Under the pieces are notes generated by a model that made no database searches, had not been told where the DNA came from, and saw only the letters and a program-made list of their open reading frames with translations. A stretch of 64,000 bases of DNA from Campylobacteraceae bacterium (lineage in GTDB: Bacteria > Campylobacterota > Campylobacteria > Campylobacterales > Sulfurovaceae). Shown here piece after piece: positions 1-64,000 of the stretch. Made by a program: the position numbers and the translations under genes. The stretch lies in the NCBI GenBank assembly GCA_027024155.1, contig JALVTE010000080.1, forward strand, positions 36,218 to 100,217, read 5' to 3'. Position 1 is the stretch's first letter. The number at the start of each line of letters is the position of its first letter.

Positions 1-127
1 TGTTGTATTATAATCTGCTCCATCTTTTAATAGTTTTACTGTTATACCTGCAACTCCCGCCTCTCCACTATCTTGGATTCCATTTGCGTTTGTATCTTCC
101 CATACTTTATCGCCTAAGCATACTGTT
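1..127. repeat. Long direct repeat, copy 1 (within SdrD_B domain)
   Basis: Bases 1-127 match 1051-1177 base for base and may continue left of the window. The offset is 1050 bp, exactly 350 codons, so the copy is in frame and spans three SdrD_B domains. The match ends at 127/1177, where the following bases differ. Confidence 0.9.
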
Positions 128-3100
128 GGTGCTGGTTTATACATACCCGCATCTACATCTGTATTATCTTCACCGCTTGTTACTGTTATGCTATCACTTA
201 CACCACTGCTATCTACATCACTATCTTTACTTGTATCGCTTCCTGCACCTTTTGTGGTGAATGCTTCATAATCGCTTGGTTTATCTACTTTTATTTTATA
301 ATCATCTGGGTTTAAGTTACAGAATTGGTAATTACCATTACTATCTGTTGTAGTTGAGTTTAACTCATTACCTGTACTATCTAGTAAGTGTATAGTAACA
401 TTTGCAATACCTGCTTCATTACTATCTTGGATACCATTTTTATCTGTATCATCCCATACTCTATCACCTATACAAGCACTCTTATATATACCTGCATCTA
501 TTGTCATATTATCATCTGTAGCTACTGTTGCAGGAGCTATTTTACTTGATGGGTCTACATCACTATCTTTACTATCATCACTCCCTTGATTTACTGGAGA
601 TATTTGGTAGTTTGCATCTGGTGTTATTTTTACTTGGTAATTTGTGTTTGCATCTAAATCACAGAATTCATACTTACCACCATTTGCTGTATTAACACTA
701 CTTAATGTGTTACCACTATTATCTAATAGTTCTACTTTTACGCCATCAACTCCTACTTCATTACTATCTTGGATACCATTTGCGTTGCTATCAACCCATA
801 CGAAGTCACCTAAGCAAGGCATTTTATAAATACCCATATCTATATTTAAGTTATCACTATCACCATCATTAATTGTAATATCTGCACTCTCACCATTTGT
901 TGGGTTTGCGTCAGAATCTTTTGCGTCATCGCTTCCTGCTTTTTCTGGGCTTATTGCGTAGTGTGCTGGTAGGCTTGATTTATCGAATACTATTTTATAT
1001 GTTGCTGATTGTAAGTTACAGAATTTATACTCACCACTGCTATCGGTTGTTGTTGTATTATAATCTGCTCCATCTTTTAATAGTTTTACTGTTATACCTG
1101 CAACTCCCGCCTCTCCACTATCTTGGATTCCATTTGCGTTTGTATCTTCCCATACTTTATCGCCTAAGCATACTGTTATATCTTTGAAACCAAAATCTAA
1201 ACTATGGTCATTTGAACCAGCTGTTGCTATATTAGAAGAGTTAATCTCTACCTCATCATCACTATTATTAACTACACCATCACTATCTATCTTATCATTC
1301 AAGCCACTGTTTGAGTCAGTTGGCATTAAATCGCTTAAAGCGCTCTGTTGGTTTGAACCTGTTGCATTTGGAATACGAACAATACAATCACTACTATTTG
1401 CTTGTAGCTGAGTTATATTATACTTTTGGCTATCTGTATCAGTTCCATTTGGGTCATTAGAGAATATATAGTAACCACCATTTGCAGTAGTAGCTTCTGA
1501 AGCGATATCTCCTCCACACACCAACTGCACAGTTACACCATCAATTCCATCTTCATCTGCATCTTGAATACCATTTTTATTTGTATCTTTCCATACGCGG
1601 TTACCAACTTCAATAGGTGCAGCTGCTGTAATTAACTCAACATCACCAAGTCCAGCTCCTTTTGTATTTAAATCATTATCATTTGCTGTAGATATTTGAT
1701 ATACATTAACTCTATCACCCTGATTAGATGACACTCTATTAGTGTTATACCACTGAAAACCTTGATTAAAATTACCCTCTATTGCATCAAAAGTTGTTAC
1801 CAAAATTTGCGAACTTCCCATTGCAGTTACTACAGAACCCAAATTGTTTTCTAAATGGTGCGCTTCGTTATTGCTTGTATCATCATATTGAGAAGAGTAA
1901 TCTTTATAGTAAAATTCACCAACGCCACCAGGTCCATCATCTGATTTTGCACGGTCATCAGGGCTGTCATTTAATTTTGCTTCATTATCATCATGTGCAA
2001 TTTGGCAACCATCTTCTCCCTCTACTAAATAGCCAGAATCTGTTTTACATAAATGCAGAGTATCTCCGGCAGAATCTACAGAAAAAGTCTGATTAATTCC
2101 TGTATCTGCTGGGTAATTATCTAAGTCTAATTGTTCAGCAAATCTATCTAAAAAGCCTAATATCATATCTCCATTTGAATCAAAAGTAATGTCACTTAAT
2201 ATTGGTTGAGGACATGAATACTCTCCACCATTAGAGTTTCGACCAAGTGCATTACCTAACTCATCCCAACTAGTAGCCCATCTATTCCAATTAGATTGTG
2301 AACCCAAAGAGCAAGTTCCTGCACTTACTGTATATTGAGAACTCTCTCTTGGGTATGTTAATGGAAAATCTTTAACCTTATTAAAAGTACCAATAGGGTT
2401 AAGTGGATTAAAGCTTAAGATATAAGCATGAACTGCTGCATTTGAAGTATCTTGCGTACTATCGCAAACAACACCTACATACCCTTTGCCATTATGAAAT
2501 GACAATGCCCACGGTCTAAACTCTCCATCACAAGTTCCTAAAGATGAAAAATCAATATTGTAATGAGAGACTAAAGAGCCATCTATTGCACCACTTGTTG
2601 GTAAAGAATCAGGATTACTAATATCTATTTTAATTAAAGATTTTTGATTTAAGTTTACAACCCATAGGGCTTTACCACTCTCATCAACATCAGCATCTCC
2701 AAAACCAACTTCTCCAACCTTTCCAAAAGCATCTATATCATAAGATCTACTATTAGATACATTTGTTGTTAAGGCATTTGGATTAGAAGTAGTTACATTT
2801 CCATCGATAACCTCTCTTGTTACTGTACCAGTATCTATATCTCCAGCATCTCCATTTGCAGGGCTTACATTATTAAGTGTAAAACCGCCTATATAGCTAC
2901 CACCTTTTGTTCCATCATATTTAACCATATATATACCATCAACAGGTACATCTTGCTCCCCAGCTCCTGTGTCTGGTCTAACTAACTCGCCTAAACCTGA
3001 ATGTCTCTTAAGAAATGCAGACTCATAAAGAACACCACTATCTTTTTGATAAGCAGCACCCCATACCGTTCCTATTTTATCAAACGATACATCCTCAGTT

Positions 3101-3624
3101 ACAGCAGGTTGTGCTTTCCCTGTTGCATCGTAAGGAAGAGAGAATAGAGCGTAGTTTTTATTACTTGTACTAGCAGCAGAAGCCCAAGGTCTCTGTGCAG
3201 ATGCAGCAAAAGCTGTTTTATCTAAACCAGAGTTATACTCACTTGGATTATGTACAGCAAAATCTACATCGCTATCTCCATCATTCACAAATCGTACAGA
3301 AGAGTTATTAACACTATTTGATGGACTCTCTTTTAAGTAACTTGGAATATTACTAAACTCCACTCTAACTCGCCCACTAAGTCCTTGCAGAACATAACTA
3401 CCATCGCTAGCCGTTGTAGCAGTAGCTTTATTACCTGAGCTATCAACCCCAGTAACACTAACTCCCGCAACACCTAATTCGTTAGAGTCTTTTACACCAT
3501 AACTATTTAAGTTTGTTCCATTTAGAGGTAAATCTTGAAAGACCACACCTCCTATGTCAGCATACACTATTGTGCTCAACAATAGCATAGAGTAACATAG
3601 TTTTTGTAATTTATCTGTTTTCAT
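1..3624 (-). CDS. SdrD_B-repeat surface protein, C-terminus beyond window
   Basis: The minus-strand frame is open from an ATG at 3624 to the window edge (1208 codons), so the C-terminus is missing. The N-terminus is a signal peptide (MKTDKLQKLC, then a hydrophobic stretch ending VYADIGG). Domain order: one SdrD_B-like Ig fold (about residues 22-95), a long central region of about 570 residues with propeller-like or SMP-like text (GDADVDESGKALWVVN), then at least five tandem SdrD_B domains, each opening with a motif like LGDKVWEDTNANGIQDSGE. These domains are the cell-wall or adhesin B repeats known from staphylococcal Sdr proteins and common in large secreted Gram-negative proteins. The ribosome site is AGGAAA just before the ATG. 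It lies downstream of the 3901-8402 cluster with a 276-bp gap that has its own promoter-like sequence. Role in adhesion or the surface layer is inferred. Confidence 0.85.
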   Translation of the reverse strand, partial: MKTDKLQKLCYSMLLLSTIVYADIGGVVFQDLPLNGTNLNSYGVKDSNELGVAGVSVTGVDSSGNKATATTASDGSYVLQGLSGRVRVEFSNIPSYLKESPSNSVNNSSVRFVNDGDSDVDFAVHNPSEYNSGLDKTAFAASAQRPWASAASTSNKNYALFSLPYDATGKAQPAVTEDVSFDKIGTVWGAAYQKDSGVLYESAFLKRHSGLGELVRPDTGAGEQDVPVDGIYMVKYDGTKGGSYIGGFTLNNVSPANGDAGDIDTGTVTREVIDGNVTTSNPNALTTNVSNSRSYDIDAFGKVGEVGFGDADVDESGKALWVVNLNQKSLIKIDISNPDSLPTSGAIDGSLVSHYNIDFSSLGTCDGEFRPWALSFHNGKGYVGVVCDSTQDTSNAAVHAYILSFNPLNPIGTFNKVKDFPLTYPRESSQYTVSAGTCSLGSQSNWNRWATSWDELGNALGRNSNGGEYSCPQPILSDITFDSNGDMILGFLDRFAEQLDLDNYPADTGINQTFSVDSAGDTLHLCKTDSGYLVEGEDGCQIAHDDNEAKLNDSPDDRAKSDDGPGGVGEFYYKDYSSQYDDTSNNEAHHLENNLGSVVTAMGSSQILVTTFDAIEGNFNQGFQWYNTNRVSSNQGDRVNVYQISTANDNDLNTKGAGLGDVELITAAAPIEVGNRVWKDTNKNGIQDADEDGIDGVTVQLVCGGDIASEATTANGGYYIFSNDPNGTDTDSQKYNITQLQANSSDCIVRIPNATGSNQQSALSDLMPTDSNSGLNDKIDSDGVVNNSDDEVEINSSNIATAGSNDHSLDFGFKDITVCLGDKVWEDTNANGIQDSGEAGVAGITVKLLKDGADYNTTTTDSSGEYKFCNLQSATYKIVFDKSSLPAHYAISPEKAGSDDAKDSDANPTNGESADITINDGDSDNLNIDMGIYKMPCLGDFVWVDSNANGIQDSNEVGVDGVKVELLDNSGNTLSSVNTANGGKYEFCDLDANTNYQVKITPDANYQISPVNQGSDDSKDSDVDPSSKIAPATVATDDNMTIDAGIYKSACIGDRVWDDTDKNGIQDSNEAGIANVTIHLLDSTGNELNSTTTDSNGNYQFCNLNPDDYKIKVDKPSDYEAFTTKGAGSDTSKDSDVDSSGVSDSITVTSGEDNTDVDAGMYKPAPTVCLGDKVWEDTNANGIQDSGEAGVAGITVKLLKDGADYNTT
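1051..1177. repeat. Long direct repeat, copy 2 (within SdrD_B domain)
   Basis: This is the partner of the repeat at 1-127. Both encode the start of an SdrD_B domain (LGDKVWEDTNANGIQD and the following strand). Identity at nucleotide level, while neighbouring domains differ, points to recent duplication or gene conversion. Confidence 0.9.
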
Positions 3625-3655
3625 TATTATTTCCTATTTTCCTAAAAATATAATA

Positions 3656-3672
3656 TACCCATAAAATGGGTA
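3656..3672. promoter_or_regulatory. Dyad in the leader of the SdrD_B gene
   Basis: A perfect 7-bp inverted repeat TACCCAT-AAA-ATGGGTA lies about 32 bp before the ATG at 3624. On the minus strand TATAAG- and TATATT-like boxes lie around it. It could be an operator or a small leader hairpin. The remainder of the 3625-3900 gap is AT-rich and I see no gene in it. Confidence 0.35.
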
Positions 3673-3900
3673 CTCTTATAATGACATAATATAGTTCTAT
3701 TCCTTAAAGTTTTATGATATATATACATTATATGGGTATCTTGAACTATATCTTAGTTTTCAAATGGCGTTATGGCATATTTTGGAGAGTTTTTATAAAA
3801 ATTAAATTTTTTTGGATATTTTTTGTATGTGCTACAAAATGTAACATATAGAAAATAATGCTTTGATTGTATTACTTTTTTATAAGAGCAAGAAAGTCTC

Positions 3901-4836
3901 TTATCTCTTAGGCTCTGCAATACTCCAAGTAGAATTAGTAGGATTATATGTAGCTATATATACAAATCTCTGTTTTTTATTTGTCTCTGCTACAAGAGAA
4001 TAGTTAAATTTTATCGCCTCTATTTTTAATCTATTTTTACCAATTACTCTAATTTTTCTAACTCTAAGTCTTGGGTTTGGTATCTCAAATAGTTTATTAG
4101 CTTTAGAGTCAATTTTATCTCCTTTAAAAGTAAATGTATAAACTCCATTATCTCTAGCGCTTCCAGCAATTAAATACTTAGCTCCTTTAGCATGCAAAAT
4201 ATTAACAGTTAAAGCATCAAATCCATCTATTCTGTTTATAATAGTTTTTGTTTTTGGATTAATTTGATAAATTACACCCTTTTGAGCTTTATAATTACTC
4301 TCATCTATACTACTAGCTATAAGCTCACCACTGTCACAATCGTAAACAATCGATATAAGTCCATAAGGGTTTGTAGGGTTTGGCTTAACATCATCTATTA
4401 CCATCCAACGACTCAATTTACCACTTTTGCTATCCATTTTATATATAGCTTTTTGCAAATTAAATGTAGAGGGGCGAACACTAATAAATGGATTAGGTGT
4501 TAAATAGATATTTCCATAATTATCTATTGTATAAGTACCAAGTGCATCAAAAACTTCCCACTCTTTTTTGTGTAAAACTTTGTTAAATCTAGCTCCGTAA
4601 TAGAATGCTATACCTTTATAATGCATTTGGCTTAAATCTATAATAGGTCTTTTAATTCCTAAACTATATAGAAATTGTGGTATTTTTGCACAACTTCGAA
4701 CTCTATTAAACTCTTTTAATTTAAAAGTTTTAGCAATCTCTTTTTTCTCAACTTTTGGGCTATCGTTTAGCAAAAAATAGCCTACCCCACCAAGAAGCAA
4801 CAATACAACTAAAATCGGCAATACTCTTTTCATCAA
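3901..4836 (-). CDS. Membrane-anchored protein of unknown function (possible beta-propeller)
   Basis: 311 aa. The N-terminus has a basic start, then one hydrophobic segment (residues 5-24, LPILVVLLLLGGVGYFLL) with no clear cleavage site, so it is probably an inner-membrane anchor with a periplasmic body. The body has repeated strand-turn text (GNIYLTPNP, GKLSRWMVIDD, GELIASSID, KGVIYQINPKTKTI, DNGVYTFTFKGDK) resembling blades of a YncE/SMP-30-type propeller, but I cannot name a family. It lies 45 bp downstream of the copper-amine-oxidase-like gene on the same strand and is likely co-transcribed with it. The SdrD_B gene follows. Confidence 0.75.
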   Translation of the reverse strand: MMKRVLPILVVLLLLGGVGYFLLNDSPKVEKKEIAKTFKLKEFNRVRSCAKIPQFLYSLGIKRPIIDLSQMHYKGIAFYYGARFNKVLHKKEWEVFDALGTYTIDNYGNIYLTPNPFISVRPSTFNLQKAIYKMDSKSGKLSRWMVIDDVKPNPTNPYGLISIVYDCDSGELIASSIDESNYKAQKGVIYQINPKTKTIINRIDGFDALTVNILHAKGAKYLIAGSARDNGVYTFTFKGDKIDSKANKLFEIPNPRLRVRKIRVIGKNRLKIEAIKFNYSLVAETNKKQRFVYIATYNPTNSTWSIAEPKR

Positions 4837-4858
4837 AATCCTTACACTACAAACTATT

Positions 4859-4893
4859 CACTAACCACTAACCCCTAACCCCTAATTACTAAT
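4859..4893. repeat. TTAG-type short tandem repeat at a gene 3' end
   Basis: On the minus (coding) strand this is a run of TTAGTAA/TTAGGGG/TTAGTGG units that starts inside the last codons and supplies the TAG stop of the 4882-6774 gene. Similar runs end the genes at 22251 and 35446. Confidence 0.55.
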
Positions 4894-6774
4894 AGGCACA
4901 AACTTAGGTCCTACAATACAAGGCCATACTCGCACACTTGGGTTACCGTTTTTATCTATTATGCTATCTGCCCAGCAATACTCTTCGCCTGCTTTATCGT
5001 CGTTTTGAATAGTTGGTACATACCAAATAACTGTATCAGTATTCTCTATTAACTCTTTATCTTTAGTATACTCTTCAGGACCATCATAGTCTAATTTACA
5101 GCAACTACCAAGGGTTAGTAAATCTTCGTTGCCTTCATCCTCTTTATATTTTGTTACATATACATCTTCGTTATCACCACGGCTATTGTCATGAAACTGT
5201 CCACGATTTGGCTCTATGTAGTAGCCCTCATTAGCATCTTCTGGACTAAATACTTTATAAAGATATTTATCATCAAGCATCTTCTCTTTACCTGTAGAGC
5301 GATACCCTTGCTCTATTTGCCAATCGTCCCAATCTTTGCCATTATATAGTGCAAAACGCTCTTTATTATCACTTAATTTAATATCTAATCTCATTACAGG
5401 ACGATAAATTGCTTTATCTGAACAACCTCTACCCATATTAATTGCAACAACTCTAAATGAGCCATCTTTATTAAATATAAACTTATTTTCATATCTATAA
5501 TTACAAGCCATTGGCCACTTTGGATTTCTGAAATCTTGTACTATATAAAAGCCTGTCACCTTGCCATTTTTATCTTTTATCTCTTTAATTTGTGGTCCAT
5601 TAAATGCCAACACAACCGAAGTAGAAAACATAGGACACCCCATTGCATCGTTGTATCCAAAGGTGTATTCATTATTAACACCCTTTATAAACTCTACCCT
5701 GTGCCCCGCCATCATTACTGGCTCTGTAGTATCTAATTTATCAGCACCCAAACCCTTATAAGCCACATGCCAATCTACAATTTTAAGACTTCTAGCAACA
5801 CTTTTACCCTTATATTTAATATCTCTAATCTCAAGCCCATCTGAGCCCGTTAAGTGGTACTTCATACTCCAGCCAAATTTTGTCAAGTTCGTATCTTTTT
5901 GGCAAAAGTTTTTCATAATATAGCGGTTTTCAAGTGTTCTCTCATCTATACAAGCAGGCGTATAGGTTTTGCCAAGCCCCGCCCACTTTGCAATAGCTAA
6001 TTTTAAATCGGTTAAATCGACAATAGCCCAAAGTGCTCTCTCTTTTTTATGGTCTGCAAATGTTGGTGCAACGCATAGATGATTCTTATCTTCGCATGGC
6101 GATTGCTCTAAATTAGAGCGAACATTTGCCATACTAATCTCGCTAGGCGTTGGCGTATGCCCCAACTCTTTAATAACCTTTGGGTTATTTAGTGCTATCT
6201 CTTTAGCAATATTGGTAAGTCTAGCACTAATATCAGGCTGAGAGTTAGCATATCTTTTTACCGATACAACCCTTTTAGCCTTAACATCAACAATAGCACG
6301 AGTAGTAGAGTTTAAAGCATAATTATACTTCTCTACAACATAACAAACAGAGCTTTTGCACTCTTTTTTACTCTTATCATCAAGAGTAGCAGATATAGCA
6401 GGCATTACTCTCATAATATCATTATGAAGCAACTTATTATCCATTTTAGTATCACTTAAAAACTCTTTACTCTTTAGAGCAACATTTTGAGCGACTACAC
6501 CATTATTATCCAGCTCAGATTTTTGAAGTGGAAGAGTAGATTTCCCCTTTTCGTAAAGCTTTTTTAAATCAGCTAAATACTCCTCTACTGCAGGAATTTT
6601 AGCAGCACTTTGCTCATCTGTATCGGGCATTATTACCTTTTTATCACTACTATCTAAGTTTTTATTAACTGTAGCAACTTTTACACTTTTGTGGCTTTTT
6701 TTATAATATAACCCACCAATAGCAAGCCCGCCAATAATTAAGAGAGCAAGCGCAATTTTATACTCATTTTTCAT
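4882..6774 (-). CDS. Copper amine oxidase-like protein, apparently degenerate, membrane-anchored
   Basis: 630 aa with one N-terminal membrane segment (residues 7-23) and many cysteines, so a periplasmic, disulphide-bonded body is likely. The order of motifs follows copper amine oxidases: a small N-terminal domain ending ALWAIVDLTDLKLAIAKW (247-264), GLEIRDIKYKGKSVAR (313-328), GYNDAMGCPMFSTSVV (373-388), GFYIVQDFRN (408-417), N-Y-R-Y (425-428) at the topaquinone site, FNKDGSFRV (434-442), MRLDIKL (461-467), VYVTKYKEDEGNED (538-551) and ENTDTVIWYV (577-586). The topaquinone-type Tyr426 remains, but the consensus Asp after it is Arg427. The H-x-H copper loop is replaced by AIYRPVM, and the third histidine region is also lost. 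Oxidase activity is therefore doubtful. The start abuts the upstream TraB gene with no gap. Family assignment rests on recalled motifs. Confidence 0.6.
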   Translation of the reverse strand: MKNEYKIALALLIIGGLAIGGLYYKKSHKSVKVATVNKNLDSSDKKVIMPDTDEQSAAKIPAVEEYLADLKKLYEKGKSTLPLQKSELDNNGVVAQNVALKSKEFLSDTKMDNKLLHNDIMRVMPAISATLDDKSKKECKSSVCYVVEKYNYALNSTTRAIVDVKAKRVVSVKRYANSQPDISARLTNIAKEIALNNPKVIKELGHTPTPSEISMANVRSNLEQSPCEDKNHLCVAPTFADHKKERALWAIVDLTDLKLAIAKWAGLGKTYTPACIDERTLENRYIMKNFCQKDTNLTKFGWSMKYHLTGSDGLEIRDIKYKGKSVARSLKIVDWHVAYKGLGADKLDTTEPVMMAGHRVEFIKGVNNEYTFGYNDAMGCPMFSTSVVLAFNGPQIKEIKDKNGKVTGFYIVQDFRNPKWPMACNYRYENKFIFNKDGSFRVVAINMGRGCSDKAIYRPVMRLDIKLSDNKERFALYNGKDWDDWQIEQGYRSTGKEKMLDDKYLYKVFSPEDANEGYYIEPNRGQFHDNSRGDNEDVYVTKYKEDEGNEDLLTLGSCCKLDYDGPEEYTKDKELIENTDTVIWYVPTIQNDDKAGEEYCWADSIIDKNGNPSVRVWPCIVGPKFVPISN

Positions 6775-7683
6775 CTACTTTAGCCTTTGAATATTAAAAC
6801 CTTTTTTTTCTAAATAGTATAATACACTCTTTTGACCTAAAAAATGCATAGCTCCAAAAGCAAATAGATATTTTTTATTTGGATTCTTGGATATAAGAGC
6901 ATCTATACGATTTGCCATACGCACATTTCTACTATATAAAAGTTTATCTAAATACCTATTTTTCAAATCTTCGCTAACCTTTGCAGTCGCCAGAGATTCT
7001 TTAAAGTTTTGTATAATAACTTTGCCATTACCTGTTATATAGTTATTTAAAAGTTGCTTAGTCTCATTTGGCTTTTTCTCTAAACTATCTAGCGTGGCAT
7101 TTAACATCTCTATTTGCTCTCTCTTATTAAAGCCTTCAAATACACTCAACTGCTCATCTATACTCTCTACTCCACCTGCACTTTTATTATTATCTCTTGC
7201 CCACTCATAAATTTGCATATCTAGTGGCTTAAATTTACGATATTTTATTTGATACTTCAATGCACCCAAAGTACTATAAACAGCCCATATTTTAAAATTA
7301 TTTAATTTTTTAGCACTTAAAAATGGGCTTATTTTTCTTAACTGTACATCTAAGCGTTTAAATGTATCTTTGGGCAAAACCTCTTGCAGAGTTTTATTAT
7401 CATCTCTCTTCATAGCCTGCATAGCTTTTATTTTTACACTATTATCCATTTTAATCTCTGTCTTTATAACATCACTATTTTTCATAACAGTTTTTAATTT
7501 AGAGCTAATAGTTAAATATGGATGCGGAATATGCATCGTTCCAAATAGATAAATTGTACTATCTCCTCTAGTTGCTTCCCATAAAAAAGGGGAGTAGTGC
7601 ATAACTTTACTAGCATTATTCTCCAAGCTACTCTTAGCAAAAAGTGCCCCAACAAATAGCACAATAATTAAAAGTTTTTTCAT
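6775..7683 (-). CDS. TraB/GumN family protein
   Basis: 302 aa with a cleavable-looking signal peptide (MKKLLIIVLFVGALFAKS). It carries the two family signatures: IYLFGTMHIPHP near the N-terminus (residues 44-55) and YLFAFGAMHFLGQKS near the C-terminus. This is the TraB/GumN/pheromone-shutdown fold (PF01963), often proposed to be a protease or hydrolase; its substrate is not known. The start overlaps the end of the M15 peptidase gene by 4 bp, and its stop abuts the copper-amine-oxidase-like gene, so the genes are translationally coupled. Confidence 0.85.
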   Translation of the reverse strand: MKKLLIIVLFVGALFAKSSLENNASKVMHYSPFLWEATRGDSTIYLFGTMHIPHPYLTISSKLKTVMKNSDVIKTEIKMDNSVKIKAMQAMKRDDNKTLQEVLPKDTFKRLDVQLRKISPFLSAKKLNNFKIWAVYSTLGALKYQIKYRKFKPLDMQIYEWARDNNKSAGGVESIDEQLSVFEGFNKREQIEMLNATLDSLEKKPNETKQLLNNYITGNGKVIIQNFKESLATAKVSEDLKNRYLDKLLYSRNVRMANRIDALISKNPNKKYLFAFGAMHFLGQKSVLYYLEKKGFNIQRLK

Positions 7684-8402
7684 TTTAAAATCTCCGGTCT
7701 ATACTCAAAATGCATTGTGTCATAGTGATACCACTTACCACCCCAAATAAAGCCATGTTTCTCAAATATTCGCACTATCTCATACGGAATTTTATTTTGG
7801 TAACGATACCCACCTTTACTCCAACGCCAATAAGCAGAGTACTTTACATTTATATCTATAGCCGCCCCAAACGAATGCACACTTAGCCGATTTGTCCCTG
7901 CAATATGACGCCACTTAAATGTACCGCCTATTGGGTGCAGATACTTTTTATACTTAGCAGGCAATCTATTTAATTCAGCCCTAACAGCACTTAAAGCATT
8001 CGCAACGCCATTAGCTCTAGTAACCAAAATATTCCCACCAAACCAAGGAATACGAACCAAATTTCGCTTAACTTCACTAGCACTATGCCCATAAAGCTCT
8101 TTAAAAAGTGGCTCAAAACGAATCCGCCCCGGGTCATCATTTAAAGGCATACCACTAACCCTACCGCGAGGGTACTTAAATCTAAACATATCCTCTATAT
8201 CAGGAGAGTTAAGCAGTTGCTTAAAACTCTTTTTCTTACCATCATCATAAACAAAACTTTTACCATTAGTTAAATAAATTCTATTATTATCACACTTAGC
8301 AATTTTAGAGTAAGCACTAACCAATTTAATAGCATTCAAATCACATTTAGCATAAGAAAACACAGTTATCACACTTATAAAAGTCATAATTTTTTTCAAC
8401 AT
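7680..8402 (-). CDS. M15 family metallopeptidase (D-Ala-D-Ala carboxypeptidase-like)
   Basis: 240 aa with a signal peptide (MLKKIMTFISVITVFSYA). The C-terminal half has the M15/VanY zinc site: SVHSFGAAIDIN (His176, Asp183) and WYHYDTMHFEYRPE (His231). Enzymes of this family trim peptidoglycan stem peptides or link peptides in the periplasm. It is the first gene of the minus-strand cluster that continues through TraB, the amine-oxidase-like protein and a membrane-anchored unknown. The next gene upstream diverges, so the promoter should lie just right of 8402. Confidence 0.85.
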   Translation of the reverse strand: MLKKIMTFISVITVFSYAKCDLNAIKLVSAYSKIAKCDNNRIYLTNGKSFVYDDGKKKSFKQLLNSPDIEDMFRFKYPRGRVSGMPLNDDPGRIRFEPLFKELYGHSASEVKRNLVRIPWFGGNILVTRANGVANALSAVRAELNRLPAKYKKYLHPIGGTFKWRHIAGTNRLSVHSFGAAIDINVKYSAYWRWSKGGYRYQNKIPYEIVRIFEKHGFIWGGKWYHYDTMHFEYRPEILK

Positions 8403-8508
8403 CTAACCCTTTCACAAACTCATACGTTTTTTGTATTATACCACTTTATCATTTGAATTAAAGCCCCTTAAGTATAAGCAAATTTTGCAATGATATAATA
8501 GAGTAAAG

Positions 8509-8547
8509 CTATAACCAAATAAAAGGGTCAGGTAACAACCCACTACC
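8509..8547. repeat. Left inverted repeat of the RAYT element
   Basis: Contains an outer CTATAACCAA block and an inner 23-bp block starting GGGTCAGGT. It can itself fold through GGGT/ACCC. The core GGGTCAGGT recurs in the palindrome at 37631-37697. Confidence 0.8.
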
Positions 8548-8561
8548 CTTAAACTACAACT

Positions 8562-8570
8562 TGCTATAAT
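8562..8570 (+). promoter_or_regulatory. Extended -10 promoter of the transposase
   Basis: TGCTATAAT, a perfect extended -10 box, ends 23 bp before the ATG at 8594. No clear -35 is needed with the TGn extension. Confidence 0.5.
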
Positions 8571-8593
8571 ATTCCTTAAAAAAGAGAATTATT

Positions 8594-9361
8594 ATGGCAA
8601 GAAGAGCAAGGTTAGATTTAGCGGGGTTTCATCATATTGTTAATCGTGGTGTGGCAAAAGGGAAGATTTATAAAAGTGCTGATGATAAAGATAAATTTTT
8701 AGAGATACTATGTAAAGCTTGCAGAGTATATAAAGTTAATGTACACGATTACTGCTTAATGGATAACCACTATCATCTATTTATAGAGACTACTTCGCAA
8801 AATCTATCACTTTTTATGCGACAAATAAATGGAAACTATGCTATATATTTTAATAAAAAATATAAACGAGTAGGACACTTATGGCAAGGGCGATATAGGT
8901 CTTGGTATGTTGTAAATGAGGCTTACTTTTATACAATATTTAGATATATAGAGCATAACCCTATAAAAGCAAGAATGGCTAAAAGTGTAGGTGAGTACCC
9001 ATATACGCTTTTAGCAACTTTGCTAAACCCTAAATTAGAGCTCATACCTTGTGCCAAACACTCAAAATTAAGAAAAGAGTTACACTACGAGGGAGTACAA
9101 GAGCTTTTAGATAGAAAGCTTAGCAAAAATGAGCTTAATGAGTTAAAAGCTGAAGAAAAAAAGAAGATAGAGCAAACAGAGTATGGGTACAGACAAATTA
9201 AGAGAAAAAAACTAAAAGAGCACTTTGAAAAATGCCAAGATATTCAAGAGAGAAACAGTGCTATACTAAAGGCATTAGATGATGGATATACCCAAGGAGA
9301 AGTGGCTAGGTATTTGGGTCTATCGTCTGCAATGGTGTCTAAGATTTTTAGAAGTAGGTAG
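8594..9361 (+). CDS. REP-associated tyrosine transposase (RAYT, Y1_Tnp)
   Basis: 255 aa. The Y1/HUH nuclease signature is complete: NHYHLF at residues 58-63 (His59, His61) and FRYIEHNP with the candidate nucleophile Tyr118. The first residues, RRARLDLAGFHHIVNRG, are typical of TnpA_REP proteins. A basic linker leads to a C-terminal helix-turn-helix (DDGYTQGEVARYLGLSSAMVSK), an addition seen in some RAYTs. Such proteins cut single-stranded DNA beside REP hairpins and are thought to spread REP sequences. The reading frame is intact, so the element may be active. The last codons and stop lie within the right inverted repeat. Confidence 0.92.
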   Translation: MARRARLDLAGFHHIVNRGVAKGKIYKSADDKDKFLEILCKACRVYKVNVHDYCLMDNHYHLFIETTSQNLSLFMRQINGNYAIYFNKKYKRVGHLWQGRYRSWYVVNEAYFYTIFRYIEHNPIKARMAKSVGEYPYTLLATLLNPKLELIPCAKHSKLRKELHYEGVQELLDRKLSKNELNELKAEEKKKIEQTEYGYRQIKRKKLKEHFEKCQDIQERNSAILKALDDGYTQGEVARYLGLSSAMVSKIFRSR

Positions 9362-9392
9362 TGGGTTGTTACCTGACCCTAATTGGTTATAG
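9357..9392. repeat. Right inverted repeat of the RAYT element
   Basis: Reverse complement of the left flank. It overlaps the TAG stop of the transposase (9359-9361) and, on the other strand, the TAA stop of the LOG gene (9387-9389). Confidence 0.8.
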
Positions 9393-10229
9393 TAAGGCTT
9401 TGTCTCTTTTGATATACCACTCTAAAATGCTGTCCCATGCCTCTTGTGCGTTTTCTACTATTTTAAATATTTCTAAATCTTTTTTTGAAATCATACCCTC
9501 TTCTATTAAAAATTCGAAATTTATTAAATCGTTCCACCACTCTTTGCCTACCATTATTACAGGGATTTGTTTCATTGTTTTTGTTTGAATTAGAGTGAGT
9601 AGCTCAAACAGTTCATCCATTGTACCAAAACCTCCTGGGTAGACTACCATTGCTTTTGCTCTTTGGAAGAAGTGGAATTTTCTTATTGCAAAGTAGTGAA
9701 ACTGTAAGCATAATTCTGGAGTTATATATGGGTTTGGGTGTTGTTCGTGTGGTAAGTTAATATTTAAGCCAATAGAGTTTGCACCTGCTTCGTGTGCTCC
9801 GCGGTTTGCTGCTTCCATAATGCCTGGACCTCCACCTGTCATTAGCATTATACGGTTATCTTCTACACCACCTCCACTGCGTCCGATAATAGCACCTAAT
9901 TTTCTTGCATCTTCGTAAAAAAAGCTATTATCTAATGCTTTTGTTGCTTTTTTTAACTCTTGCCCATCTATACCTTTTTTGATAAGTTCGTCTAAATTGG
10001 CTTTTGCAACCTCTTGAGGTAATATTCTAGCACTTCCAAAGACTACAATAGTAGATTTTATACCAAACTTTTTCATAGCTAGTTCTGCTTTTAGGTAGTC
10101 TAATTCTAGCCTAACACCTCTGGTTTCATACTCTTTTAAAAACTCTTTATCATCTTCGGCTAATTTATAGCTTGGTGAGTTTTCGATTTTTTCTAACAGC
10201 TCTAACTGCTCTTTTGTGTAGTAAAACAT
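9387..10229 (-). CDS. LOG family protein (TIGR00730-type nucleoside monophosphate phosphoribohydrolase)
   Basis: 280 aa. The Rossmann-like LOG signatures are present: VFGSAR (about 63-68), MLMTGGGPGIMEAANRGAHEAG, and VYPGGFGTMDELFELLTLIQT. The GGxGTxxE motif is the catalytic and nucleotide-binding site of LOG enzymes, which release the base from nucleoside 5'-monophosphates; these proteins were once annotated as lysine decarboxylases. The N-terminal 60 residues are helical, as in the longer LOG variants. The last four codons and the stop border on the flank of the RAYT element, so the C-terminus may have been changed by that insertion. Confidence 0.9.
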   Translation of the reverse strand: MFYYTKEQLELLEKIENSPSYKLAEDDKEFLKEYETRGVRLELDYLKAELAMKKFGIKSTIVVFGSARILPQEVAKANLDELIKKGIDGQELKKATKALDNSFFYEDARKLGAIIGRSGGGVEDNRIMLMTGGGPGIMEAANRGAHEAGANSIGLNINLPHEQHPNPYITPELCLQFHYFAIRKFHFFQRAKAMVVYPGGFGTMDELFELLTLIQTKTMKQIPVIMVGKEWWNDLINFEFLIEEGMISKKDLEIFKIVENAQEAWDSILEWYIKRDKALL

Positions 10230-10262
10230 ATTTTTCCTAGTGGTGGTAAGTATTTTAGTATA

Positions 10263-10291
10263 TTAACGGTGCGATACATAGGTCGCCCCTA
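10263..10291. repeat. Palindrome-family arm, related to 40826-40859
   Basis: The sequence begins TAACGGTGCGATACATAGGT and ends CCCCTAC. It matches the right arm of the large palindrome at 40744-40859. A weaker facing arm starts at 10318 (GTAGGGCGC). It lies between LOG and gap and probably acts as a structured end for gap, which is read away from it on the other side. Confidence 0.5.
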
Positions 10292-10351
10292 CAAATAAGT
10301 ATTTAATATTCTACTCTGTAGGGCGCTTTGCTTATGTCTGCCTGTGTAAGT

Positions 10352-11359
10352 TTACATTTTAGAAGCAACTAATCTTGCTAAGTCAAATAGGCGGCTTGCG
10401 TAGCCATATTCGTTATCGTACCATGTCATAATTTTTACCATATTTCCTGCTACAACATCTGTACTTAGCGCATCTACTGTGCTTGAGTGGCGGTTGCCTA
10501 GCATATCGCTAGATACTACCTCTTCGTAAGTTACATCTAACACGCCTTTCATGGCACCATTTGCTGCGTCGCTTAGTGCATTGTTTACATCTTCAGCCGT
10601 TACATCTTTGCCTAAATTTGCAACAATTTCTGTAATTGCAACATCGGCTGTTGGTACTCTTAGAGCCATTGCTGTCATTTTACCTGCAAGCTCTGGAATA
10701 ACTTTAGTTGTTGCCTTTGCTGCACCTGTTGTTGTTGGTATAATATTTACAGCAGCTGCACGACCTCGTCTGTGTTTACCTGGTTTTTTTCTATCTATTG
10801 TTACTTGAGACGATGTATAAGCGTGAGTTGTAGTTACATGTGCACTCTCTACGCCAAACTTCTCTACAAGTACCTTCATTACAGGTGCTAGTGAGTTTGT
10901 AGTACAGCTAGCGTTTGATACAATATTGTGTTTTTCATTATCGTAAAGCTCTTCGTTTACACCAAATACTACTGTAATATCTTCATCTTTTGCAGGTGCT
11001 GAGATAAGTACTTTTTTCGCCCCTGCGTCGATTTGTTTTTGTACATCTGCTCTTTTTGTAAATTTACCTGTACACTCTAATACAATATCTATACCATCCC
11101 AAGGCAGTTTTGCTGGGTCTCTTTCGCTTATAATTTTAATCTTTTTGCCATTAAGTATTAAGTTTTCGTCATCGTACTCTATAACAGCTGGAAAACGCCC
11201 GTGAACAGAGTCGAACTTTAGCATATATGCCAAATCTTCAGTAGTTCCGCTACCACCATTTGCCATTACAATCTCAAAGTCGTTCTGCTCTTGTGTTACA
11301 TAGTTCCAAAGCACCATTTTACCAATTCTACCAAGTCCGTTAATTGCTACCTTTTTCAT
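10352..11359 (-). CDS. gap: Glyceraldehyde-3-phosphate dehydrogenase, type I
   Basis: 335 aa, full length. The NAD(P) fold starts INGLGRIGK (6-14). The catalytic motif SNASCTTNSLAPV places Cys152, and THAYTSSQ and WYDNEYGYASRL are the usual substrate and C-terminal motifs. The enzyme interconverts glyceraldehyde 3-phosphate and 1,3-bisphosphoglycerate. At the end of the second beta strand, where NAD-specific enzymes read IND, this protein reads VMANGGSGT. The acidic residue that binds the adenosine ribose is therefore absent, which could mean NADP use. It stands alone, with a promoter region of about 160 bp shared divergently with the metalloprotease gene. Confidence 0.95.
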   Translation of the reverse strand: MKKVAINGLGRIGKMVLWNYVTQEQNDFEIVMANGGSGTTEDLAYMLKFDSVHGRFPAVIEYDDENLILNGKKIKIISERDPAKLPWDGIDIVLECTGKFTKRADVQKQIDAGAKKVLISAPAKDEDITVVFGVNEELYDNEKHNIVSNASCTTNSLAPVMKVLVEKFGVESAHVTTTHAYTSSQVTIDRKKPGKHRRGRAAAVNIIPTTTGAAKATTKVIPELAGKMTAMALRVPTADVAITEIVANLGKDVTAEDVNNALSDAANGAMKGVLDVTYEEVVSSDMLGNRHSSTVDALSTDVVAGNMVKIMTWYDNEYGYASRLFDLARLVASKM

Positions 11360-11481
11360 TACAAATCCTCATTCAACAAAATTAAGCATATTTTATCGAA
11401 AATTTATTAATGCTAATTTACTTAAGATAGATAAAATTGAACATAAATTTGACATTTCACTAAAAATTCATAAACTTTTTA

Positions 11482-11487
11482 TATAAT
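11482..11487 (+). promoter_or_regulatory. -10 box of the M30-like protease gene
   Basis: TATAAT lies 36 bp before the preferred ATG at 11524. Transcription would begin near 11494, almost on the alternative ATG at 11497. This, with GGGAG at 11514-11518, favours the downstream start. Confidence 0.5.
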
Positions 11488-11523
11488 AATGATAAAATGC
11501 AGTACCAAACAATGGGAGTTTTT

Positions 11524-13218
11524 ATGAGAAAATATTTAATTTTACCAATATCTTTAATGATAGTAGCAGGATGTGGAGGAGGTGGAACTACTACCTCTTA
11601 TAGTAATACAGGTGGAGACAATCAGACAAATACTCAAACTAATAATCGTACTTATAAAGGGGCTAAAAAGAGTTTTGATATTAACGAAAGCAATCAAATA
11701 GTAGAGGTGCATCAAACTAAAAATTTAGAGCTAACACTTAATATAGATTCTCCAAAAGATATATATGTAGTGACTACAAGTCATTTTAATAATCAGCAAG
11801 TATCTATTAGTTCGCCTAGTGCTACTTCGGATGTAGAGCAAAATTATAAAGAGTTATCTGTAGATAATACAAAGATAAAAGATAAAACCCCTCAAAAAGT
11901 TTTAGATTTTAGAAAAAATGTATTTAATATGTTGCATAAAAATGCTTTGAATAAACAAAGCACTATTTTAAAGCGTAGTAAAGTTTTAAGTACAAATGAG
12001 GGTGATACATTTAACTTCTGTACAGATATGAATATGAATGACGAAAGTTGTACACACTATATAGAAGCAACAGCTAAAAAAGTTGAAAGAGATATACCAA
12101 CAAAATTTGGTACTAAAAATTTAGTTGTTTGGGTTGCAAATGATGAATTAAATAACAATACAATAACACAAGATATGATAGATAAGTTAGCAAATAACTT
12201 TTTACAAAATAGTGATAATAGCCATTACGATGATGATATTTACGATTGGGATACAAATATTTATGGAAAAGCATGGGGTTCAAATGCTTCTAGCGTAGAC
12301 CCTGATTTGATAGGAGATGACAACACTATAAATATTTTAATTTATACTATATATGATAAAAATCATCATGATGATACTATTGCTGGCTACTTTTGGTCAA
12401 AAGACAACTTTAAACGCAGTAGTTTAGCAGCATCTAACGAAAAGATAATGTTTTATGTAAATTCAAAACTCTATGCAAATAACGAAAAAGAGACATTTAC
12501 AACACTAGCACATGAATTTCAGCATATGATTCATTTTTATCAAAGAAAAGTACTTATTGGTGTAAATGATAGCACTTGGTTTGATGAAATGATGTCAGAG
12601 ACTACAGAAGATTTAGTAGCAACTAAAATTAAATATAATGGACCTAGAAGTGTTGCATATTACAATGGGGCAGCAGGACCTATTGAGTGTACTTATTTAA
12701 ATAACAATAGAAAATATTGTGGTAGATTCCCAGATTTTAATAAAAATAATACTCTATCTTTAACAAATTGGAACAACACTGTAGCAGATTACTCAAAAGT
12801 TAGCTCATTTGGAACTTTTTTAACAAGAAATTATGGTGGTGCAAAAGTACTACATAATTTGATGTATAGTAAAAACACTGATGAGTTGGCAGTATTAGAT
12901 GCAACAGGCGAAAAAGATTTTGAGACACTATTAAACAAGTGGGGAGAGGGCGTAATTCTATCAGATGTTGATGATTTAAATAGTTCAAAACCAAAATACA
13001 ATTTTGGTGATTTTAAATATACAACTTATGGAGATATTACTTATAAATTAGGCTCTATTAACTTCTTTAATTATGACCCACAGCCTAGTATGAATAGTTC
13101 TAAAACATTAAACAAAGATGCAAACCTTTACTATAAAGTGGGAAGCAACCTTAGTGGTCAAGTTAAAATAGATGTAGATATAGAAAAAGGCGGAGATGTT
13201 ATAATTATTGCTAAATAA
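11524..13218 (+). CDS. Lipoprotein zinc metalloprotease, M30 (hyicolysin)-like
   Basis: 564 aa from the ATG at 11524, chosen because GGGAG lies 5 bp before it; an ATG at 11497 would add nine residues. The N-terminus is a lipoprotein signal (LILPISLMIVAGCGGGG) with the acylated Cys in VAGC. The zinc site is HEFQH (about residues 330-334), and the following WFDEMMSETTED has the third-ligand Glu seen in M30 hyicolysin-type peptidases. A low-complexity Thr/Asn linker follows the lipid anchor. It is likely an outer-membrane or surface protease; the substrate is unknown. Next gene is mnmH, 56 bp away with its own -10 box. Confidence 0.8.
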   Translation: MRKYLILPISLMIVAGCGGGGTTTSYSNTGGDNQTNTQTNNRTYKGAKKSFDINESNQIVEVHQTKNLELTLNIDSPKDIYVVTTSHFNNQQVSISSPSATSDVEQNYKELSVDNTKIKDKTPQKVLDFRKNVFNMLHKNALNKQSTILKRSKVLSTNEGDTFNFCTDMNMNDESCTHYIEATAKKVERDIPTKFGTKNLVVWVANDELNNNTITQDMIDKLANNFLQNSDNSHYDDDIYDWDTNIYGKAWGSNASSVDPDLIGDDNTINILIYTIYDKNHHDDTIAGYFWSKDNFKRSSLAASNEKIMFYVNSKLYANNEKETFTTLAHEFQHMIHFYQRKVLIGVNDSTWFDEMMSETTEDLVATKIKYNGPRSVAYYNGAAGPIECTYLNNNRKYCGRFPDFNKNNTLSLTNWNNTVADYSKVSSFGTFLTRNYGGAKVLHNLMYSKNTDELAVLDATGEKDFETLLNKWGEGVILSDVDDLNSSKPKYNFGDFKYTTYGDITYKLGSINFFNYDPQPSMNSSKTLNKDANLYYKVGSNLSGQVKIDVDIEKGGDVIIIAK

Positions 13219-13230
13219 TAATATTTGAGT

Positions 13231-13236
13231 TATAAT
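13231..13236 (+). promoter_or_regulatory. -10 box of mnmH
   Basis: TATAAT lies 38 bp before the GTG start of mnmH. A transcript starting near 13243 would begin at a 10-codon reading frame whose TAG overlaps the GTG (TAGTG). Confidence 0.45.
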
Positions 13237-13274
13237 TTCGTTATGAAAATAATTTACAAACAAAAGGTGGCTTA

Positions 13275-14369
13275 GTGAATAAGCTGCCATTAACCAACAA
13301 CTTCCATGATATTGTACTAAACAATACCCCTTTACTAGATGTAAGAGCTCCTATAGAGTATGAAAAAGGGGCTTTTTTAAACACAACAAATATACCCATT
13401 ATGACAAACGAAGAGCGACACTTAATAGGTATTCGCTATAAAGAGAGTGGCAACGAAGAGGCTGTAAAACTTGGGGCTGAGCTTATAGATGGTAAGCCAA
13501 GGGCTGAGAGAACGCAGGCTTGGCTGGAGTTTTTTAAAGCTAATCCAGAAGGCTACCTATACTGCTTTCGTGGTGGGCAACGCTCGCAAATTACACAAGA
13601 GTGGTTAGCCGAAGCTGGGCTTGTTGTGCCACGCTTAGAGGGTGGATATAAAGCTTTTAGAAATTACTTAATAAAGCAGAGTGAAAAGATTACAAAAGAG
13701 CAAAATTTTATAATTCTGGGTGGTCGAACAGGCAGTGGCAAGACAATTTTGCTAAATAAATTAGAAAACAGTATAGATTTAGAGGGCTTAGCAAACCATA
13801 GAGGCTCTAGTTTTGGGCGTTTTGTTACACCTCAGCCAACACCTATAAATTTTGAAAACAATTTAGCGTATGAATTGATTAAAAAAGAGCATAAAGGGTA
13901 TAAGTATATTGTTGTGGAGGATGAGAGCCGAAATATTGGGGCAAATTCTATACCAAAAACAGTATTTGAAAATTATCGAGAGGGTGCAAAACGCGTAATT
14001 TTAGAAACGCCGATAGATGAAAGAGTAGAGATTACTTACGATGAGTATGTAACCCAAGCTTTAAAAAGCTACGAAGAGCACTATGGCAAAGAGCAAGCAT
14101 TAGAAGCTTGGTTTAAAGATGTGCACTCTGCCTTAGAGAGAATACAAAAACGCTTAGGTTTAGAGATTTACAAGCAGATAAATGAGCTCTTTGAAACTGC
14201 CCACAAAAATAGTAACCCACAAGAGCACAAAGTGTGGATTAAGCTATTAATGCAAAAATATTACGACCCAATGTACGACTACCAAATAGCTAAAAACTCA
14301 AGCCCAATAGCCTTTAAAGGTAATGAAAGCGAAGTTTTAGAGTTCTTGCATAGCCTTGCACTTAACTGA
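13275..14369 (+). CDS. mnmH: tRNA 2-selenouridine synthase
   Basis: 364 aa, GTG start preceded by AAAGG. The N-terminal rhodanese domain carries LLDVRAPIEYEKGAF and the catalytic loop YCFRGGQRSQ with its Cys. The C-terminal half is a P-loop domain with GGRTGSGKT and HRGSSFG. MnmH (SelU/YbbB) converts 2-thiouridine to 2-selenouridine at the tRNA wobble position through a geranylated intermediate, using selenophosphate. It therefore implies a selenophosphate synthetase (SelD) elsewhere in the genome. No other selenium gene lies in this window. Its stop lies within a 22-bp inverted repeat shared with the end of the neighbouring aminotransferase gene. Confidence 0.93.
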   Translation: MNKLPLTNNFHDIVLNNTPLLDVRAPIEYEKGAFLNTTNIPIMTNEERHLIGIRYKESGNEEAVKLGAELIDGKPRAERTQAWLEFFKANPEGYLYCFRGGQRSQITQEWLAEAGLVVPRLEGGYKAFRNYLIKQSEKITKEQNFIILGGRTGSGKTILLNKLENSIDLEGLANHRGSSFGRFVTPQPTPINFENNLAYELIKKEHKGYKYIVVEDESRNIGANSIPKTVFENYREGAKRVILETPIDERVEITYDEYVTQALKSYEEHYGKEQALEAWFKDVHSALERIQKRLGLEIYKQINELFETAHKNSNPQEHKVWIKLLMQKYYDPMYDYQIAKNSSPIAFKGNESEVLEFLHSLALN

Positions 14370-14384
14370 AGCTACGCACTATAT
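14363..14384. repeat. 22-bp inverted repeat, arm 1
   Basis: Exact reverse complement of 14613-14634. With two mismatches the match extends to about 31 bp, toward the spacer between the arms. It covers the last two codons and stop of mnmH and runs into the intergenic region. Confidence 0.8.
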
Positions 14385-14395
14385 ACATTATTTAA

Positions 14396-14493
14396 TAGCA
14401 CAAGAGGGTGCTTAATGTGAATAGTTTTTAATAAAAGCTAGCCAAAGCTAACTTGCGTTAAAAACTGTTTGCAGTAAGTGCCCTCTTGTGCTA
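14396..14493. repeat. 98-bp palindromic element
   Basis: Two arms of about 36 bp (14396-14432 and 14458-14493) pair with a few mismatches; both ends read TAGCACAAGAGGG in inverted orientation. It lies between the convergent mnmH and aminotransferase genes, nested inside the 14363/14613 inverted repeat. It could serve as a bidirectional terminator, but its length suggests a small mobile (MITE-like) repeat. Confidence 0.65.
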
Positions 14494-14554
14494 CCCGTAG
14501 GGCAAAACAAAAAAGCAACACCTATAAAAGAAAAATTATCACTCTTAGCTCCGG

Positions 14555-15718
14555 CTAGGAGAGAGAATTTATTCTTTCATATCTGTCACTTTTTTGATTT
14601 GTTAAATATTGCATATAGTGCGTAGCTTCAGTTATTAACTCTATACCCTTTGATATTTGCTCTTGGGTGCTGTTGGTGTAGTTAAATCTTATTTCATTTC
14701 TATTTTTATTATCACTGTAAAACTCGCCACCTGGTACAAACACAACACCATTTTGCATAGTTCTTTCTAATAGTTTATATACATCAACATCTGTTTTAAC
14801 ATATACAAACATACCACCTTTTGGCTTTATATAGTTAAACTCTGGTATCTTTTTATCTAACTCTTGTGTAAAAAACTCCATTTTACTTTTGTAACTATTT
14901 CGTATGTTTTCTAAATGCTCTTCGTACAATTTATGCTTTGATAGAAAGCACGATATTATCTCTTGCGATAGCATATTTGTATGCAAATCCATCACCTCTT
15001 TATATGCTAGTAGTGGCTTTATTAACTTTTTGCTAGCTCTAATCCACCCTACCCTTAGTGCTGGTGCTAATGTTTTAGAAAATGAGCCTAAGTGGTAGCT
15101 GCTGTTTGGTATTTTAGAGCTAATAGGTGGCATAAATTCTTCAAAATATAGCTCGCTATATGGAGCATCTTCTATTAAAATTCCATTATGCTCTTTTATC
15201 TCTTTGGCTACCATATCTCTACACTCTTGACTATAGCTTATGCCAGTTGGGTTTTGGAAATCTGGGATTAGATAGGCTAATTTAGTATTTGCAACACTTT
15301 GCTTAAAGCTGTTTAACTCTATGCCATTTTCTTTTAACTCCACCGCTTCTGTTTTTATACCATTTAAAGCAAACAGATTCATAGCACCTAAGTAAGATGG
15401 TGCTTCTACAGTAATATTTTGGCTCTTAATAGACCTAAGTATTACATCTAAAGCTTGCTGTGAACCTGATGTTATTAGTATCTCTTCTGGGCTTGTTTTA
15501 AAGCCTCTTTTAGTGTAGCTTTGAGCGATTAACTCTCGCAAACTATCCAAACCAGAAGATTTGGCATACTGTAAAACTTTCGCACTTTGCAATGCACTAT
15601 TTGCACAATCTCTAATTACCTCTAGTGGAAATAACTTTTCATCTGGTAAACCACCTGCAAACGATATTGTATTACTATTTGTGTATTCTAATATCTCTCT
15701 TATAAATGAGCGTTTCAT
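14555..15718 (-). CDS. PLP-dependent aminotransferase (class I/II, 2-aminoadipate transaminase-like)
   Basis: 387 aa from the ATG at 15718, preceded by AAAGGA at 6-7 bp; a start at 15769 would add 17 unlikely residues. Fold-type I aminotransferase motifs: ISFAGGLPDEKLFP, ITSGSQQALDVI (cofactor phosphate), PDFQNPTG, the PLP lysine in LGSFSKTLAPALRVGWI, and the C-terminal arginine region NEIRFNYTN. This matches the LysN/MocR-like aminotransferase group without the regulator domain. The amino-acid substrate cannot be read from sequence. The final 20 or so residues are encoded in the inverted-repeat region and may be a later addition. Confidence 0.85.
   Translation of the reverse strand: MKRSFIREILEYTNSNTISFAGGLPDEKLFPLEVIRDCANSALQSAKVLQYAKSSGLDSLRELIAQSYTKRGFKTSPEEILITSGSQQALDVILRSIKSQNITVEAPSYLGAMNLFALNGIKTEAVELKENGIELNSFKQSVANTKLAYLIPDFQNPTGISYSQECRDMVAKEIKEHNGILIEDAPYSELYFEEFMPPISSKIPNSSYHLGSFSKTLAPALRVGWIRASKKLIKPLLAYKEVMDLHTNMLSQEIISCFLSKHKLYEEHLENIRNSYKSKMEFFTQELDKKIPEFNYIKPKGGMFVYVKTDVDVYKLLERTMQNGVVFVPGGEFYSDNKNRNEIRFNYTNSTQEQISKGIELITEATHYMQYLTNQKSDRYERINSLS
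14613..14634. repeat. 22-bp inverted repeat, arm 2 (inside aminotransferase C-terminus)
   Basis: Partner of 14363-14384. On the minus strand it encodes ITEATHY near the aminotransferase C-terminus. Confidence 0.8.
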
Positions 15719-15823
15719 ATAAATCCTTTCTTTTAATAAGCTTTTAAAGGTGCAGTGAGGGCACTGCACCCTGCCGTATAAAATAAATTTTCGCGATTAA
15801 AAGGCAGAAGCAATAAAAATATT

Positions 15824-15943
15824 TGCTATCGCCGTCATTCTGAACGGAGCGAAGAATCTAACTCAAACTGTCGAGATAAACTCTTGACTTTACAGCCGTA
15901 AAAACTAGATTCTTCGCATCCGCTCAGAATGACAGCTATGGCA
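15824..15943. repeat. 120-bp palindromic repeat (TCATTCTGA family), copy 1
   Basis: Two arms of about 37 bp face each other (15824-15860 and 15906-15943). They carry the GTCATTCTGAxCGGA...GCGAAGAATCTA motif and are joined by a 45-bp centre. Repeats with this text are widely seen between genes in bacteria. A second copy of exactly the same length is at 17040-17159, on the other side of the AraC gene. With the element at 15970-16020 it fills most of the 15719-16159 gap, in which I see no gene. Confidence 0.75.
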
Positions 15944-15969
15944 ATCTTTAAGTTTATCCAATTTTATAG

Positions 15970-16020
15970 GTGCCCTATAGATTCAACACTCTTAACTTAA
16001 TATCATTAGAGGTATCCTTA
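15970..16020. repeat. CTTAACTTAAT-family element, copy A
   Basis: Contains CTATAGATTC followed by CTTAACTTAATATCATT. It resembles 17175-17208 and 50984-51025, where the same text forms a loop and stem. This copy has a weaker stem. Confidence 0.45.
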
Positions 16021-16143
16021 CTTCACCAAAAAGTTATTAATTTACTGGCAAGCCTCTAATCTCATGCAACATTGTAACTCTTTTAAAAATATTAATCTTC
16101 ACTATTCTTGCTCAAATAATTATCTAATATTGTTAATTTTATA

Positions 16144-16152
16144 TGCTATAAT
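16144..16152 (+). promoter_or_regulatory. Extended -10 box directly before the AraC gene
   Basis: TGCTATAAT ends 7 bp before the ATG at 16160. Transcription would start at or beside that ATG, so the message may be leaderless. No Shine-Dalgarno sequence is visible there. Confidence 0.45.
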
Positions 16153-16159
16153 TGTTATT

Positions 16160-17023
16160 ATGAAAAAAGATACAATAATCGAACACAGTAAAATTGCCAA
16201 TAGAGTGATGTACTATATCTACAGACATATAGATAGCAATATAAATATAGACGAGTTGCCAAAAGAGCTTGCGGTTAGCAAGTTTCATCTGCATAAAATT
16301 TTTAAAGAGCAGATGGGTGCTAATATTTATGAGACTATTAAATCTATACGCTTACAAAAGGCGGCAAACCTTTTAATAACCAATCAAAACTCTACCATAA
16401 CACAAATTGCTACTATGTGCGGATATGGTTCGCAAAGTTCGTTTATTAGGGTGTTTAAAGAGCGTTTTGGTTATACGCCAACTCAGTGGCGAAAGGGCAG
16501 ATATTTGGAGTACTCTAGCCAAATTTTAAAGCAAGAGCCAATTAGCAGTAAAAGCTTTGAAGATATGGAGCCAGAAATTGTAAAAATAGCAGATATAAAG
16601 GCTTACTACATCAGACATAAAGGCTACGGCAAATCTATTAAAACTATTTGGCAAAAGCTACAAGCTTGGTGTTATAGTAACGATTTGGAAGAGTCTAAGC
16701 AGATAGCAATTTATCACGATAACCCAATTATTACACCTTTAAATGAGTGTAGCTATATTGCAGCAGTTGGTACAGATAAAAGAGTCAAAAGCAATTCGTT
16801 GGCTGAATTTAAAATCCCGGCAGGTCTTTATGCTAAATTTAGTGTATCAGGGGAGTATGGAGATATTTTAAAGTTTATACAGTGGGTTTACCACTCATGG
16901 CTTCCTAAATCTGGCTACGAAACTACACCTATGCCATCATTTAGCACTTTTGGGAAAAACCACTTTTTAAGTGCAGATAGTCGCTTTGAAATCGAGTACT
17001 ATCTGCCTATAATATTTGCTTAG
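16160..17023 (+). CDS. AraC-family regulator with GyrI-like effector domain
   Basis: 287 aa from the ATG at 16160; upstream in-frame codons to 16064 read as non-coding and pass through the -10 box. The N-terminal part holds two helix-turn-helix units (IDELPKELAVSKFHLHKIFK and ITQIATMCGYGSQSSFIRVFK, then FGYTPTQWR). The C-terminal 150 residues match the GyrI-like small-molecule domain (EPEIVKIADIKAYYIRHKGYG ending FEIEYYLPI). Regulators of this Rob/SoxS-plus-GyrI design respond to ligands or toxic compounds. The gene stands alone between two copies of the same 120-bp repeat, so the targets are unknown. Confidence 0.87.
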   Translation: MKKDTIIEHSKIANRVMYYIYRHIDSNINIDELPKELAVSKFHLHKIFKEQMGANIYETIKSIRLQKAANLLITNQNSTITQIATMCGYGSQSSFIRVFKERFGYTPTQWRKGRYLEYSSQILKQEPISSKSFEDMEPEIVKIADIKAYYIRHKGYGKSIKTIWQKLQAWCYSNDLEESKQIAIYHDNPIITPLNECSYIAAVGTDKRVKSNSLAEFKIPAGLYAKFSVSGEYGDILKFIQWVYHSWLPKSGYETTPMPSFSTFGKNHFLSADSRFEIEYYLPIIFA

Positions 17024-17039
17024 AAGTGCCCTTAAATAT

Positions 17040-17159
17040 TGCTATCGCCGTCATTCTGAGCGGATGCGAAGAATCTTGTTTAAATGGCTGTAAAGCTAAA
17101 TGCTTATCTAGGTAGTTCAAGTTAGATTCTTCGCTCCACTCAGAATGACGGCGATTGCA
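17040..17159. repeat. 120-bp palindromic repeat (TCATTCTGA family), copy 2
   Basis: Arms 17040-17076 and 17123-17159 pair as in copy 1 (15824-15943). It begins 16 bp after the AraC stop and could also end that transcript. Confidence 0.75.
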
Positions 17160-17174
17160 TAGTTTTATAGCATA

Positions 17175-17208
17175 CCATTATATGGCTATAGATTCCTTAA
17201 CTTAATGG
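17175..17208. repeat. CTTAACTTAAT-family element, copy B
   Basis: Short stem CCATTA/TAATGG encloses a loop containing GGCTATAGATTCCTTAACT. The loop text is nearly that of the hairpin at 50984-51025. Confidence 0.5.
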
Positions 17209-17229
17209 CATTGGAGGTGCCTTAAGTAT

Positions 17230-17811
17230 TTAAAACTCTCCAGTAGCGGCTTTATCCATCATAGTATAGATTATATGTTTTACTTGATTACCATATTTTA
17301 GCATATTTTCCGGTAGTGGCTGACCGCCATGAATCATCATATCTAAATCTAGTGTGTATAGCCATAGTTGCCCTTTTTTATCTTCCATAATAACAATACG
17401 GCACGGCAGGTATGCACCATACGCCATTGAGTATTTAACCATCTCTATGGCAATCATAGGGCTACAGTATGAAAGTACTCTTACATATCTCTGCTTTTTG
17501 CCTGTTCTTGCCTCTACTTCTTTAGATAGTGGCAAGTCGCCAACTGGTTTTATACCCATTTCGGTAGCAACACTATTTAAAGACTCTACTAATTCATCGG
17601 GGCTGATACCTTTGGCTACTTTTACTTTACGAACTGTTGCTTTTGCAATATCACCAGTCTCTAGTAAAACTTTTCCCATATGGCTATAGACATCTTTAGC
17701 TTTTGGGTCTAGCTTTGTAATTGCCCCTACATTAAATGCACTGAATGCATAAATAACAGCTACTACAGCAACTGCACCGATAATCATTAGAATAGCTTTG
17801 ATTGCTTTCAT
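17230..17811 (-). CDS. DUF302 domain protein, membrane-anchored
   Basis: 193 aa. One N-terminal hydrophobic segment (residues 4-25, AILMIIGAVAVVAVIYAFSAF) is followed by a DUF302 body (SPDELVESLNSVATEMGIK; VLSYCSPMIAIEMVKYSMAYGAYLPCRIVIMEDKKGQLWLY split over two strands). DUF302 proteins are small, often periplasmic, and frequently found in sulphur-oxidising bacteria; function is not established. It stands alone. The 160 bp upstream are very AT-rich and probably hold its promoter. Confidence 0.82.
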   Translation of the reverse strand: MKAIKAILMIIGAVAVVAVIYAFSAFNVGAITKLDPKAKDVYSHMGKVLLETGDIAKATVRKVKVAKGISPDELVESLNSVATEMGIKPVGDLPLSKEVEARTGKKQRYVRVLSYCSPMIAIEMVKYSMAYGAYLPCRIVIMEDKKGQLWLYTLDLDMMIHGGQPLPENMLKYGNQVKHIIYTMMDKAATGEF

Positions 17812-17971
17812 ATTAATCCTTTAGTATGATTTATATACTAAAATTGTATCAAGTTATTAGATAATATAATTATTTATTATCTTTAAATATACATTTTTAT
17901 CTGTTATTGTTACTTTAAGTAATTAATAATAATATACTTGATTAGTAATATTTATGTTTATTAAGAAAGTC

Positions 17972-18754
17972 TTAATTTATATTTATTTTAGTAGCTTTTA
18001 ACTCTATCAATTCTCCAACCAATAAGTTATTATTTTTTATCTTTATTAACTGTCCATTTATTAAAACTATTGCCTCTTTATTAACTATCTCTATAACTTC
18101 TCCAAGTAGTTTCAGGCTCTCTTGTGGCTTTAACTCTTTTGATATTGGTACATCTTTTACAATTTTACCTGCATTAAGCTCTACTACCCTGTTGGCTAAT
18201 TTAAAAATCTCTGCTCTATCGTGCGTAACCATTATAGTTGTTAAGTCAAACTCTTTGTGTACTTTTGCAATTTCGGCTTGTAGGGTATTTCTCATTTTCC
18301 AATCTAGGGCAGATAGTGGCTCATCTAATAGTAGAATTTTTGGGTGTTTCATTAGGGCTCGGCATAGGGCTACCCGCTGTTTTTGTCCACCACTTAATTG
18401 GCTTGGGTACTGCTTTTTGATACTGTTAAGTTCTGTTAGCTCAAGCAATCTTTTGGCTAACTCTAAATCTCTATTTACAAATAGTAAGTTTTGCTCTACA
18501 CTCATATTATCAAAGAGTGCATAGTCTTGAAAAACCATACCAATTTCTCGCCTCTGTGGTGGCAGTTTTTGCCAATTTTTGCCAGAAACTTGGATAGTGC
18601 CTTTAGCCTCTTCTAATCCAGCAAGCACCCTAAGCAGTGTTGTTTTACCACTACCGCTAGCACCGCTTAGGGCAATAAAATCACCCTGCTCTATGCTAAG
18701 CTTAACATTTAACTCTATAGTGCCTAAACTTTTAGAGATATTTAGCTTTATCAC
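17972..18754 (-). CDS. modC: ABC transporter ATP-binding protein, ModC-like
   Basis: 260 aa. Complete ATPase: Walker A GASGSGKTTLL (31-41), Q-loop MVFQDYALFD, signature LSGGQKQRVALCRAL, Walker B ILLLDEPLSALDW and switch VTHDRAE. The C-terminal 60 residues form a short TOBE-like oxyanion domain (LLGEVIEIVNKEAIVLINGQ). The size and tail fit the molybdate/tungstate group, and modA/modB lie at 51-52 kb without an ATPase, so this is the natural partner; other anion or metal importers cannot be excluded. It follows ppnP by 11 bp on the same strand and is probably co-transcribed. Confidence 0.7.
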   Translation of the reverse strand: MIKLNISKSLGTIELNVKLSIEQGDFIALSGASGSGKTTLLRVLAGLEEAKGTIQVSGKNWQKLPPQRREIGMVFQDYALFDNMSVEQNLLFVNRDLELAKRLLELTELNSIKKQYPSQLSGGQKQRVALCRALMKHPKILLLDEPLSALDWKMRNTLQAEIAKVHKEFDLTTIMVTHDRAEIFKLANRVVELNAGKIVKDVPISKELKPQESLKLLGEVIEIVNKEAIVLINGQLIKIKNNNLLVGELIELKATKININ

Positions 18755-18765
18755 CCCTTTTGCTC

Positions 18766-19074
18766 CTAAAGATATGAGCAGCAGTAGTCTGTAACTTCAT
18801 GCACTTTTATCTTAAAGCTACTACTCTCTGGCACGTTAAAGCTTGCACCACTCTTTAATCTTACCCACTTGCTAGCATCTGGTAAAAGCACCTCTACATC
18901 TCCTGATGTTATCTCCATAAACTCTGCTTCGTTTGTGCCAAATTCATACTCACCTATTTGCATAAAACCCAATGTCTTTTTACTACCATCGCTAAAGTGC
19001 ACTGTTCTGCTTGTTACCGCACCATCAAAATAGCTATTTCCTGCAATCTCTACCTCTACATTTTTAAAACTCAT
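18766..19074 (-). CDS. ppnP: Pyrimidine/purine nucleoside phosphorylase PpnP (DUF1255)
   Basis: 102 aa from the ATG at 19074, which has AGGGAT about 7 bp upstream; an in-frame ATG at 19095 would add seven residues. Single small cupin: NSYFDGAVTSRTVHFSDGSKK split over the first strands, LGFMQIGEYEFGTNEAEFMEI, SGASFNVPESSSFKI, and the conserved end TDYCCSYL. PpnP cleaves several nucleosides with phosphate, releasing base and ribose 1-phosphate. It is the first gene of a two-gene unit with the ModC-like ATPase, a link with no obvious biochemical reason. Confidence 0.9.
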   Translation of the reverse strand: MSFKNVEVEIAGNSYFDGAVTSRTVHFSDGSKKTLGFMQIGEYEFGTNEAEFMEITSGDVEVLLPDASKWVRLKSGASFNVPESSSFKIKVHEVTDYCCSYL

Positions 19075-19161
19075 TATAATCCCTATTTTTAGCAAATTAT
19101 ACCTATTTTGCTTGATACTAGACTTGTCAAAATAAAAAATTTGAAGAATATGGAGTAGCTT

Positions 19162-19215
19162 TAACCCAAAATATGCATTAGAGATTTAGAATTTTTAATG
19201 CATATTTTAGGTTTA
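19162..19215. repeat. Long AT-rich hairpin
   Basis: Arms AAAATATGCATTA and TAATGCATATTTT pair across a 15-bp loop, and the pairing continues outward with interruptions through AACC/GGTT. It lies between the divergently placed ppnP start and the 3' end of the 618-aa gene. It may belong to a repeat family or extend the adjacent terminator. Confidence 0.45.
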
Positions 19216-19232
19216 ATAGTAGAATTCTGGCA

Positions 19233-19259
19233 AAGAGAGCTCGAGAATAGAGCTCTCTT
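19233..19259 (-). terminator. Terminator hairpin after the 618-aa gene
   Basis: Perfect 10-bp stem AAGAGAGCTC/GAGCTCTCTT with a 7-base loop, 5 bp after the stop of the minus-strand gene. A short T run follows on that strand. Confidence 0.65.
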
Positions 19260-19263
19260 AATC

Positions 19264-21120
19264 TTAGCTATTTAAAGCATCTACAGCTTCTAGCATTTTA
19301 ATACCCGCTTCGTTTACACTGTTTTTGCCTAAATATTTTGCCTCTTTGGCTGCTATGTATGCTTTGTTAAAGCTCTCTGGGCTTAAGCCACTTTTTTTAA
19401 TAGCCTCTTTTACATTTTTTGGAAGTATTCTAATTTTTTTCTCTTTTACATACATACTTCCAGTATCTGCAATAGCTTTTACTACACGGTATATAGTTGG
19501 ATTAATAGGTGCACCAAATCCACTTGGTACTGCACTCATTGCTTCATCCATAATTGTACCGAACTCTGTCTCCACAATGTGTTTATCGGCTAAAACTTCG
19601 ATAAATCCTTTTGCTTCTATTTTATCTAGTGCCTCTTCTATTTTTACTCTTTCATCTTCTGAGTTGGCACTGTTTAAAAGTTCATCTATTGTCATACCGC
19701 TACTTGGTAATCTTTTAAAAATCTCCATCTCATATTTATTTATAAATGGCATCTTTTTATGGCTTGCTAACTCTTCATAAAGAAGCCCTGATTTACTTGC
19801 TTCAAAATTGCCAAGTACTCTCTCTTTTCTTGCTTCTAGTACCCACTCTTTATTTGGCGAACTAAATATTTTATTTGCTAAAGTTAATGTTTTAAGACTC
19901 CATGAGTGAATAGCTCTCTCATCGTTTTGGTCTTGTAAAACTCTTTTACCATCATCTGTAACAAAATATACCTCTTTACCGTTATCATCAATACCTTCTG
20001 TTATTAAGCCAAATGCTTCAAGTGAATATAGGTAACTTCTTAAGTCAAAATTATCTTCGAACCACTTAACTTTATCTTTTACTTCACCAAATTGTTTAGC
20101 AATCTCTTGCTTTTTCTTAGGAAGTTCATCTAAACGGCGTCCATACTTCTCTATAACTTTTTTGTACTCTGCAATTTTTCTATCTACTAACTCTCTTTTT
20201 AACTCATCAAAAGTTGGAGTCTCTTCTGGATTACTTTTTGTATTTACACTCCAAATTTTATCGATTGCTTTAAGTGTTTCTACCTCTTCTTTCTCGATAG
20301 CAAAGCTCTTTAATGGCTTATCTATTTTATCACTAAATATTCTATACGCTTCTAAAGCGTACTCTCCAGCAGTAGATAGCTCATCTGTATCTATTAGGTA
20401 ACCAAGAGTCTCTAACTCTACTAGTGCATCTAAATCTAACTCTTCACCATCTGCAACTTTTGCTAAGTTTGCTAAAATAGATACATCTAGTACAGCTCCT
20501 TCGCTAGCAAATCCACCATAAGTTAAGGCGTTTCTTACCGCTTGACCAAGCTCTGTAAATGCATAGTAATCACCATTTGGTAAAGAGTATGCAATAATAC
20601 GCATAGCCTCTAGTATATCTTTGCTATTACCATCTGGGCTTAAGTAGTGTGCATCTGTAGGACCCATTGGCGATTTTCTAATATACTCTGCTAACTCCGC
20701 ATCTATAGATAGCTCTGGAGCGATAATGTTATATGCTTCATATACATCTAAAGCCTCTTGTGTAAGCTCTTGTTTATCATCTGCAAAGCCCCTTTTTCTA
20801 AGCTCCTCTTCGCTTACAGAAGTTGTTTTATTATTATTTCTCTTTGCTGCATCAATCATAGCGATTATTTTAGAGCCAATTATTTTAAAGTTTTCATCTA
20901 ATTCATCAATGTTAATACTCTCTGCAACTCTAGCAAGTGCATCTGCTACAATCGCTCCACCATAACTTAGTTCAATCTTCGCAGGAATAGGAAAACGCAC
21001 CAATCCACTTAAGTTTAGTACCTCTATATCACCACTGTTTAACTTATCAATATTAATTGTCTTATCATCACTTCTATGTAACGCTAATAGTATTTTAGCT
21101 GCCTCTTTTTTTACCAACAT
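19264..21120 (-). CDS. Large cytoplasmic protein of unknown function (possibly DUF505-like)
   Basis: 618 aa, acidic and helical, no signal peptide or membrane segment. It is built from repeated winged-helix-like blocks that pair a helical stretch with phrases such as [75 protein letters not shown] and [14 protein letters not shown]. Each looks like a recognition helix followed by a short wing. This arrangement recalls DUF505 proteins of archaea and deep-branching bacteria, but I give that name from memory only. It has its own terminator and about 140 bp of upstream sequence, so it is a single-gene unit. No function can be assigned. Confidence 0.75.
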
Positions 21121-21258
21121 AATTATCCTTTTTGTTTTAATATCGGAAGTTTATAGTAATGTAAGAAAATACTTTGCTACCTATATTGCAATTATAGTTT
21201 ATATTTTTTTAATAATTAAACTGTACAATAAGTTATAAAATTTATTAAAGGATAGAAA

Positions 21259-21570
21259 ATGGTAATAGTTTTAACAAAATTCCCAATTAAAGAGGAGTTT
21301 AAAAATGAGTATAGCGAGCATTTAAAGACAGCTGTAACAAAGCACGAAATAGAGAAACAAGATGGCTTTATAGATATGAAACTGCTAGCACCTCAAACTA
21401 TTCCGCATATGGGTGAAAATAACACTTTTGCAATAGAAACAACATGGAAAGATATGCAAAGTTTTATCGCATACACACAAAGCGATGCATTTAAAAAATC
21501 GCACGAAAATATGCCACCAAGAGATTGGTTTGCAGGACGCCCAAGTGTTGAGGTTTACGAAACACTGTAA
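21259..21570 (+). CDS. Antibiotic biosynthesis monooxygenase (ABM) domain protein
   Basis: 103 aa, one ABM ferredoxin-like fold: VIVLTKFPIKEEFKNEYSEH at the start, QDGFIDMKLL in the middle, FAIETTWKDMQSFIAYTQSDAFKKSH toward the end. Members act on quinones or haem or are simply small oxygenase-like proteins; the substrate is not evident. AAAGGA lies 8 bp before the ATG. The stop overlaps the next start (TAATG), so it is coupled to a small membrane protein. Confidence 0.85.
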   Translation: MVIVLTKFPIKEEFKNEYSEHLKTAVTKHEIEKQDGFIDMKLLAPQTIPHMGENNTFAIETTWKDMQSFIAYTQSDAFKKSHENMPPRDWFAGRPSVEVYETL

Positions 21571-21800
21571 TGGGTGGATTTTCTAAATTTATACTCTACA
21601 ATGTTGTGGTCTATATTATCTATTGGATAATAGACCGCATTTTTACTTTTTTTAATCTTTACAGCTCTAATAAATTAGGGCAAGATTTACTTGTAATGCC
21701 TACTGATTCTGATTTAAAATTAATTATTATAAATATTATTTTATCTACAATAATTGGCTTTATAGTTATGAAGTGGATAGAGAGAAAATTCATACAATAA
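21570..21800 (+). CDS. Small two-helix membrane protein, unknown
   Basis: 76 aa with two predicted membrane helices (residues 7-29, FILYNVVVYIIYWIIDRIF, and 50-67, LIIINIILSTIIGFIVMKW). The start shares a base with the stop of the ABM gene. I recognise no family. The tight coupling suggests it works with, or anchors, the ABM protein. Confidence 0.7.
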   Translation: MGGFSKFILYNVVVYIIYWIIDRIFTFFNLYSSNKLGQDLLVMPTDSDLKLIIINIILSTIIGFIVMKWIERKFIQ

Positions 21801-21862
21801 TAGTTCCAATACCTTATGATAAAGTTTTACATTAAGGTATTGAAAAATAACTTTAAATTTTT

Positions 21863-22132
21863 TTATAAAACATAATCTACATCGTTATGCTCTCCAAAAG
21901 TTTTGTATAGTTTATCTCTCTCTTCTTCTGTCTCTACTGTACACTCTGCTGAGTAACTATGGAAGTTTCCCTTTTTTGAGCTATTGCTAAATTTGCAACT
22001 ATGCTCTTTTTCTCCCATTACCTCTTTTATTGCTTGCTCTACCTTCTCTTTATCTTTGCCTATTACTTTAAAGCCCCATTTTGTTGGGTAGTTTATTTCT
22101 GGTTTCTCTTGTGTATTTTTATCTAATAACAT
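21863..22132 (-). CDS. DUF493 family protein (HP0495/YbeD-like)
   Basis: 89 aa. A single ACT-like alpha-beta domain: YPTKWGFKVIGKDKEKVEQAI, then HSCKFSNSSKKGNFHSYSAE and a second helix EEERDKLYKTFGEHNDV. This matches YbeD and Helicobacter HP0495, small proteins with a regulator-like fold but no firm role. It precedes moaC-distal sequence on the same strand but is separated from moaC by about 120 bp. Confidence 0.82.
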   Translation of the reverse strand: MLLDKNTQEKPEINYPTKWGFKVIGKDKEKVEQAIKEVMGEKEHSCKFSNSSKKGNFHSYSAECTVETEEERDKLYKTFGEHNDVDYVL

Positions 22133-22234
22133 TTTTACTCCTTTTCTTTGTATTTAGAGTTAGGTGCAAGGGCAAGTGGCGTATTAATAATTGTTTTAAT
22201 TTTTGGTAAACACAAGGATTACCGCTACGCTGCC

Positions 22235-22257
22235 TACTAACAATTAACCTCTAATTA
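22235..22257. repeat. TTAG-type short repeat at the moaC 3' end
   Basis: On the coding strand AATTAGAGGTTAATTGTTAG runs through the TAG stop of moaC. It is a weaker member of the set at 4859-4893 and 35414-35451. Confidence 0.4.
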
Positions 22258-22727
22258 GCTCTTTTAAAATCTCCACTTTTACCGCCACTTTTTGATTCTA
22301 GCTGTATGGGTCCTATAATCATACCCTTATCTATAGCTTTTAACATATCGTAAATTGTTAGTAAACCTGTACTAACTGCAGTTAAAGCTTCCATCTCTAC
22401 GCCTGTTTTACCTACCAATTTTGCTGTAGCACTTAATTTAAAGCCTGGCAACTCTGGCAGTTGGGCAACATCTATTTTAACAGAAGTTAGCATTAATGGA
22501 TGACACATAGGTATCAATTCGCTAGTTTTTTTTGCACCTTGTATTGCTGCAATGACTGCTGTTTGCAAAACTGGTCCTTTTTTTGCACGATTTTGCACTA
22601 CCATATCGTATGCTTCCTGGGTTACTGTAATTGTTCCGCTTGCTGTTGCTACTCTTGTTGTATCATCTTTAATTGATACATCTACCATTTTTGGTCTATC
22701 GTTTTCATCTAAATGTGTAAGGTTCAT
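22251..22727 (-). CDS. moaC: Cyclic pyranopterin monophosphate synthase
   Basis: 158 aa, normal length. Signatures: [16 protein letters not shown] at the start, [12 protein letters not shown] (substrate loop), and [29 protein letters not shown] across the active site with its Lys and Glu. MoaC makes cyclic pyranopterin monophosphate, the first stable intermediate of molybdenum cofactor synthesis, together with MoaA. MobA (28.3 kb) and the Mod genes are elsewhere in the window; moaA is not here. Confidence 0.95.
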
Positions 22728-23004
22728 AACTTGCCTTTATATTAGTGTATCATATGCTTTAAAGATACAAAAAGTTTTTTAAATTATTCTATGATTATAC
22801 CTTTTTTTAAGTAAAAAGCTATACAATTAGCAGTATCTATACAGTTAAGTTATATTACTCATTACTTTTAGTTATATTTATTACAATTACTACTTATGTA
22901 TAAGAGTAACAAAGTATCTAATTAGATATTATAAGTTCTCATTTCTAAGTAGTTAAAACTTAAAGTTTGGTAAAATAACATTAATACACAAAAAGGATAA
23001 AGAG

Positions 23005-24435
23005 ATGTCAAATGATACAAAAAAAGGTTATTTAAAAGGTTGGATACCTTATAGAATAAAAAGATACTGGGGGTATATTGCAGTAACAATTATTGCTCTT
23101 GTACTTCCTTGGATTAGAGTAAACGGAAACCACTTTTTCCTATTAAACTTTGACCATAAGCAACTGCATTTTATGTTTATTAGATTTGATATGCAAGAGC
23201 TATATATTATGCCATTTATGCTTATGTTGTTATTCTTAGGAATTTTCGCATTGACAGCATTTGCTGGGCGTGCTTGGTGTGGATGGGCTTGTCCGCAAAC
23301 AATATTTAGAGTTTTATATCGTGATTTATTAGAGACAAAACTTTTAGGTATTAGAAAAAATATTAAAAATAAACAAAAAGAGCCAGATTTTAGTAAACCT
23401 GAAAATAAAATCAAAGAGGGTATTGCTATATTAATTTGGGCTGTGCTTGCGCTTATTGCAGCATCTGACTTTATGTGGTACTTTGTTCCTCCAGAAGATT
23501 TCTTTAAATATTTAGCAGACCCTGCTAATCATACAGTTATGATTGGTTTTGTTCTTGGTGTTGCGGCATTCTTAATTGCTGATGTTGTATTTATTAAAGA
23601 GAACTTTTGTGTATATATCTGCCCATATAGCCGTGTACAATCTGTTCTGTTTGACGAAGATACAATTATGGCAGTTTATGACCCAATTCGTGGTGGTAAA
23701 ATTTATGAAGGTCACGGAGAAGAGAAGCATAAAGTTGTTAATAGTCAAAAAGAGGTACAAGCAGTTAATGGACCAGAAGCCGAGTGTACAGCTTGTGAAA
23801 GTTGTGTAAGGGTTTGTCCTACTCATATCGATATTAGAAAAGGTCTTCAGTTAGAGTGTATCAACTGTTTAGAGTGTGTAGATGCTTGTACTGTTGTTAT
23901 GGGTAAACTTGGTAAGCCAAGTCTTGTACAGTGGTCTAGTGAAAGAGAAACAGAGAAACACGCTGGTAAAACAAGATACTTTAGACCCAAAATTCTTGGT
24001 TATGTTGGTGTATTAACAGCAGTTTTAGTTGCTATGTTTGTAATGGGTAGCAAAAAAGAGGGTATGCTATTAAACTTAAACAAAGAGGCAAGACCTTATA
24101 AAGTATTATCAGATAGTACTGTAGAGAATAGTTACTTAGGTCTATTCCAAAATACAGATATTAAACCACATAAATACTACTTTAGTGTAGATAATAAGAA
24201 TATTAAAATAGTTACTCCAGATGAGCCATTTAGAATAGCTGCTAGAGGAAAAAGAAAGAAAGTTATTGTTTTAAAAGCAATTAAACCTTTAGCTAAAGAT
24301 GCAAAAGAAGATGTATCAATTCCTATTACAATCAATGCATATGCACTTGATGATAAAAAGAAAATTAATATATTTAGAAAAGAGGTATTCATCTACCCTA
24401 CTAAAAAACACTTAGAAGAGGCAAAAGGCAAATAA
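23005..24435 (+). CDS. ccoG: Cytochrome c oxidase accessory protein CcoG
   Basis: 476 aa. Hydrophobic segments at about residues 18-38, 67-87, 142-162, 177-197 and 332-350 with the conserved AGRAWCGWACPQTIFRVLY loop. A cytoplasmic ferredoxin-like part has two cysteine clusters (CTACESCVRVCP and CINCLECVDAC) for 4Fe-4S centres. A C-terminal Ig-like FixG domain follows. CcoG (RdxA/FixG) helps deliver copper for cbb3-type cytochrome c oxidase assembly, consistent with a microaerobic organism. AAAAGGA lies before the ATG. The 278 bp upstream hold only promoter-like AT-rich sequence. It is followed by a palindrome, so it is probably monocistronic. Confidence 0.93.
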   Translation: MSNDTKKGYLKGWIPYRIKRYWGYIAVTIIALVLPWIRVNGNHFFLLNFDHKQLHFMFIRFDMQELYIMPFMLMLLFLGIFALTAFAGRAWCGWACPQTIFRVLYRDLLETKLLGIRKNIKNKQKEPDFSKPENKIKEGIAILIWAVLALIAASDFMWYFVPPEDFFKYLADPANHTVMIGFVLGVAAFLIADVVFIKENFCVYICPYSRVQSVLFDEDTIMAVYDPIRGGKIYEGHGEEKHKVVNSQKEVQAVNGPEAECTACESCVRVCPTHIDIRKGLQLECINCLECVDACTVVMGKLGKPSLVQWSSERETEKHAGKTRYFRPKILGYVGVLTAVLVAMFVMGSKKEGMLLNLNKEARPYKVLSDSTVENSYLGLFQNTDIKPHKYYFSVDNKNIKIVTPDEPFRIAARGKRKKVIVLKAIKPLAKDAKEDVSIPITINAYALDDKKKINIFRKEVFIYPTKKHLEEAKGK

Positions 24436-24456
24436 GCTAAAAGCCATAAGCATAAA

Positions 24457-24472
24457 GCATAAAGCTTTATGC
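24457..24472 (+). terminator. Palindrome after ccoG
   Basis: GCATAAAGCTTTATGC is a perfect 16-bp palindrome within a run of degenerate AAGCATAA-type units just after the ccoG stop. No strong T tract follows, so termination is only possible. Confidence 0.35.
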
Positions 24473-24623
24473 ATCTTCTTAAAAATCATACACTATCAAC
24501 CATAAACTAACTATAAACTATCAACAATCAAAACCACACTGTAGAAAATTGTAACAATATTAAAAAAATATAGAGAAATTAGACTTTTGTTTTTAATTAA
24601 GAGTAATTTTATCCGATTTAAGT

Positions 24624-24629
24624 TATACT
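24624..24629 (+). promoter_or_regulatory. -10 box of tpx
   Basis: TATACT lies 52 bp before the tpx ATG. The leader has AAGGAATT directly before the start codon. Confidence 0.4.
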
Positions 24630-24681
24630 TCGTTTAACATCACTAAAGAGTGGTAAAAAATTACATTTTAAGGAATTAAAA

Positions 24682-25203
24682 ATGGCAACAGTAACATTTA
24701 AAAATGACACAGTGTGTAACCTAGCAGGTAACGAAGTAAACGTAGGAGATAAAGCTCCAGAGGTAACAGTAGTAAATTGTGACCCAATGCTACAAGACGA
24801 AAAAGTTGGTGGAGAGGGTAAAGTACAATTAGTAATTGCAGTACCTTCACTAGATACTGGTGTTTGCGATGCAGAGACTAGAAGATTTAACCAAGAGGCA
24901 GCAGCACTTGATGGTGTAGAGGTTATTACAGTATCTATGGACTTACCATTTGCAGCAGCAAGATGGTGTGGAGCAGCTGGAATTGATAACATCAAAGTAT
25001 GTTCAGACTTTAGAAACAAAGATTTCGGTAATGCTTATGGTGTTCTTTTAGCAGATGGACCACTTGCTGGTGTATTAGCTAGAGTTATCTTTGTTATTGA
25101 TAAAGATGGTAAAGTTTCTTATAAGCAAGTTGTACCAGAAATTACAAGCGAGCCTAATTATGAAGAGGCTATCGAAGCTGCAAAAACTGCTACTAACGCA
25201 TAA
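24682..25203 (+). CDS. tpx: Thiol peroxidase (Tpx, atypical 2-Cys peroxiredoxin)
   Basis: 173 aa, usual length. The peroxidatic cysteine is in PSLDTGVCDAETRRFN (Cys59-62 region) and the resolving cysteine in NIKVCSDFRNKDFG. It reduces hydrogen peroxide and alkyl hydroperoxides with thioredoxin. In Campylobacterota Tpx is a main peroxide defence. It has its own promoter and a following hairpin, so it is a single-gene unit; codon choice looks like that of a highly expressed gene. Confidence 0.95.
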   Translation: MATVTFKNDTVCNLAGNEVNVGDKAPEVTVVNCDPMLQDEKVGGEGKVQLVIAVPSLDTGVCDAETRRFNQEAAALDGVEVITVSMDLPFAAARWCGAAGIDNIKVCSDFRNKDFGNAYGVLLADGPLAGVLARVIFVIDKDGKVSYKQVVPEITSEPNYEEAIEAAKTATNA

Positions 25204-25204
25204 T

Positions 25205-25229
25205 TTTTAAGGGTTTTACACCCTTAAAA
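25205..25229 (+). terminator. Hairpin after tpx
   Basis: Perfect 9-bp stem TTTTAAGGG/CCCTTAAAA with a 7-base loop, starting 2 bp after the tpx stop. Confidence 0.55.
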
Positions 25230-25301
25230 CCTACATATTCCACTTCTCTTTTTTATAACTTTTCGATAAAATACAGTTAAATAACTATAAAGGTTTTTCT
25301 A

Positions 25302-25877
25302 ATGAAAAAAATATTATTAGCTTCACTATTTGTAATAAGTGCATTTATAATTAGTGCGTGTGCACCATCTGCACCAACAGGTGTGACTGGTGGCTTCTAT
25401 ACAAGTGCAGATTGTCAAGGCAAAGCAGATGCTGTTTTTGATGCTACAAGAGCAGCAGATAAAATTGTTGTAAATAAAAGCGAACACAAAATGTATATCT
25501 ACAAAGATGGTAAAGTAATTAAAACATTCCCTGTATCTTTAGGTTCAAGTCCTGGGCGTAAGTTAGCTCAAGGTGATTTTAAAACACCTGTTGGAAAATA
25601 CAGAATCTTAAATAAAAGATGCCACCCTATTAAATATAGAGCTATGACAATATCTTATCCAAATGCTGAAGATATAGCAAGAGCTGCAAAGGCTGGTGTA
25701 AATCCAGGTAGTCAAATTACAATCCATGGGCAACCACACTGGAATGCCGATGGACATGGAGATAGCTATACATTATCTCACGACTGGACAAATGGCTGCA
25801 TAGCATTAACTAATAAAGATTTAGATTGGCTATGGGGAAGTGTAAGAGTTGGTACTCCTATTATAATCAATGAATAG
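25302..25877 (+). CDS. L,D-transpeptidase (YkuD) lipoprotein
   Basis: 191 aa. Lipoprotein signal peptide with the box ISAC at about residues 17-20. The YkuD domain starts IVVNKSEHKMYIYKDGKVIK and carries the catalytic motif SHDWTNGCIALTNKDLDWL with its Cys and the upstream His in ITIHGQPH. Such enzymes make 3-3 peptidoglycan cross-links or attach proteins to the wall; in Campylobacterota related YkuD proteins affect cell shape. The gene overlaps the next by 8 bp, so the two are coupled. Confidence 0.9.
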   Translation: MKKILLASLFVISAFIISACAPSAPTGVTGGFYTSADCQGKADAVFDATRAADKIVVNKSEHKMYIYKDGKVIKTFPVSLGSSPGRKLAQGDFKTPVGKYRILNKRCHPIKYRAMTISYPNAEDIARAAKAGVNPGSQITIHGQPHWNADGHGDSYTLSHDWTNGCIALTNKDLDWLWGSVRVGTPIIINE

Positions 25878-26247
25878 AAACTACACAGCAAAACAGATAG
25901 AAAAATATAAGAGACAAAAGTATATTAGTGCACTAGAGAAGTGCACTAAAAATCTCTTTAAGTTATTTAGAAATGAAAATACAACAATAGACTCTTTTAG
26001 TAATAAGTTTAAAGAAGTTAAGAGAGATTTAGATAAATTAGATGAAATACGCTTAGATGGAGAGTATTTAAAAAAGACAAAAGAGTATATAGAACAACTA
26101 TATAGACGAACAATTTTAAATGAAGATTTTTCTCAAAAAGATTTAAATGATATAAAAAATCTTGAATTAACTAATCTAAATAGACTTCAGAAGATGAAAA
26201 ATAGAACAAAATACAGTAAAGATAAACATAAAAACGATTTTTTTTAA
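25870..26247 (+). CDS. Small charged protein of unknown function
   Basis: 125 aa, highly basic and helical, with no signal or membrane segment. Long stretches (IEKYKRQKYISALEKCTKN, FKEVKRDLDKLDEIRLD) look like coiled coil. It begins inside the end of the L,D-transpeptidase gene in another frame, which argues for translational coupling. I know no family. The C-terminus ends in a Lys/Asn-rich tail just before an A/T run that may end the transcript. Confidence 0.6.
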   Translation: MNRNYTAKQIEKYKRQKYISALEKCTKNLFKLFRNENTTIDSFSNKFKEVKRDLDKLDEIRLDGEYLKKTKEYIEQLYRRTILNEDFSQKDLNDIKNLELTNLNRLQKMKNRTKYSKDKHKNDFF

Positions 26248-26397
26248 AAAAAATCTAATCCATTAATTGGATACTATCTCTCGAAGAAAATTTATAATAA
26301 GATATTGTAGTTATTCTATAAACTTCTTTTTCATATAAAAATGATATCATTATATGGATTTTTTCCCTTTTCTATATTTTTTACTTAGTTGGTTGCC

Positions 26398-27465
26398 ATG
26401 AGAATACTATTTTTATTTACACTTTTATTGTTATCTTTACATGCTGATTTTACATTAATATATAAGCTAGATAGTAATATAACGCAGAAAGTAGATTATA
26501 AAGATGACCAACATATACTATTTACAATTCTAAATAACAACAATATCTCCGAAAAACTTTTAATTTTAAATGATAAAAAATATATAATATTTTATGAAAA
26601 TGGTATTCAGCATATTTATGAAATATCAGACGAACTCTCTGAACCTGTAAAAGAGAGTAATAATACAATTCAATATAAAATTGTAAAAAAATTAGGAAAT
26701 AGTAAATTTGGCAACTTTAATGTAGAAAAATGGCGTGTTAAATATGCAGATGGGGCAAAGAGTACAGATATCTTAGTGAGCAAAGATAAAAAGCTATATA
26801 ACTCTATTTTTAAAGTCATTGCCGCACTTAAAAAATTGCTTCCGGCTGATAAACAACAACAAGCAGATATATTCAATATGGGGCATGGTTATGTTTTATT
26901 AGAAACAGGAGATTTAAAACTACTATCTTATAAAGAGAATAAATTAAGCAATAAACTATTTGCAATCACAGATGAGTTAAGCGATGATGATGAAAAGAAA
27001 TTTTCTCAAAATATAGATAACTGTTTTACTAATGTCTGTTGTAATAAAAAGAGTATTGAACCAACACAAATAAAATTTTATTTAAATAATAATATAAAAA
27101 ATTGGAAATTAGAAAAGATGGCAAAATGCACCGACCCATCGGAAAAGAATATAGAAAGTGCTATCTATTCAGATAAATCAAATAAAATTATTGTAGAAAT
27201 GACAACTGGAGAAGAGACATCATCGGGTAAAATAGCTAGCCTAATAGAGCAAGGTATTAAAGTAGAAAACTATAAAATAAAAGATTTACTAGGGTATAAA
27301 ACAGTTTCAGCATATTTACCAATTATAGATGCAACAATTACAGATGTAATACTACCAAATACAACAATTTCTATATACTCTAAAGGTAAAAAAAAGTTAT
27401 ATAATTTTGCTCAAAAAGCATTAAAGCTTAGAATAAAAAACTCATTTAGCTCTAACGATTATTAG
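26398..27465 (+). CDS. Exported protein of unknown function
   Basis: 355 aa from the ATG at 26398; a TTG at 26389 would add three residues. Signal peptide MRILFLFTLLLLSLHADF. The body reads as two similar alpha-beta parts; the first (FTLIYKLDSNI, LLILNDKKYIIFYENGI, FNVEKWRVKYADG) resembles DUF4412-type proteins that measure or bind something in the periplasm, and the second repeats a strand pattern after a Cys-rich link (NCFTNVCCNKK). No clear Shine-Dalgarno sequence. It ends in a convergent terminator shared with the CAP gene. Confidence 0.65.
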   Translation: MRILFLFTLLLLSLHADFTLIYKLDSNITQKVDYKDDQHILFTILNNNNISEKLLILNDKKYIIFYENGIQHIYEISDELSEPVKESNNTIQYKIVKKLGNSKFGNFNVEKWRVKYADGAKSTDILVSKDKKLYNSIFKVIAALKKLLPADKQQQADIFNMGHGYVLLETGDLKLLSYKENKLSNKLFAITDELSDDDEKKFSQNIDNCFTNVCCNKKSIEPTQIKFYLNNNIKNWKLEKMAKCTDPSEKNIESAIYSDKSNKIIVEMTTGEETSSGKIASLIEQGIKVENYKIKDLLGYKTVSAYLPIIDATITDVILPNTTISIYSKGKKKLYNFAQKALKLRIKNSFSSNDY

Positions 27466-27470
27466 AGCTA
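27447..27470 (+). terminator. Terminator hairpin overlapping the stop of the exported protein
   Basis: Stem TAGCTCTAA/TTAGAGCTA with a 6-base loop includes the stop codon. It is followed by CTTTATT. It lies between convergent genes and may serve both. Confidence 0.55.
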
Positions 27471-27506
27471 CTTTATTACACTCCTTTATTTACTGAGTAT
27501 ATTTTA

Positions 27507-28229
27507 CTATTTTACCTCAGCGAACTCTATATCCCAGTACATCTTTTCTGAATCTCTATACGAAGCTATTCCAATATCGTTAAATCTTGGATTCATTAAC
27601 AGTGCGCAGTGTCTAGGACTGCTTAAAAAGTTATCTACAGCATGTTTAAAATTCGCATAAGGTATTTTATTACCAACAATTCTATATTTTGTATATGTTA
27701 AAATCTCTCCAGCTAATTCACCTGGTTGTATAGGGAAACCAAAATATATTATTCTTTCATAAAAGTTACTACCTTGACCTAATGCTTTTCTTGCAGGGTC
27801 TGTATCTGTACCTGAACCCATATGTCCTAAAAAGTTTTTACTAGCCATATCTTGTGCATGAGAAATTGCAGCATCTTCTAACTTTCTATTCCAAGTAAGT
27901 GGTGGTGCAGATGGTCCACATTGATTACCATTAGCTCTAATATTATTAATGTAATTTAATATTTGATATTTAATTGGGTCAAGATTCACAAAGTTTGTGC
28001 GACCAACTCTAATATTTTTAGGATATGAGTAGACTAAATGTGGTTTCACATTTCGACTCTGCTCATCTAATTCACTCATATTGCGTGCAGGTGTCATAGG
28101 CATACTGTAATTATGATTTTGCGTATGTACTCTACTATGATTGACTCTATGTGTTACATGTCTCGTACATGCACTTAAAAATATTAATCCGATTGCTGAT
28201 ATAGTTATTAAGTTTTTAAACTTGTACAT
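27507..28229 (-). CDS. CAP/SCP domain lipoprotein
   Basis: 240 aa. Lipoprotein signal with LSAC at residues 18-21. After a His-rich stretch, a CAP (cysteine-rich secretory, antigen 5, PR-1) domain spans about residues 88-238: ILNYINNIRANG, LTWNRKLEDAAISHAQDMASKNFLGHMGS (split here over two helices), a Glu in GELAGEIL, and FLSSPRHCALLMNPRFNDIGIA. The pattern of His and Glu residues is the conserved CAP cavity. Bacterial members are exported and of unclear function. It follows mobA by 110 bp on the same strand. Confidence 0.87.
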   Translation of the reverse strand: MYKFKNLITISAIGLIFLSACTRHVTHRVNHSRVHTQNHNYSMPMTPARNMSELDEQSRNVKPHLVYSYPKNIRVGRTNFVNLDPIKYQILNYINNIRANGNQCGPSAPPLTWNRKLEDAAISHAQDMASKNFLGHMGSGTDTDPARKALGQGSNFYERIIYFGFPIQPGELAGEILTYTKYRIVGNKIPYANFKHAVDNFLSSPRHCALLMNPRFNDIGIASYRDSEKMYWDIEFAEVK

Positions 28230-28339
28230 TTTTTATCCTTTTTATTAATTGTCGAAATAATATCTAAAGAAATATTTATTTGTCTTTAAATAGTACCATT
28301 TTATGGATACTTTGTCAAGTTTTTAGTTATTTTTGCAGA

Positions 28340-28903
28340 TTAGATAAGTTTTAATGCAGAATTATAGGTTTTTTTATCATTAATATTTATAAATTCTAAG
28401 TAATTATCCCATTTTATGGTAACTTTATTCAATTCACTTAAGAGATAATTTAGCCTATGTATATCTTTTTCTAAAAGATTTTTTACCTTTGTGAGTATAT
28501 TTTTCGTGTAGATAGTGGCAGTTGGTTCTAAGCCATTAGGGCTCTTTAATACATATATATCACACTTAATACCTCTATTATATTCATATATTAAAGCATT
28601 AATAGCATCTGTAGATAGTAAAGGCATATCTACAGATATCAAGAAAAAATCATCATTTAACTCTTCGATAATAGAAGCTATTGCAACCATTGGAGAACTT
28701 TGAGGATATTTATCTAAAATAATATTAGCTTTAAAATCAAACTTATTCTCTTTTGTGCTAATATATACATTTTTAAAGAGTTTTTGCAAGCGTCTATATT
28801 GATACTCTGCCATACTATTGTAGCTACCAAATGGCATTAAAGCTTTATCTTCACCCATTCTACTACTTTTGCCACCAGCTAAAATTACAGCGTTATTTAA
28901 CAT
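28340..28903 (-). CDS. mobA: Molybdenum cofactor guanylyltransferase
   Basis: 187 aa. The nucleotidyltransferase start is AVILAGGKSSRMGEDKALMPFG (positions 5 onward), followed by the metal-site ISVDMPLLS. MobA adds GMP to molybdopterin to give the dinucleotide cofactor used by DMSO-reductase-type enzymes such as nitrate reductase and formate dehydrogenase. The gene overlaps the upstream MFS gene by 11 bp and is the last of a minus-strand unit. It pairs functionally with moaC and the Mod genes in this window. Confidence 0.88.
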   Translation of the reverse strand: MLNNAVILAGGKSSRMGEDKALMPFGSYNSMAEYQYRRLQKLFKNVYISTKENKFDFKANIILDKYPQSSPMVAIASIIEELNDDFFLISVDMPLLSTDAINALIYEYNRGIKCDIYVLKSPNGLEPTATIYTKNILTKVKNLLEKDIHRLNYLLSELNKVTIKWDNYLEFININDKKTYNSALKLI

Positions 28904-30044
28904 ATTCTCTTCTTCTTTTATGTATAAATAGGAATATTGCAGCTAATAGTGCTATAAAAGCTTCGAATACAAAAAGCCCACTAGGCGAGATTTTATATAC
29001 AACACCAGATATAATGGCACCAACTGCCCCACCTAAACCAAAACTAATACCTAAAAAGAATTGCTGAGCTAACTGTTTTTGCTTGTATAGAGTATAAACA
29101 TATGTAATTGCAGCGGTATAATAGAGTGCAAAACTCAAAGCGTGAGTTGCCTGTGCTATTAACATTAATGTAATATTTTGCGGATAAAAAGCTATAAGCA
29201 ACCATCTAAAAACACCACTTAAAGTTGTTAATACAAGCAGGGTTAAAAGATTAAAATTTTTAAGTAGTGGACCTTGAAAAATTAGCATAACTATTTCGCA
29301 AGCTACACCAAAAATCCATAAATAGCTTACTATATTTAATGCTATGCCGTTACTTGTCTCATATATTGTAAAAAAGTTATAAAAAGCTCCAAAACTTAAT
29401 TGGAAAAGAAATATACTAACCCAAAATGCCCAATATTTAGATAATGAAAAGCTAGCATTGCTAGATTTGGCTGTCTGTTCTTTTATAGATACATTTTTAT
29501 CAAATTTTGCAACAATAAAACCAAAAAGCATTGTTAAAAATGCTACTGCAAATAGGAAGCTTAACGCCATAATATAACTGTTTAAAATACCCCCTAAAAC
29601 CAATGCTATAGTAGCAAATCCGATAGAGCCCCATAATCTAACTTTACCATAATTCTCTTTACCTATTGACTCTAAAGCAATAATCTCTACAAATGGCAAA
29701 ACTGCTCCCATTGCTCCACCAAATGCAAAGTTTATTAGTAAAAATAGCCAAAAGTTAGTGATTGTTAGGAAAAATAGAGCAGTAATTAACGAAGTTGCAA
29801 TTAAAGAAGCGTAAAATACTCTATTTGTTAATTTTATCCATCTCTTAAATACAAATGGTAGTAAAAAACGCATTAGTGGTGCACTGGTATAAATTGCACC
29901 TATCTCTACTGCCGTATAGCCTAAATCTTTTAAAACTTTAGGCATAAAGATAACATATACCCCAACCATAGCAAAGTAAAAAAAGTAAAAAAGTGAGAGA
30001 CTAAGAGCTACACTTTTAAAAGGGTTAAGCGTTAGGTTTTTCAT
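28893..30044 (-). CDS. MFS transporter (MFS_1-like)
   Basis: 383 aa with about 12 hydrophobic segments. The loop after helix 2 reads FKRWIKLTNR, and a mid-protein GKVRLWGSIGFA matches the PhnT/HcaT-like MFS_1_like subgroup (nucleoside or aromatic acid carriers). A central basic loop NVSIKEQTAKSSNA separates the two halves. Substrate unknown. It overlaps the RDD gene upstream by 20 bp and mobA downstream by 11 bp, so the three are coupled. Confidence 0.8.
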   Translation of the reverse strand: MKNLTLNPFKSVALSLSLFYFFYFAMVGVYVIFMPKVLKDLGYTAVEIGAIYTSAPLMRFLLPFVFKRWIKLTNRVFYASLIATSLITALFFLTITNFWLFLLINFAFGGAMGAVLPFVEIIALESIGKENYGKVRLWGSIGFATIALVLGGILNSYIMALSFLFAVAFLTMLFGFIVAKFDKNVSIKEQTAKSSNASFSLSKYWAFWVSIFLFQLSFGAFYNFFTIYETSNGIALNIVSYLWIFGVACEIVMLIFQGPLLKNFNLLTLLVLTTLSGVFRWLLIAFYPQNITLMLIAQATHALSFALYYTAAITYVYTLYKQKQLAQQFFLGISFGLGGAVGAIISGVVYKISPSGLFVFEAFIALLAAIFLFIHKRRREYVK

Positions 30045-30519
30045 AAACTAATGCAGTATATAGTATAATATCTTGTAGATTTCTATTATCTTTTCTAAAA
30101 AACATCACTACCCAACCCCACATTAAAAATACTATTTTAGAGAGTATCTGTCTTACAATTATAAGAGCGGGAAGAGGTTTCTTTTTTGTATAGAGTGATA
30201 TTAACTTTAAATTGTAAGCTTTCATTCCAGGGGTTTGCCCTTTTAAAATTAAAAATATAGATTCAACTACAGCCAAGCCAGCAAAAATATATAATCCACC
30301 CAACTGCCAATGGTGCGCATACTCTTCTCTACTACCAAATACCAAATAAAAGACTATATACATAATAGGCATTAAAAGCATAAAACTATCGGTAAGTACT
30401 GCTTTAAAGTAATCTTTTTTAGTTGCAAATCTTAACTCATCGCCACTGCTTAGCTTCTTAGTTTTTGCAATTTTTGATATCTTGCCCTGTTTTGTATCTC
30501 TAAATCTCTGTTTTGCCAT
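30025..30519 (-). CDS. RDD family membrane protein
   Basis: 164 aa. A basic N-terminus (FATKKDYFKAVLTDSFML holds the R/D-type entry) leads into three hydrophobic segments at about residues 50-65, 76-92 and 122-142; the family motif GQTPGMKAYNLKLI lies between the last two. RDD proteins are small integral membrane proteins of mostly unknown role; some are linked to ion or osmotic stress. It directly follows the gspF-like gene (1-bp gap) and overlaps the MFS gene. Confidence 0.82.
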   Translation of the reverse strand: MAKQRFRDTKQGKISKIAKTKKLSSGDELRFATKKDYFKAVLTDSFMLLMPIMYIVFYLVFGSREEYAHHWQLGGLYIFAGLAVVESIFLILKGQTPGMKAYNLKLISLYTKKKPLPALIIVRQILSKIVFLMWGWVVMFFRKDNRNLQDIILYTALVYEKPNA

Positions 30520-30520
30520 T

Positions 30521-31738
30521 CTATTTCGCTCCTAAACCCATACTAAAAATTGGAAGTAACATAGCTAATACAATAGTACCAACAATTCCACCAATAAAGA
30601 GCATCATAACAGGCTCCATCATACTTAAGAGAATCTTTATTCTATCTTTATTCTCTTCGTTATATAGCTTAGATATACTTTTTAAAATCGAAGCAACACT
30701 ACTACTCTCTTCACCAAGGGCAAGCGATTGCATAAAGTTTTTCTTTGGTTTAGCACCTTTTATTCTGTATAGTGCAACAGATAGTTTATTACCCTCTATA
30801 ACTTTTGCAGATGCTCTATCAAAAAGGTCTCTTAGGGCAGTATTATTAAATGTAGTCGAAGCTAACTGCACAGCTTGAGCATAAGATACACCCGAATCTA
30901 ACATAAGTGCTAAAATATAGCTAAATCTTCCTAACTCATAATTCTGTATAATACTACCAACAATCGGAAGTTTTAAAAGCATAGCATCTATCGCTTTTCT
31001 GAATGAATATATTTTTGAATACGAGAATTGAAATATAGCAACAATTACAATTAGTGAAATAAGTACATACATCCAATAGTGTGTAAAAAAATCACTCATT
31101 GCTAAAACAACATTGGTAATAGTTGGTAGTTTTTGCCCCGTATCTTCAAAAATTTGTGTAATTTTTGGTACAACAAATGTAATTAAGAAAGCTGTCATTC
31201 CGATTGCTACAATAAATATAAATGTAGGGTAAATCATTGCATTTGTAGCTTGTTTTTTAACTTCGCCTTGTGAGCTAAAAAACTCACCCATTGTTAAAAG
31301 AACTTCTCCCATTTTACCGCTCTGACCAGATACATTAATACTCTGCAAAAAGAATTCTGGCAATTCATAAACAGATTGAGAATTTAGAGCTACATATAGA
31401 GATTTACCCTCTTCTACCTGTTTTTTTACCTCTTCTATAAAAGAGGCATATTTTTTTTCTGATTGGTGCTGATTGTGCATAAGTTTTAAGGCAGTTACAA
31501 TAGTCATACCTGAGTCGATATAACTTGCTAACTCTTTAGAAAAAGCACTCATCAAATTACCACTCATTGGGCGTTTTTTAAGATTAGAAAGTATATTTAC
31601 ACTACTACTCTCTACTAAACTTTGATAAAAAATACCTTTAGATTTTAAAATTTGCTTAGCTTCATTCAAGCCTCCGGCAGTAATTACACCTTTGACCTTT
31701 TTACCCTCTCTACTAAGACCTTTATATTTATACTGCAT
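30521..31738 (-). CDS. Type II secretion / type IV pilus inner-membrane protein, GspF/PilC family
   Basis: 405 aa. Two T2SSF domains, each a four-helix bundle followed by membrane helices: the first contains FSKELASYIDSGMTIVTALKLM, the second RFSYILALMLDSGVSYAQAVQLA (each split by turns). Hydrophobic segments lie at about residues 170-195, 219-239 and 375-398. GspF/PilC forms the inner-membrane platform with the assembly ATPase. No ATPase, pilin or secretin gene is adjacent; the neighbours are mscS (30 bp upstream) and an RDD protein, so partners must be elsewhere. Confidence 0.9.
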   Translation of the reverse strand: MQYKYKGLSREGKKVKGVITAGGLNEAKQILKSKGIFYQSLVESSSVNILSNLKKRPMSGNLMSAFSKELASYIDSGMTIVTALKLMHNQHQSEKKYASFIEEVKKQVEEGKSLYVALNSQSVYELPEFFLQSINVSGQSGKMGEVLLTMGEFFSSQGEVKKQATNAMIYPTFIFIVAIGMTAFLITFVVPKITQIFEDTGQKLPTITNVVLAMSDFFTHYWMYVLISLIVIVAIFQFSYSKIYSFRKAIDAMLLKLPIVGSIIQNYELGRFSYILALMLDSGVSYAQAVQLASTTFNNTALRDLFDRASAKVIEGNKLSVALYRIKGAKPKKNFMQSLALGEESSSVASILKSISKLYNEENKDRIKILLSMMEPVMMLFIGGIVGTIVLAMLLPIFSMGLGAK

Positions 31739-31768
31739 AATTAGCCTATTTTTTACACAAATTATATG

Positions 31769-32965
31769 TTAATTTTGCTTTGTATCGGCTGTTGGCATAG
31801 ACTCTATATATAAAGAGTGCGAAGGGAAAGCAAAAGATGAACCATTTTTTGCAACTATCTCATTTATTTTATACTGTATATCCTCTTTTATATTTAAATA
31901 CTCTTGCCAATTTGCAGTGTTGGTGAATGTATATATAAAAATCTCTTTTGCACTATCTCCAAAGTTATCAAAATTGACAAGCAGTGTTTCATTTTTGGCA
32001 ATTCCTTTATGTGACTTTAAAAGAGCTTTTATATCTTTAACTATAGCTTCTATCTGCTTATTGCTAGTATCGTAAGATAATCCAAGTCTCATTAAAATTC
32101 GTCGTGTATCTCTTCGAGAGAAGTTTTCTATATTACTATTTGCAACAATTTGATTTGGTACAACCACTAACGATTTGTAAAATGTTCTAATTTTAGTTGT
32201 ACGCATTCCTATATCTTCAACCGTTCCCTCTATACCATTTACCTTTACCCAATCGCCTATTTTTATACTTTTATCTACCAAAATTGCAATAGAGCCAAAG
32301 AGATTAGCAGCTGTATCTTTTGCCGCAAGTGCAAAAGCCAAACCACCAAGCCCTAAAGAGGCAAAAAGAGCAGTAACATTTATTCCCCAAAGACTTAAAA
32401 CAGATGATGCACAAGTTACCCATACAATTATATAGATAATTCTTAATATAAATTTCGAAAGACTATCAGATAACTCTCCAGATATTTTATACATCGCTTT
32501 GTGCACTATCCCTTGAAGGGCATCTATAATTGCGTAGAGTATCCAGAATAGATTTATAATAATCATAGAGTCTAAAACTAAATAGACATAGTGGTTTTTT
32601 ATATAAAGAACTGACACAAAAATAAATAAACCAAGTATAAAAAAGGTAAATCTTAAAGGTTTAGTTAAAGATTTTACGACCCTATCGTCATACTTTGTAT
32701 CAGTTTTAGATGTAAGAATTAAAAGATATTTTATAAGTAAAGAGACAAACAAACCTCTTGCAAAAAAGATAAATAGAAACAAAAGTGTAGCAACCAGTAA
32801 CTGTCCATATGTTATACCTGCAACATTATACCCAAGTATTGGAAATTGCTTATATATTGCAACCAAAATATGTTGAGCAAAAGCATCAAAACTGCTATCT
32901 ACTTTTGTAGCCACTTTCGCTACTGCTGTTACATTACTTTCGCTTATATTACTCTCACTAGCCAC
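31769..32965 (-). CDS. MscS family mechanosensitive channel
   Basis: 398 aa. Four or five hydrophobic segments in the first 200 residues, the pore-lining helix in LFASLGLGGLAFALAAKDTAANLFGSIAIL (split here by Gly residues), then the MscS beta domain (IGDWVKVNGIEGTVEDIGMRTTKIRTF). A C-terminal alpha-beta part follows. These channels release solutes on hypo-osmotic shock. First gene of the minus-strand unit leading to gspF-like, RDD, MFS and mobA. Confidence 0.92.
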   Translation of the reverse strand: MASESNISESNVTAVAKVATKVDSSFDAFAQHILVAIYKQFPILGYNVAGITYGQLLVATLLFLFIFFARGLFVSLLIKYLLILTSKTDTKYDDRVVKSLTKPLRFTFFILGLFIFVSVLYIKNHYVYLVLDSMIIINLFWILYAIIDALQGIVHKAMYKISGELSDSLSKFILRIIYIIVWVTCASSVLSLWGINVTALFASLGLGGLAFALAAKDTAANLFGSIAILVDKSIKIGDWVKVNGIEGTVEDIGMRTTKIRTFYKSLVVVPNQIVANSNIENFSRRDTRRILMRLGLSYDTSNKQIEAIVKDIKALLKSHKGIAKNETLLVNFDNFGDSAKEIFIYTFTNTANWQEYLNIKEDIQYKINEIVAKNGSSFAFPSHSLYIESMPTADTKQN

Positions 32966-33066
32966 AAGGAACCTTTTTTGTGAAATTTTAACATAATCTT
33001 TTTATTAGACTTCTTGCAAAACTTTATAAATAGATTTATTGTCTATTTTTAGAGTTATTATTTTGA

Positions 33067-33072
33067 TATAAT
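33067..33072 (+). promoter_or_regulatory. -10 box of the flavoprotein gene
   Basis: TATAAT lies 26 bp before the ATG at 33099; AAGGAT gives the ribosome site. It is in the divergent gap with mscS. Confidence 0.45.
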
Positions 33073-33098
33073 AATGCTAACAATTAAGGATAGATACA

Positions 33099-34208
33099 AT
33101 GAAGAGTTTAAAATTTAAAACAGTTGTTATTGGTGGTGGACCATCTGGAGCAAATGCTGCGAAATATCTTGCTTCTTCAAATGAAGATGTCCTTTTAATA
33201 GAGAAAGATTTAAAATTCGATAAACCATGTGGTGGCGGACTATTTCTTAAAGCATTTGATGAATTTGATATTCCAAAAACAGTTATTACTAAAGTAGTTA
33301 ATACTATAGATATAGTATCTCCAAAGCTTAAAAAAGTATCAGTAGATATCTCTAAACATCCTCTTGCTATAGTTCATCGTCAAGAATTTGATAAAACATT
33401 AAGAGATTTAGCAGTAGAGGCAGGAGCAAAACTTATTAAAGCTAAAGTAGTTAATATTAGTACCAAAAATGAAGGTGTTAGAATTTTAGCACGCCAATTA
33501 GATGGAACTGAAATAACTATTAACGCTAAATATGCTATTGTTGCCGATGGTGTAAACTCTTCAGCTAGAGTACAACTATTAGGAGAGCATCCAAATAGAG
33601 TTTTAACATATTATGCCAATTTAAAAGATACAACAAGTTCTTCTTGCCAATTTTGGTTTGGAGATGATATATCTCCTAAACATTATGCTTGGATTTTTCC
33701 ACACTATAATGGGGTTAATATTGGATTAGTTGCAAATAATAAACATAAAATGAAAGAGTTTTATAATAATTTTTTTAAGAAAACCCAAATAGGAGGTACT
33801 ATCCCAAAACCAAAAGGTTACTTTATACCTCACTGGAAGCGTATGACTCTATATAAAGATAATGTCTTTTATGTCGGAGATAGTGCATCTTTAGTGCTAC
33901 CTTTTACATATGAAGGAATTTATTATGCTTTGAAATCTGGAAAACTAGCAGCTCAAGCAATAATTAAAAATAACCCTTCAGAGTACGAAAAATCATGGAA
34001 TAGCCTATATTTAAAAAAATTTAAATTTCTTCGTACTCTTCAAACTATTTTTCTACAAAATAATTGGTGGATAGATAGAATGGTTCGTTTATATCAACAC
34101 CCAAAATTCCAAACTGCTGTTATAGAATATTGGAGTGGAAGCAGAGAACCAGCAAGTCTATTTAAAACGCTATATAAAATAGTAAGAAGCTTAATTAAAT
34201 ACAGTTAG
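33099..34208 (+). CDS. Geranylgeranyl reductase family FAD-dependent oxidoreductase
   Basis: 369 aa. FAD-binding start TVVIGGGPSGANAAKYLAS (residues 8-26), then CGGGLFLKAFDEF (the family's PCGGG motif), VHRQEFDKTLRDLAVEAGAKL, ADGVNSSARVQL, and YVGDSASLVLPFTYEGIYYALKSG (second FAD motif and the EGI signature). Relatives reduce isoprenoid chains of chlorophyll, lipids or quinones. In a menaquinone-using bacterium, tail or lipid saturation is plausible but unproved. It is a single plus-strand gene facing rarA, with only 13 bp between stops. Confidence 0.87.
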   Translation: MKSLKFKTVVIGGGPSGANAAKYLASSNEDVLLIEKDLKFDKPCGGGLFLKAFDEFDIPKTVITKVVNTIDIVSPKLKKVSVDISKHPLAIVHRQEFDKTLRDLAVEAGAKLIKAKVVNISTKNEGVRILARQLDGTEITINAKYAIVADGVNSSARVQLLGEHPNRVLTYYANLKDTTSSSCQFWFGDDISPKHYAWIFPHYNGVNIGLVANNKHKMKEFYNNFFKKTQIGGTIPKPKGYFIPHWKRMTLYKDNVFYVGDSASLVLPFTYEGIYYALKSGKLAAQAIIKNNPSEYEKSWNSLYLKKFKFLRTLQTIFLQNNWWIDRMVRLYQHPKFQTAVIEYWSGSREPASLFKTLYKIVRSLIKYS

Positions 34209-34221
34209 CACTCTTTAATAT

Positions 34222-35400
34222 TTAAACCCTCTTAATCTTCCCTAACCACTCATTTAATTTAGCCTCAAAGCCAGCACCCTGACTTTGATAAAAAGTTACA
34301 TCTTTTTCTAAATATCTCTGCTCTACATAGCCACCAAAATCATGTGGATAGATGTAATCTTTGGCGTGAGTTTTTATATGATTAGGCACATTTAGCATTA
34401 GTCCATCTTTTATAGCTTTTTGGGCAGAATTTATAGCCTTATAAGCACTGTTAGATTTTGGGCAACTTGCCAAGTAAATAACAAGCTGGGCTAGTGGTAT
34501 TCTAGCTTCTGGGTAGCCAATATGAAGTACAATATTTAGTGTAGAACTTGCTAAATTCAAAGCGTTTGGGTTGGCGTTGCCTATATCTTCTGAAGCTAGT
34601 ATTGCCAAGCGTCTTGCTAAAAATTCTGGTGGCTCACCGCCCTCTATTAGGCGTGCTAAATAGTATAGTCCCGCATCTACATTTGAGCCACGGATGCTTT
34701 TTATCATAGCAGAGCTTAACTCGTAGTGGCTGTCGCCTTCGTTACTTCCACCTTGCAGGGCATGTGGGCGTATTTGCTTTAGTGTTGCTAACTCTATATT
34801 TTTATTAACATACGAAGCACTCTCTAGTAAATTTAAAGCCCCTCTGGCATCACCACTAGAGCTGTTTACTATAAATTCCAAAGCTTCGCTAGATAGTTTA
34901 AACCCCTCTTTGCTAGCTACATCTTCTATTAAACTCTTTAAATCACTATCATTAATTGGGTTAAGCTCAAAAAGATGGCTTCTTGAACGAAAGGCTGAAG
35001 TTAAGGCGTAGTATGGGTTTTGTGTAGATGCACCTATTATAATGCAATCACCATTTTCCATAAATGGTAGAAGTACCTCTTGTTGGTTTTTAGAAAGTCT
35101 GTGAATTTCATCTATAAAAATAAGTGGTTGGGTAAACTGCCCTTTGTAAGAGTTTATGGTTTTGCGAAGCTCCTCTACCTTGATAGATGTTGCATTAAAC
35201 TCGTAAAAATCTCTCCCCAACTCTTTGGCAATTAGCCTAGATATTGTAGTTTTTCCACACCCCGGAGAGCCAAAAAGCAGAGCATTTGGGAAGTAACTAT
35301 TTTTTAAAAAGTTAGTAAAAAGCCCATTCTCACCTAAAAGATGTTCTTGAGAGAGTACATCTTTTAAATCTTTTGGGCGATACTTACGAGCTAAATTCAT
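34222..35400 (-). CDS. rarA: Replication-associated recombination protein A (RarA/MgsA)
   Basis: 392 aa. AAA+ clamp-loader-type ATPase: RPKDLKDVLSQEHLLGENG, Walker A LFGSPGCGKTTISR, Walker B IFIDEIHRLSKNQQ, sensor QNPYYALTSAFRSRS, then the C-terminal MgsA domain (RGSNVDAGLYYLARLIEGG and ILASEDIGNANP). RarA acts at stalled forks with single-strand binding protein. It follows yjbQ by 45 bp at the end of the rsmA-rarA minus-strand run. Its start is preceded by the TTAG-type repeat. Confidence 0.93.
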   Translation of the reverse strand: MNLARKYRPKDLKDVLSQEHLLGENGLFTNFLKNSYFPNALLFGSPGCGKTTISRLIAKELGRDFYEFNATSIKVEELRKTINSYKGQFTQPLIFIDEIHRLSKNQQEVLLPFMENGDCIIIGASTQNPYYALTSAFRSRSHLFELNPINDSDLKSLIEDVASKEGFKLSSEALEFIVNSSSGDARGALNLLESASYVNKNIELATLKQIRPHALQGGSNEGDSHYELSSAMIKSIRGSNVDAGLYYLARLIEGGEPPEFLARRLAILASEDIGNANPNALNLASSTLNIVLHIGYPEARIPLAQLVIYLASCPKSNSAYKAINSAQKAIKDGLMLNVPNHIKTHAKDYIYPHDFGGYVEQRYLEKDVTFYQSQGAGFEAKLNEWLGKIKRV

Positions 35401-35413
35401 TTAAATTAATCCA

Positions 35414-35451
35414 AACACTAATCACTACCCACTAACCCCTAATCACTAAAT
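35414..35451. repeat. TTAG-type short tandem repeat at the yjbQ 3' end
   Basis: On the coding strand the units TTAGTGA, TTAGGGG, TTAGTGG and TAGTGA start at the yjbQ stop codon, which is the TAG of the first unit, and fill the gap to rarA. Confidence 0.55.
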
Positions 35452-35838
35452 TACTTGAATATGGTAAGCTCTATCCTCTCTTGGACCATCAAATTCGCAA
35501 AAGAAGATAGCTTGCCACTGCCCTAAAAATAGTTGTCCATTAACAACTGGTAAAACAACTCTAGGGCCACACAAACTAGATTTTATATGTGCTGGTACAT
35601 TTTCATCATCGCTTTCATAATTTACATCGGCAGGTGCTATACGATTTAGTGAACTTAAAAAGTCTCTTCTTAGCTTTGGGTCTTTGTTTTCAAAAAATAG
35701 TACAGATGCTGTTGTATGTGTAGTAAAAACTGTACACATACCATTTGTAATACCTCTTTTTACAACCTCTTCGCGAACTCGTTCTGTTATGTCTATCATT
35801 TCAGACCTGTATTTTGTGTTAAACTTAACTGTTTGCAT
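35446..35838 (-). CDS. yjbQ: YjbQ/UPF0047 family protein (secondary thiamine-phosphate synthase type)
   Basis: 130 aa. Family signatures: MIDITERVREEV, CTVFTTHTTASVLFFEN with paired Thr/His, and the C-terminal LFLGQWQAIFFCEFDGPRED. TIGR00149 proteins have weak thiamine-phosphate synthase activity; the real role is unknown. It lies between rluB and rarA on the same strand. Confidence 0.88.
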   Translation of the reverse strand: MQTVKFNTKYRSEMIDITERVREEVVKRGITNGMCTVFTTHTTASVLFFENKDPKLRRDFLSSLNRIAPADVNYESDDENVPAHIKSSLCGPRVVLPVVNGQLFLGQWQAIFFCEFDGPREDRAYHIQVI

Positions 35839-35879
35839 CTCTCCTCCTCTTTGCCGTTATTATACAATAATTTTTTAAT

Positions 35880-36644
35880 CTACTCTATCTCTTCTTTCAA
35901 AAACTTATGCAATTCATCGTACTCTTTATGGGTTAAGTATCTTGTTTTGCCTTCTGGCAGATTATTTAACTCTATAAATCCATAAGATACACGCTTTAAA
36001 TCAACTATATTTGCATCAAAATGAGCAAAAAATCGTCTTAGTTCTCGGTTTTTACCCTCTGCTATTGCAACACGAAGTTTTGTATATTTACCTGTAACAC
36101 CACGCTCACTAAAGCCTAAGAAAGGGGCGAATGTCATAGATTTTACTTTGCTTTTTTCGTGTGCTCCAGCACTTGCATCTTCTAAGCTTAAGCCATCTCT
36201 CATAGCATTTACCATAGCTTCTGTTAGCGGTTTATCTATTTTTATGTTATAAACTCTTGGTAAATTACTCTCCATTAATTTTGTAGCAACCTCTACATTA
36301 TCAGTCAAAAGAAGCAACCCTTCACTTGCGAAGTCTAATCTACCAACTGGCAAAAAGTGTCTAAACTTTCCAGGTAAGAGGTGGTAAATTGTAGTTCTTC
36401 CTCTGTCATCTTTTTTAGTTACTAAAGAGCCTTTTGGCTTATTATAAACTATCATTGTTAGCTCTTGTTTACCCTTTGGATGAATCTCTTTACCATTTAA
36501 AAAGACTCTATCATCTTTTTGTACTTGATAGCTAAAATCCCTAATTGGTTTACGGTTTATATTTACCTTACCCTCTTCGATTAATCTATCTGCCTCGCGT
36601 CTTGAGTACTTTGTATTGTGCGAAATGAACTTATTTAGTCTCAT
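35880..36644 (-). CDS. rluB: 23S/16S rRNA pseudouridine synthase, RluB/RsuA family
   Basis: 254 aa. N-terminal S4 RNA-binding domain (MRLNKFISHNTKYSRREADRLI, the first 22 residues) and catalytic domain with VYNKPKGSLVT and the nucleophile in LPVGRLDFASEGLLLLTD. EGKNRELRRFF is the third motif. Close relatives modify 23S rRNA uridine in helix 89; RsuA-type specificity cannot be excluded. It overlaps kdsD by 14 bp. Confidence 0.88.
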   Translation of the reverse strand: MRLNKFISHNTKYSRREADRLIEEGKVNINRKPIRDFSYQVQKDDRVFLNGKEIHPKGKQELTMIVYNKPKGSLVTKKDDRGRTTIYHLLPGKFRHFLPVGRLDFASEGLLLLTDNVEVATKLMESNLPRVYNIKIDKPLTEAMVNAMRDGLSLEDASAGAHEKSKVKSMTFAPFLGFSERGVTGKYTKLRVAIAEGKNRELRRFFAHFDANIVDLKRVSYGFIELNNLPEGKTRYLTHKEYDELHKFLKEEIE

Positions 36645-37611
36645 TCTCTACCCCTGCTTCTATTAAATCGTGCAAGTGCAAAGCACCTACAACGCTATTG
36701 TTGTTATCAACCACAATTAGTAGCTGAATCTTCTTACTCTCTATAATTTTCAGAGCCTCTACTGCTAATATTTTAGCATCTTTTATTGTGTATGGCTCTT
36801 TTGTCATATATTGACTTATTGGTAAGTTAAAATCGAAGCTATCTTTAAGCAAGCTTCTTCTTAAATCGCCATCGCTAAAGAGTCCTACTAGCTTGCCATC
36901 TTCTACAATCAATAAATTACCCAACATTCCAGCACTCATTACCACAACTGCCTCTTTTAGTGGAGTCTCTGGCGTAACTATTGGCAAATTTTTGGGTTTT
37001 ATTAAAAAGTGTTCTGCCTTAAGATAGAGCCTTTTGCCAAGTGCACCAGCGGGGTGAAACTTAGCAAAATCCTCTTTTTTAAAACCTCTTGCGTGCATTA
37101 AAGCAATCGCTAAAGCATCGCCAAGTGCAAGTGTTAAAGTAGTACTAGATGTTGGAGCAATACCCAAAGGGCATGCCTCTTTCTCTACCGAAATATCTAT
37201 ATGTGCATCTGCCATCTTAGCTAGTGGCGAGTTGATAGAGCGACTCATTGCAATAATTGGCACACCAAAATTTTTAATATGCGGAAGCAAATTAGTAAGC
37301 TCTTCGCTAGCCCCACTATAGCTAATTGCAAGCACTGCATCGTTTTTGCTTATCATTCCCAAATCTCCATGCATTGCTTCTGCTGGGTGCAAGAAAAAGC
37401 TAGGTGTACCAGTGCTTGCTAATGTCGCTGCAATTTTAGAGCCAATATGCCCACTCTTTCCCACACCAATTACAACAAGTTTGCCAATTGTATTTAAAAT
37501 AATATCTACAGCTTTATCAAACTGTTCGCCAACTCTATCGCGACTAGCAAGTAGAGCAGTAGCTTCTAACTCTAAAGTCTCTTTGGCATATTCGTGTGGG
37601 GATCTTTGCAT
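36631..37611 (-). CDS. kdsD: Arabinose-5-phosphate isomerase (KdsD/KpsF)
   Basis: 326 aa. N-terminal SIS domain (KLVVIGVGKSGHIGSKIAATL and FFLHPAEAMHGDLGMI, about 46-90) with the sugar-phosphate site, then two CBS domains (about 205-325). It converts ribulose 5-phosphate to arabinose 5-phosphate for KDO, so for lipopolysaccharide. The position after rnj and before rluB matches the gene order of other Campylobacterota, as I recall it. The 67-nt palindrome lies in the 90 bp between it and rnj. Confidence 0.92.
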   Translation of the reverse strand: MQRSPHEYAKETLELEATALLASRDRVGEQFDKAVDIILNTIGKLVVIGVGKSGHIGSKIAATLASTGTPSFFLHPAEAMHGDLGMISKNDAVLAISYSGASEELTNLLPHIKNFGVPIIAMSRSINSPLAKMADAHIDISVEKEACPLGIAPTSSTTLTLALGDALAIALMHARGFKKEDFAKFHPAGALGKRLYLKAEHFLIKPKNLPIVTPETPLKEAVVVMSAGMLGNLLIVEDGKLVGLFSDGDLRRSLLKDSFDFNLPISQYMTKEPYTIKDAKILAVEALKIIESKKIQLLIVVDNNNSVVGALHLHDLIEAGVENETK

Positions 37612-37630
37612 TTTATATATTCCTTGAATT

Positions 37631-37697
37631 TTTTGGGGTCAGGTGATGAAAATAAACTTTTTCTAAAAAAGTTTATTTTCATCACCTGACCCCAAAA
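37631..37697. repeat. Perfect 67-nt palindrome (32-bp arms, 3-nt loop)
   Basis: Both arms (37631-37662 and 37666-37697) are exact complements. They start TTTTGGGGTCAGGTGATG. The core GGGTCAGGT is identical to the core of the inverted repeats around the RAYT gene at 8.5-9.4 kb. It fills the rnj-kdsD gap; the A/T-rich ends would also allow termination in either direction. Such repeats fit REP-like sequences mobilised by RAYTs. Confidence 0.85.
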
Positions 37698-37701
37698 GGT
37701 A

Positions 37702-39780
37702 TTATACCAATATCGCTGTTGGTATAATAAATGGATAGCTCTTGTATTTTTTAACTACAAATCTCTTAACTAAGTTTCTTATATCATCTTCGATTACTTT
37801 ATTGTTTGCACTCTTTTCTATATTAGATACTTCTAAATGTTTATAAACAATATCTGCTATTGCATCTTCAAACTTCTTACTATCACGATTTGCAACTAAA
37901 CCGTGTGCTGTTACTATTGGCTTGCCAATAAGTTTAGCTTTTTGTTTATCTATCTGCATAACAATATTTATAATACCCTCTGTTGCTAGCTTTTGTCTAT
38001 CGTCTACAACATCAGCGTAAATTTCGTTATTGCTTTGGTTGTCGATATAGCGTTTACCTGTTTTAACAGTTTTTACCTTCTTAAGATATTTTGGTGTAAT
38101 CTCAATTTGGTCGCCATCACTCATTAGCAAGATATTTCTCTCATCAACTCCACAAGATACTGCTGTTTGTGCATGTTTTGCAATGTGGTTATACTCTCCG
38201 TGAACTGGTAAGAAGAACTTTGGCTGAACTAGACGTAAGATAAGTTTTTGCTCCTCTTGGCTAGCATGTCCAGATACATGAATATCGCTAAACTCTTTAT
38301 ATCTAACAGTTACGCCACTCTTTAGTAGTAGGTTCATTAGTTTAGATACCGAAGCTTCGTTTCCAGGAATTGCACTAGCAGATATAATTACAGTATCGCT
38401 AGGCTTTAGCTTAATGTGTCTATGCTCATCTGTCGCCATGCGAGAGAGTGCCGCCATTGTCTCACCCTGAGAGCCTGTAGTTACTACTAAAACTTCATCA
38501 TCTTTAAAACGCCCAACTTCGTGTGGCTCAATAAAGTGCTCTTCTCCAATATCAATATACCCTAAACGACGGTTTGTCTCGATATTTCGCTCCATAGAAC
38601 GACCAATTACACAAATCTTTCTGCCGTGCTTAACTCCACGCTCCATTGCTTGATAAATTCTATGAATATTCGATGAGAAAGTAGACATAATAACTCTTCC
38701 TTTTGCTTTCTCGAATAGTTCATCAAAAGTTTTACCAACAACTTTTTCGCTTCTTGTAAAACCGGGATTGTGTGAATTTGTAGAGTCACTCATTAAACAG
38801 AGTACCCCTTTTTCACCATAGTAAGCAAAGCGATGCAAGTCCATAGTATAACCATCTATTGGTGTGTGGTCTATTTTAAAGTCTGCTGTATGTATAATTG
38901 TTCCAGCTGGTGTTTCGATTGCTAAAGAGCAAGCATCTACAATAGAGTGAGTCGCGTGCATCCACTCTACTTTCATATCGCCAATTTCGTACTGTTTTCT
39001 TTTTACAATATATCTAAAGTACTTTTTATCAGCACTCAAACGGTGCTCGTCAAATTTGTTAGCAATCATTGCCAATGCTAACGGTGTTGCATAAATTGGG
39101 AATTTTAACTCTTTAAATAGGTAAGCAATAGCACCGATATGGTCTTCGTGACCGTGTGTAATTACAATACCTTTAATCTTATCTTTAATAGCGTGCAAGT
39201 AGCTAAAGTCTGGCACTAAAATATCTACACCATGCATTGTTTCATCCGGAAAGCTCATTCCTACATCTATAATAATAGCAGATGTTTCAGTCTCTAAAAC
39301 TGCAATATTTCCACCAATTTCTCCAAGCCCGCCAAGTGGAGTAAATCGAACCTTGCCTTTTGTAGCCATATCTATTTTTTTCCATGGCTCCATACGCTCT
39401 TTTTGAGCCTGCTCTAGTGCTATTACAGCTTGCTTCATATCTTCAGGAACTGTAGCATCTATCTTTATTCTTGCATTTCTGCTATTATTTCTTTTTGGTC
39501 TATTATTGTTATTTCTGTTATTATTACGTTTCTGATTTGAGTTATTTCTACTATTATGTTGGCGATTATTATAGTTTTTCTTATTACTATTTTGCTCTTT
39601 TTTCTCGCCATTTTGATTCTCGTTAGAGTTATTATTCTTTTGCTCATTTTTATTAGAATCTACTCTGTTTTGTCCACTATTATTTCTATTTCTAAATGGG
39701 TTTTGTGCTCTTTTTCTATTGTTATTTTGATTACTCTTCTCTTCTTGAGTTGCCTCTTGTTTTTTTATTTCGTCGCTCAT
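37702..39780 (-). CDS. rnj: Ribonuclease J
   Basis: 692 aa from the second of two adjacent ATGs; the first at 39783 is only 3 bp from AAGGA, the second 6 bp. The metallo-beta-lactamase core has VITHGHEDHIGAI, GEHN-type and PVHGEYNH motifs, followed by beta-CASP and C-terminal domains. Before the core lies an N-terminal extension of about 130 residues made almost only of Asn, Lys, Arg and Gln, as in Helicobacter RNase J, where the extension supports assembly and RNA binding. RNase J is the main 5' exonuclease and endonuclease of these bacteria. Co-oriented with rsmA upstream and kdsD downstream. Confidence 0.95.
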   Translation of the reverse strand: MSDEIKKQEATQEEKSNQNNNRKRAQNPFRNRNNSGQNRVDSNKNEQKNNNSNENQNGEKKEQNSNKKNYNNRQHNSRNNSNQKRNNNRNNNNRPKRNNSRNARIKIDATVPEDMKQAVIALEQAQKERMEPWKKIDMATKGKVRFTPLGGLGEIGGNIAVLETETSAIIIDVGMSFPDETMHGVDILVPDFSYLHAIKDKIKGIVITHGHEDHIGAIAYLFKELKFPIYATPLALAMIANKFDEHRLSADKKYFRYIVKRKQYEIGDMKVEWMHATHSIVDACSLAIETPAGTIIHTADFKIDHTPIDGYTMDLHRFAYYGEKGVLCLMSDSTNSHNPGFTRSEKVVGKTFDELFEKAKGRVIMSTFSSNIHRIYQAMERGVKHGRKICVIGRSMERNIETNRRLGYIDIGEEHFIEPHEVGRFKDDEVLVVTTGSQGETMAALSRMATDEHRHIKLKPSDTVIISASAIPGNEASVSKLMNLLLKSGVTVRYKEFSDIHVSGHASQEEQKLILRLVQPKFFLPVHGEYNHIAKHAQTAVSCGVDERNILLMSDGDQIEITPKYLKKVKTVKTGKRYIDNQSNNEIYADVVDDRQKLATEGIINIVMQIDKQKAKLIGKPIVTAHGLVANRDSKKFEDAIADIVYKHLEVSNIEKSANNKVIEDDIRNLVKRFVVKKYKSYPFIIPTAILV

Positions 39781-39843
39781 CATTAATCCTTATGTAATGA
39801 GAACATTGCAAAGTAATATACTTTCAAAATATATCAAAGGTTA

Positions 39844-40650
39844 CTATGCAGCACTCTCATCTTTTTTTAATTTTTCATATAACTGATGATACTTCGACAA
39901 CTCTAATTCATGGGCTCTTGCGTTACTCTTTATATCTAACTGCTCATACACAGTTTCAAGTAGCTTTTTGTCATAAAATGTAGATAAGTTTTTATATAGC
40001 GTTTTTCTGGGTTGCTTTGTTGCAATGCGTAAAAAATCTTCAAAATTTTTATCTTTTAAAGAGTCTTGTTTTTCAATATATAAAATTGCAGATGTTACTT
40101 TTGGTGGTGGCACAAAAGCCTCTTTTGGCACTTCGAAAAGTATTTTAACATCTGCTACACTCTGGCTAAGTACTGCTAAAGAGCCAAAATTTTTGCTCTT
40201 TACAGGTGCCGCAAATTTTTCGGCTACCTCTTTTTGTACCATTACCAACAGTCGCTTGCAATTTGAATCTCGCAATCCATTCAATATTATTGTTGTAGCT
40301 ATATAATATGGTAAATTTGCAACCAACGAGTATTCGCTATCTTGCAAACTTCCACTATGCTCAAGTATATCTTTGCATACGAGTTCTAAATCTCCACTCT
40401 CTAGTGGCTCTTTGAACTCATTTTGTAGATACTCACATAGTCTTTTATCTACTTCATATGCTCTAACTTGCCCAACTTTTAAAAGCTGTCTAGTTAAATC
40501 ACCTAAGCCAGGCCCAATTTCTACTAATGGCAAACCATCGTTGGGAATCGCTTCGATTATTTTTACTACGACACTACTATCTTTTAAAAAGTTTTGTCCA
40601 AACTTTTTATCTGCAATTTTTGAAGCATTTTTATTTAAATCTTGATTCAT
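39844..40650 (-). CDS. rsmA: 16S rRNA dimethyladenosine transferase (RsmA/KsgA)
   Basis: 268 aa. SAM-binding KFGQNFLKDSSVV and LVEIGPGLGDLTRQLL, the adenine motif VANLPYYIATTII, and the C-terminal helical domain. It dimethylates two adjacent adenosines in helix 45 of 16S rRNA and acts late in 30S assembly. First of the rsmA-rnj-kdsD-rluB run. The region upstream holds a degenerate AAGC-type repeat and the 40744-40859 palindrome. Confidence 0.94.
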   Translation of the reverse strand: MNQDLNKNASKIADKKFGQNFLKDSSVVVKIIEAIPNDGLPLVEIGPGLGDLTRQLLKVGQVRAYEVDKRLCEYLQNEFKEPLESGDLELVCKDILEHSGSLQDSEYSLVANLPYYIATTIILNGLRDSNCKRLLVMVQKEVAEKFAAPVKSKNFGSLAVLSQSVADVKILFEVPKEAFVPPPKVTSAILYIEKQDSLKDKNFEDFLRIATKQPRKTLYKNLSTFYDKKLLETVYEQLDIKSNARAHELELSKYHQLYEKLKKDESAA

Positions 40651-40743
40651 TTTACTATATTAACCTTAAAAAGCTATAAGCTTAAAGCAAAAAGCCTAAA
40701 GCTACAGTGTAAATTTATTTTCAAACCTAATTATCTGTATAAT

Positions 40744-40859
40744 GTAGGGTACGACCTGTGTGTCGTACCGTTAGCAAAAAGTACCAACTAATATCCAAAT
40801 ATCGGAAATTTTACGTTAGTTTAAACTAACGGTGCAACAACACATAGGTCGCACCCTAC
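40744..40859. repeat. 116-bp palindromic element (MITE-like)
   Basis: Arms 40744-40774 and 40826-40859 pair over about 30 bp with a few mismatches. They begin GTAGGGTACGACCT and end AGGTCGCACCCTAC. The right arm resembles 10263-10291. No gene is seen in the centre. It lies in the 219-bp gap between the Pal-like gene and rsmA, both minus strand. Confidence 0.7.
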
Positions 40860-40869
40860 GGGTAAAAGC

Positions 40870-41463
40870 TTAATTTTTATTAATCTCTACACGTCTGTTC
40901 TTAGCATGACATGCAGGCTTATTAACTGTACATACTGGATTGCTCTCTCCATAACTTACAGTATCAATTTTGTTAGCATCTATACCCGCACTAACAAGTA
41001 GTGTTTTTACAGCTTTTGCTCTTTTTAAACCTAATGCGTGATTATATTCATCTGTACCAAATTCATCACAATTACCCTCTACAAGCAGTTTACTATGTGC
41101 TGCTACACTTTTAAGTTTTGGAATATCACTCATAAGTCTTTTCATTTGGTCATCATCTAAAGTATATGCATCACTTGCAAAATATAACATTTTAAAGCCA
41201 CTTCTACTAACGCCATCGGTTCCTAAATATTTACCCTTGCTGCTAATTTTACCAGCTTGAAAACTACTTTTACTATTTACATTTGCTACATTATTATCTG
41301 TTGGAACTACATTTCCATCTATTGAACCAGCATTGATTGCCCCTGCTGGTATTCCATTACCAGTAGTTGAACTACCAGGTAGAGCTATTGGCATTTTTTT
41401 TGAACATCCACTAAAAACAAGAGCCAAACTAGCCAATACTAACAATATCATTTTTTTATTCAT
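40870..41463 (-). CDS. OmpA-domain lipoprotein, Pal-like
   Basis: 197 aa. Lipoprotein signal with FSGC (Cys about 20). A Gly/Asn/Ser-rich linker (20-75) precedes an OmpA_C peptidoglycan-binding domain: LYFASDAYTLDDDQM, LLVEGNCDEFGTDEYNHALGLKRAKAVK (in two parts), SYGESNPVC and NRRVEINKN. It resembles Pal, which links the outer membrane to peptidoglycan, but tolB is not adjacent, so I leave the symbol empty. It is close to the divergent lytic transglycosylase gene. Confidence 0.85.
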   Translation of the reverse strand: MNKKMILLVLASLALVFSGCSKKMPIALPGSSTTGNGIPAGAINAGSIDGNVVPTDNNVANVNSKSSFQAGKISSKGKYLGTDGVSRSGFKMLYFASDAYTLDDDQMKRLMSDIPKLKSVAAHSKLLVEGNCDEFGTDEYNHALGLKRAKAVKTLLVSAGIDANKIDTVSYGESNPVCTVNKPACHAKNRRVEINKN

Positions 41464-41529
41464 AAACTATCTCCCTATAAAGATTATTTTTACTATTATA
41501 TCATAAAATATGAAAAAATATTAATTTTA

Positions 41530-41538
41530 TGCTATACT
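41530..41538 (+). promoter_or_regulatory. Extended -10 box of the transglycosylase gene
   Basis: TGCTATACT lies about 29 bp before the ATG at 41568, in the gap shared with the divergent Pal-like gene. Confidence 0.45.
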
Positions 41539-41567
41539 TCTTCTACAATATTTAAAAAAGAGTCTTA

Positions 41568-42518
41568 ATGAAACAGTTGTTCATATTAATTTTAATACCG
41601 TTCTATCTTTATAGTTATGATTACTCAGAGACATATGCAGGTAAAAAATTTATTCAAAAAATGCATATAAAATATGGATTTAACAAAATATATTTAAAAA
41701 ATTTATTAAAAAAAGCTCATCATAGGCAAGATGTTTTAGATAGATACAATGGCAAATTAAAACATGCAACCGACTACTCTTGGCATAGATATAAAAGCAA
41801 GATTTTAATTCCAGATAGTATAGAGCTTGGCAAAGAGTTTATGAAAAAATATGCTCCTTATTTAAATAAAGCTCAAAGATTGTATGGGGTGAATAAAGAG
41901 ATTATAACAGCATTTATTAGAGTAGAGAGTAAGTTTGGCTTATATGGAGGAGAGTATAGTGTATGGGACGCATTAGTTACTTTAGCACTAAATCCAAACC
42001 GTAAACAGCGTTTTTTTAAAGAACAACTTACAAAAGCTCTAATCTTAGCAAGGCGAGAGCATTTAAATGTATTAAGCTTGCGAGGCTCATTTGCGGGAGC
42101 AATGGGTTGTGTTCAGCAAGTACCATCTATATATTTAAAATATGGTGTAGATTTAAATGGAGATGGAGTTCGCAATCCTAACTCTATGCCAGATTGCATA
42201 GGCTCTATCGCTAAATTTTTAAACCATAATGGCTGGAGAAATAGTAGAGCAACAATAGCAAAGCCTAAAGTTATAGATAGTAATTTTTTAAATTTAAGAA
42301 GTGGTTATCGAAGCTTTTATAGTTATAGTACGCTAATTAATTATGGTGTAATACCACCAAAGTGGTGGAGAGGTGGAGCATACTTTATACGACTTAGAGA
42401 TGGAAATAGTTACGATATCTATTTAGGCGATAAAAATTATCGAGTAATTACAAAATACAATGCTAGTAAACAGTATGCATTATCTATAGCTCTATATGCT
42501 AAAAGTCTGAAAAAATAG
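41568..42518 (+). CDS. Lytic murein transglycosylase, MltB family
   Basis: 316 aa with a signal peptide (MKQLFILILIPFYLYSYD). SLT_2/MltB signatures: VNKEIITAFIRVESKFGLYGG with the catalytic Glu, LRGSFAGAMGCVQQVPS, and DLNGDGVRNPNSMPDCIGSIAKFL (read in two parts), IAKFLNHNGW. It cleaves peptidoglycan glycan strands to anhydromuropeptides. No lipobox is present, so it is probably a soluble periplasmic form. Together with the M15 peptidase and L,D-transpeptidase it is the third wall enzyme of the window. Confidence 0.88.
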   Translation: MKQLFILILIPFYLYSYDYSETYAGKKFIQKMHIKYGFNKIYLKNLLKKAHHRQDVLDRYNGKLKHATDYSWHRYKSKILIPDSIELGKEFMKKYAPYLNKAQRLYGVNKEIITAFIRVESKFGLYGGEYSVWDALVTLALNPNRKQRFFKEQLTKALILARREHLNVLSLRGSFAGAMGCVQQVPSIYLKYGVDLNGDGVRNPNSMPDCIGSIAKFLNHNGWRNSRATIAKPKVIDSNFLNLRSGYRSFYSYSTLINYGVIPPKWWRGGAYFIRLRDGNSYDIYLGDKNYRVITKYNASKQYALSIALYAKSLKK

Positions 42519-42607
42519 TTATAGCTAAACAAACTTTTATAAACTTTTGATACAATCTCGAATATAAGATAAAAATTATCCGATATTAAAATTCGAAAGG
42601 TTTCAAA

Positions 42608-42985
42608 ATGATGCAAGGATTACCACAACCAGCATTTTATATTTTTAAGTGCCAGCAAAGTGCACCTCCGGGGATGCCAAAGCCAAGTTGCGTAAAGCAG
42701 GGCGACCAAGAGTCTCAGGAATTGTTTGGTTATTTAGCTCAACAGTTAATGACAAAAGGTATTATGGGAACTGTTCAGCCAATACAGACTAGCTGTTTAG
42801 GTAGATGCCAGCAAGGTCCAGTAATGTTAGTAGAGCCAGGGCACACTATGTATGTTGGCTTAGATAAAGCAAAAATCGATAGAATTATCGACGAGCACTT
42901 AATTGGCGGAAATGTAGTAAACGAGTATGTTATACCCGAAGAGTTTTGGGGCGAGCCAATCGAACCAGCTTCTGTAGCTAACTAA
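42608..42985 (+). CDS. (2Fe-2S) ferredoxin, thioredoxin-like fold
   Basis: 125 aa. Cysteines CQQSAPPGMPKPSC and, after 40 residues, TSCLGRCQQGPVMLVEPG give the C-x12-C...C-x3-C pattern of thioredoxin-like 2Fe-2S ferredoxins (related to NuoE and Aquifex ferredoxin). A following VGLDKAKIDRIIDEHL helix and a short tail complete the domain. Likely an electron carrier; the partner is unknown. Since no nuoE is seen near the nuo genes, a NuoE-like role may be asked, but there is no positional support. Confidence 0.87.
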   Translation: MMQGLPQPAFYIFKCQQSAPPGMPKPSCVKQGDQESQELFGYLAQQLMTKGIMGTVQPIQTSCLGRCQQGPVMLVEPGHTMYVGLDKAKIDRIIDEHLIGGNVVNEYVIPEEFWGEPIEPASVAN

Positions 42986-43041
42986 TACAACTTGGCAAGA
43001 GTTCTTCTTGCCACTCTCTGCAAATTCTTCACATTTTTTGG

Positions 43042-43047
43042 TATAAT
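43042..43047 (+). promoter_or_regulatory. -10 box of the panD operon
   Basis: TATAAT, preceded by a T-rich stretch, lies 31 bp before the panD ATG. Confidence 0.5.
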
Positions 43048-43078
43048 ATAAACAGATAAAACTTATTGAGGTTAAAAT

Positions 43079-43447
43079 ATGACAATAACTATGCTTCATA
43101 GCAAAATTCATAGAGCAACTGTTACAGATGCAAATTTAAATTATGTTGGCTCAATCACTATAGATAGAGAGCTTTTAGAGGCTTCTAATATGAGAGTCGG
43201 GCAAAAGATAGACATTGTAAATGTTAATAATGGCGAGCGATTTAGTACATATATCATCCCCGGAGAGCGTGGAAAACGAGATATTTGCCTAAATGGTGCA
43301 GCTGCTAGAAAAGTTGCAGTAGGCGATAAGATTATAATAATAGCGTACACTCAATTAAGTGAAAAAGAGGCAGATGAGTATAAACCAAAAATTGTTATAT
43401 TAGATGACGATAATGAAATTGCAGAGCAGTTTGAAGGATTAGAGTAA
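43079..43447 (+). CDS. panD: Aspartate 1-decarboxylase
   Basis: 122 aa. [25 protein letters not shown] contains the self-cleavage site Gly24-Ser25, where the new N-terminal pyruvoyl group forms; Lys9 and the [18 protein letters not shown] end (two parts) complete the fold. It makes beta-alanine for pantothenate and CoA. Stop and start overlap with ybaB (TAATG). Confidence 0.95.
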
Positions 43448-43764
43448 TGTTTGACGGATTCGATTTAAATAAGATGCAAGATATGCTAAAAGGTATGCAA
43501 GAGAAAGCAAAAGAGTTAGAAGAGCAAAGCAAAGCAGTAACTATGACAGCCAAAGGTGGTGGTGGTTTGGTGCAAGCTAGCGTAAATGGTGCAGGAGAAG
43601 TTGTAGATATTACGATAGATGACTCTTTATTAGAAGATAAAGAGTCTATGCAAATTTTATTAATTAGTACAATTAACGAAGCTCTAAAAATGGCAGAAGA
43701 TAATAAAAAGAGTCAAGCTATGAATATGTTTGGTGGAGTAAATCCATTTGGAAATATGAACTAA
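43447..43764 (+). CDS. ybaB: YbaB/EbfC family nucleoid-associated protein
   Basis: 105 aa. Helical N-terminus MQDMLKGMQEKAKELEEQ, then VTMTAKGGGGLVQASVNGAGEV and a helical C-terminus, the tweezer-shaped YbaB dimer. It binds DNA with little sequence preference. It overlaps panD before it and the ankyrin gene after it by one base each, forming a three-gene unit. Confidence 0.92.
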   Translation: MFDGFDLNKMQDMLKGMQEKAKELEEQSKAVTMTAKGGGGLVQASVNGAGEVVDITIDDSLLEDKESMQILLISTINEALKMAEDNKKSQAMNMFGGVNPFGNMN

Positions 43765-44267
43765 TGCAAGAGTTACTACAAGCAATCGAGTATGACTCTT
43801 TGCCAAAGATAAAAAGCCTACTTAAGAGTAAAGATTACGACTTAAATGGCGAAGTAGTAATAGGGGCAGAGTACGATTTAGATGAACCAGATGAGATACC
43901 TCTACTTTTTTATGTAATACAAACTGGTGCAAGCCTAGAAGCAATAGAACTTTTAATAGCCAATGGTATGAACTTAGACTATACAAACCGCGAAGGTTTA
44001 GGGGCGGTAGATATTGCAGTAAAACATCGACGCAAAGATATAGTAAAACTTTGTAAAAACAGTGGCATAGATTTAACTACCAGCAGGAGAAAAAGTGGTT
44101 TAACTCCACTAATGTTAGCAGCAAGTTTTAATGATATAGATATGATGAAATATTTAATATCAGAGGGTGCAGATGCCAAAGGTGTAGATAGATATGGGAT
44201 GGACGCGTTATCTTATGCCAAAAAACTTGGTCAAAAAAGTGCAGTTAAATTTTTAGAAAATCTGTAA
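43764..44267 (+). CDS. Ankyrin-repeat protein
   Basis: 167 aa. Four ankyrin-like repeats: PLLFYVIQTGASLEAIELLI, GLGAVDIAVKHRRKDIVKLC, SGLTPLMLAASFNDIDMMKYL and YGMDALSYAKKLGQKSAVKFL. No signal peptide. These repeats bind proteins; the partner is unknown. The coupling with panD and ybaB may be only positional. Confidence 0.85.
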   Translation: MQELLQAIEYDSLPKIKSLLKSKDYDLNGEVVIGAEYDLDEPDEIPLLFYVIQTGASLEAIELLIANGMNLDYTNREGLGAVDIAVKHRRKDIVKLCKNSGIDLTTSRRKSGLTPLMLAASFNDIDMMKYLISEGADAKGVDRYGMDALSYAKKLGQKSAVKFLENL

Positions 44268-44316
44268 AATTGAAAGATTATTTTATAAATTAAAAAAAGT
44301 ATTATATAATTTTGGA

Positions 44317-44399
44317 AAGTTTAAAAAGTTTTGCTCCTCTCGGAGCAAAATATCATATCAAGAATAAATAAGAGATAAGGACAACTCTTTTTTTCTTTT
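44317..44399 (+). ncRNA. Candidate small RNA
   Basis: In the 235-bp gap before rnhB, TATAAT (44305-44310) is followed by a perfect 9-bp hairpin TTTTGCTCC-TCTC-GGAGCAAAA (44329-44350), a single-stranded stretch, and a weak stem AAGAG/CTCTT ending in T7-C-T4 (44388-44399). This is the layout of a short intrinsically terminated RNA of about 80 nt. No matching known family is recognised. It could instead be only the terminator region of the ankyrin gene. Confidence 0.35.
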
Positions 44400-44502
44400 A
44401 CAAACAAAACAAGGAGTAAGAGATTAATTGCTCAACCTCTTATGTTAGAATTATATACTACCATAATTAACTAGCAGATAACAAATAGTAAATGGATAAT
44501 TA

Positions 44503-45114
44503 ATGAAGCAAGAATCTAAAGCACTTTTTGACAATTTAGATATAGATTTTAATAAGCTCTGCGGGATAGACGAAGCCGGTAGAGGTCCTATTGCTGGGGC
44601 TTTGATTATGGCTGGAGTAATATTAACAAAAGAGATAGATGATTTAAATGATTCTAAAAAACTCACTGAAAAAAAACGAGAAAAACTTTACAAAATTATA
44701 AAAAACTCTTCAAAATACTTTATTTATGAGGTAAATGCAGCAAAAATAGATGAAATTGGTTTAAGTAAAGCTATAAAAGAGTGCCTAGAAGCCATTAAAA
44801 ACTATTTTGGAGAAGATACAAATTTTCTTTTTGATGGGAATAGTGCTTTTGGAGTTGATGGTATATCTACCTTGGTAAAAGCAGATGCAAAAATTAAAGC
44901 TGTTAGTGCTGCAAGTATATTAGCTAAAGTATATCGAGATAGACAAATGGTAGAGTACTCTAAAATATATCCAGAGTATGGATTTGAAAAACATAAAGGT
45001 TACGGCACAAAAGCACATATAGAAGCAATAGAAAAGTATGGATATTGCAAAATACATAGACGCTCTTTTAAAATTAAACTCCACTCTACTAAAACCGATA
45101 CAACTCTTTTCTAA
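44503..45114 (+). CDS. rnhB: Ribonuclease HII
   Basis: 203 aa. CGIDEAGRGPIAGALIMAGV holds the catalytic Asp-Glu pair, DDLNDSKKLTEKKRE the conserved Ser-Lys, and ADAKIKAVSAASILAKVYRD the third Asp. HKGYGTKAHIEAI completes the signature. It removes ribonucleotides and primers from DNA. Facing alr, with 52 bp between stops. Confidence 0.94.
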   Translation: MKQESKALFDNLDIDFNKLCGIDEAGRGPIAGALIMAGVILTKEIDDLNDSKKLTEKKREKLYKIIKNSSKYFIYEVNAAKIDEIGLSKAIKECLEAIKNYFGEDTNFLFDGNSAFGVDGISTLVKADAKIKAVSAASILAKVYRDRQMVEYSKIYPEYGFEKHKGYGTKAHIEAIEKYGYCKIHRRSFKIKLHSTKTDTTLF

Positions 45115-45166
45115 AAAATATTTAATAGCGTTAAAGGTAGCTTTTTGTAATATTATTAGCTATAAT

Positions 45167-46171
45167 TTATTGCACTTCGCGTTTAATTCTACTCTTTAAA
45201 TTTGTTGTAATTTCGTAACTTATTGTATTAAAATGTTTTGCGACTTCTTTTGCATTATCGAAGATGCAAATCTCTTCTTTGGTTGATTCTATAGATATAA
45301 AATCCATTGATACTCTTCCAAGTATAGGTAAGCCATCTTTTATTATTAATGGGTTTTGGCTATTGCCCCTAAAGAGTCCATCTCCATATCCTATGTCGTA
45401 TGTCGAAATTATCATATCTTTTTTAGTTACAAAATCTCCTCCGTAGCCTACTCTTTGACCCTTTTTTAACTCTCTTGTAGAGCTTCGTTTTGCCCATAAG
45501 CTTAAAATTGGCTTTAGCTCTATCTGTTCTAGTGGAGTTGGTAATTCATTATAGCCATACATTGCTATACCTACTCTGGCTAAATCTTCACTAAAGCTTT
45601 TGCATCTTAATAGACTGGCTGAGTTATGGCTGTGAAAACGAACCTCATCAATACTTGATTGTTTTACAATAGTTTTTACTTCCTCGAAATTTGCCTTTTG
45701 CCAAGCAAATTCGCTACTAAATTCATCGGCACTTCGGTAGTGAGTGAATACTCCATAGAGGTTTAAATCATTAGCTTTGATAATATTTAATGCCTCTTTT
45801 AATTCATTTATTAATATACCATTTCTATGCATTCCAGTATCGACTTTTAACTCTAGTTTTGCACCTTTTGGGGCATTTTTTAGAGCTTTAATTTCGGTAA
45901 TTGCATATGACAATTTTGGGTTATTTATTGGTGTATCATTTAAAACTAAAGTGTTTTTAAACAGATGCGATACTTTAGTAGCTTCTTCATTGCTTACAAC
46001 AACTGCTTGCTCTATGCCCCAATCGCTTGTTAATTTTGCTATCAGTTCGATACCATGACCATAAGCATTATCTTTTAATACTGCTGCTATTTTGTTTTTT
46101 GAGCCACTTTTTAGGGCTAATTTGTTAAGATTATGATATAAGTTATTTTTTGATATTTTAATAGTTGCCAT
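45167..46171 (-). CDS. alr: Alanine racemase
   Basis: 334 aa. The PLP lysine is in AAVLKDNAYGHGIELI (about 38), KVDTGMHRNGI follows, and the second-subunit tyrosine region is VGYGGDFVT with GRVSMDFISIES. Somewhat shorter than most (about 360 aa), mainly in the C-terminal domain. It makes D-alanine for peptidoglycan. Single minus-strand gene between rnhB and the agu genes. Confidence 0.93.
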   Translation of the reverse strand: MATIKISKNNLYHNLNKLALKSGSKNKIAAVLKDNAYGHGIELIAKLTSDWGIEQAVVVSNEEATKVSHLFKNTLVLNDTPINNPKLSYAITEIKALKNAPKGAKLELKVDTGMHRNGILINELKEALNIIKANDLNLYGVFTHYRSADEFSSEFAWQKANFEEVKTIVKQSSIDEVRFHSHNSASLLRCKSFSEDLARVGIAMYGYNELPTPLEQIELKPILSLWAKRSSTRELKKGQRVGYGGDFVTKKDMIISTYDIGYGDGLFRGNSQNPLIIKDGLPILGRVSMDFISIESTKEEICIFDNAKEVAKHFNTISYEITTNLKSRIKREVQ

Positions 46172-46199
46172 ACGTGATTATAACTAAAAAAGGGTTAAA

Positions 46200-46337
46200 A
46201 TGGATTGGATGTTTTATACAAAAATTATTGCTGGTATCATAACAGTTGTAATTTTATGGAAGTTAATTAAAGAGTTAAAAGAGGTTATCAGACGCGATAA
46301 GAGTGGCGAAGTATCGAAAAGGTGTGATTTAGACTAA
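46200..46337 (+). CDS. 45-aa single-helix membrane miniprotein
   Basis: The ATG at 46200 has AAAAGGG upstream. The product has one membrane helix (IIAGIITVVILWKLI, about 9-23) then a charged tail (KELKEVIRRDKSGEVSKRCD). Its TAA overlaps the ATG of the agmatine deiminase gene (TAATG), so translation is coupled. The Shine-Dalgarno site, membrane profile and coupling together make it likely to be real. No family recognised. Confidence 0.65.
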   Translation: MDWMFYTKIIAGIITVVILWKLIKELKEVIRRDKSGEVSKRCDLD

Positions 46338-47335
46338 TGAGACGATTAAAAGCTGAGTGGGAGAGACAAAATCTTGTTTTAATGGCTTTACCAAATGCCA
46401 ATACCGATTGGGTATCTGTAAACTTAGAGCAATCAGCTGGCGTTTTTAGAAAAATAGCTCAAGCAATAGCTTATTCTCAAATGGTTTATATGTTGGTAGA
46501 TAATATAAATGAAGCTAAAAAGCATTTTTGTTCCACAAATAATATTATATTTATAGAAGCTAACTTTAACGACACATGGACACGAGACTATGGGGCTTTA
46601 AGCATAGAAGAGAGTGGCATAAACAAGCTTTTAGATTTTCGATTTAACGGCTGGGGTGGCAAGTTTGAAGCGAGCTTAGACAACAGTGTAAACAAGCAGT
46701 TAAAGAGTAGAGGCTTTTACGGTAAGGCAGAGTTGGAGAGTTATGATATAGAGCTGGAGGGCGGAGCAATCGATACCGATGGGCAAGGTACAATTTTAAC
46801 AACAAAGTCGTGCCTTCTAAACCCAAATAGAAATGGTGGCTTAAACCAAGCAGAGGCAGAAGATATTTTAAGCTCTAAACTAGGTGCAAAAAGGGCGCTG
46901 TGGGTAGAGAACAGCTACTTAGAGGGTGATGATACAGATGGACATATAGATATGCTAGCTCGCTTTGTAAATGCTGATACAATAGCCTATTTAAAGTGCG
47001 AAGATAGCACAGATAGCCACTATAAAAGCTTGCAAGAGTTAGAAAAAGAGTTAAAAAGCTTCAGACAAGTAGATGGCAAACCATACAATTTAGTACCTTT
47101 GCCCTTTACTGAGCCAAAAGTAAAAGATGGCAACCGCCTACCAGCAAGCTACGCCAACTTTTTAATAACAAACAGTGCCCTGCTCTTCCCAACCTACCAA
47201 AGCCCAAAAGACAAAGAGGCACAAGAGATTTTCAAAAAGCTATTTCCTAAGCGAGAGGTTATTCCAGTGCCATGTACTAAACTAATAGAACAGGGTGGTA
47301 GCTTGCACTGTTCAACTATGCAGATAAGTTTTTAA
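46337..47335 (+). CDS. aguA: Agmatine deiminase family protein
   Basis: 332 aa. Pentein fold of the agmatine/peptidylarginine deiminase group: NDTWTRDYGALSIEES, LEGGAIDTDGQGTILTT, DDTDGHIDMLARFV with the catalytic His, and the C-terminal nucleophile in QGGSLHCSTMQISF. It hydrolyses agmatine to N-carbamoylputrescine and ammonia. AguB is 1.3 kb downstream, so the pair makes putrescine. Its start overlaps the miniprotein's stop. Confidence 0.9.
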   Translation: MRRLKAEWERQNLVLMALPNANTDWVSVNLEQSAGVFRKIAQAIAYSQMVYMLVDNINEAKKHFCSTNNIIFIEANFNDTWTRDYGALSIEESGINKLLDFRFNGWGGKFEASLDNSVNKQLKSRGFYGKAELESYDIELEGGAIDTDGQGTILTTKSCLLNPNRNGGLNQAEAEDILSSKLGAKRALWVENSYLEGDDTDGHIDMLARFVNADTIAYLKCEDSTDSHYKSLQELEKELKSFRQVDGKPYNLVPLPFTEPKVKDGNRLPASYANFLITNSALLFPTYQSPKDKEAQEIFKKLFPKREVIPVPCTKLIEQGGSLHCSTMQISF

Positions 47336-47348
47336 GTGTAAAATAGAT

Positions 47349-47377
47349 TTGACAATTTATTACAACTATTGTATAAT
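47349..47377 (+). promoter_or_regulatory. Consensus sigma-70 promoter of the ATPase gene
   Basis: TTGACA (47349-47354), 17 bp, TATAAT (47372-47377): a fully consensus promoter. Most other candidate promoters in this window show only a -10 box. It starts 13 bp after the aguA stop. Confidence 0.75.
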
Positions 47378-47398
47378 ACATTAAACAAAAGGATGCTT

Positions 47399-48589
47399 AT
47401 GTTGAATAACCTAAAAAACACTTTTTTAAAGCAACTCTCAAATACTACTTTAGAATTTAAACGCTATATGCATAATAGTTTTGATATGAATGACAAGCTT
47501 ATAGGTATTTTGGGCTCTCGTGGTGTTGGAAAAACTACTTTTATTTTGCAGTATTTAAAAGAGTTAGATATTCCACTAGAGAAAAAACTCTATTTTAGCG
47601 TAGACCATTTTTACGTATTAAATTACTCTTTATATGAAATAGCTCAAGAGTTTAGCAAAATAGGTGGTGAAGTTTTAGCAATAGACGAGATTCACAAATA
47701 TCCAAATTTTGCAACTGAACTTAAATCTATTTATGATACATTTGATTTAAAAGTAATTTTTAGCGGTTCATCGGCAATAGCATTAGAGAATTCAAAAATA
47801 GATTTAAGCAGGAGAGCAGTACTCTATAGAGTTAATGGGCTTAGTTTTAGAGAGTTTTTAGAGTTTGAAACAAAAAAAAGGTTTCCAGTTTATACACTGC
47901 AAGAAATACTTGTAAACCATATAGAAATTGCTTATAAAATTAACGAAGAAATCAAACCTTTTGAGTATTTTGCTAAATATCTGCAATACGGCTACTACCC
48001 ATTTTATAAGCAGAATATTAATCTTTATTCTCAAAAACTGAATGAAGTTCTAAATACAGTTTTAGAAAGCGATTTGCCTCTGATATTCAAAGTTGATCCG
48101 TTAAATATAAATAAGCTAAAAAAGCTTTTGGCAATGTTGTGTCAAAGTAAACCGTATGAATTAAATATTTCTAAATTATCTACTAAAATAGGCTTAAATA
48201 GAGCTACACTCTATAACTATTTAAACTACCTAGAAGCTGGTGAGCTAACTAAAATGATAAGACAGCACAGCAGAGGTGATAAAATTTTTACAAAACCTGA
48301 GAAACTCTATTTAAATAATACAAATTTAAGCAATTCATATTGCCAAAACCAAGATAAGGGCACAAATAGAGAGATTTTTTTTGTTAATCAAGTATCTCAA
48401 AGCCATTTAATAAATTATTCAAAAATTGGTGATTTTTTAGTAGATGAAAAGTGGATATTTGAAGTTGGAGGCAAAAATAAAAGCTTTGAGCAGATAAAAG
48501 ATATGCCAAATAGCTTTGTAGTTGCAGATGACATAGAGATTGGCTTTGGCAATAAAATACCACTTTGGCTGTTCGGATTTTTGTATTAG
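47399..48589 (+). CDS. AAA ATPase with DUF4143 domain
   Basis: 396 aa from the ATG at 47399, 5 bp after AAAAGGA; ATGs at 47369 and 47393 are in frame but lie upstream of, or overlap, that site. N-terminal P-loop ATPase: Walker A GSRGVGKTTF, Walker B VLAIDEIHKYPNF, sensor IFSGSSA. A winged helix (SKLSTKIGLNRATLYNYLNYLE) follows, and the C-terminal DUF4143 part ends IGDFLVDEKWIFEVGGKNKS, resembling a PD-(D/E)XK nuclease core. Such ATPases are of unknown function and frequently mobile. It sits between aguA and aguB with its own strong promoter and flanked by near-identical sequence, so it looks inserted. Confidence 0.85.
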   Translation: MLNNLKNTFLKQLSNTTLEFKRYMHNSFDMNDKLIGILGSRGVGKTTFILQYLKELDIPLEKKLYFSVDHFYVLNYSLYEIAQEFSKIGGEVLAIDEIHKYPNFATELKSIYDTFDLKVIFSGSSAIALENSKIDLSRRAVLYRVNGLSFREFLEFETKKRFPVYTLQEILVNHIEIAYKINEEIKPFEYFAKYLQYGYYPFYKQNINLYSQKLNEVLNTVLESDLPLIFKVDPLNINKLKKLLAMLCQSKPYELNISKLSTKIGLNRATLYNYLNYLEAGELTKMIRQHSRGDKIFTKPEKLYLNNTNLSNSYCQNQDKGTNREIFFVNQVSQSHLINYSKIGDFLVDEKWIFEVGGKNKSFEQIKDMPNSFVVADDIEIGFGNKIPLWLFGFLY

Positions 48590-48608
48590 TGTAAAATAGA
48601 CTTTACAC
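48589..48608. promoter_or_regulatory. Dyad operator candidate before aguB
   Basis: GTGTAAA-ATAGAC-TTTACAC, perfect 7-bp arms with a 6-bp spacer, begins in the ATPase stop codon. The related sequence after aguA (47336 on) has one intact arm and one degenerate arm overlapping the TTGACA box. It could bind a regulator of the agu genes. Confidence 0.4.
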
Positions 48609-48653
48609 TTTTGCTAAAATATTGTTAAATAGAGTTTACAATCAGGAGAGAAA

Positions 48654-49526
48654 ATGTTAAAAGTAGCACTAATTCAGATGAGTTACCGAGGCTCTAAAGG
48701 GGCTATGGTGGCGGACACTGTGGCTAAGGTTAAAGAGGTGGCAAGTAGTGGGGCTAATTTGGTGGTTTTGCAAGAGTTACACCAAGGGGAGTATTTTTGC
48801 CAGAGTGAGGATACTAAGTTTTTTGAGTATGCTAAGAGCTTTAGAGCCGATGTGGAGTTTTGGGCTGGGGTTTCAAAGGATTTAAATATTGTACTTGTAA
48901 CTTCGCTTTTTGAGCAACGAGCTCCTGGGCTTTACCACAATACTGCTGTTGTTTTTGATTGTGGAGAAGTTGCAGGAAAATATCGAAAAATGCACATACC
49001 AGATGACCCTGGATTTTATGAGAAATTCTACTTTACCCCCGGAGATTTGGGTTTTGAGCCAATTAATACAAGCGTTGGTCGTCTTGGGGTGCTAGTGTGT
49101 TGGGATCAATGGTTTCCAGAGGCAGCACGAATTATGGCATTAAAAGGAGCAGAGGTGCTAATTTACCCAACTGCGATTGGCTGGTTCGATAGCGATAGCA
49201 AAGATGAAAAAGCACGCCAATTAGATGCTTGGATTACAATACAACGCTCACATGCCATAGCAAACGGCATACCTGTAATTAGTTGCAACCGAAGTGGCTT
49301 CGAGGCTGATAGTAGCGGTGTAATTGAAGGGATTAGATTTTGGGGTAACTCATTTGTTTGTGGGTCACAAGGGGAGTTTTTAGCCCATGCCGATACTGAG
49401 GAGCAAAATCTAGTAGTAGAGTTAGATTTAAACCGAAGCAAAGAGGTAAGAGACATTTGGCCATTTATGCGAGATAGACGAGTAGAGTACTATAGCTGTT
49501 TAGGTAAAATCTACTGTGATGAGTAG
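48654..49526 (+). CDS. aguB: N-carbamoylputrescine amidase
   Basis: 290 aa. Nitrilase-family catalytic triad: Glu in VVLQELHQGEYF, Lys in YRKMHIPDDPGFYEKFYF, Cys in LVCWDQWFPEAARIMAL. These three motifs and the length fit AguB, which hydrolyses N-carbamoylputrescine to putrescine, carbon dioxide and ammonia. Together with AguA this is the agmatine route to putrescine. CAGGAGAG precedes the ATG. Confidence 0.92.
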   Translation: MLKVALIQMSYRGSKGAMVADTVAKVKEVASSGANLVVLQELHQGEYFCQSEDTKFFEYAKSFRADVEFWAGVSKDLNIVLVTSLFEQRAPGLYHNTAVVFDCGEVAGKYRKMHIPDDPGFYEKFYFTPGDLGFEPINTSVGRLGVLVCWDQWFPEAARIMALKGAEVLIYPTAIGWFDSDSKDEKARQLDAWITIQRSHAIANGIPVISCNRSGFEADSSGVIEGIRFWGNSFVCGSQGEFLAHADTEEQNLVVELDLNRSKEVRDIWPFMRDRRVEYYSCLGKIYCDE

Positions 49527-49584
49527 TTTTGTACAGTTTCCATAGGTATAAAATTAAATATTTAATTAAGAATTTGGCTACTTT

Positions 49585-49590
49585 TATAAT
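49585..49590 (+). promoter_or_regulatory. -10 box of the globin gene
   Basis: TATAAT lies 42 bp before the ATG at 49633. Confidence 0.4.
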
Positions 49591-49632
49591 AATTTGATAT
49601 TATCTATTAAAATCACTTATTCAGGAGAGTTT

Positions 49633-50130
49633 ATGAGTTTAAATATTACACCAGTAGTTAAGGGTGAAACAGTAGAGTTTAAAAATCCAGCAAAAGAGTT
49701 TTATGATGCAGTTGGTGGTAAAGAGGGGATGGAGAAGTTAATGTATAGCTTTTATGATAAGATATACGAAAGTGATATTGCACACTTTTTCCCACAAGAT
49801 GAAGATGAATTTGAACAAGTAAAGATTAAAAACTCTAAATTCTTTATTCAAATTTGTGGTGGACCTAAAGTTTACGAAGATGAAGCTAAAGGAATGGAGT
49901 TAAATGAGTATATGGTAAGACTACACGACGACTTTTCTATAAATGAAAAAGCACGTGTAGAGTGGCTAGGTACAATGAGAGAAGCTTTAAATGAGTTAGA
50001 GGGTGTCGATGAAGAGTTAATTCAAAGTTTTTGGGACTATTTAGATAGCTTTTCAAAATTAACGGTTAATAGCTTTAGTGATGGTAGCACATATTATGCA
50101 GAATATACACAGGCAAAAGTGAAAGAGTAG
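49633..50130 (+). CDS. Truncated haemoglobin (bacterial-like globin)
   Basis: 165 aa from the ATG at 49633, which has CAGGAGAG 5-6 bp upstream; an ATG at 49594 would add 13 residues. Motifs: FYDAVGGKEGMEKLMYSFYD, FFPQDEDEF, and VRLHDDFSINEKARVEWLG, where the His of RLH is the likely proximal haem ligand. Group II-like by its WLG...M pattern. A C-terminal tail of about 25 residues is extra. Related globins handle oxygen or nitric oxide. The stop is 3 bp before the Nudix start. Confidence 0.87.
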   Translation: MSLNITPVVKGETVEFKNPAKEFYDAVGGKEGMEKLMYSFYDKIYESDIAHFFPQDEDEFEQVKIKNSKFFIQICGGPKVYEDEAKGMELNEYMVRLHDDFSINEKARVEWLGTMREALNELEGVDEELIQSFWDYLDSFSKLTVNSFSDGSTYYAEYTQAKVKE

Positions 50131-50133
50131 CTT

Positions 50134-50862
50134 TTGTTAAAATTTGCAGAAGATTGCTACAATGGCATAATTATAGATAAAGAGTCTATATACCAAGATA
50201 ATTTTTTACCAAATTTAAAAGAGTTAATTGCATTAGCAAAAGATAGAAGCAATAATTTAATTTGGCTTACATTAAATTCTCAAGATGGAATTAAAATAGC
50301 TACAGCTTTAGATTTGGGTTTTAAATTTCATAGCTGTAGTGAAGATGAGCTTGTTTTAGTTTTAAAATTGAAAAATGTATATGTTCCATTTATGCCAACA
50401 CATACAGCTGGTGTTGGGGCGATAGTTATTTATAATAATAAAATTTTGATGATACAAGAGAAGATTAAATCTCATCGTTCTATCTATAAATTACCTGGTG
50501 GAATGGTTGATATAGCTTCATCATTAGAAGATTCTGTTATTCGAGAAGTGTATGAAGAGACCGGTATAAAAACTGAACTTGAAAAGATGGTAGGTCTAAC
50601 AAATAGCCATCCATACCGCTTTAATAAAGCAAATACATACTATATATTTAAGTTAAAAGCTTTAAACTTTGATATAAATATAATAGATACTGACGAAATA
50701 GCTCTAGCACTTTGGTATGATTTGGATGATTTTTTTGCTAACTCAGAAATAGGAGAGTTCCAAAAAAAGATTGTAAAGAGTGCACTAAATAGTAAAGGTC
50801 TTATAAAAGAGAAAGAAAGTAACTATTTTAATGATAAAGATTTTACTGAACTATATATTTAA
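50134..50862 (+). CDS. Nudix hydrolase with NUDT6-type N-terminal domain
   Basis: 242 aa, TTG start 3 bp after the globin stop. N-terminal pre-Nudix domain: LIWLTLNSQDGIKIATALDLG then GFKFHSCSEDELVLVLKL, which matches the domain before the Nudix fold in NUDT6 and plant NUDT2/7/8. The Nudix box is LPGGMVDIASSLEDSVIREV followed by YEETGI, with the REVYEE metal motif. Substrate cannot be predicted. Probably co-transcribed with the globin. Confidence 0.87.
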   Translation: MLKFAEDCYNGIIIDKESIYQDNFLPNLKELIALAKDRSNNLIWLTLNSQDGIKIATALDLGFKFHSCSEDELVLVLKLKNVYVPFMPTHTAGVGAIVIYNNKILMIQEKIKSHRSIYKLPGGMVDIASSLEDSVIREVYEETGIKTELEKMVGLTNSHPYRFNKANTYYIFKLKALNFDINIIDTDEIALALWYDLDDFFANSEIGEFQKKIVKSALNSKGLIKEKESNYFNDKDFTELYI

Positions 50863-50878
50863 AGTACCCTTCATTGTC

Positions 50879-50903
50879 ATTAAGTTAAGAGTTTTAACTT
50901 AAT
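50879..50903 (+). terminator. Hairpin after the Nudix gene
   Basis: Perfect 10-bp stem ATTAAGTTAA/TTAACTTAAT with a 5-base loop, 16 bp after the stop. The stem contains the CTTAACTTAAT text also seen at 15990 and 17199, so it belongs to that repeat family. Confidence 0.55.
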
Positions 50904-50983
50904 AAAATGCACTAACCACCATATCATTCCTATGAAAATGGGTATCCACAGTTTAACTGCCGAAAAAGCATTTTTCCAACTTT

Positions 50984-51025
50984 TAAGCTATTAAATAGGT
51001 ATAGAATCCTTAATTTAATAGCTTA
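50984..51025 (-). terminator. Hairpin after modB, CTTAACTTAAT-family copy C
   Basis: Perfect 13-bp stem TAAGCTATTAAAT/ATTTAATAGCTTA with a 16-base loop AGGTATAGAATCCTTA. The loop matches that of the element at 17175-17208. It lies 3 bp after the modB stop on the minus strand. Confidence 0.6.
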
Positions 51026-51028
51026 TAG

Positions 51029-51718
51029 CTAGATTCTTAGCTTTTTCTCTTTTGCATTAAATATATATACTGCCAATAGTACTAAAAAGCTTAATAGTAA
51101 CATTATACCGCTATAGATGTGGGCGCTTTTATAATCCATTGTCTCTACCATTTCATAAATTGCTACAGAGGCTACTTTTGTCTCTCCAGGGATTGAGCCG
51201 CCAACCATTAGCACCACTCCAAACTCTCCAACTGTATGGGCAAAAGTTACCACAAGGGCTGTTAAGAGCGATGGCTTTATATTTGGCAAGGCAACTCTTA
51301 AAAGAGTAGTTAGTCTGCTTTTACCACTAATATATGATGCCTCTAGCATACTCTTATTTAAGCTCTCAAAGCCACTTTGAAGTGGTTGAACCATAAAAGG
51401 CATAGAGTATAAACAACTAGCAATTACTAAACCAAGAAAAGTAAATACCAACTCTATATTAAAGTGTTGGCTAAAAAAGTGACCTACCGGAGAGTTATCT
51501 GATAGTGTAACTAAAATATAAAAACCAAGTACAGATGGAGGTAATACAATCGGTAATGAGCTTAAAGCTTCTATATATGGCTTAAATTTAGATTTAGTTT
51601 GAGAGAGCCACCAAGATAGCGGTAGAGCCAATATAAAGAGAATAATGGTCGTAATAGTTGCTAATTTAAAAGATAGAATAAATGGCTCAAAGTTAATACT
51701 CTTGATACCGTCTATCAT
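51029..51718 (-). CDS. modB: Molybdate ABC transporter permease
   Basis: 229 aa, five or six membrane helices. The permease signature loop reads [27 protein letters not shown] (in two parts), and [25 protein letters not shown] is the ModB-specific region. It overlaps modA by 4 bp. No ATPase gene follows; the ModC-like one is at 18 kb. Confidence 0.92.
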
Positions 51719-52458
51719 CTGTAGATATATCCATATTTTTTAAATATCTCTTTAGCTCTATTGCTTAATAGGTAGTTATAAAAAGCTTTTGCTTCAGCAT
51801 TATCTTTTGCTCTTTTTATTAAAATAATACACTGTTTTGTTGGTGTATATAAATTTAATGGCACATCTATCCAGTTTTTGCCTTTTCTATATTGACTTAA
51901 CTTTTTAGATAAAAGTGTAGATTTGGCTACAAAGCCTATATCTGCTGCTGTTAATGTATAGGTTAGTGTCTGTCCTATAGATTGCCCATATATAAATTTT
52001 GGCTTTACTTTATCGTAAAGTTTAGCATTTTCAAGTGCCTCTTTAGTAGCAACACCATAAGGTGCAGTTTTAGGGTTAGCTACAGCTACTCTTTTTATAC
52101 TATCGTCTAAAATTACATTTAAACCTTTGCTTAAATCTATACTGTTGTGTTTAGTAAATAGAGCTAAAGAGCCATTAGCATAAACCTTTGGCTTGCTAAC
52201 TGCTAAACCTTTAGAGTATAAAGCTTCTGGGTAGCCCATATCTGCAGACATAAAAATATCATAAGGGGCATTTTGCATTAATTGAGCTGTTAATTTACCA
52301 CTACTTCCTATATTTACTTCTATATTTGTATTTGGATTTAATTTGTTAAAATCTTTAATTAAGGCTTCGATAGCATAACTGACATTAGCAGCAACTGCAA
52401 CTTTAATAGTACCTGCAAAACTAAATATAGTAAGTAAAAAAAATAGTAGCAATTTCAT
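51715..52458 (-). CDS. modA: Molybdate-binding periplasmic protein
   Basis: 247 aa with a signal peptide ([18 protein letters not shown]). ModA motifs: [47 protein letters not shown] (two parts), [12 protein letters not shown] and [12 protein letters not shown]. It delivers molybdate (or tungstate) to ModB. First gene of the two-gene unit; the nuo operon ends 130 bp upstream with a terminator between. Confidence 0.92.
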
Positions 52459-52529
52459 TATATAATCCAGTAGTTTTTAATAAAGTATAGCACTAAAATC
52501 TTTAAAAATAGTTGTTGAGGAAAGAGGAT

Positions 52530-52561
52530 TTAATGGGCAAATGATTCTCTATGCCCATTAA
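52530..52561 (-). terminator. Terminator of the nuo operon
   Basis: Stem TTAATGGGCA/TGCCCATTAA (10 bp) with a 12-base loop, 28 bp after the nuoN stop and 72 bp before modA. The following minus-strand sequence is T/C-rich. Confidence 0.6.
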
Positions 52562-52588
52562 TTTAAATTGATTAATAAAGAGCTTGGA

Positions 52589-54076
52589 TTAATATCCACT
52601 AGCTCCTACTAAGTCTGTAATAAAGCTCATTAGTGGCTCTATGTAGAATATTGATGTTATAGTTACAAATGCTGCTATACCGATTACTAACTCTAATGAG
52701 AATGCACGGTTTGCATAAACTACATTTTTTCTGCTTTCGTCTGGCTCTTTTAAGAACATATATACAATAAGTTTTAAGTAGTAATAAACTGCTATTGCAC
52801 TGTTTAGTGCCATAATAATTGCTACTCCGTAGTATCCTGAATCAACTATTGCACTTAATACATATAGTTTACCCCAGAAGAGACTAAATGGTGGTACACC
52901 TGCTAATGAAAGCATAAATACTGCCATTATTACAGCTGAAATTGGAGCAATTTTAATCATACCTGCAAATTTACTGTATGGATGGTGGAATCTGTCGTGG
53001 TGTACATTGTACTTGTGGCGACTAATCCATAGCATTGTAAATGCTCCAAGGTTTGTAAACATAAATAATCCGTAGTATAGGAATATAGATGAGTAACCTT
53101 TTGTTGTATCTAGTGCAATCGCAACTAATACAAAACCTGCATGAGAGATAGAACTGTATGCTAACATTCTCTTAACATCTTTTTGTACAAGTGCCATCAT
53201 ATTTGCAAGTGTTGTTGTAATAATTGCTAATACTATAATTGTAATTTTTATAATATCTATATTTAACTCCATATAGATACCAAACAATCTAATTGCAACA
53301 ACCATCATTGCTACTTTTGGAACAATAGACATATATCCAGCCATTGGCGCACTAGCACCTTCATAAGTATCTGGTGTCCACATATGGAATGGAATTAGTG
53401 ATACTTTAAAGCCTATTGCTACTATCATAAATAGTGCACCACCAATAATAGGTATAAGAATTCCTGCTTCACCCATTCTATCTTGAAGTACTTTTGCAAT
53501 AGCGTACATCTCTACAGAACCTGTAGTAGCATAAATAATTGCTGCACCCATTGTAAAGAAACCAGCTGCCATTGCACCCATTGTAAAGTACTTAATAGCT
53601 GCTTCGTGAGCTAACTTTGTGTTGTGCATTGCAATTAGTGTATATAGTGCTAATGAACCTGTCTCTAAACCAACAAAGATAAGGATTAAGTTATCACTTG
53701 CTGCCATAAATTGGAAACCAAATACCATAAACAGGAAAAGAGAGAAGAATTCTGGATAAGAGAAATCGTGGAATCTTCTTTTTGTTAATGCTAATGGTAT
53801 AAAGAGCATAGAACCTGCAATTATAAGTGTCTGCCCAAGTACAGAGACGCCATCAATTAATATAGTATCAAAAAGTCCTCTTTCGTTTATATTTAAACTA
53901 AGAGTCACTCCTAATGCAATAAATAGTGTTAGCATAGTTAAAACTACATATAGTGTCTTATCTAAATTAGGTTTAACTAAATCTATACATAAAATTGTTA
54001 ATGCACCAAGTAGTATTACAAACATTGGTGACATTGTAATTAAGTTTAAAGAGCTGAAATCTGGTAACTGTATCAT
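52589..54076 (-). CDS. nuoN: NADH-quinone oxidoreductase subunit N
   Basis: 495 aa, about 14 membrane helices. Antiporter-like proton channel of complex I: FFSLFLFMVFGFQFMAASDN, the lysine helix KLAHEAAIKYFTMGAMAAGF, PFHMWTPDTYEGASAPMAGY and KRMLAYSSISHAGFVLVA. Last gene of the operon. Its start overlaps the nuoM stop by 4 bp. Confidence 0.96.
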   Translation of the reverse strand: MIQLPDFSSLNLITMSPMFVILLGALTILCIDLVKPNLDKTLYVVLTMLTLFIALGVTLSLNINERGLFDTILIDGVSVLGQTLIIAGSMLFIPLALTKRRFHDFSYPEFFSLFLFMVFGFQFMAASDNLILIFVGLETGSLALYTLIAMHNTKLAHEAAIKYFTMGAMAAGFFTMGAAIIYATTGSVEMYAIAKVLQDRMGEAGILIPIIGGALFMIVAIGFKVSLIPFHMWTPDTYEGASAPMAGYMSIVPKVAMMVVAIRLFGIYMELNIDIIKITIIVLAIITTTLANMMALVQKDVKRMLAYSSISHAGFVLVAIALDTTKGYSSIFLYYGLFMFTNLGAFTMLWISRHKYNVHHDRFHHPYSKFAGMIKIAPISAVIMAVFMLSLAGVPPFSLFWGKLYVLSAIVDSGYYGVAIIMALNSAIAVYYYLKLIVYMFLKEPDESRKNVVYANRAFSLELVIGIAAFVTITSIFYIEPLMSFITDLVGASGY

Positions 54077-55599
54077 TTGTTTACCCCCTTATCTTTGCTA
54101 ACCAATATTATCTCTTGAGCCTTTGGAGTTATACTCTTTTTATGCATTAACTGCACTAAAGCTTTTGTAGAGTTATTAATTGGTCCTAAAACTGGCTTAG
54201 GGTAGATACCTAACCAAACTACAATAGCTACTAAAGGAATTAGTGCCGTTAGCTCTTTAGTGCTTAAATCTTTCAGTTTCTCATTCTCTGGATTTGTTAA
54301 TGGTCCAAAGAAAGTCTTTTTAACTACTGATAACATATAAACTGCACCTAAAATAATAGATGTACCAGCTATTACTGTTAAGAGAGGAGAGACTTTAAAG
54401 AAACCTAAAAGAGATAGATACTCTCCAATAAATCCTATTGTCAATGGTAATCCTACAGAAGCCATTGTCATAATAACAAATATTGTTGCATAATTTGGCA
54501 TTACTTTTGCAATACCACCAAATTCGCTTAAAAGTTTTGTATGTCGTCTATCATAAATTGCACCTACAAGTAAGAATAGTGCACCAGATACAATACCATG
54601 TGATAACATTTGGAATACTGAACCTGCAATACCCTCTACATTCATTGCAAACGTACCAAGTACTATAATACCCATATGAGAAATAGAACTATATGCAATA
54701 ACTTGCTTCATATCTTTTTGTGCATATGCAACCATTGCCGTATAGATAATCATAATAATTGCAATTATAACTACAGGTGTTATATATGCAACCGATGCAT
54801 CAGGAAACAGTGGTAGAGAGAATCTTACAAAACCATAACTACCCATTTTAAGTAGTACTGCTGCAAGAATTACAGAACCAACGGTTGGTGCCTGACCGTG
54901 TGCATATGGAAGCCAAGTATGGAATGGAACCATTGGTACCTTAATAGCAAATCCTAAGAAGAATGCCCAGAATAGATATTTTTGTACACTAAATGGTAAA
55001 ATTAATCCATACCAATCTGTTAAAGAGAAGCTCCAAACACCTGTAGTAGAGTAGTAAGCATATGCAACATATAAGATACCAACCAACATTACAAGTGAAC
55101 CTGCAAATGTATAGATAAAGAATTTAATAGATGCGTATAGTCTCTTATCACCACCCCAAGCACCAATAATATATAACATAGGCACTAGTGAGAATTCCCA
55201 GAATACATAGAAAAGTATAACATCTAAAGATACAAATACACCAACCATTGCTACTTCTAAGAAAAGAAGCGTGATTATCATATTTTTTAAATTCTCTTTA
55301 ACACTAAGAGCAATAATACCGATAAGTGTCATAAGTGTAGCCATAATTACAATAAAAAGACTTATACCATCTACACCTAAGTAGTAACTAATACCAAATT
55401 CAGGAATTAGCTTTAATTTTTCGACAAATTGCATTCCTGCTTCGTTAGTGTCAAAAGACATCCATAGCCAAAGCGAAAGTAAAAACTCCGCTGCAGCTAC
55501 AGTTATACCATATACTCTAATGCTTTTTTGGCTTACAAATAAACCAAGTATAGCAGCTATTAGAGGAAAGAAAATTAATACGGTTAAAATATTAGACAT
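54073..55599 (-). CDS. nuoM: NADH-quinone oxidoreductase subunit M
   Basis: 508 aa, about 14 membrane helices. Signatures: LFYVFWEFSLVPMLYIIGAWG with the conserved Glu, PMVPFHTWLPYAHGQAPTVGSV in two parts, and VIAYSSISHMGIIVLG. A proton-pumping antiporter-like subunit of complex I. It follows nuoL by 11 bp. Confidence 0.96.
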   Translation of the reverse strand: MSNILTVLIFFPLIAAILGLFVSQKSIRVYGITVAAAEFLLSLWLWMSFDTNEAGMQFVEKLKLIPEFGISYYLGVDGISLFIVIMATLMTLIGIIALSVKENLKNMIITLLFLEVAMVGVFVSLDVILFYVFWEFSLVPMLYIIGAWGGDKRLYASIKFFIYTFAGSLVMLVGILYVAYAYYSTTGVWSFSLTDWYGLILPFSVQKYLFWAFFLGFAIKVPMVPFHTWLPYAHGQAPTVGSVILAAVLLKMGSYGFVRFSLPLFPDASVAYITPVVIIAIIMIIYTAMVAYAQKDMKQVIAYSSISHMGIIVLGTFAMNVEGIAGSVFQMLSHGIVSGALFLLVGAIYDRRHTKLLSEFGGIAKVMPNYATIFVIMTMASVGLPLTIGFIGEYLSLLGFFKVSPLLTVIAGTSIILGAVYMLSVVKKTFFGPLTNPENEKLKDLSTKELTALIPLVAIVVWLGIYPKPVLGPINNSTKALVQLMHKKSITPKAQEIILVSKDKGVNK

Positions 55600-55610
55600 A
55601 CACCCTCTCC

Positions 55611-57509
55611 TTATTGAACTGCAACAGCTATTGCTGCAATTACTGTTATAAATACTAAACCTGCTGCCATCCAGTTAAGGTAGCTAGACAGATTACCATT
55701 TTGTGCTTTTCTACTTGCATCACCACTCTTCTCTACAAATTTAGCTATACCATCTACACTTGCATCTACAACTTGCATATCTATCTCTTTCCATGCAATA
55801 TCAGATAACTCTTTGTATGGTTTAGCAAATACTCTATCATAAATTACTGGTATATAGTATTGATTGTAAAGTAGCTTATAAATTTTATTATTTTGCTCAA
55901 ACTCTAAATCTCTTTTTAAACCTTTTGCATATTTCAAATAAGCTACAACAATACCAGTAAGTGCAACTAGCGTAGTGATAATTGTTAAAATTACAACCAT
56001 ATGTTCTGTATGTTCACTCATTTCATACTCTGGAAGGAATTTTGTAACAAACTCTACAAAATCTTCTTTGAAGAAACCAACAGTAACTGCTGCTATTGCA
56101 AGTGGTGCCATTGCCCAAAGTGCATATGGTTTTGCTTCGTGTGGATGTGCACCAATTTCATGGTATCTCTCATCACCAAAGAATACTAAGAATACTTGAC
56201 GGAAACTATAGAATGCTGTTAAACCAGCTGTTAGCCAAAGTACAAACCAAATACCATAAGTGTGCTCGTTGAATGCTACTTCTAAAATTGTATCTTTAGA
56301 GAAGAAACCAGCGAATGGATAGATTCCAGAAAGTGCTAATGAACCAATTCCCATATAAAGGAATGTCCATCCCATAACTTTCTTAAGTCCACCCATTTTA
56401 AACATATCTAGCTCATCATGCATAGCATGCATAACGTTACCAGCACCAATAAATAGCAATGCTTTAAACGCTGCGTGAGCTGCTAGGTGGAATAGTGCAA
56501 CCCAGTAAGCACCAAGTCCAGCTGCTGCAAACATATAACCTAATTGAGATAGTGTAGAGTATGCAATAACTCTTTTTAAATCTCTGTTTACCAGTGCCAT
56601 TGATGCTGCAAAAATTGCAACAAATGTACCAAGTACTGCAATACCATATCCAACTTCTGGTATTTGACTATAAAGTGGGTTTGCTCTAATTACTAAGTAA
56701 ACACCTGCTGTTACCATTGTTGCCGCGTGAATCAGTGCAGAAACTGGTGTAGGACCTTCCATTGCATCTGCAAGCCAAGTGTGTAGTGGGAATTGAGCTG
56801 ATTTACCCATTGCACCAATAAATAGTGCTATACCAATTCCAACTAACATTGCATGACTTAAATCACCAATATGTGCAAATACTTCTGTATATTTTAGTGT
56901 ACCTAAATTCCAGTAAATTAAGAAAATACCAACAAGCATACCAAGGTCGGCAATTCTGTTCATAATAAACGCTTCATTTGCTGCCCAAGATGGAGAGATA
57001 GATGGATTAACATCTCTTGTCTCATCTTTTTTATGGTACCAGAAACCAATAAGTAACCAAGAACATACACCAACGCCTTCCCAACCAATGAAAAGACCTA
57101 AGAAGTTATCACTCATTACCAAAATCATCATAGAGAAAACGAAAGCTGATAGATATGAAAAGAATCTATTAAAGCTTTTGTCACTCTCCATATAGTAGTT
57201 AGAGTAAACATGAACAACTGTTGATATAAGTGTTACAACAGTCATCATAATAACAGTAACTTGATCAACGGTGAAACCAAACTTAGTATCCAAATCTCCA
57301 ACTACAATCCAATCCATTAAATTAACACTAACAGCTTTTCCTGTCTCTTCTATATCTAATAAAAGAATTACAGAAGCTACTAATGCTGCACCAATTAATA
57401 TAGATGTTGCTATCCCTACTAATTGAACCTTAGGTTTTTGTGCAAATAGTGCTGCAAATAGTGAACTTACTAATGGAGCAAATAGTGCTATATATACATA
57501 ACTCTCCAT
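55611..57509 (-). CDS. nuoL: NADH-quinone oxidoreductase subunit L
   Basis: 632 aa. MNRIADLGMLVGIF, GKSAQFPLHTWLADAMEGPTPVSALIHAA (in two parts) and VIAYSTLSQLGYMFAAAG are the typical NuoL motifs. About 16 membrane helices; the C-terminal long lateral helix (about 500-600) lies along the membrane arm. It starts 2 bp after the nuoK stop. Confidence 0.96.
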   Translation of the reverse strand: MESYVYIALFAPLVSSLFAALFAQKPKVQLVGIATSILIGAALVASVILLLDIEETGKAVSVNLMDWIVVGDLDTKFGFTVDQVTVIMMTVVTLISTVVHVYSNYYMESDKSFNRFFSYLSAFVFSMMILVMSDNFLGLFIGWEGVGVCSWLLIGFWYHKKDETRDVNPSISPSWAANEAFIMNRIADLGMLVGIFLIYWNLGTLKYTEVFAHIGDLSHAMLVGIGIALFIGAMGKSAQFPLHTWLADAMEGPTPVSALIHAATMVTAGVYLVIRANPLYSQIPEVGYGIAVLGTFVAIFAASMALVNRDLKRVIAYSTLSQLGYMFAAAGLGAYWVALFHLAAHAAFKALLFIGAGNVMHAMHDELDMFKMGGLKKVMGWTFLYMGIGSLALSGIYPFAGFFSKDTILEVAFNEHTYGIWFVLWLTAGLTAFYSFRQVFLVFFGDERYHEIGAHPHEAKPYALWAMAPLAIAAVTVGFFKEDFVEFVTKFLPEYEMSEHTEHMVVILTIITTLVALTGIVVAYLKYAKGLKRDLEFEQNNKIYKLLYNQYYIPVIYDRVFAKPYKELSDIAWKEIDMQVVDASVDGIAKFVEKSGDASRKAQNGNLSSYLNWMAAGLVFITVIAAIAVAVQ

Positions 57510-57511
57510 GA

Positions 57512-57817
57512 CTACCCTTTCATAATACTTAAGTTATCTAAGTCTAATGTACCATATTTCTTATAGATTAGAATCAGTAATCCTAAGCCTACGGCAACCT
57601 CACTTGCAGCAACTGCAATTATAAAAAGAGCAAACATTTGACCACTTAAATCACCTAAATGTACAGATATTGCTGCAAAAGCCACATTTGTTGCGTTTAA
57701 CATAATCTCTGTTGCAAAAAATAGCATTAGTAAATTTTTACGGCGAAGAACACCTGCTAATCCTATACTAAATAAAATAGCAGAAAGTATTAAATATTGT
57801 GTTGTTAAATCTGTCAT
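57512..57817 (-). CDS. nuoK: NADH-quinone oxidoreductase subunit K
   Basis: 101 aa, three membrane helices. LMLFFATEIMLNATNVAFAA holds the conserved Glu of the MrpC-like channel, followed by ALFIIAVAASEVAVGLGLLI with the second Glu. It overlaps nuoJ by 4 bp. Confidence 0.95.
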   Translation of the reverse strand: MTDLTTQYLILSAILFSIGLAGVLRRKNLLMLFFATEIMLNATNVAFAAISVHLGDLSGQMFALFIIAVAASEVAVGLGLLILIYKKYGTLDLDNLSIMKG

Positions 57818-58383
57818 TTTTGCTCCTTTTTCTCAGTCTCTGGGTCTGTACCTACATATACTTCAGAAAGACTCTCATCCATTCTTTTACTAGCTAATAC
57901 AATACCAGCAATCATTGCAACAAGTAACATTACTGCTGCAACTTCAAAAGGTATTAAATATTTAGTAAATAGTACTGCTCCAATAGCATGTACATTATCT
58001 AAATGTCCAAGACCTTTAGCTATTGGCTCAACCTCTATATGCTTACCAATAGCTGGTGCAGAAAATATTACCACTAAAGCAACGGCACTAAAACCACTTA
58101 GTAAAAAAACTAAATATTTAGATGTATTTTTCTCTTTAACATCTCTTGTTGCATCAAAAAACATCATTCCAAATGCGTAAAGTGCCATAATTGCACCAGA
58201 GTAAACAACTAACTGTACCGCTCCTAAAAAGTCGGCTCTAATAATAAAAAATAGTCCCGAAATTAAAACCATTCCCGCAGCTAGTGAACTCATTGAGTAT
58301 AGTATGTTTCTACTAAATACTGTCACTAAAAAGAGACCTGTTATTAATATCGCGAAAATATAAAATGCTATAGCTTCCATCAT
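57814..58383 (-). CDS. nuoJ: NADH-quinone oxidoreductase subunit J
   Basis: 189 aa, five membrane helices. FIIRADFLGAVQLVVYSGAIMALYAFGMMF (over two helices) is the conserved region with the pi-bulge helix 3. The C-terminal charged tail (DESLSEVYVGTDPETEKKEQK) is a little longer than usual. It starts 7 bp after nuoI. Confidence 0.93.
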   Translation of the reverse strand: MMEAIAFYIFAILITGLFLVTVFSRNILYSMSSLAAGMVLISGLFFIIRADFLGAVQLVVYSGAIMALYAFGMMFFDATRDVKEKNTSKYLVFLLSGFSAVALVVIFSAPAIGKHIEVEPIAKGLGHLDNVHAIGAVLFTKYLIPFEVAAVMLLVAMIAGIVLASKRMDESLSEVYVGTDPETEKKEQK

Positions 58384-58390
58384 CTCTCCC

Positions 58391-59014
58391 TTAATACGCT
58401 AGCGGTGTTTTTTTAATATTTTTATCCGCCACAGGTGTCGGTGCACCAAATCCTGGATACTCTTTTTGATTTACTAACTGATCCATAGGTGTTAGCATAT
58501 CTTCAAAGTTAGAGTAACTAGCTCTCTGTTCACTTGCAGTTTCGTATCTGCCACCATGAACAATCGCTAACTCTGGACAAACCTCTGCACAGTAACCACA
58601 GAAGATACATCTACCAAAGTTAATTGTATAATCACTTACCTCTTTTCTCTGGTTTTCATCGTATCTTGTATCCATTTTAATACAGTTAGATATACAAATC
58701 TTTTCACATAATCCACAACCGATACATCTATAATGCCCACTCTCTAGCAGTCTTTTCATTTCATGAATTGCTCTATATCTTGGAGAAATTGGCAACTTTT
58801 CAAAAGGATACTTTACTGTATGCATCTCACCCATAAATAGAGCTTTAAACATCTCTCTCATTGTCACTTTTAGTCCAACAAAAAGCTCTAACTTTACAGA
58901 CCTTTTAAGTACTTGCTTAAACTTACCCCAACCAGTTTCAGGAGTGTGTCCTAAATCTAGCATTTTGTAGTTTTGAACACCTACATTTCTATTTTTTAAA
59001 TTATCTAAACTCAT
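58391..59014 (-). CDS. nuoI: NADH-quinone oxidoreductase subunit I
   Basis: 207 aa. Two 4Fe-4S motifs: CIGCGLCEKICISNCIKMD and CIFCGYCAEVCPELAIVHG, which carry centres N6a and N6b on the electron path to quinone. An amphipathic N-terminal region anchors it beside nuoH. It follows nuoH by 10 bp. Confidence 0.96.
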   Translation of the reverse strand: MSLDNLKNRNVGVQNYKMLDLGHTPETGWGKFKQVLKRSVKLELFVGLKVTMREMFKALFMGEMHTVKYPFEKLPISPRYRAIHEMKRLLESGHYRCIGCGLCEKICISNCIKMDTRYDENQRKEVSDYTINFGRCIFCGYCAEVCPELAIVHGGRYETASEQRASYSNFEDMLTPMDQLVNQKEYPGFGAPTPVADKNIKKTPLAY

Positions 59015-59024
59015 ATCTACCTCC

Positions 59025-60014
59025 CTAAGCCATCATAACTAAACCAGTTATTAAAATATTAATAACTGCTAGTGGCATTAAAACTTTCCAACACAACCAC
59101 ATTAACTGGTCAGGTCTAATGTGTGGCCACGCTGCACGAACCCATAACATTAAAAAGAAGAAAAATGCAACTTTTAATATAATAGCAAGACCTCCAGGAA
59201 TAATCCACAGTGGATTAAATCCGCCAAGAAAAACAAGTGATGCCAAGAATCCTATTGTAATCATATTCGCATACTCACCAATAAAGAACATACCCCATCT
59301 CATACCACTATACTCTGTAGCATAACCTGAGATTACTTCGGCTTCATTCTCTAGCAAGTCAAATGGTGTTCTGTTTGTCTCAGCAAAACCAGAAATTAAG
59401 AAAAGAACAAATGCAACTGGCTGAGTCCACACAATCCAGTGAGCAATTCCACCTGCTTGATAAGTATTGAAATCTATTAAAGATAGTGAACCAACCATCA
59501 TAATAGGAGCTAACAGAGATAAACCTGTAACAACTTCATAACTTAAAAATTGAATAGCAGTTCTCGCACTACCAATAATACCCCATTTATTCTCTTGTGC
59601 CATACCAGCAAGCAATGGACCATAAAGCCCAACACCCATCATAGCGATAACAAATAAGATACCAATATTCATATCTGAAACTATTGGTCTAACAGTAACT
59701 CCAAAAAGCGTAAACTCTGGTAGTAGAGGAACAGCTGCTAAAGCAATAAATGCAGTTGCTGCTGTAATTATTGGAGCAACCATAAAGATTATCTTATTAG
59801 CACCACTTGGAATAAAATCCTCTTTTGTAAATAGTTTAATACCATCAGCTGCAATTTGTAAAACACCAAAAGGTCCAACATGCATTGGTCCAAGTCTTCG
59901 TTGCATAAATGCAAGAATTTTTCTCTCGATATATGTTCCAAATCCAGCCAAAGCCGAAATTACGGCAAGTATCAAAATTGCCTTTATAACTGTTGCAATG
60001 ATATATCCATCCAT
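59025..60014 (-). CDS. nuoH: NADH-quinone oxidoreductase subunit H
   Basis: 329 aa, eight membrane helices. YIERKILAFMQRRLGPMHVG, the quinone-chamber loop AETNRTPFDLLENEAEVISG (20 residues) and GMRWGMFFIGEYANM, and RAAWPHIRPDQLMWLCWK at the end. Together with NuoB/D it forms the quinone site. It starts 3 bp after nuoG. Confidence 0.97.
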   Translation of the reverse strand: MDGYIIATVIKAILILAVISALAGFGTYIERKILAFMQRRLGPMHVGPFGVLQIAADGIKLFTKEDFIPSGANKIIFMVAPIITAATAFIALAAVPLLPEFTLFGVTVRPIVSDMNIGILFVIAMMGVGLYGPLLAGMAQENKWGIIGSARTAIQFLSYEVVTGLSLLAPIMMVGSLSLIDFNTYQAGGIAHWIVWTQPVAFVLFLISGFAETNRTPFDLLENEAEVISGYATEYSGMRWGMFFIGEYANMITIGFLASLVFLGGFNPLWIIPGGLAIILKVAFFFFLMLWVRAAWPHIRPDQLMWLCWKVLMPLAVINILITGLVMMA

Positions 60015-60017
60015 CGT

Positions 60018-62477
60018 TTACACCTTTGTTATTGTTACTTTAGCGTATCTGTCTTTGCCAAATAGACCATACACATCTAAATCCGACTTGAAATCAGGAA
60101 TCTCTACAATATCTCCTGTAATTCTCTCGTCTACCTCTACTGATAACTCTAAAGCACCATTTTCGAACTCTACCTTAACAAAATCGCCAAGTTGCTCTGC
60201 TCTCTCTTTAGAAGCGTAAAGTGCAAACTTCTCAAAGATTTGATGAGCCTTATTGGTAAAGTCGTTAAACTGTCTTTGTGGGTTACATCTATAAGCAATA
60301 TCACCATCTAGTGCAATATCTTCAATATCTTCTATCTCGATACCTGTCTTCTCTACACTTAGGTTAGCTAAAACATAACCTCTATTTTCAGTTTTGTCAT
60401 TTCTAAAGCCATTTGGTAAATCATCAAATTTAGCTAACTGGAAGCCTTTTTCAACTGGTAGAGACTCTGTCCAATCAACTGTTAAGTTTTTACCTAATCC
60501 TAGAGCATTCATAATATCGTTAAGCTCATAACCGTTGTAATCTAAGGCTGCATTTAGTGGTACTAAACGCTTGTTCATATTAGTTGTAGTACCCTCTTGT
60601 TGATTCATAGCAGGAATATCAAAGTCACCATTGCCAAGAGCCGAAATTGTAAAGTCTGCTGGCTCATTGTATCCAACTGTACTACCTTCACACTCCTCAT
60701 CTAAATCACAAATAAGTGCAACACCTAATGCGTTAGATTTTGGTGGAATAAATGCCACTTTAAACTCTGTACTCTCTTCAATTAGAGCAATTAAGTTAGC
60801 TAAATTCTTCGCTTTAGGGTGGAAGTAGAAATCCTCTCCAACCACAAGAGCAAAGCTCTCTTTCTTCTTCATCATTTTAGCAAAGTCATCTTCGAATGTC
60901 TCTGGGTTTCCACCAAGCTTCTCTACTAAAGAGTTAGCTTCATACTCTACCTCTTTTTTAACATTTTTAGGAACTTTCTTAGTTACCTCTTTCTCTTCGC
61001 CGGTCTCTTTATCTACTACAGTCTCTGTAACCTCTTCCATCACTTTTTCTGTAACAGTTTTAGTTCTCTTCTCTTTGCTAGCATCTAATTTTGCTTTTAC
61101 ATCATCTGGTAACTTATCTTTATTGGCGAATAGATCTAAAATTAAAAGCAAGGCACTCTCTTCATCACCAGGTTTATGCTCGAATGTTTGAACACTCTTA
61201 CCAAATGTAGGAATTAGCGTATCTCCAACTGGGTGGAAGTACATACCAGCACCCTTATTCATCTTTTGAATATTGTTAAATAGGTATCTTGCTGCTGGGT
61301 TGTCGTTTCTCAGTTTAGCACCAACACTTACAATAAAGTCACACTCGCTCATATCTGCAAAGCTATCTTTATACAGCATTTGCCCCGCAGCTTTTGAGTA
61401 GTGGCTTAAGAAGTTAGCAAATGGTTTAACTTCGTTATTTACAAGTTTAACTCCAAACTTCTCTTTAAGAGTTTGAAGCATTAGTGCTTCTTCATTAGTA
61501 ATCATAGAGTTAAACTTAATAGTTCCAGCACTCTTAATAGCTTCTGCAACTTTTGCAAGAGCTTGTGGGTCTTTTTTAGCAGTTGTGTTTTCATAATCGT
61601 AACCAAAACGCCCTGCACCACAAAGTGTTTGGTAGTTCCACTCATTTTTAACTCTAAATATCTTCTCAGTAGGGTTGTCGATTGATTCTGCTCTTGTTTC
61701 ATAGTATAGATGACAAGCACTAGAGCAGTGTGCACACGTACTTGGAACTTCTCTTAAATCCCAAGGATTTGCTTTATAGATAAAGTCTCTCTCTGTTAAA
61801 GCACCAACAGGACATACAGCAGTACACTCACCACAATCAGAACAGTTAGTATGTTCTGTGCCGTTACTTGGTACAATTATAGATTTCTGAAGCTTATTCC
61901 ACATAGCGTATGCATCTTTTGGCATACTATCTTTAAGCTCTTTATCTAACTTATCGCCACCTCTAGGACCAGTTTTGATTGCTGCATCACCAATCATATC
62001 TTTACAAACAGTAACACAACGCTCACACACAATACAAAGTGCCGCATCATAATGTAAAACTGTACTCCAGTTTACATGCTCTCTTTTTGTATCTGCAATA
62101 GCATAGTGTTGAGAATCAACTTTTAACTCCAATGTATAGTTTTGTAACTCACACTCACCATGCTGGTCACAAACACCACACTGAAGCGGATGGTTTACAT
62201 CGTAAACCTCCATAATTGCTCTACGCTCTTCTAAAATCTCTTCTGTTTGTGTTACAATGTCCATACCATCTTTTGCTTTGGCATTACAAGAGTAAACTCT
62301 CTTACCATCAGCCTCTACAAGACAGATACGGCATGCAAGAGTTGGAGAACATCTTGTTAAGTAGCAAATTGCAGGAATGAATATATCATTTGCTCTCGCA
62401 ACATTTAAGATATATTCTCCCTCTTTTGCTTTACACTCTATGCCGTCAATGGTTACTGTTATTAAATTATCACTCAT
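60018..62477 (-). CDS. nuoG: NADH-quinone oxidoreductase subunit G
   Basis: 819 aa from the ATG at 62477, with AGGTGG about 7 bp upstream; a GTG at 62486 would add three residues. N-terminal cysteine clusters: CYLTRCSPTLACRICLVE, CGVCDQHGECELQNY, CIVCERCVTVC, CSDCGECTAVCPVGAL and CAHCSSACHLYY (the N7-like and other centres). Then a molybdopterin-like body from LCGAGRFGYDYENTTA. A charged insertion (about residues 466-512, KTVTEKVMEEVTETVVDKE and following) interrupts it. The start overlaps the upstream NuoG paralogue by 8 bp. Confidence 0.93.
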   Translation of the reverse strand: MSDNLITVTIDGIECKAKEGEYILNVARANDIFIPAICYLTRCSPTLACRICLVEADGKRVYSCNAKAKDGMDIVTQTEEILEERRAIMEVYDVNHPLQCGVCDQHGECELQNYTLELKVDSQHYAIADTKREHVNWSTVLHYDAALCIVCERCVTVCKDMIGDAAIKTGPRGGDKLDKELKDSMPKDAYAMWNKLQKSIIVPSNGTEHTNCSDCGECTAVCPVGALTERDFIYKANPWDLREVPSTCAHCSSACHLYYETRAESIDNPTEKIFRVKNEWNYQTLCGAGRFGYDYENTTAKKDPQALAKVAEAIKSAGTIKFNSMITNEEALMLQTLKEKFGVKLVNNEVKPFANFLSHYSKAAGQMLYKDSFADMSECDFIVSVGAKLRNDNPAARYLFNNIQKMNKGAGMYFHPVGDTLIPTFGKSVQTFEHKPGDEESALLLILDLFANKDKLPDDVKAKLDASKEKRTKTVTEKVMEEVTETVVDKETGEEKEVTKKVPKNVKKEVEYEANSLVEKLGGNPETFEDDFAKMMKKKESFALVVGEDFYFHPKAKNLANLIALIEESTEFKVAFIPPKSNALGVALICDLDEECEGSTVGYNEPADFTISALGNGDFDIPAMNQQEGTTTNMNKRLVPLNAALDYNGYELNDIMNALGLGKNLTVDWTESLPVEKGFQLAKFDDLPNGFRNDKTENRGYVLANLSVEKTGIEIEDIEDIALDGDIAYRCNPQRQFNDFTNKAHQIFEKFALYASKERAEQLGDFVKVEFENGALELSVEVDERITGDIVEIPDFKSDLDVYGLFGKDRYAKVTITKV

Positions 62478-64000
62478 TCGCACCACCTACTTTATTTATA
62501 TTTATCTGAGAAAATCTATAAGAGGATACCGCAAAGGCACTTAAACCCATATCAGAAGTAGGGTTAAGTGCTATTGTTCCTTTTAAAGATGTGTCAATGC
62601 TAAACACTCTCCTTACTTTTTTACCATTTAACTCAAACTCTACCAAATCGCCATCTTTAACTTTTGCAGCCATTGCAAATTGCTTAGAACCTAGCAGTTT
62701 TGGCTCTGTTTTTGTAAGTTTTGACTTTTGTGTAAATGGGTTAGGGTTTTGTGCACTGTCCACATTATACACAACAATACCATCAAAACTTGGTAAATCC
62801 TCTACATCATTTAACTCAATTTTACTCTCTACATTAATAACTTCTAGCTTGTAACCTCTAATATCTTCCCCATATTTAGAGAAATTATTAGCTAAAGAGT
62901 CAAACTCGATTCCCTTAAAACCTTTATCTTTAGGGAGTTCAGAAGTAAAGTCGATTGTATACTTTCTACCCACTCCTAATTCGTTAGCAATATCATTTAA
63001 GATATAGCCATCGTAACCTAACGCAACATTCAGAGGCACTAACTGCTTATTAATTGTTACAATGCTACCCTCTTGCTGATTAAGTGCCGGCATATCTAAA
63101 TCGCCATCACCTAAACTACTAAGATTAAAGTCAGCTTCACAATTATAACCAACCGTATAACCAGTAGCCTCTGGCTCTAAATCGCAAATTAAAGCCACAC
63201 CCAAAGAGTTAGATGCCGGAGGGGTAACAACTACATTATAATTAGTATACTTCTCGATAGCAGCTAACATTTTAGCGATATTCTCTACCTCTGGATGGTT
63301 ATATATATCTTCACCAACTATTAAAGAGAATCTACGCTTTTTCCAGAAAGTTGCAACGATTTCATCTAACTCCTCTTCTGAAATGCTAGATTCACCACTT
63401 AAGTTACCAATATCTAACTCATCTATAAAGCTCTTTAATTCAGTTGGCAGCTCTTTGTCTCTTGTTAAAAGCTCTAATAGAAGTGCCACTACACCCTCTT
63501 CGCTTCCAGCTTCATATTTTACAAATTTAGTTACTAAATTTTGAATATGGCTGTCTTCGATTGGGTGCATATATACAACTTGGGCTTTCTCTCTTTTAAC
63601 TGCCATTGCAATATGGTTTTTAACCATTGGTGCGTCATCTTTTACTCTAGTCGCAAGTGAAATAATTGCATCACTCTTAGCTAAAGTAGCTAAATCTCCA
63701 CCCCAAAGCGACTTACCAGATACACTACTGTAAGCTTTTAAGAATTTGCTAAATCCGTAAGCTTCTGGGCAAGAGAGTTTTGCATCTATCGCTTTGGCAA
63801 TATGCGTTAGCATTAAAGCCTCTTCGTTAGTAATGCTAGAGCTAAATGTTATTGTATCTGCCTTTTTAAAAGCCTCTACTGCTCTTTCAAACTTTGCTCT
63901 ATCTTTAAATGCAGTTGTGTTTGCATAATCAAAACCAAAACGCCCTGCCCCGCACATAGATGTAAATTCATACTCATTTGTAACTCTAAATATCTTCTCA
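62470..64000 (-). CDS. nuoG: Second NuoG-type subunit (paralogue), N-terminus beyond window
   Basis: The frame stays open through the right edge: codons before Met at 63957 read EKIFRVTNEYEFTS, matching the same region of the downstream nuoG. The visible part (about 510 codons) follows NuoG closely: CGAGRFGFDYANTTAF, SITNEEALMLTH, LIVGEDIYNHPEVENIA, PPASNSLGVALICDLEPEAT, MPALNQQEGSIVTINKQLVP. It lacks the charged insertion of the downstream copy. Tandem NuoG proteins replace the single one of classical complex I. The N-terminal cluster region cannot be seen. Confidence 0.87.
   Translation of the reverse strand, partial: EKIFRVTNEYEFTSMCGAGRFGFDYANTTAFKDRAKFERAVEAFKKADTITFSSSITNEEALMLTHIAKAIDAKLSCPEAYGFSKFLKAYSSVSGKSLWGGDLATLAKSDAIISLATRVKDDAPMVKNHIAMAVKREKAQVVYMHPIEDSHIQNLVTKFVKYEAGSEEGVVALLLELLTRDKELPTELKSFIDELDIGNLSGESSISEEELDEIVATFWKKRRFSLIVGEDIYNHPEVENIAKMLAAIEKYTNYNVVVTPPASNSLGVALICDLEPEATGYTVGYNCEADFNLSSLGDGDLDMPALNQQEGSIVTINKQLVPLNVALGYDGYILNDIANELGVGRKYTIDFTSELPKDKGFKGIEFDSLANNFSKYGEDIRGYKLEVINVESKIELNDVEDLPSFDGIVVYNVDSAQNPNPFTQKSKLTKTEPKLLGSKQFAMAAKVKDGDLVEFELNGKKVRRVFSIDTSLKGTIALNPTSDMGLSAFAVSSYRFSQININKVGGANE

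Follow-up and report, generated by a model that had tools for sequence, protein, structure and literature searches.

The envelope gene run

The window, by which we mean the whole 64,000-nucleotide stretch of DNA that was analysed, contains a tight minus-strand run of genes, the third of which encodes a 630-residue protein. A sequence-only reading had placed this ORF at 4882-6774 and related it to copper amine oxidases (CuAOs); the ORF is present, on the minus strand, and its product is referred to here by the working name CAOL. In order, the run comprises an M15 carboxypeptidase, a TraB/GumN protein, CAOL, a 311-residue propeller protein and a giant SdrD_B ORF:

7680..8402, minus strand: M15-type D-Ala-D-Ala carboxypeptidase, upstream in the same run (PF13539, 80.8 bits)
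6775..7683, minus strand: TraB/PrgY/GumN protein, upstream of CAOL in the same run (PF01963, 187.8 bits)
4882..6774, minus strand: CAOL, predicted membrane-anchored periplasmic protein of 630 residues with the CuAO fold and no copper site (ORF, PF01179, AlphaFold2, Foldseek, hhalign)
6703..6756, minus strand: predicted N-terminal membrane anchor of CAOL, about residues 7-24 (sequence; helix 3-28 in the model)
3901..4836, minus strand: predicted 311-residue membrane-anchored β-propeller (AlphaFold2, Foldseek, a weak YncE match of relatives, position next to CAOL)
1..3624, minus strand: giant SdrD_B-repeat surface protein, running on outside the window (PF17210, 427 bits)

The propeller ORF probably begins at the ATG at 4833. 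Among the neighbourhoods compared, those in which TraB/GumN and M15 genes accompany CAOL all come from close relatives of the window genome. On the plus strand, a REP-type Y1 transposase-like ORF (8594-9361; motif HYHLFIE) has the M15 gene on one side and a LOG-like gene on the other, and an ORF adjoining the envelope run (11497-13218), which diverges from a gapA-like gene, encodes a putative lipoprotein bearing a Peptidase M30 domain (93 bits).

The membrane anchor proposed for CAOL by the sequence-only reading is N-terminal and helical in the AlphaFold2 model, whereas its estimate of about 20 cysteines was too high; there are 13, each of which is kept in at least 27 of 29 relatives. Comparison with a 94%-identical relative gave a dN/dS of 0.065, so the CAOL coding sequence is under strong purifying selection.

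A copper amine oxidase fold

CAOL matches PF01179 at 31.7 bits (gathering cut-off 27), and 27 of 29 relatives match the same family at E≤0.01. Comparison of the CAOL profile by hhalign with an alignment of nine CuAOs (E. coli TynA and eight plasmid-encoded enzymes) gave a probability of 98 and an E-value of 2e-13 over 408 columns. Direct searches of the PDB were weak, as a single-sequence search returned nothing useful and a profile search reached a diamine oxidase only at E 0.27, which is why fold and profile-profile comparison were required. A monomeric AlphaFold2 model built from 29 sequences (pLDDT 80, pTM 0.57) was therefore compared with the PDB using Foldseek, and all 50 of the 50 matches listed were CuAOs, with a best E-value of 8e-18. 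These matches have low TM-scores (about 0.3) and an rmsd of about 20 Å, which probably reflects the arrangement of domains in the model, unsure at this pTM; the assignment is made on the E-value, the length and the exclusivity of the Foldseek matches. The relationship to CuAOs that had been proposed is thus significant by these measures, and a fold match was found where its absence would have spoken against the proposal.

Loss of the copper site

Equivalences between TynA and CAOL were taken from the agreement of four MAFFT alignments. The cofactor residue Tyr496 of TynA corresponds to Tyr426 of CAOL, and its neighbours Asn495, Asp497 and Tyr498 to Asn425, Arg427 and Tyr428; further pairs are Tyr399 and Tyr339, Arg561 and Arg462, Asp563 and Asp464, and Trp712 and Trp584. 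The third copper ligand, His719, corresponds to Asn591. The main positions in the window are as follows:

5830..5844, minus strand: S311-D-G-L-E315 at the CuAO 'REGL' motif (invariant in 29/29; inside the Pfam match, 297-341)
5758..5760, minus strand: Tyr339, equivalent to TynA Tyr399, in the V-P-Y motif near the cofactor (Tyr in 29/29)
5497..5499, minus strand: Tyr426, at the place of the topaquinone (TPQ) precursor, followed by invariant Arg427 (both in 29/29; four alignments)
5404..5412, minus strand: Ala455-Ile456-Tyr457 at the place of the copper H-x-H (read without gaps from R462-L-D464; Ala in 28/29, Tyr in 29/29)
5002..5004, minus strand: Asn591 at the place of the third copper His (Asn in 27/29)

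None of the 29 relatives carries any of the three copper-binding histidines in the alignment. For the H-x-H pair, the proposed replacement by AIYRPVM holds in that no histidine is present; its exact register is less firm, as all four MAFFT alignments are gapped in this stretch and Ala455-Ile-Tyr457 is obtained by reading back without gaps from RLD. The absence of histidine does not depend on the reading, because CAOL has histidines only at 28, 117, 206, 232, 242, 307, 336, 358 and 528. The region of the third histidine, which had been thought missing, is present and substituted: ENTDTVIW, rightly recognised as CuAO-like, matches LDNTDAVVW of TynA, and the alignment runs on to Asn591.

The TPQ motif N-Y-(D/E)-Y reads N-Y-R-Y, as first noted, with arginine in place of the acidic residue in 29/29 and the preceding asparagine kept in 28/29. 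The column of the catalytic base is Asp or Glu in 26/29, but Val366 in CAOL of the window, and lies in a variable loop. Judged from these alignments, copper was lost across the whole CAOL group while much of the remaining cofactor pocket stayed fixed, which makes a copper/TPQ amine oxidase activity very unlikely; the pocket likely has another job. The earlier suggestion that CAOL may be a scaffold, a sensor or an enzyme with a different cofactor is in keeping with this family-wide loss, and the two co-inherited partner proteins give it strong context.

Two co-inherited partners

The product of the gene following CAOL gave an AlphaFold2 model of all-β blades (pLDDT 90) for which Foldseek returned propellers, which speaks for some form of propeller fold. 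A relative in L037 scores 22.6 bits against NCBIfam NF052280, the YncE-type 7-bladed propeller model, below its cut-off of 400. This gene adjoins CAOL in most loci. The other partner is a multi-spanning protein of about 290 residues that belongs to the NQR2/RnfD/RnfE family (PF03116, 40.7 bits versus 27.7; E≤0.01 in 17 of 20 members) and finds RnfD chains in the PDB at E 2e-4. The [ST]GA[ST] flavinylation motif, the site of covalent FMN, was found in 0 of 20 members, and a domain search revealed no signalling domain. The window genome carries its RnfD-like gene on a different contig (G000:C1:26465-27340).

We counted the trio of CAOL, propeller and RnfD-like genes across 175 genomes of the same family. 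The counts were 47 for CAOL, 45 for the propeller, 48 for the RnfD-like gene and 40 for all three together, with a Fisher p<1e-27 for each pair, related genomes not being independent. The trio is thus almost strictly co-inherited, and its members are near-obligate partners. Clustering of the neighbourhoods of 45 loci revealed a recurrent order of RnfD-like gene, CAOL and propeller, often followed by a giant ORF; the three-gene order is found in most loci, including those of gammaproteobacterial genomes. Co-occurrence reflects more than linkage, because the RnfD-like gene is unlinked in the window genome and all three genes lie apart from one another in G096. In the partial sets of G388, G432, G489, G491, G513 and G524 the match lies at a contig end, and match coordinates give the same appearance in G476, G479 and G528; genomes G407 and G538 are incomplete, and in G416 the RnfD-like match is a fragment where a contig ends. 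The only well-assembled genome with CAOL (locus L006) and neither partner is G208. In the tree, this CAOL has a branch of 6.3, compared with a median end branch of 0.37, and it has lost 7 of the 13 conserved cysteines. Such divergence could, from this one case, reflect relaxation after loss of the partners, as a complex predicts. The N-terminal half of the same protein (L006:784-2544) is no longer clearly alignable, and its N-Y-R-Y has become S-Y-R-F.

One database scan returned 39 CAOL loci, mainly from Sulfurovum/Nitratifractor-type Campylobacterota. Seven loci are in genomes whose RecA is 63-66% identical to that of the Sulfurovum family, compared with 82-89% for the Campylobacterota tested, and these loci therefore come from another group, mostly labelled Gammaproteobacteria; CAOL is not confined to Campylobacterota, to which the sequence-only reading had tied it. 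Six of the seven also have a full RnfD-like gene. The genome of L028 gave no RecA match and was placed in neither group. Rows from the non-Campylobacterota genomes fall in several places of the CAOL tree, which suggests transfer of the set. We considered whether the gammaproteobacterial copies are mis-binned contigs; the non-Campylobacterota RecA, the number of genomes and the several tree places argue against this, although an occasional misplaced contig could still be among them. A plasmid collection contained no CAOL relative. In the phylum, 0 of 397 genomes have a canonical CuAO over the Pfam cut-off in a six-frame search, which is insensitive and misses the window's own CAOL gene at E≤0.001, even though its protein scores above the Pfam cut-off.

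A proposed envelope complex

In dozens of genomes the copper-less CAOL is inherited with the same pair of membrane-attached partners, which suggests reuse of an old enzyme fold in an undescribed cell-envelope complex. The explanation that we favour, with somewhat better than even confidence, is that CAOL is a copper-free pseudoenzyme of the CuAO fold, forming the large periplasmic component of a complex in the inner membrane together with the RnfD-like protein and the propeller. We infer that the three proteins form a physical complex, in which the single N-terminal helix of CAOL would anchor it in the inner membrane beside the multi-spanning NQR2/RnfD-like protein and the membrane-anchored propeller, while its Cys-rich body, probably held by disulphides, would lie in the periplasm. 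Amine oxidase activity would be absent; the old pocket, rich in tyrosine and bearing a new invariant arginine, would act as a binding or docking site in place of a topaquinone centre. A role in the handling of cell-surface proteins or in envelope electron transfer is inferred. Several points weigh against the pseudoenzyme complex: an active enzyme, too, could keep its pocket residues this strictly; the linkage to surface proteins is not universal, and the trio is not associated with the exosortase; and the domain arrangement of the model is unsure.

Giant surface proteins

In 16 of about 31 informative loci, a giant SdrD_B-type ORF follows the propeller on the same strand. In L020 the giant ORF lies between CAOL and the propeller, in L024 it is upstream of the set, and in L013, L016 and L038 genes for OMP barrels, of the kind that accompanies giants, follow directly. 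This placement suggests a link of the trio to surface proteins, which fails as a general rule, because the C-terminal tail of the giants and the exosortase that goes with it are distributed independently of the trio.

The C-terminus of the window giant, in L065, has a transmembrane segment and an RREE tail. A second giant SdrD_B-like ORF of >1895 residues (L065:1-5685, minus strand) lies downstream of it, so that the repeat-protein genes are consecutive. The giants share a C-terminal tail consisting of CxC, an SDGGDAMG-like stretch, about 18 hydrophobic residues and (R/K)(R/K)EE, as seen at L065:6056-6187 (minus strand), L063:17184-17324, L018, L020, L022 and L024. Tail matches at E≤0.05 are present in 97 of the 175 family genomes. 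No NCBIfam sorting-signal model scored above its own cut-off against this tail, which from its sequence looks like an undescribed exosortase sorting signal. In L070-L099, tail-bearing giants are nearly always followed by an outer-membrane β-barrel-like gene of about 219 residues (PF13505 in one member), the two forming a conserved two-gene unit. An exosortase-family gene (PF09721; the nearest named subfamily is XrtH, far under its cut-off) occurs in 52 of the 175 genomes, for example:

L022:6546-7049, minus strand: exosortase-family gene
L091:288-764, plus strand: exosortase-family gene

This gene co-occurs with the RREE tail (odds ratio 19.5, p 5e-15); gene and tail are a candidate for a new exosortase/substrate pair. 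The trio shows no association with the exosortase-family gene (odds ratio 1.0), and its comparison with strong tail matches gave p 0.095. A sortase-like partnership of the trio with the tail was rejected, since the tail is common in genomes without the trio and the exosortase tracks the tail, which the trio does not do for the exosortase.

The positions of the giants and of the OMP-barrel genes, together with the shared CxC, transmembrane and RREE tail, could also mean that the trio is an accessory for maturation or export of the giants, with CAOL and the propeller holding the substrate on the periplasmic side and the membrane protein driving or anchoring the process. We consider this unlikely in view of the same tail and exosortase counts, the exosortase being the likely processor of the tail, and because G490 and G515, trio genomes of good completeness, have no tail match.

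Redox and sensory alternatives

The conserved pocket residues and the NQR2/RnfD homologue as near-obligate partner raise another reading, in which CAOL is a copper-free dehydrogenase whose cofactor at Tyr426 is independent of copper, such as a tyrosine radical or a quinone formed from tyrosine by a different route, and electrons cross the membrane by way of the RnfD-like protein. Retention of Tyr426, Asn425 and Tyr339 in 28-29 of 29 relatives and the mostly acidic base column would be in keeping with this. Known TPQ formation requires copper, however, and no copper ligand survives; the base column lies in a variable loop and is valine in the window; and a maturation enzyme was not found in the trio gene set. 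The lack of the flavinylation motif in the RnfD-like members counts against it as well, although an NqrB/RnfD-like subunit without the covalent flavinylation Thr has a precedent in an Nqr/Rnf-like system (PMC10979944). On this evidence a redox enzyme is distinctly improbable. Its fuller version, in which a Tyr426-derived cofactor passes electrons to the membrane via the RnfD-like protein with the propeller as docking subunit, is more doubtful still; if true, it would define a new, membrane-bound class of quinoprotein-like system.

A sensor, with the old pocket as binding site for a small amine or peptide and the membrane partners relaying the signal, would suit a pocket conserved without copper in a periplasmic, membrane-anchored protein, yet it is very improbable, as the neighbourhoods show no kinase, cyclase or regulator constantly linked to CAOL and the RnfD-like protein has no signalling domain.

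Comparison with known systems

MADH and QHNDH are quinoprotein amine dehydrogenases with a β-propeller subunit. By analogy, the trio may resemble them in having a propeller in the periplasm beside a possible carrier of a residue-derived cofactor; it differs in that their cofactor subunit has another fold and in that no maturation gene was seen. With NQR2/RnfD/RnfE and Nqr/Rnf-like systems, the trio shares PF03116, the similarity to RnfD chains and the precedent for a lost flavinylation Thr (PMC10979944), whereas its RnfD-like protein lacks an adjacent cytosolic NAD-binding domain or FMN-bind partner and has CAOL and the propeller instead.

An inactive CuAO relative is not in itself a novelty, because rodent SVS1 and DOXL are presumed-inactive CuAO relatives in which the cofactor Tyr or copper His is missing (PMC7556508). 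Those are seminal proteins and their paralogues, whereas CAOL is bacterial, membrane-anchored, strongly conserved and part of a gene set, and a common origin of the losses is not implied. In the open-access literature, outside which most subscription journals lie, we found nothing tying CuAO-like proteins to Sulfurovum or to pseudoenzymes; within it, neither the bacterial CAOL branch nor the copper loss throughout the family nor the pair of near-obligate partners appears to have been described.

The CuAOs of PF01179, such as E. coli TynA and Arthrobacter AGAO, share with CAOL the fold over most of its length (Foldseek), the order of motifs, the TPQ-precursor Tyr with its preceding Asn, the V-P-Y-type Tyr and the C-terminal N-T-D-x-V-x-W. 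CAOL differs in lacking the three copper histidines (29/29), in having Arg for Asp/Glu after the Tyr, and in its membrane anchor, 13 conserved cysteines and two near-obligate partners. The Pfam label copper amine oxidase in these genomes should thus not be taken to mean amine catabolism. It marks a strongly conserved branch of the CuAO fold, to all appearances without copper, that is bound up in an envelope set of three parts, one of them an NQR2/RnfD homologue, and the trio is a defined, testable three-gene unit of uncharacterised function in Sulfurovum-type Campylobacterota and Gammaproteobacteria.
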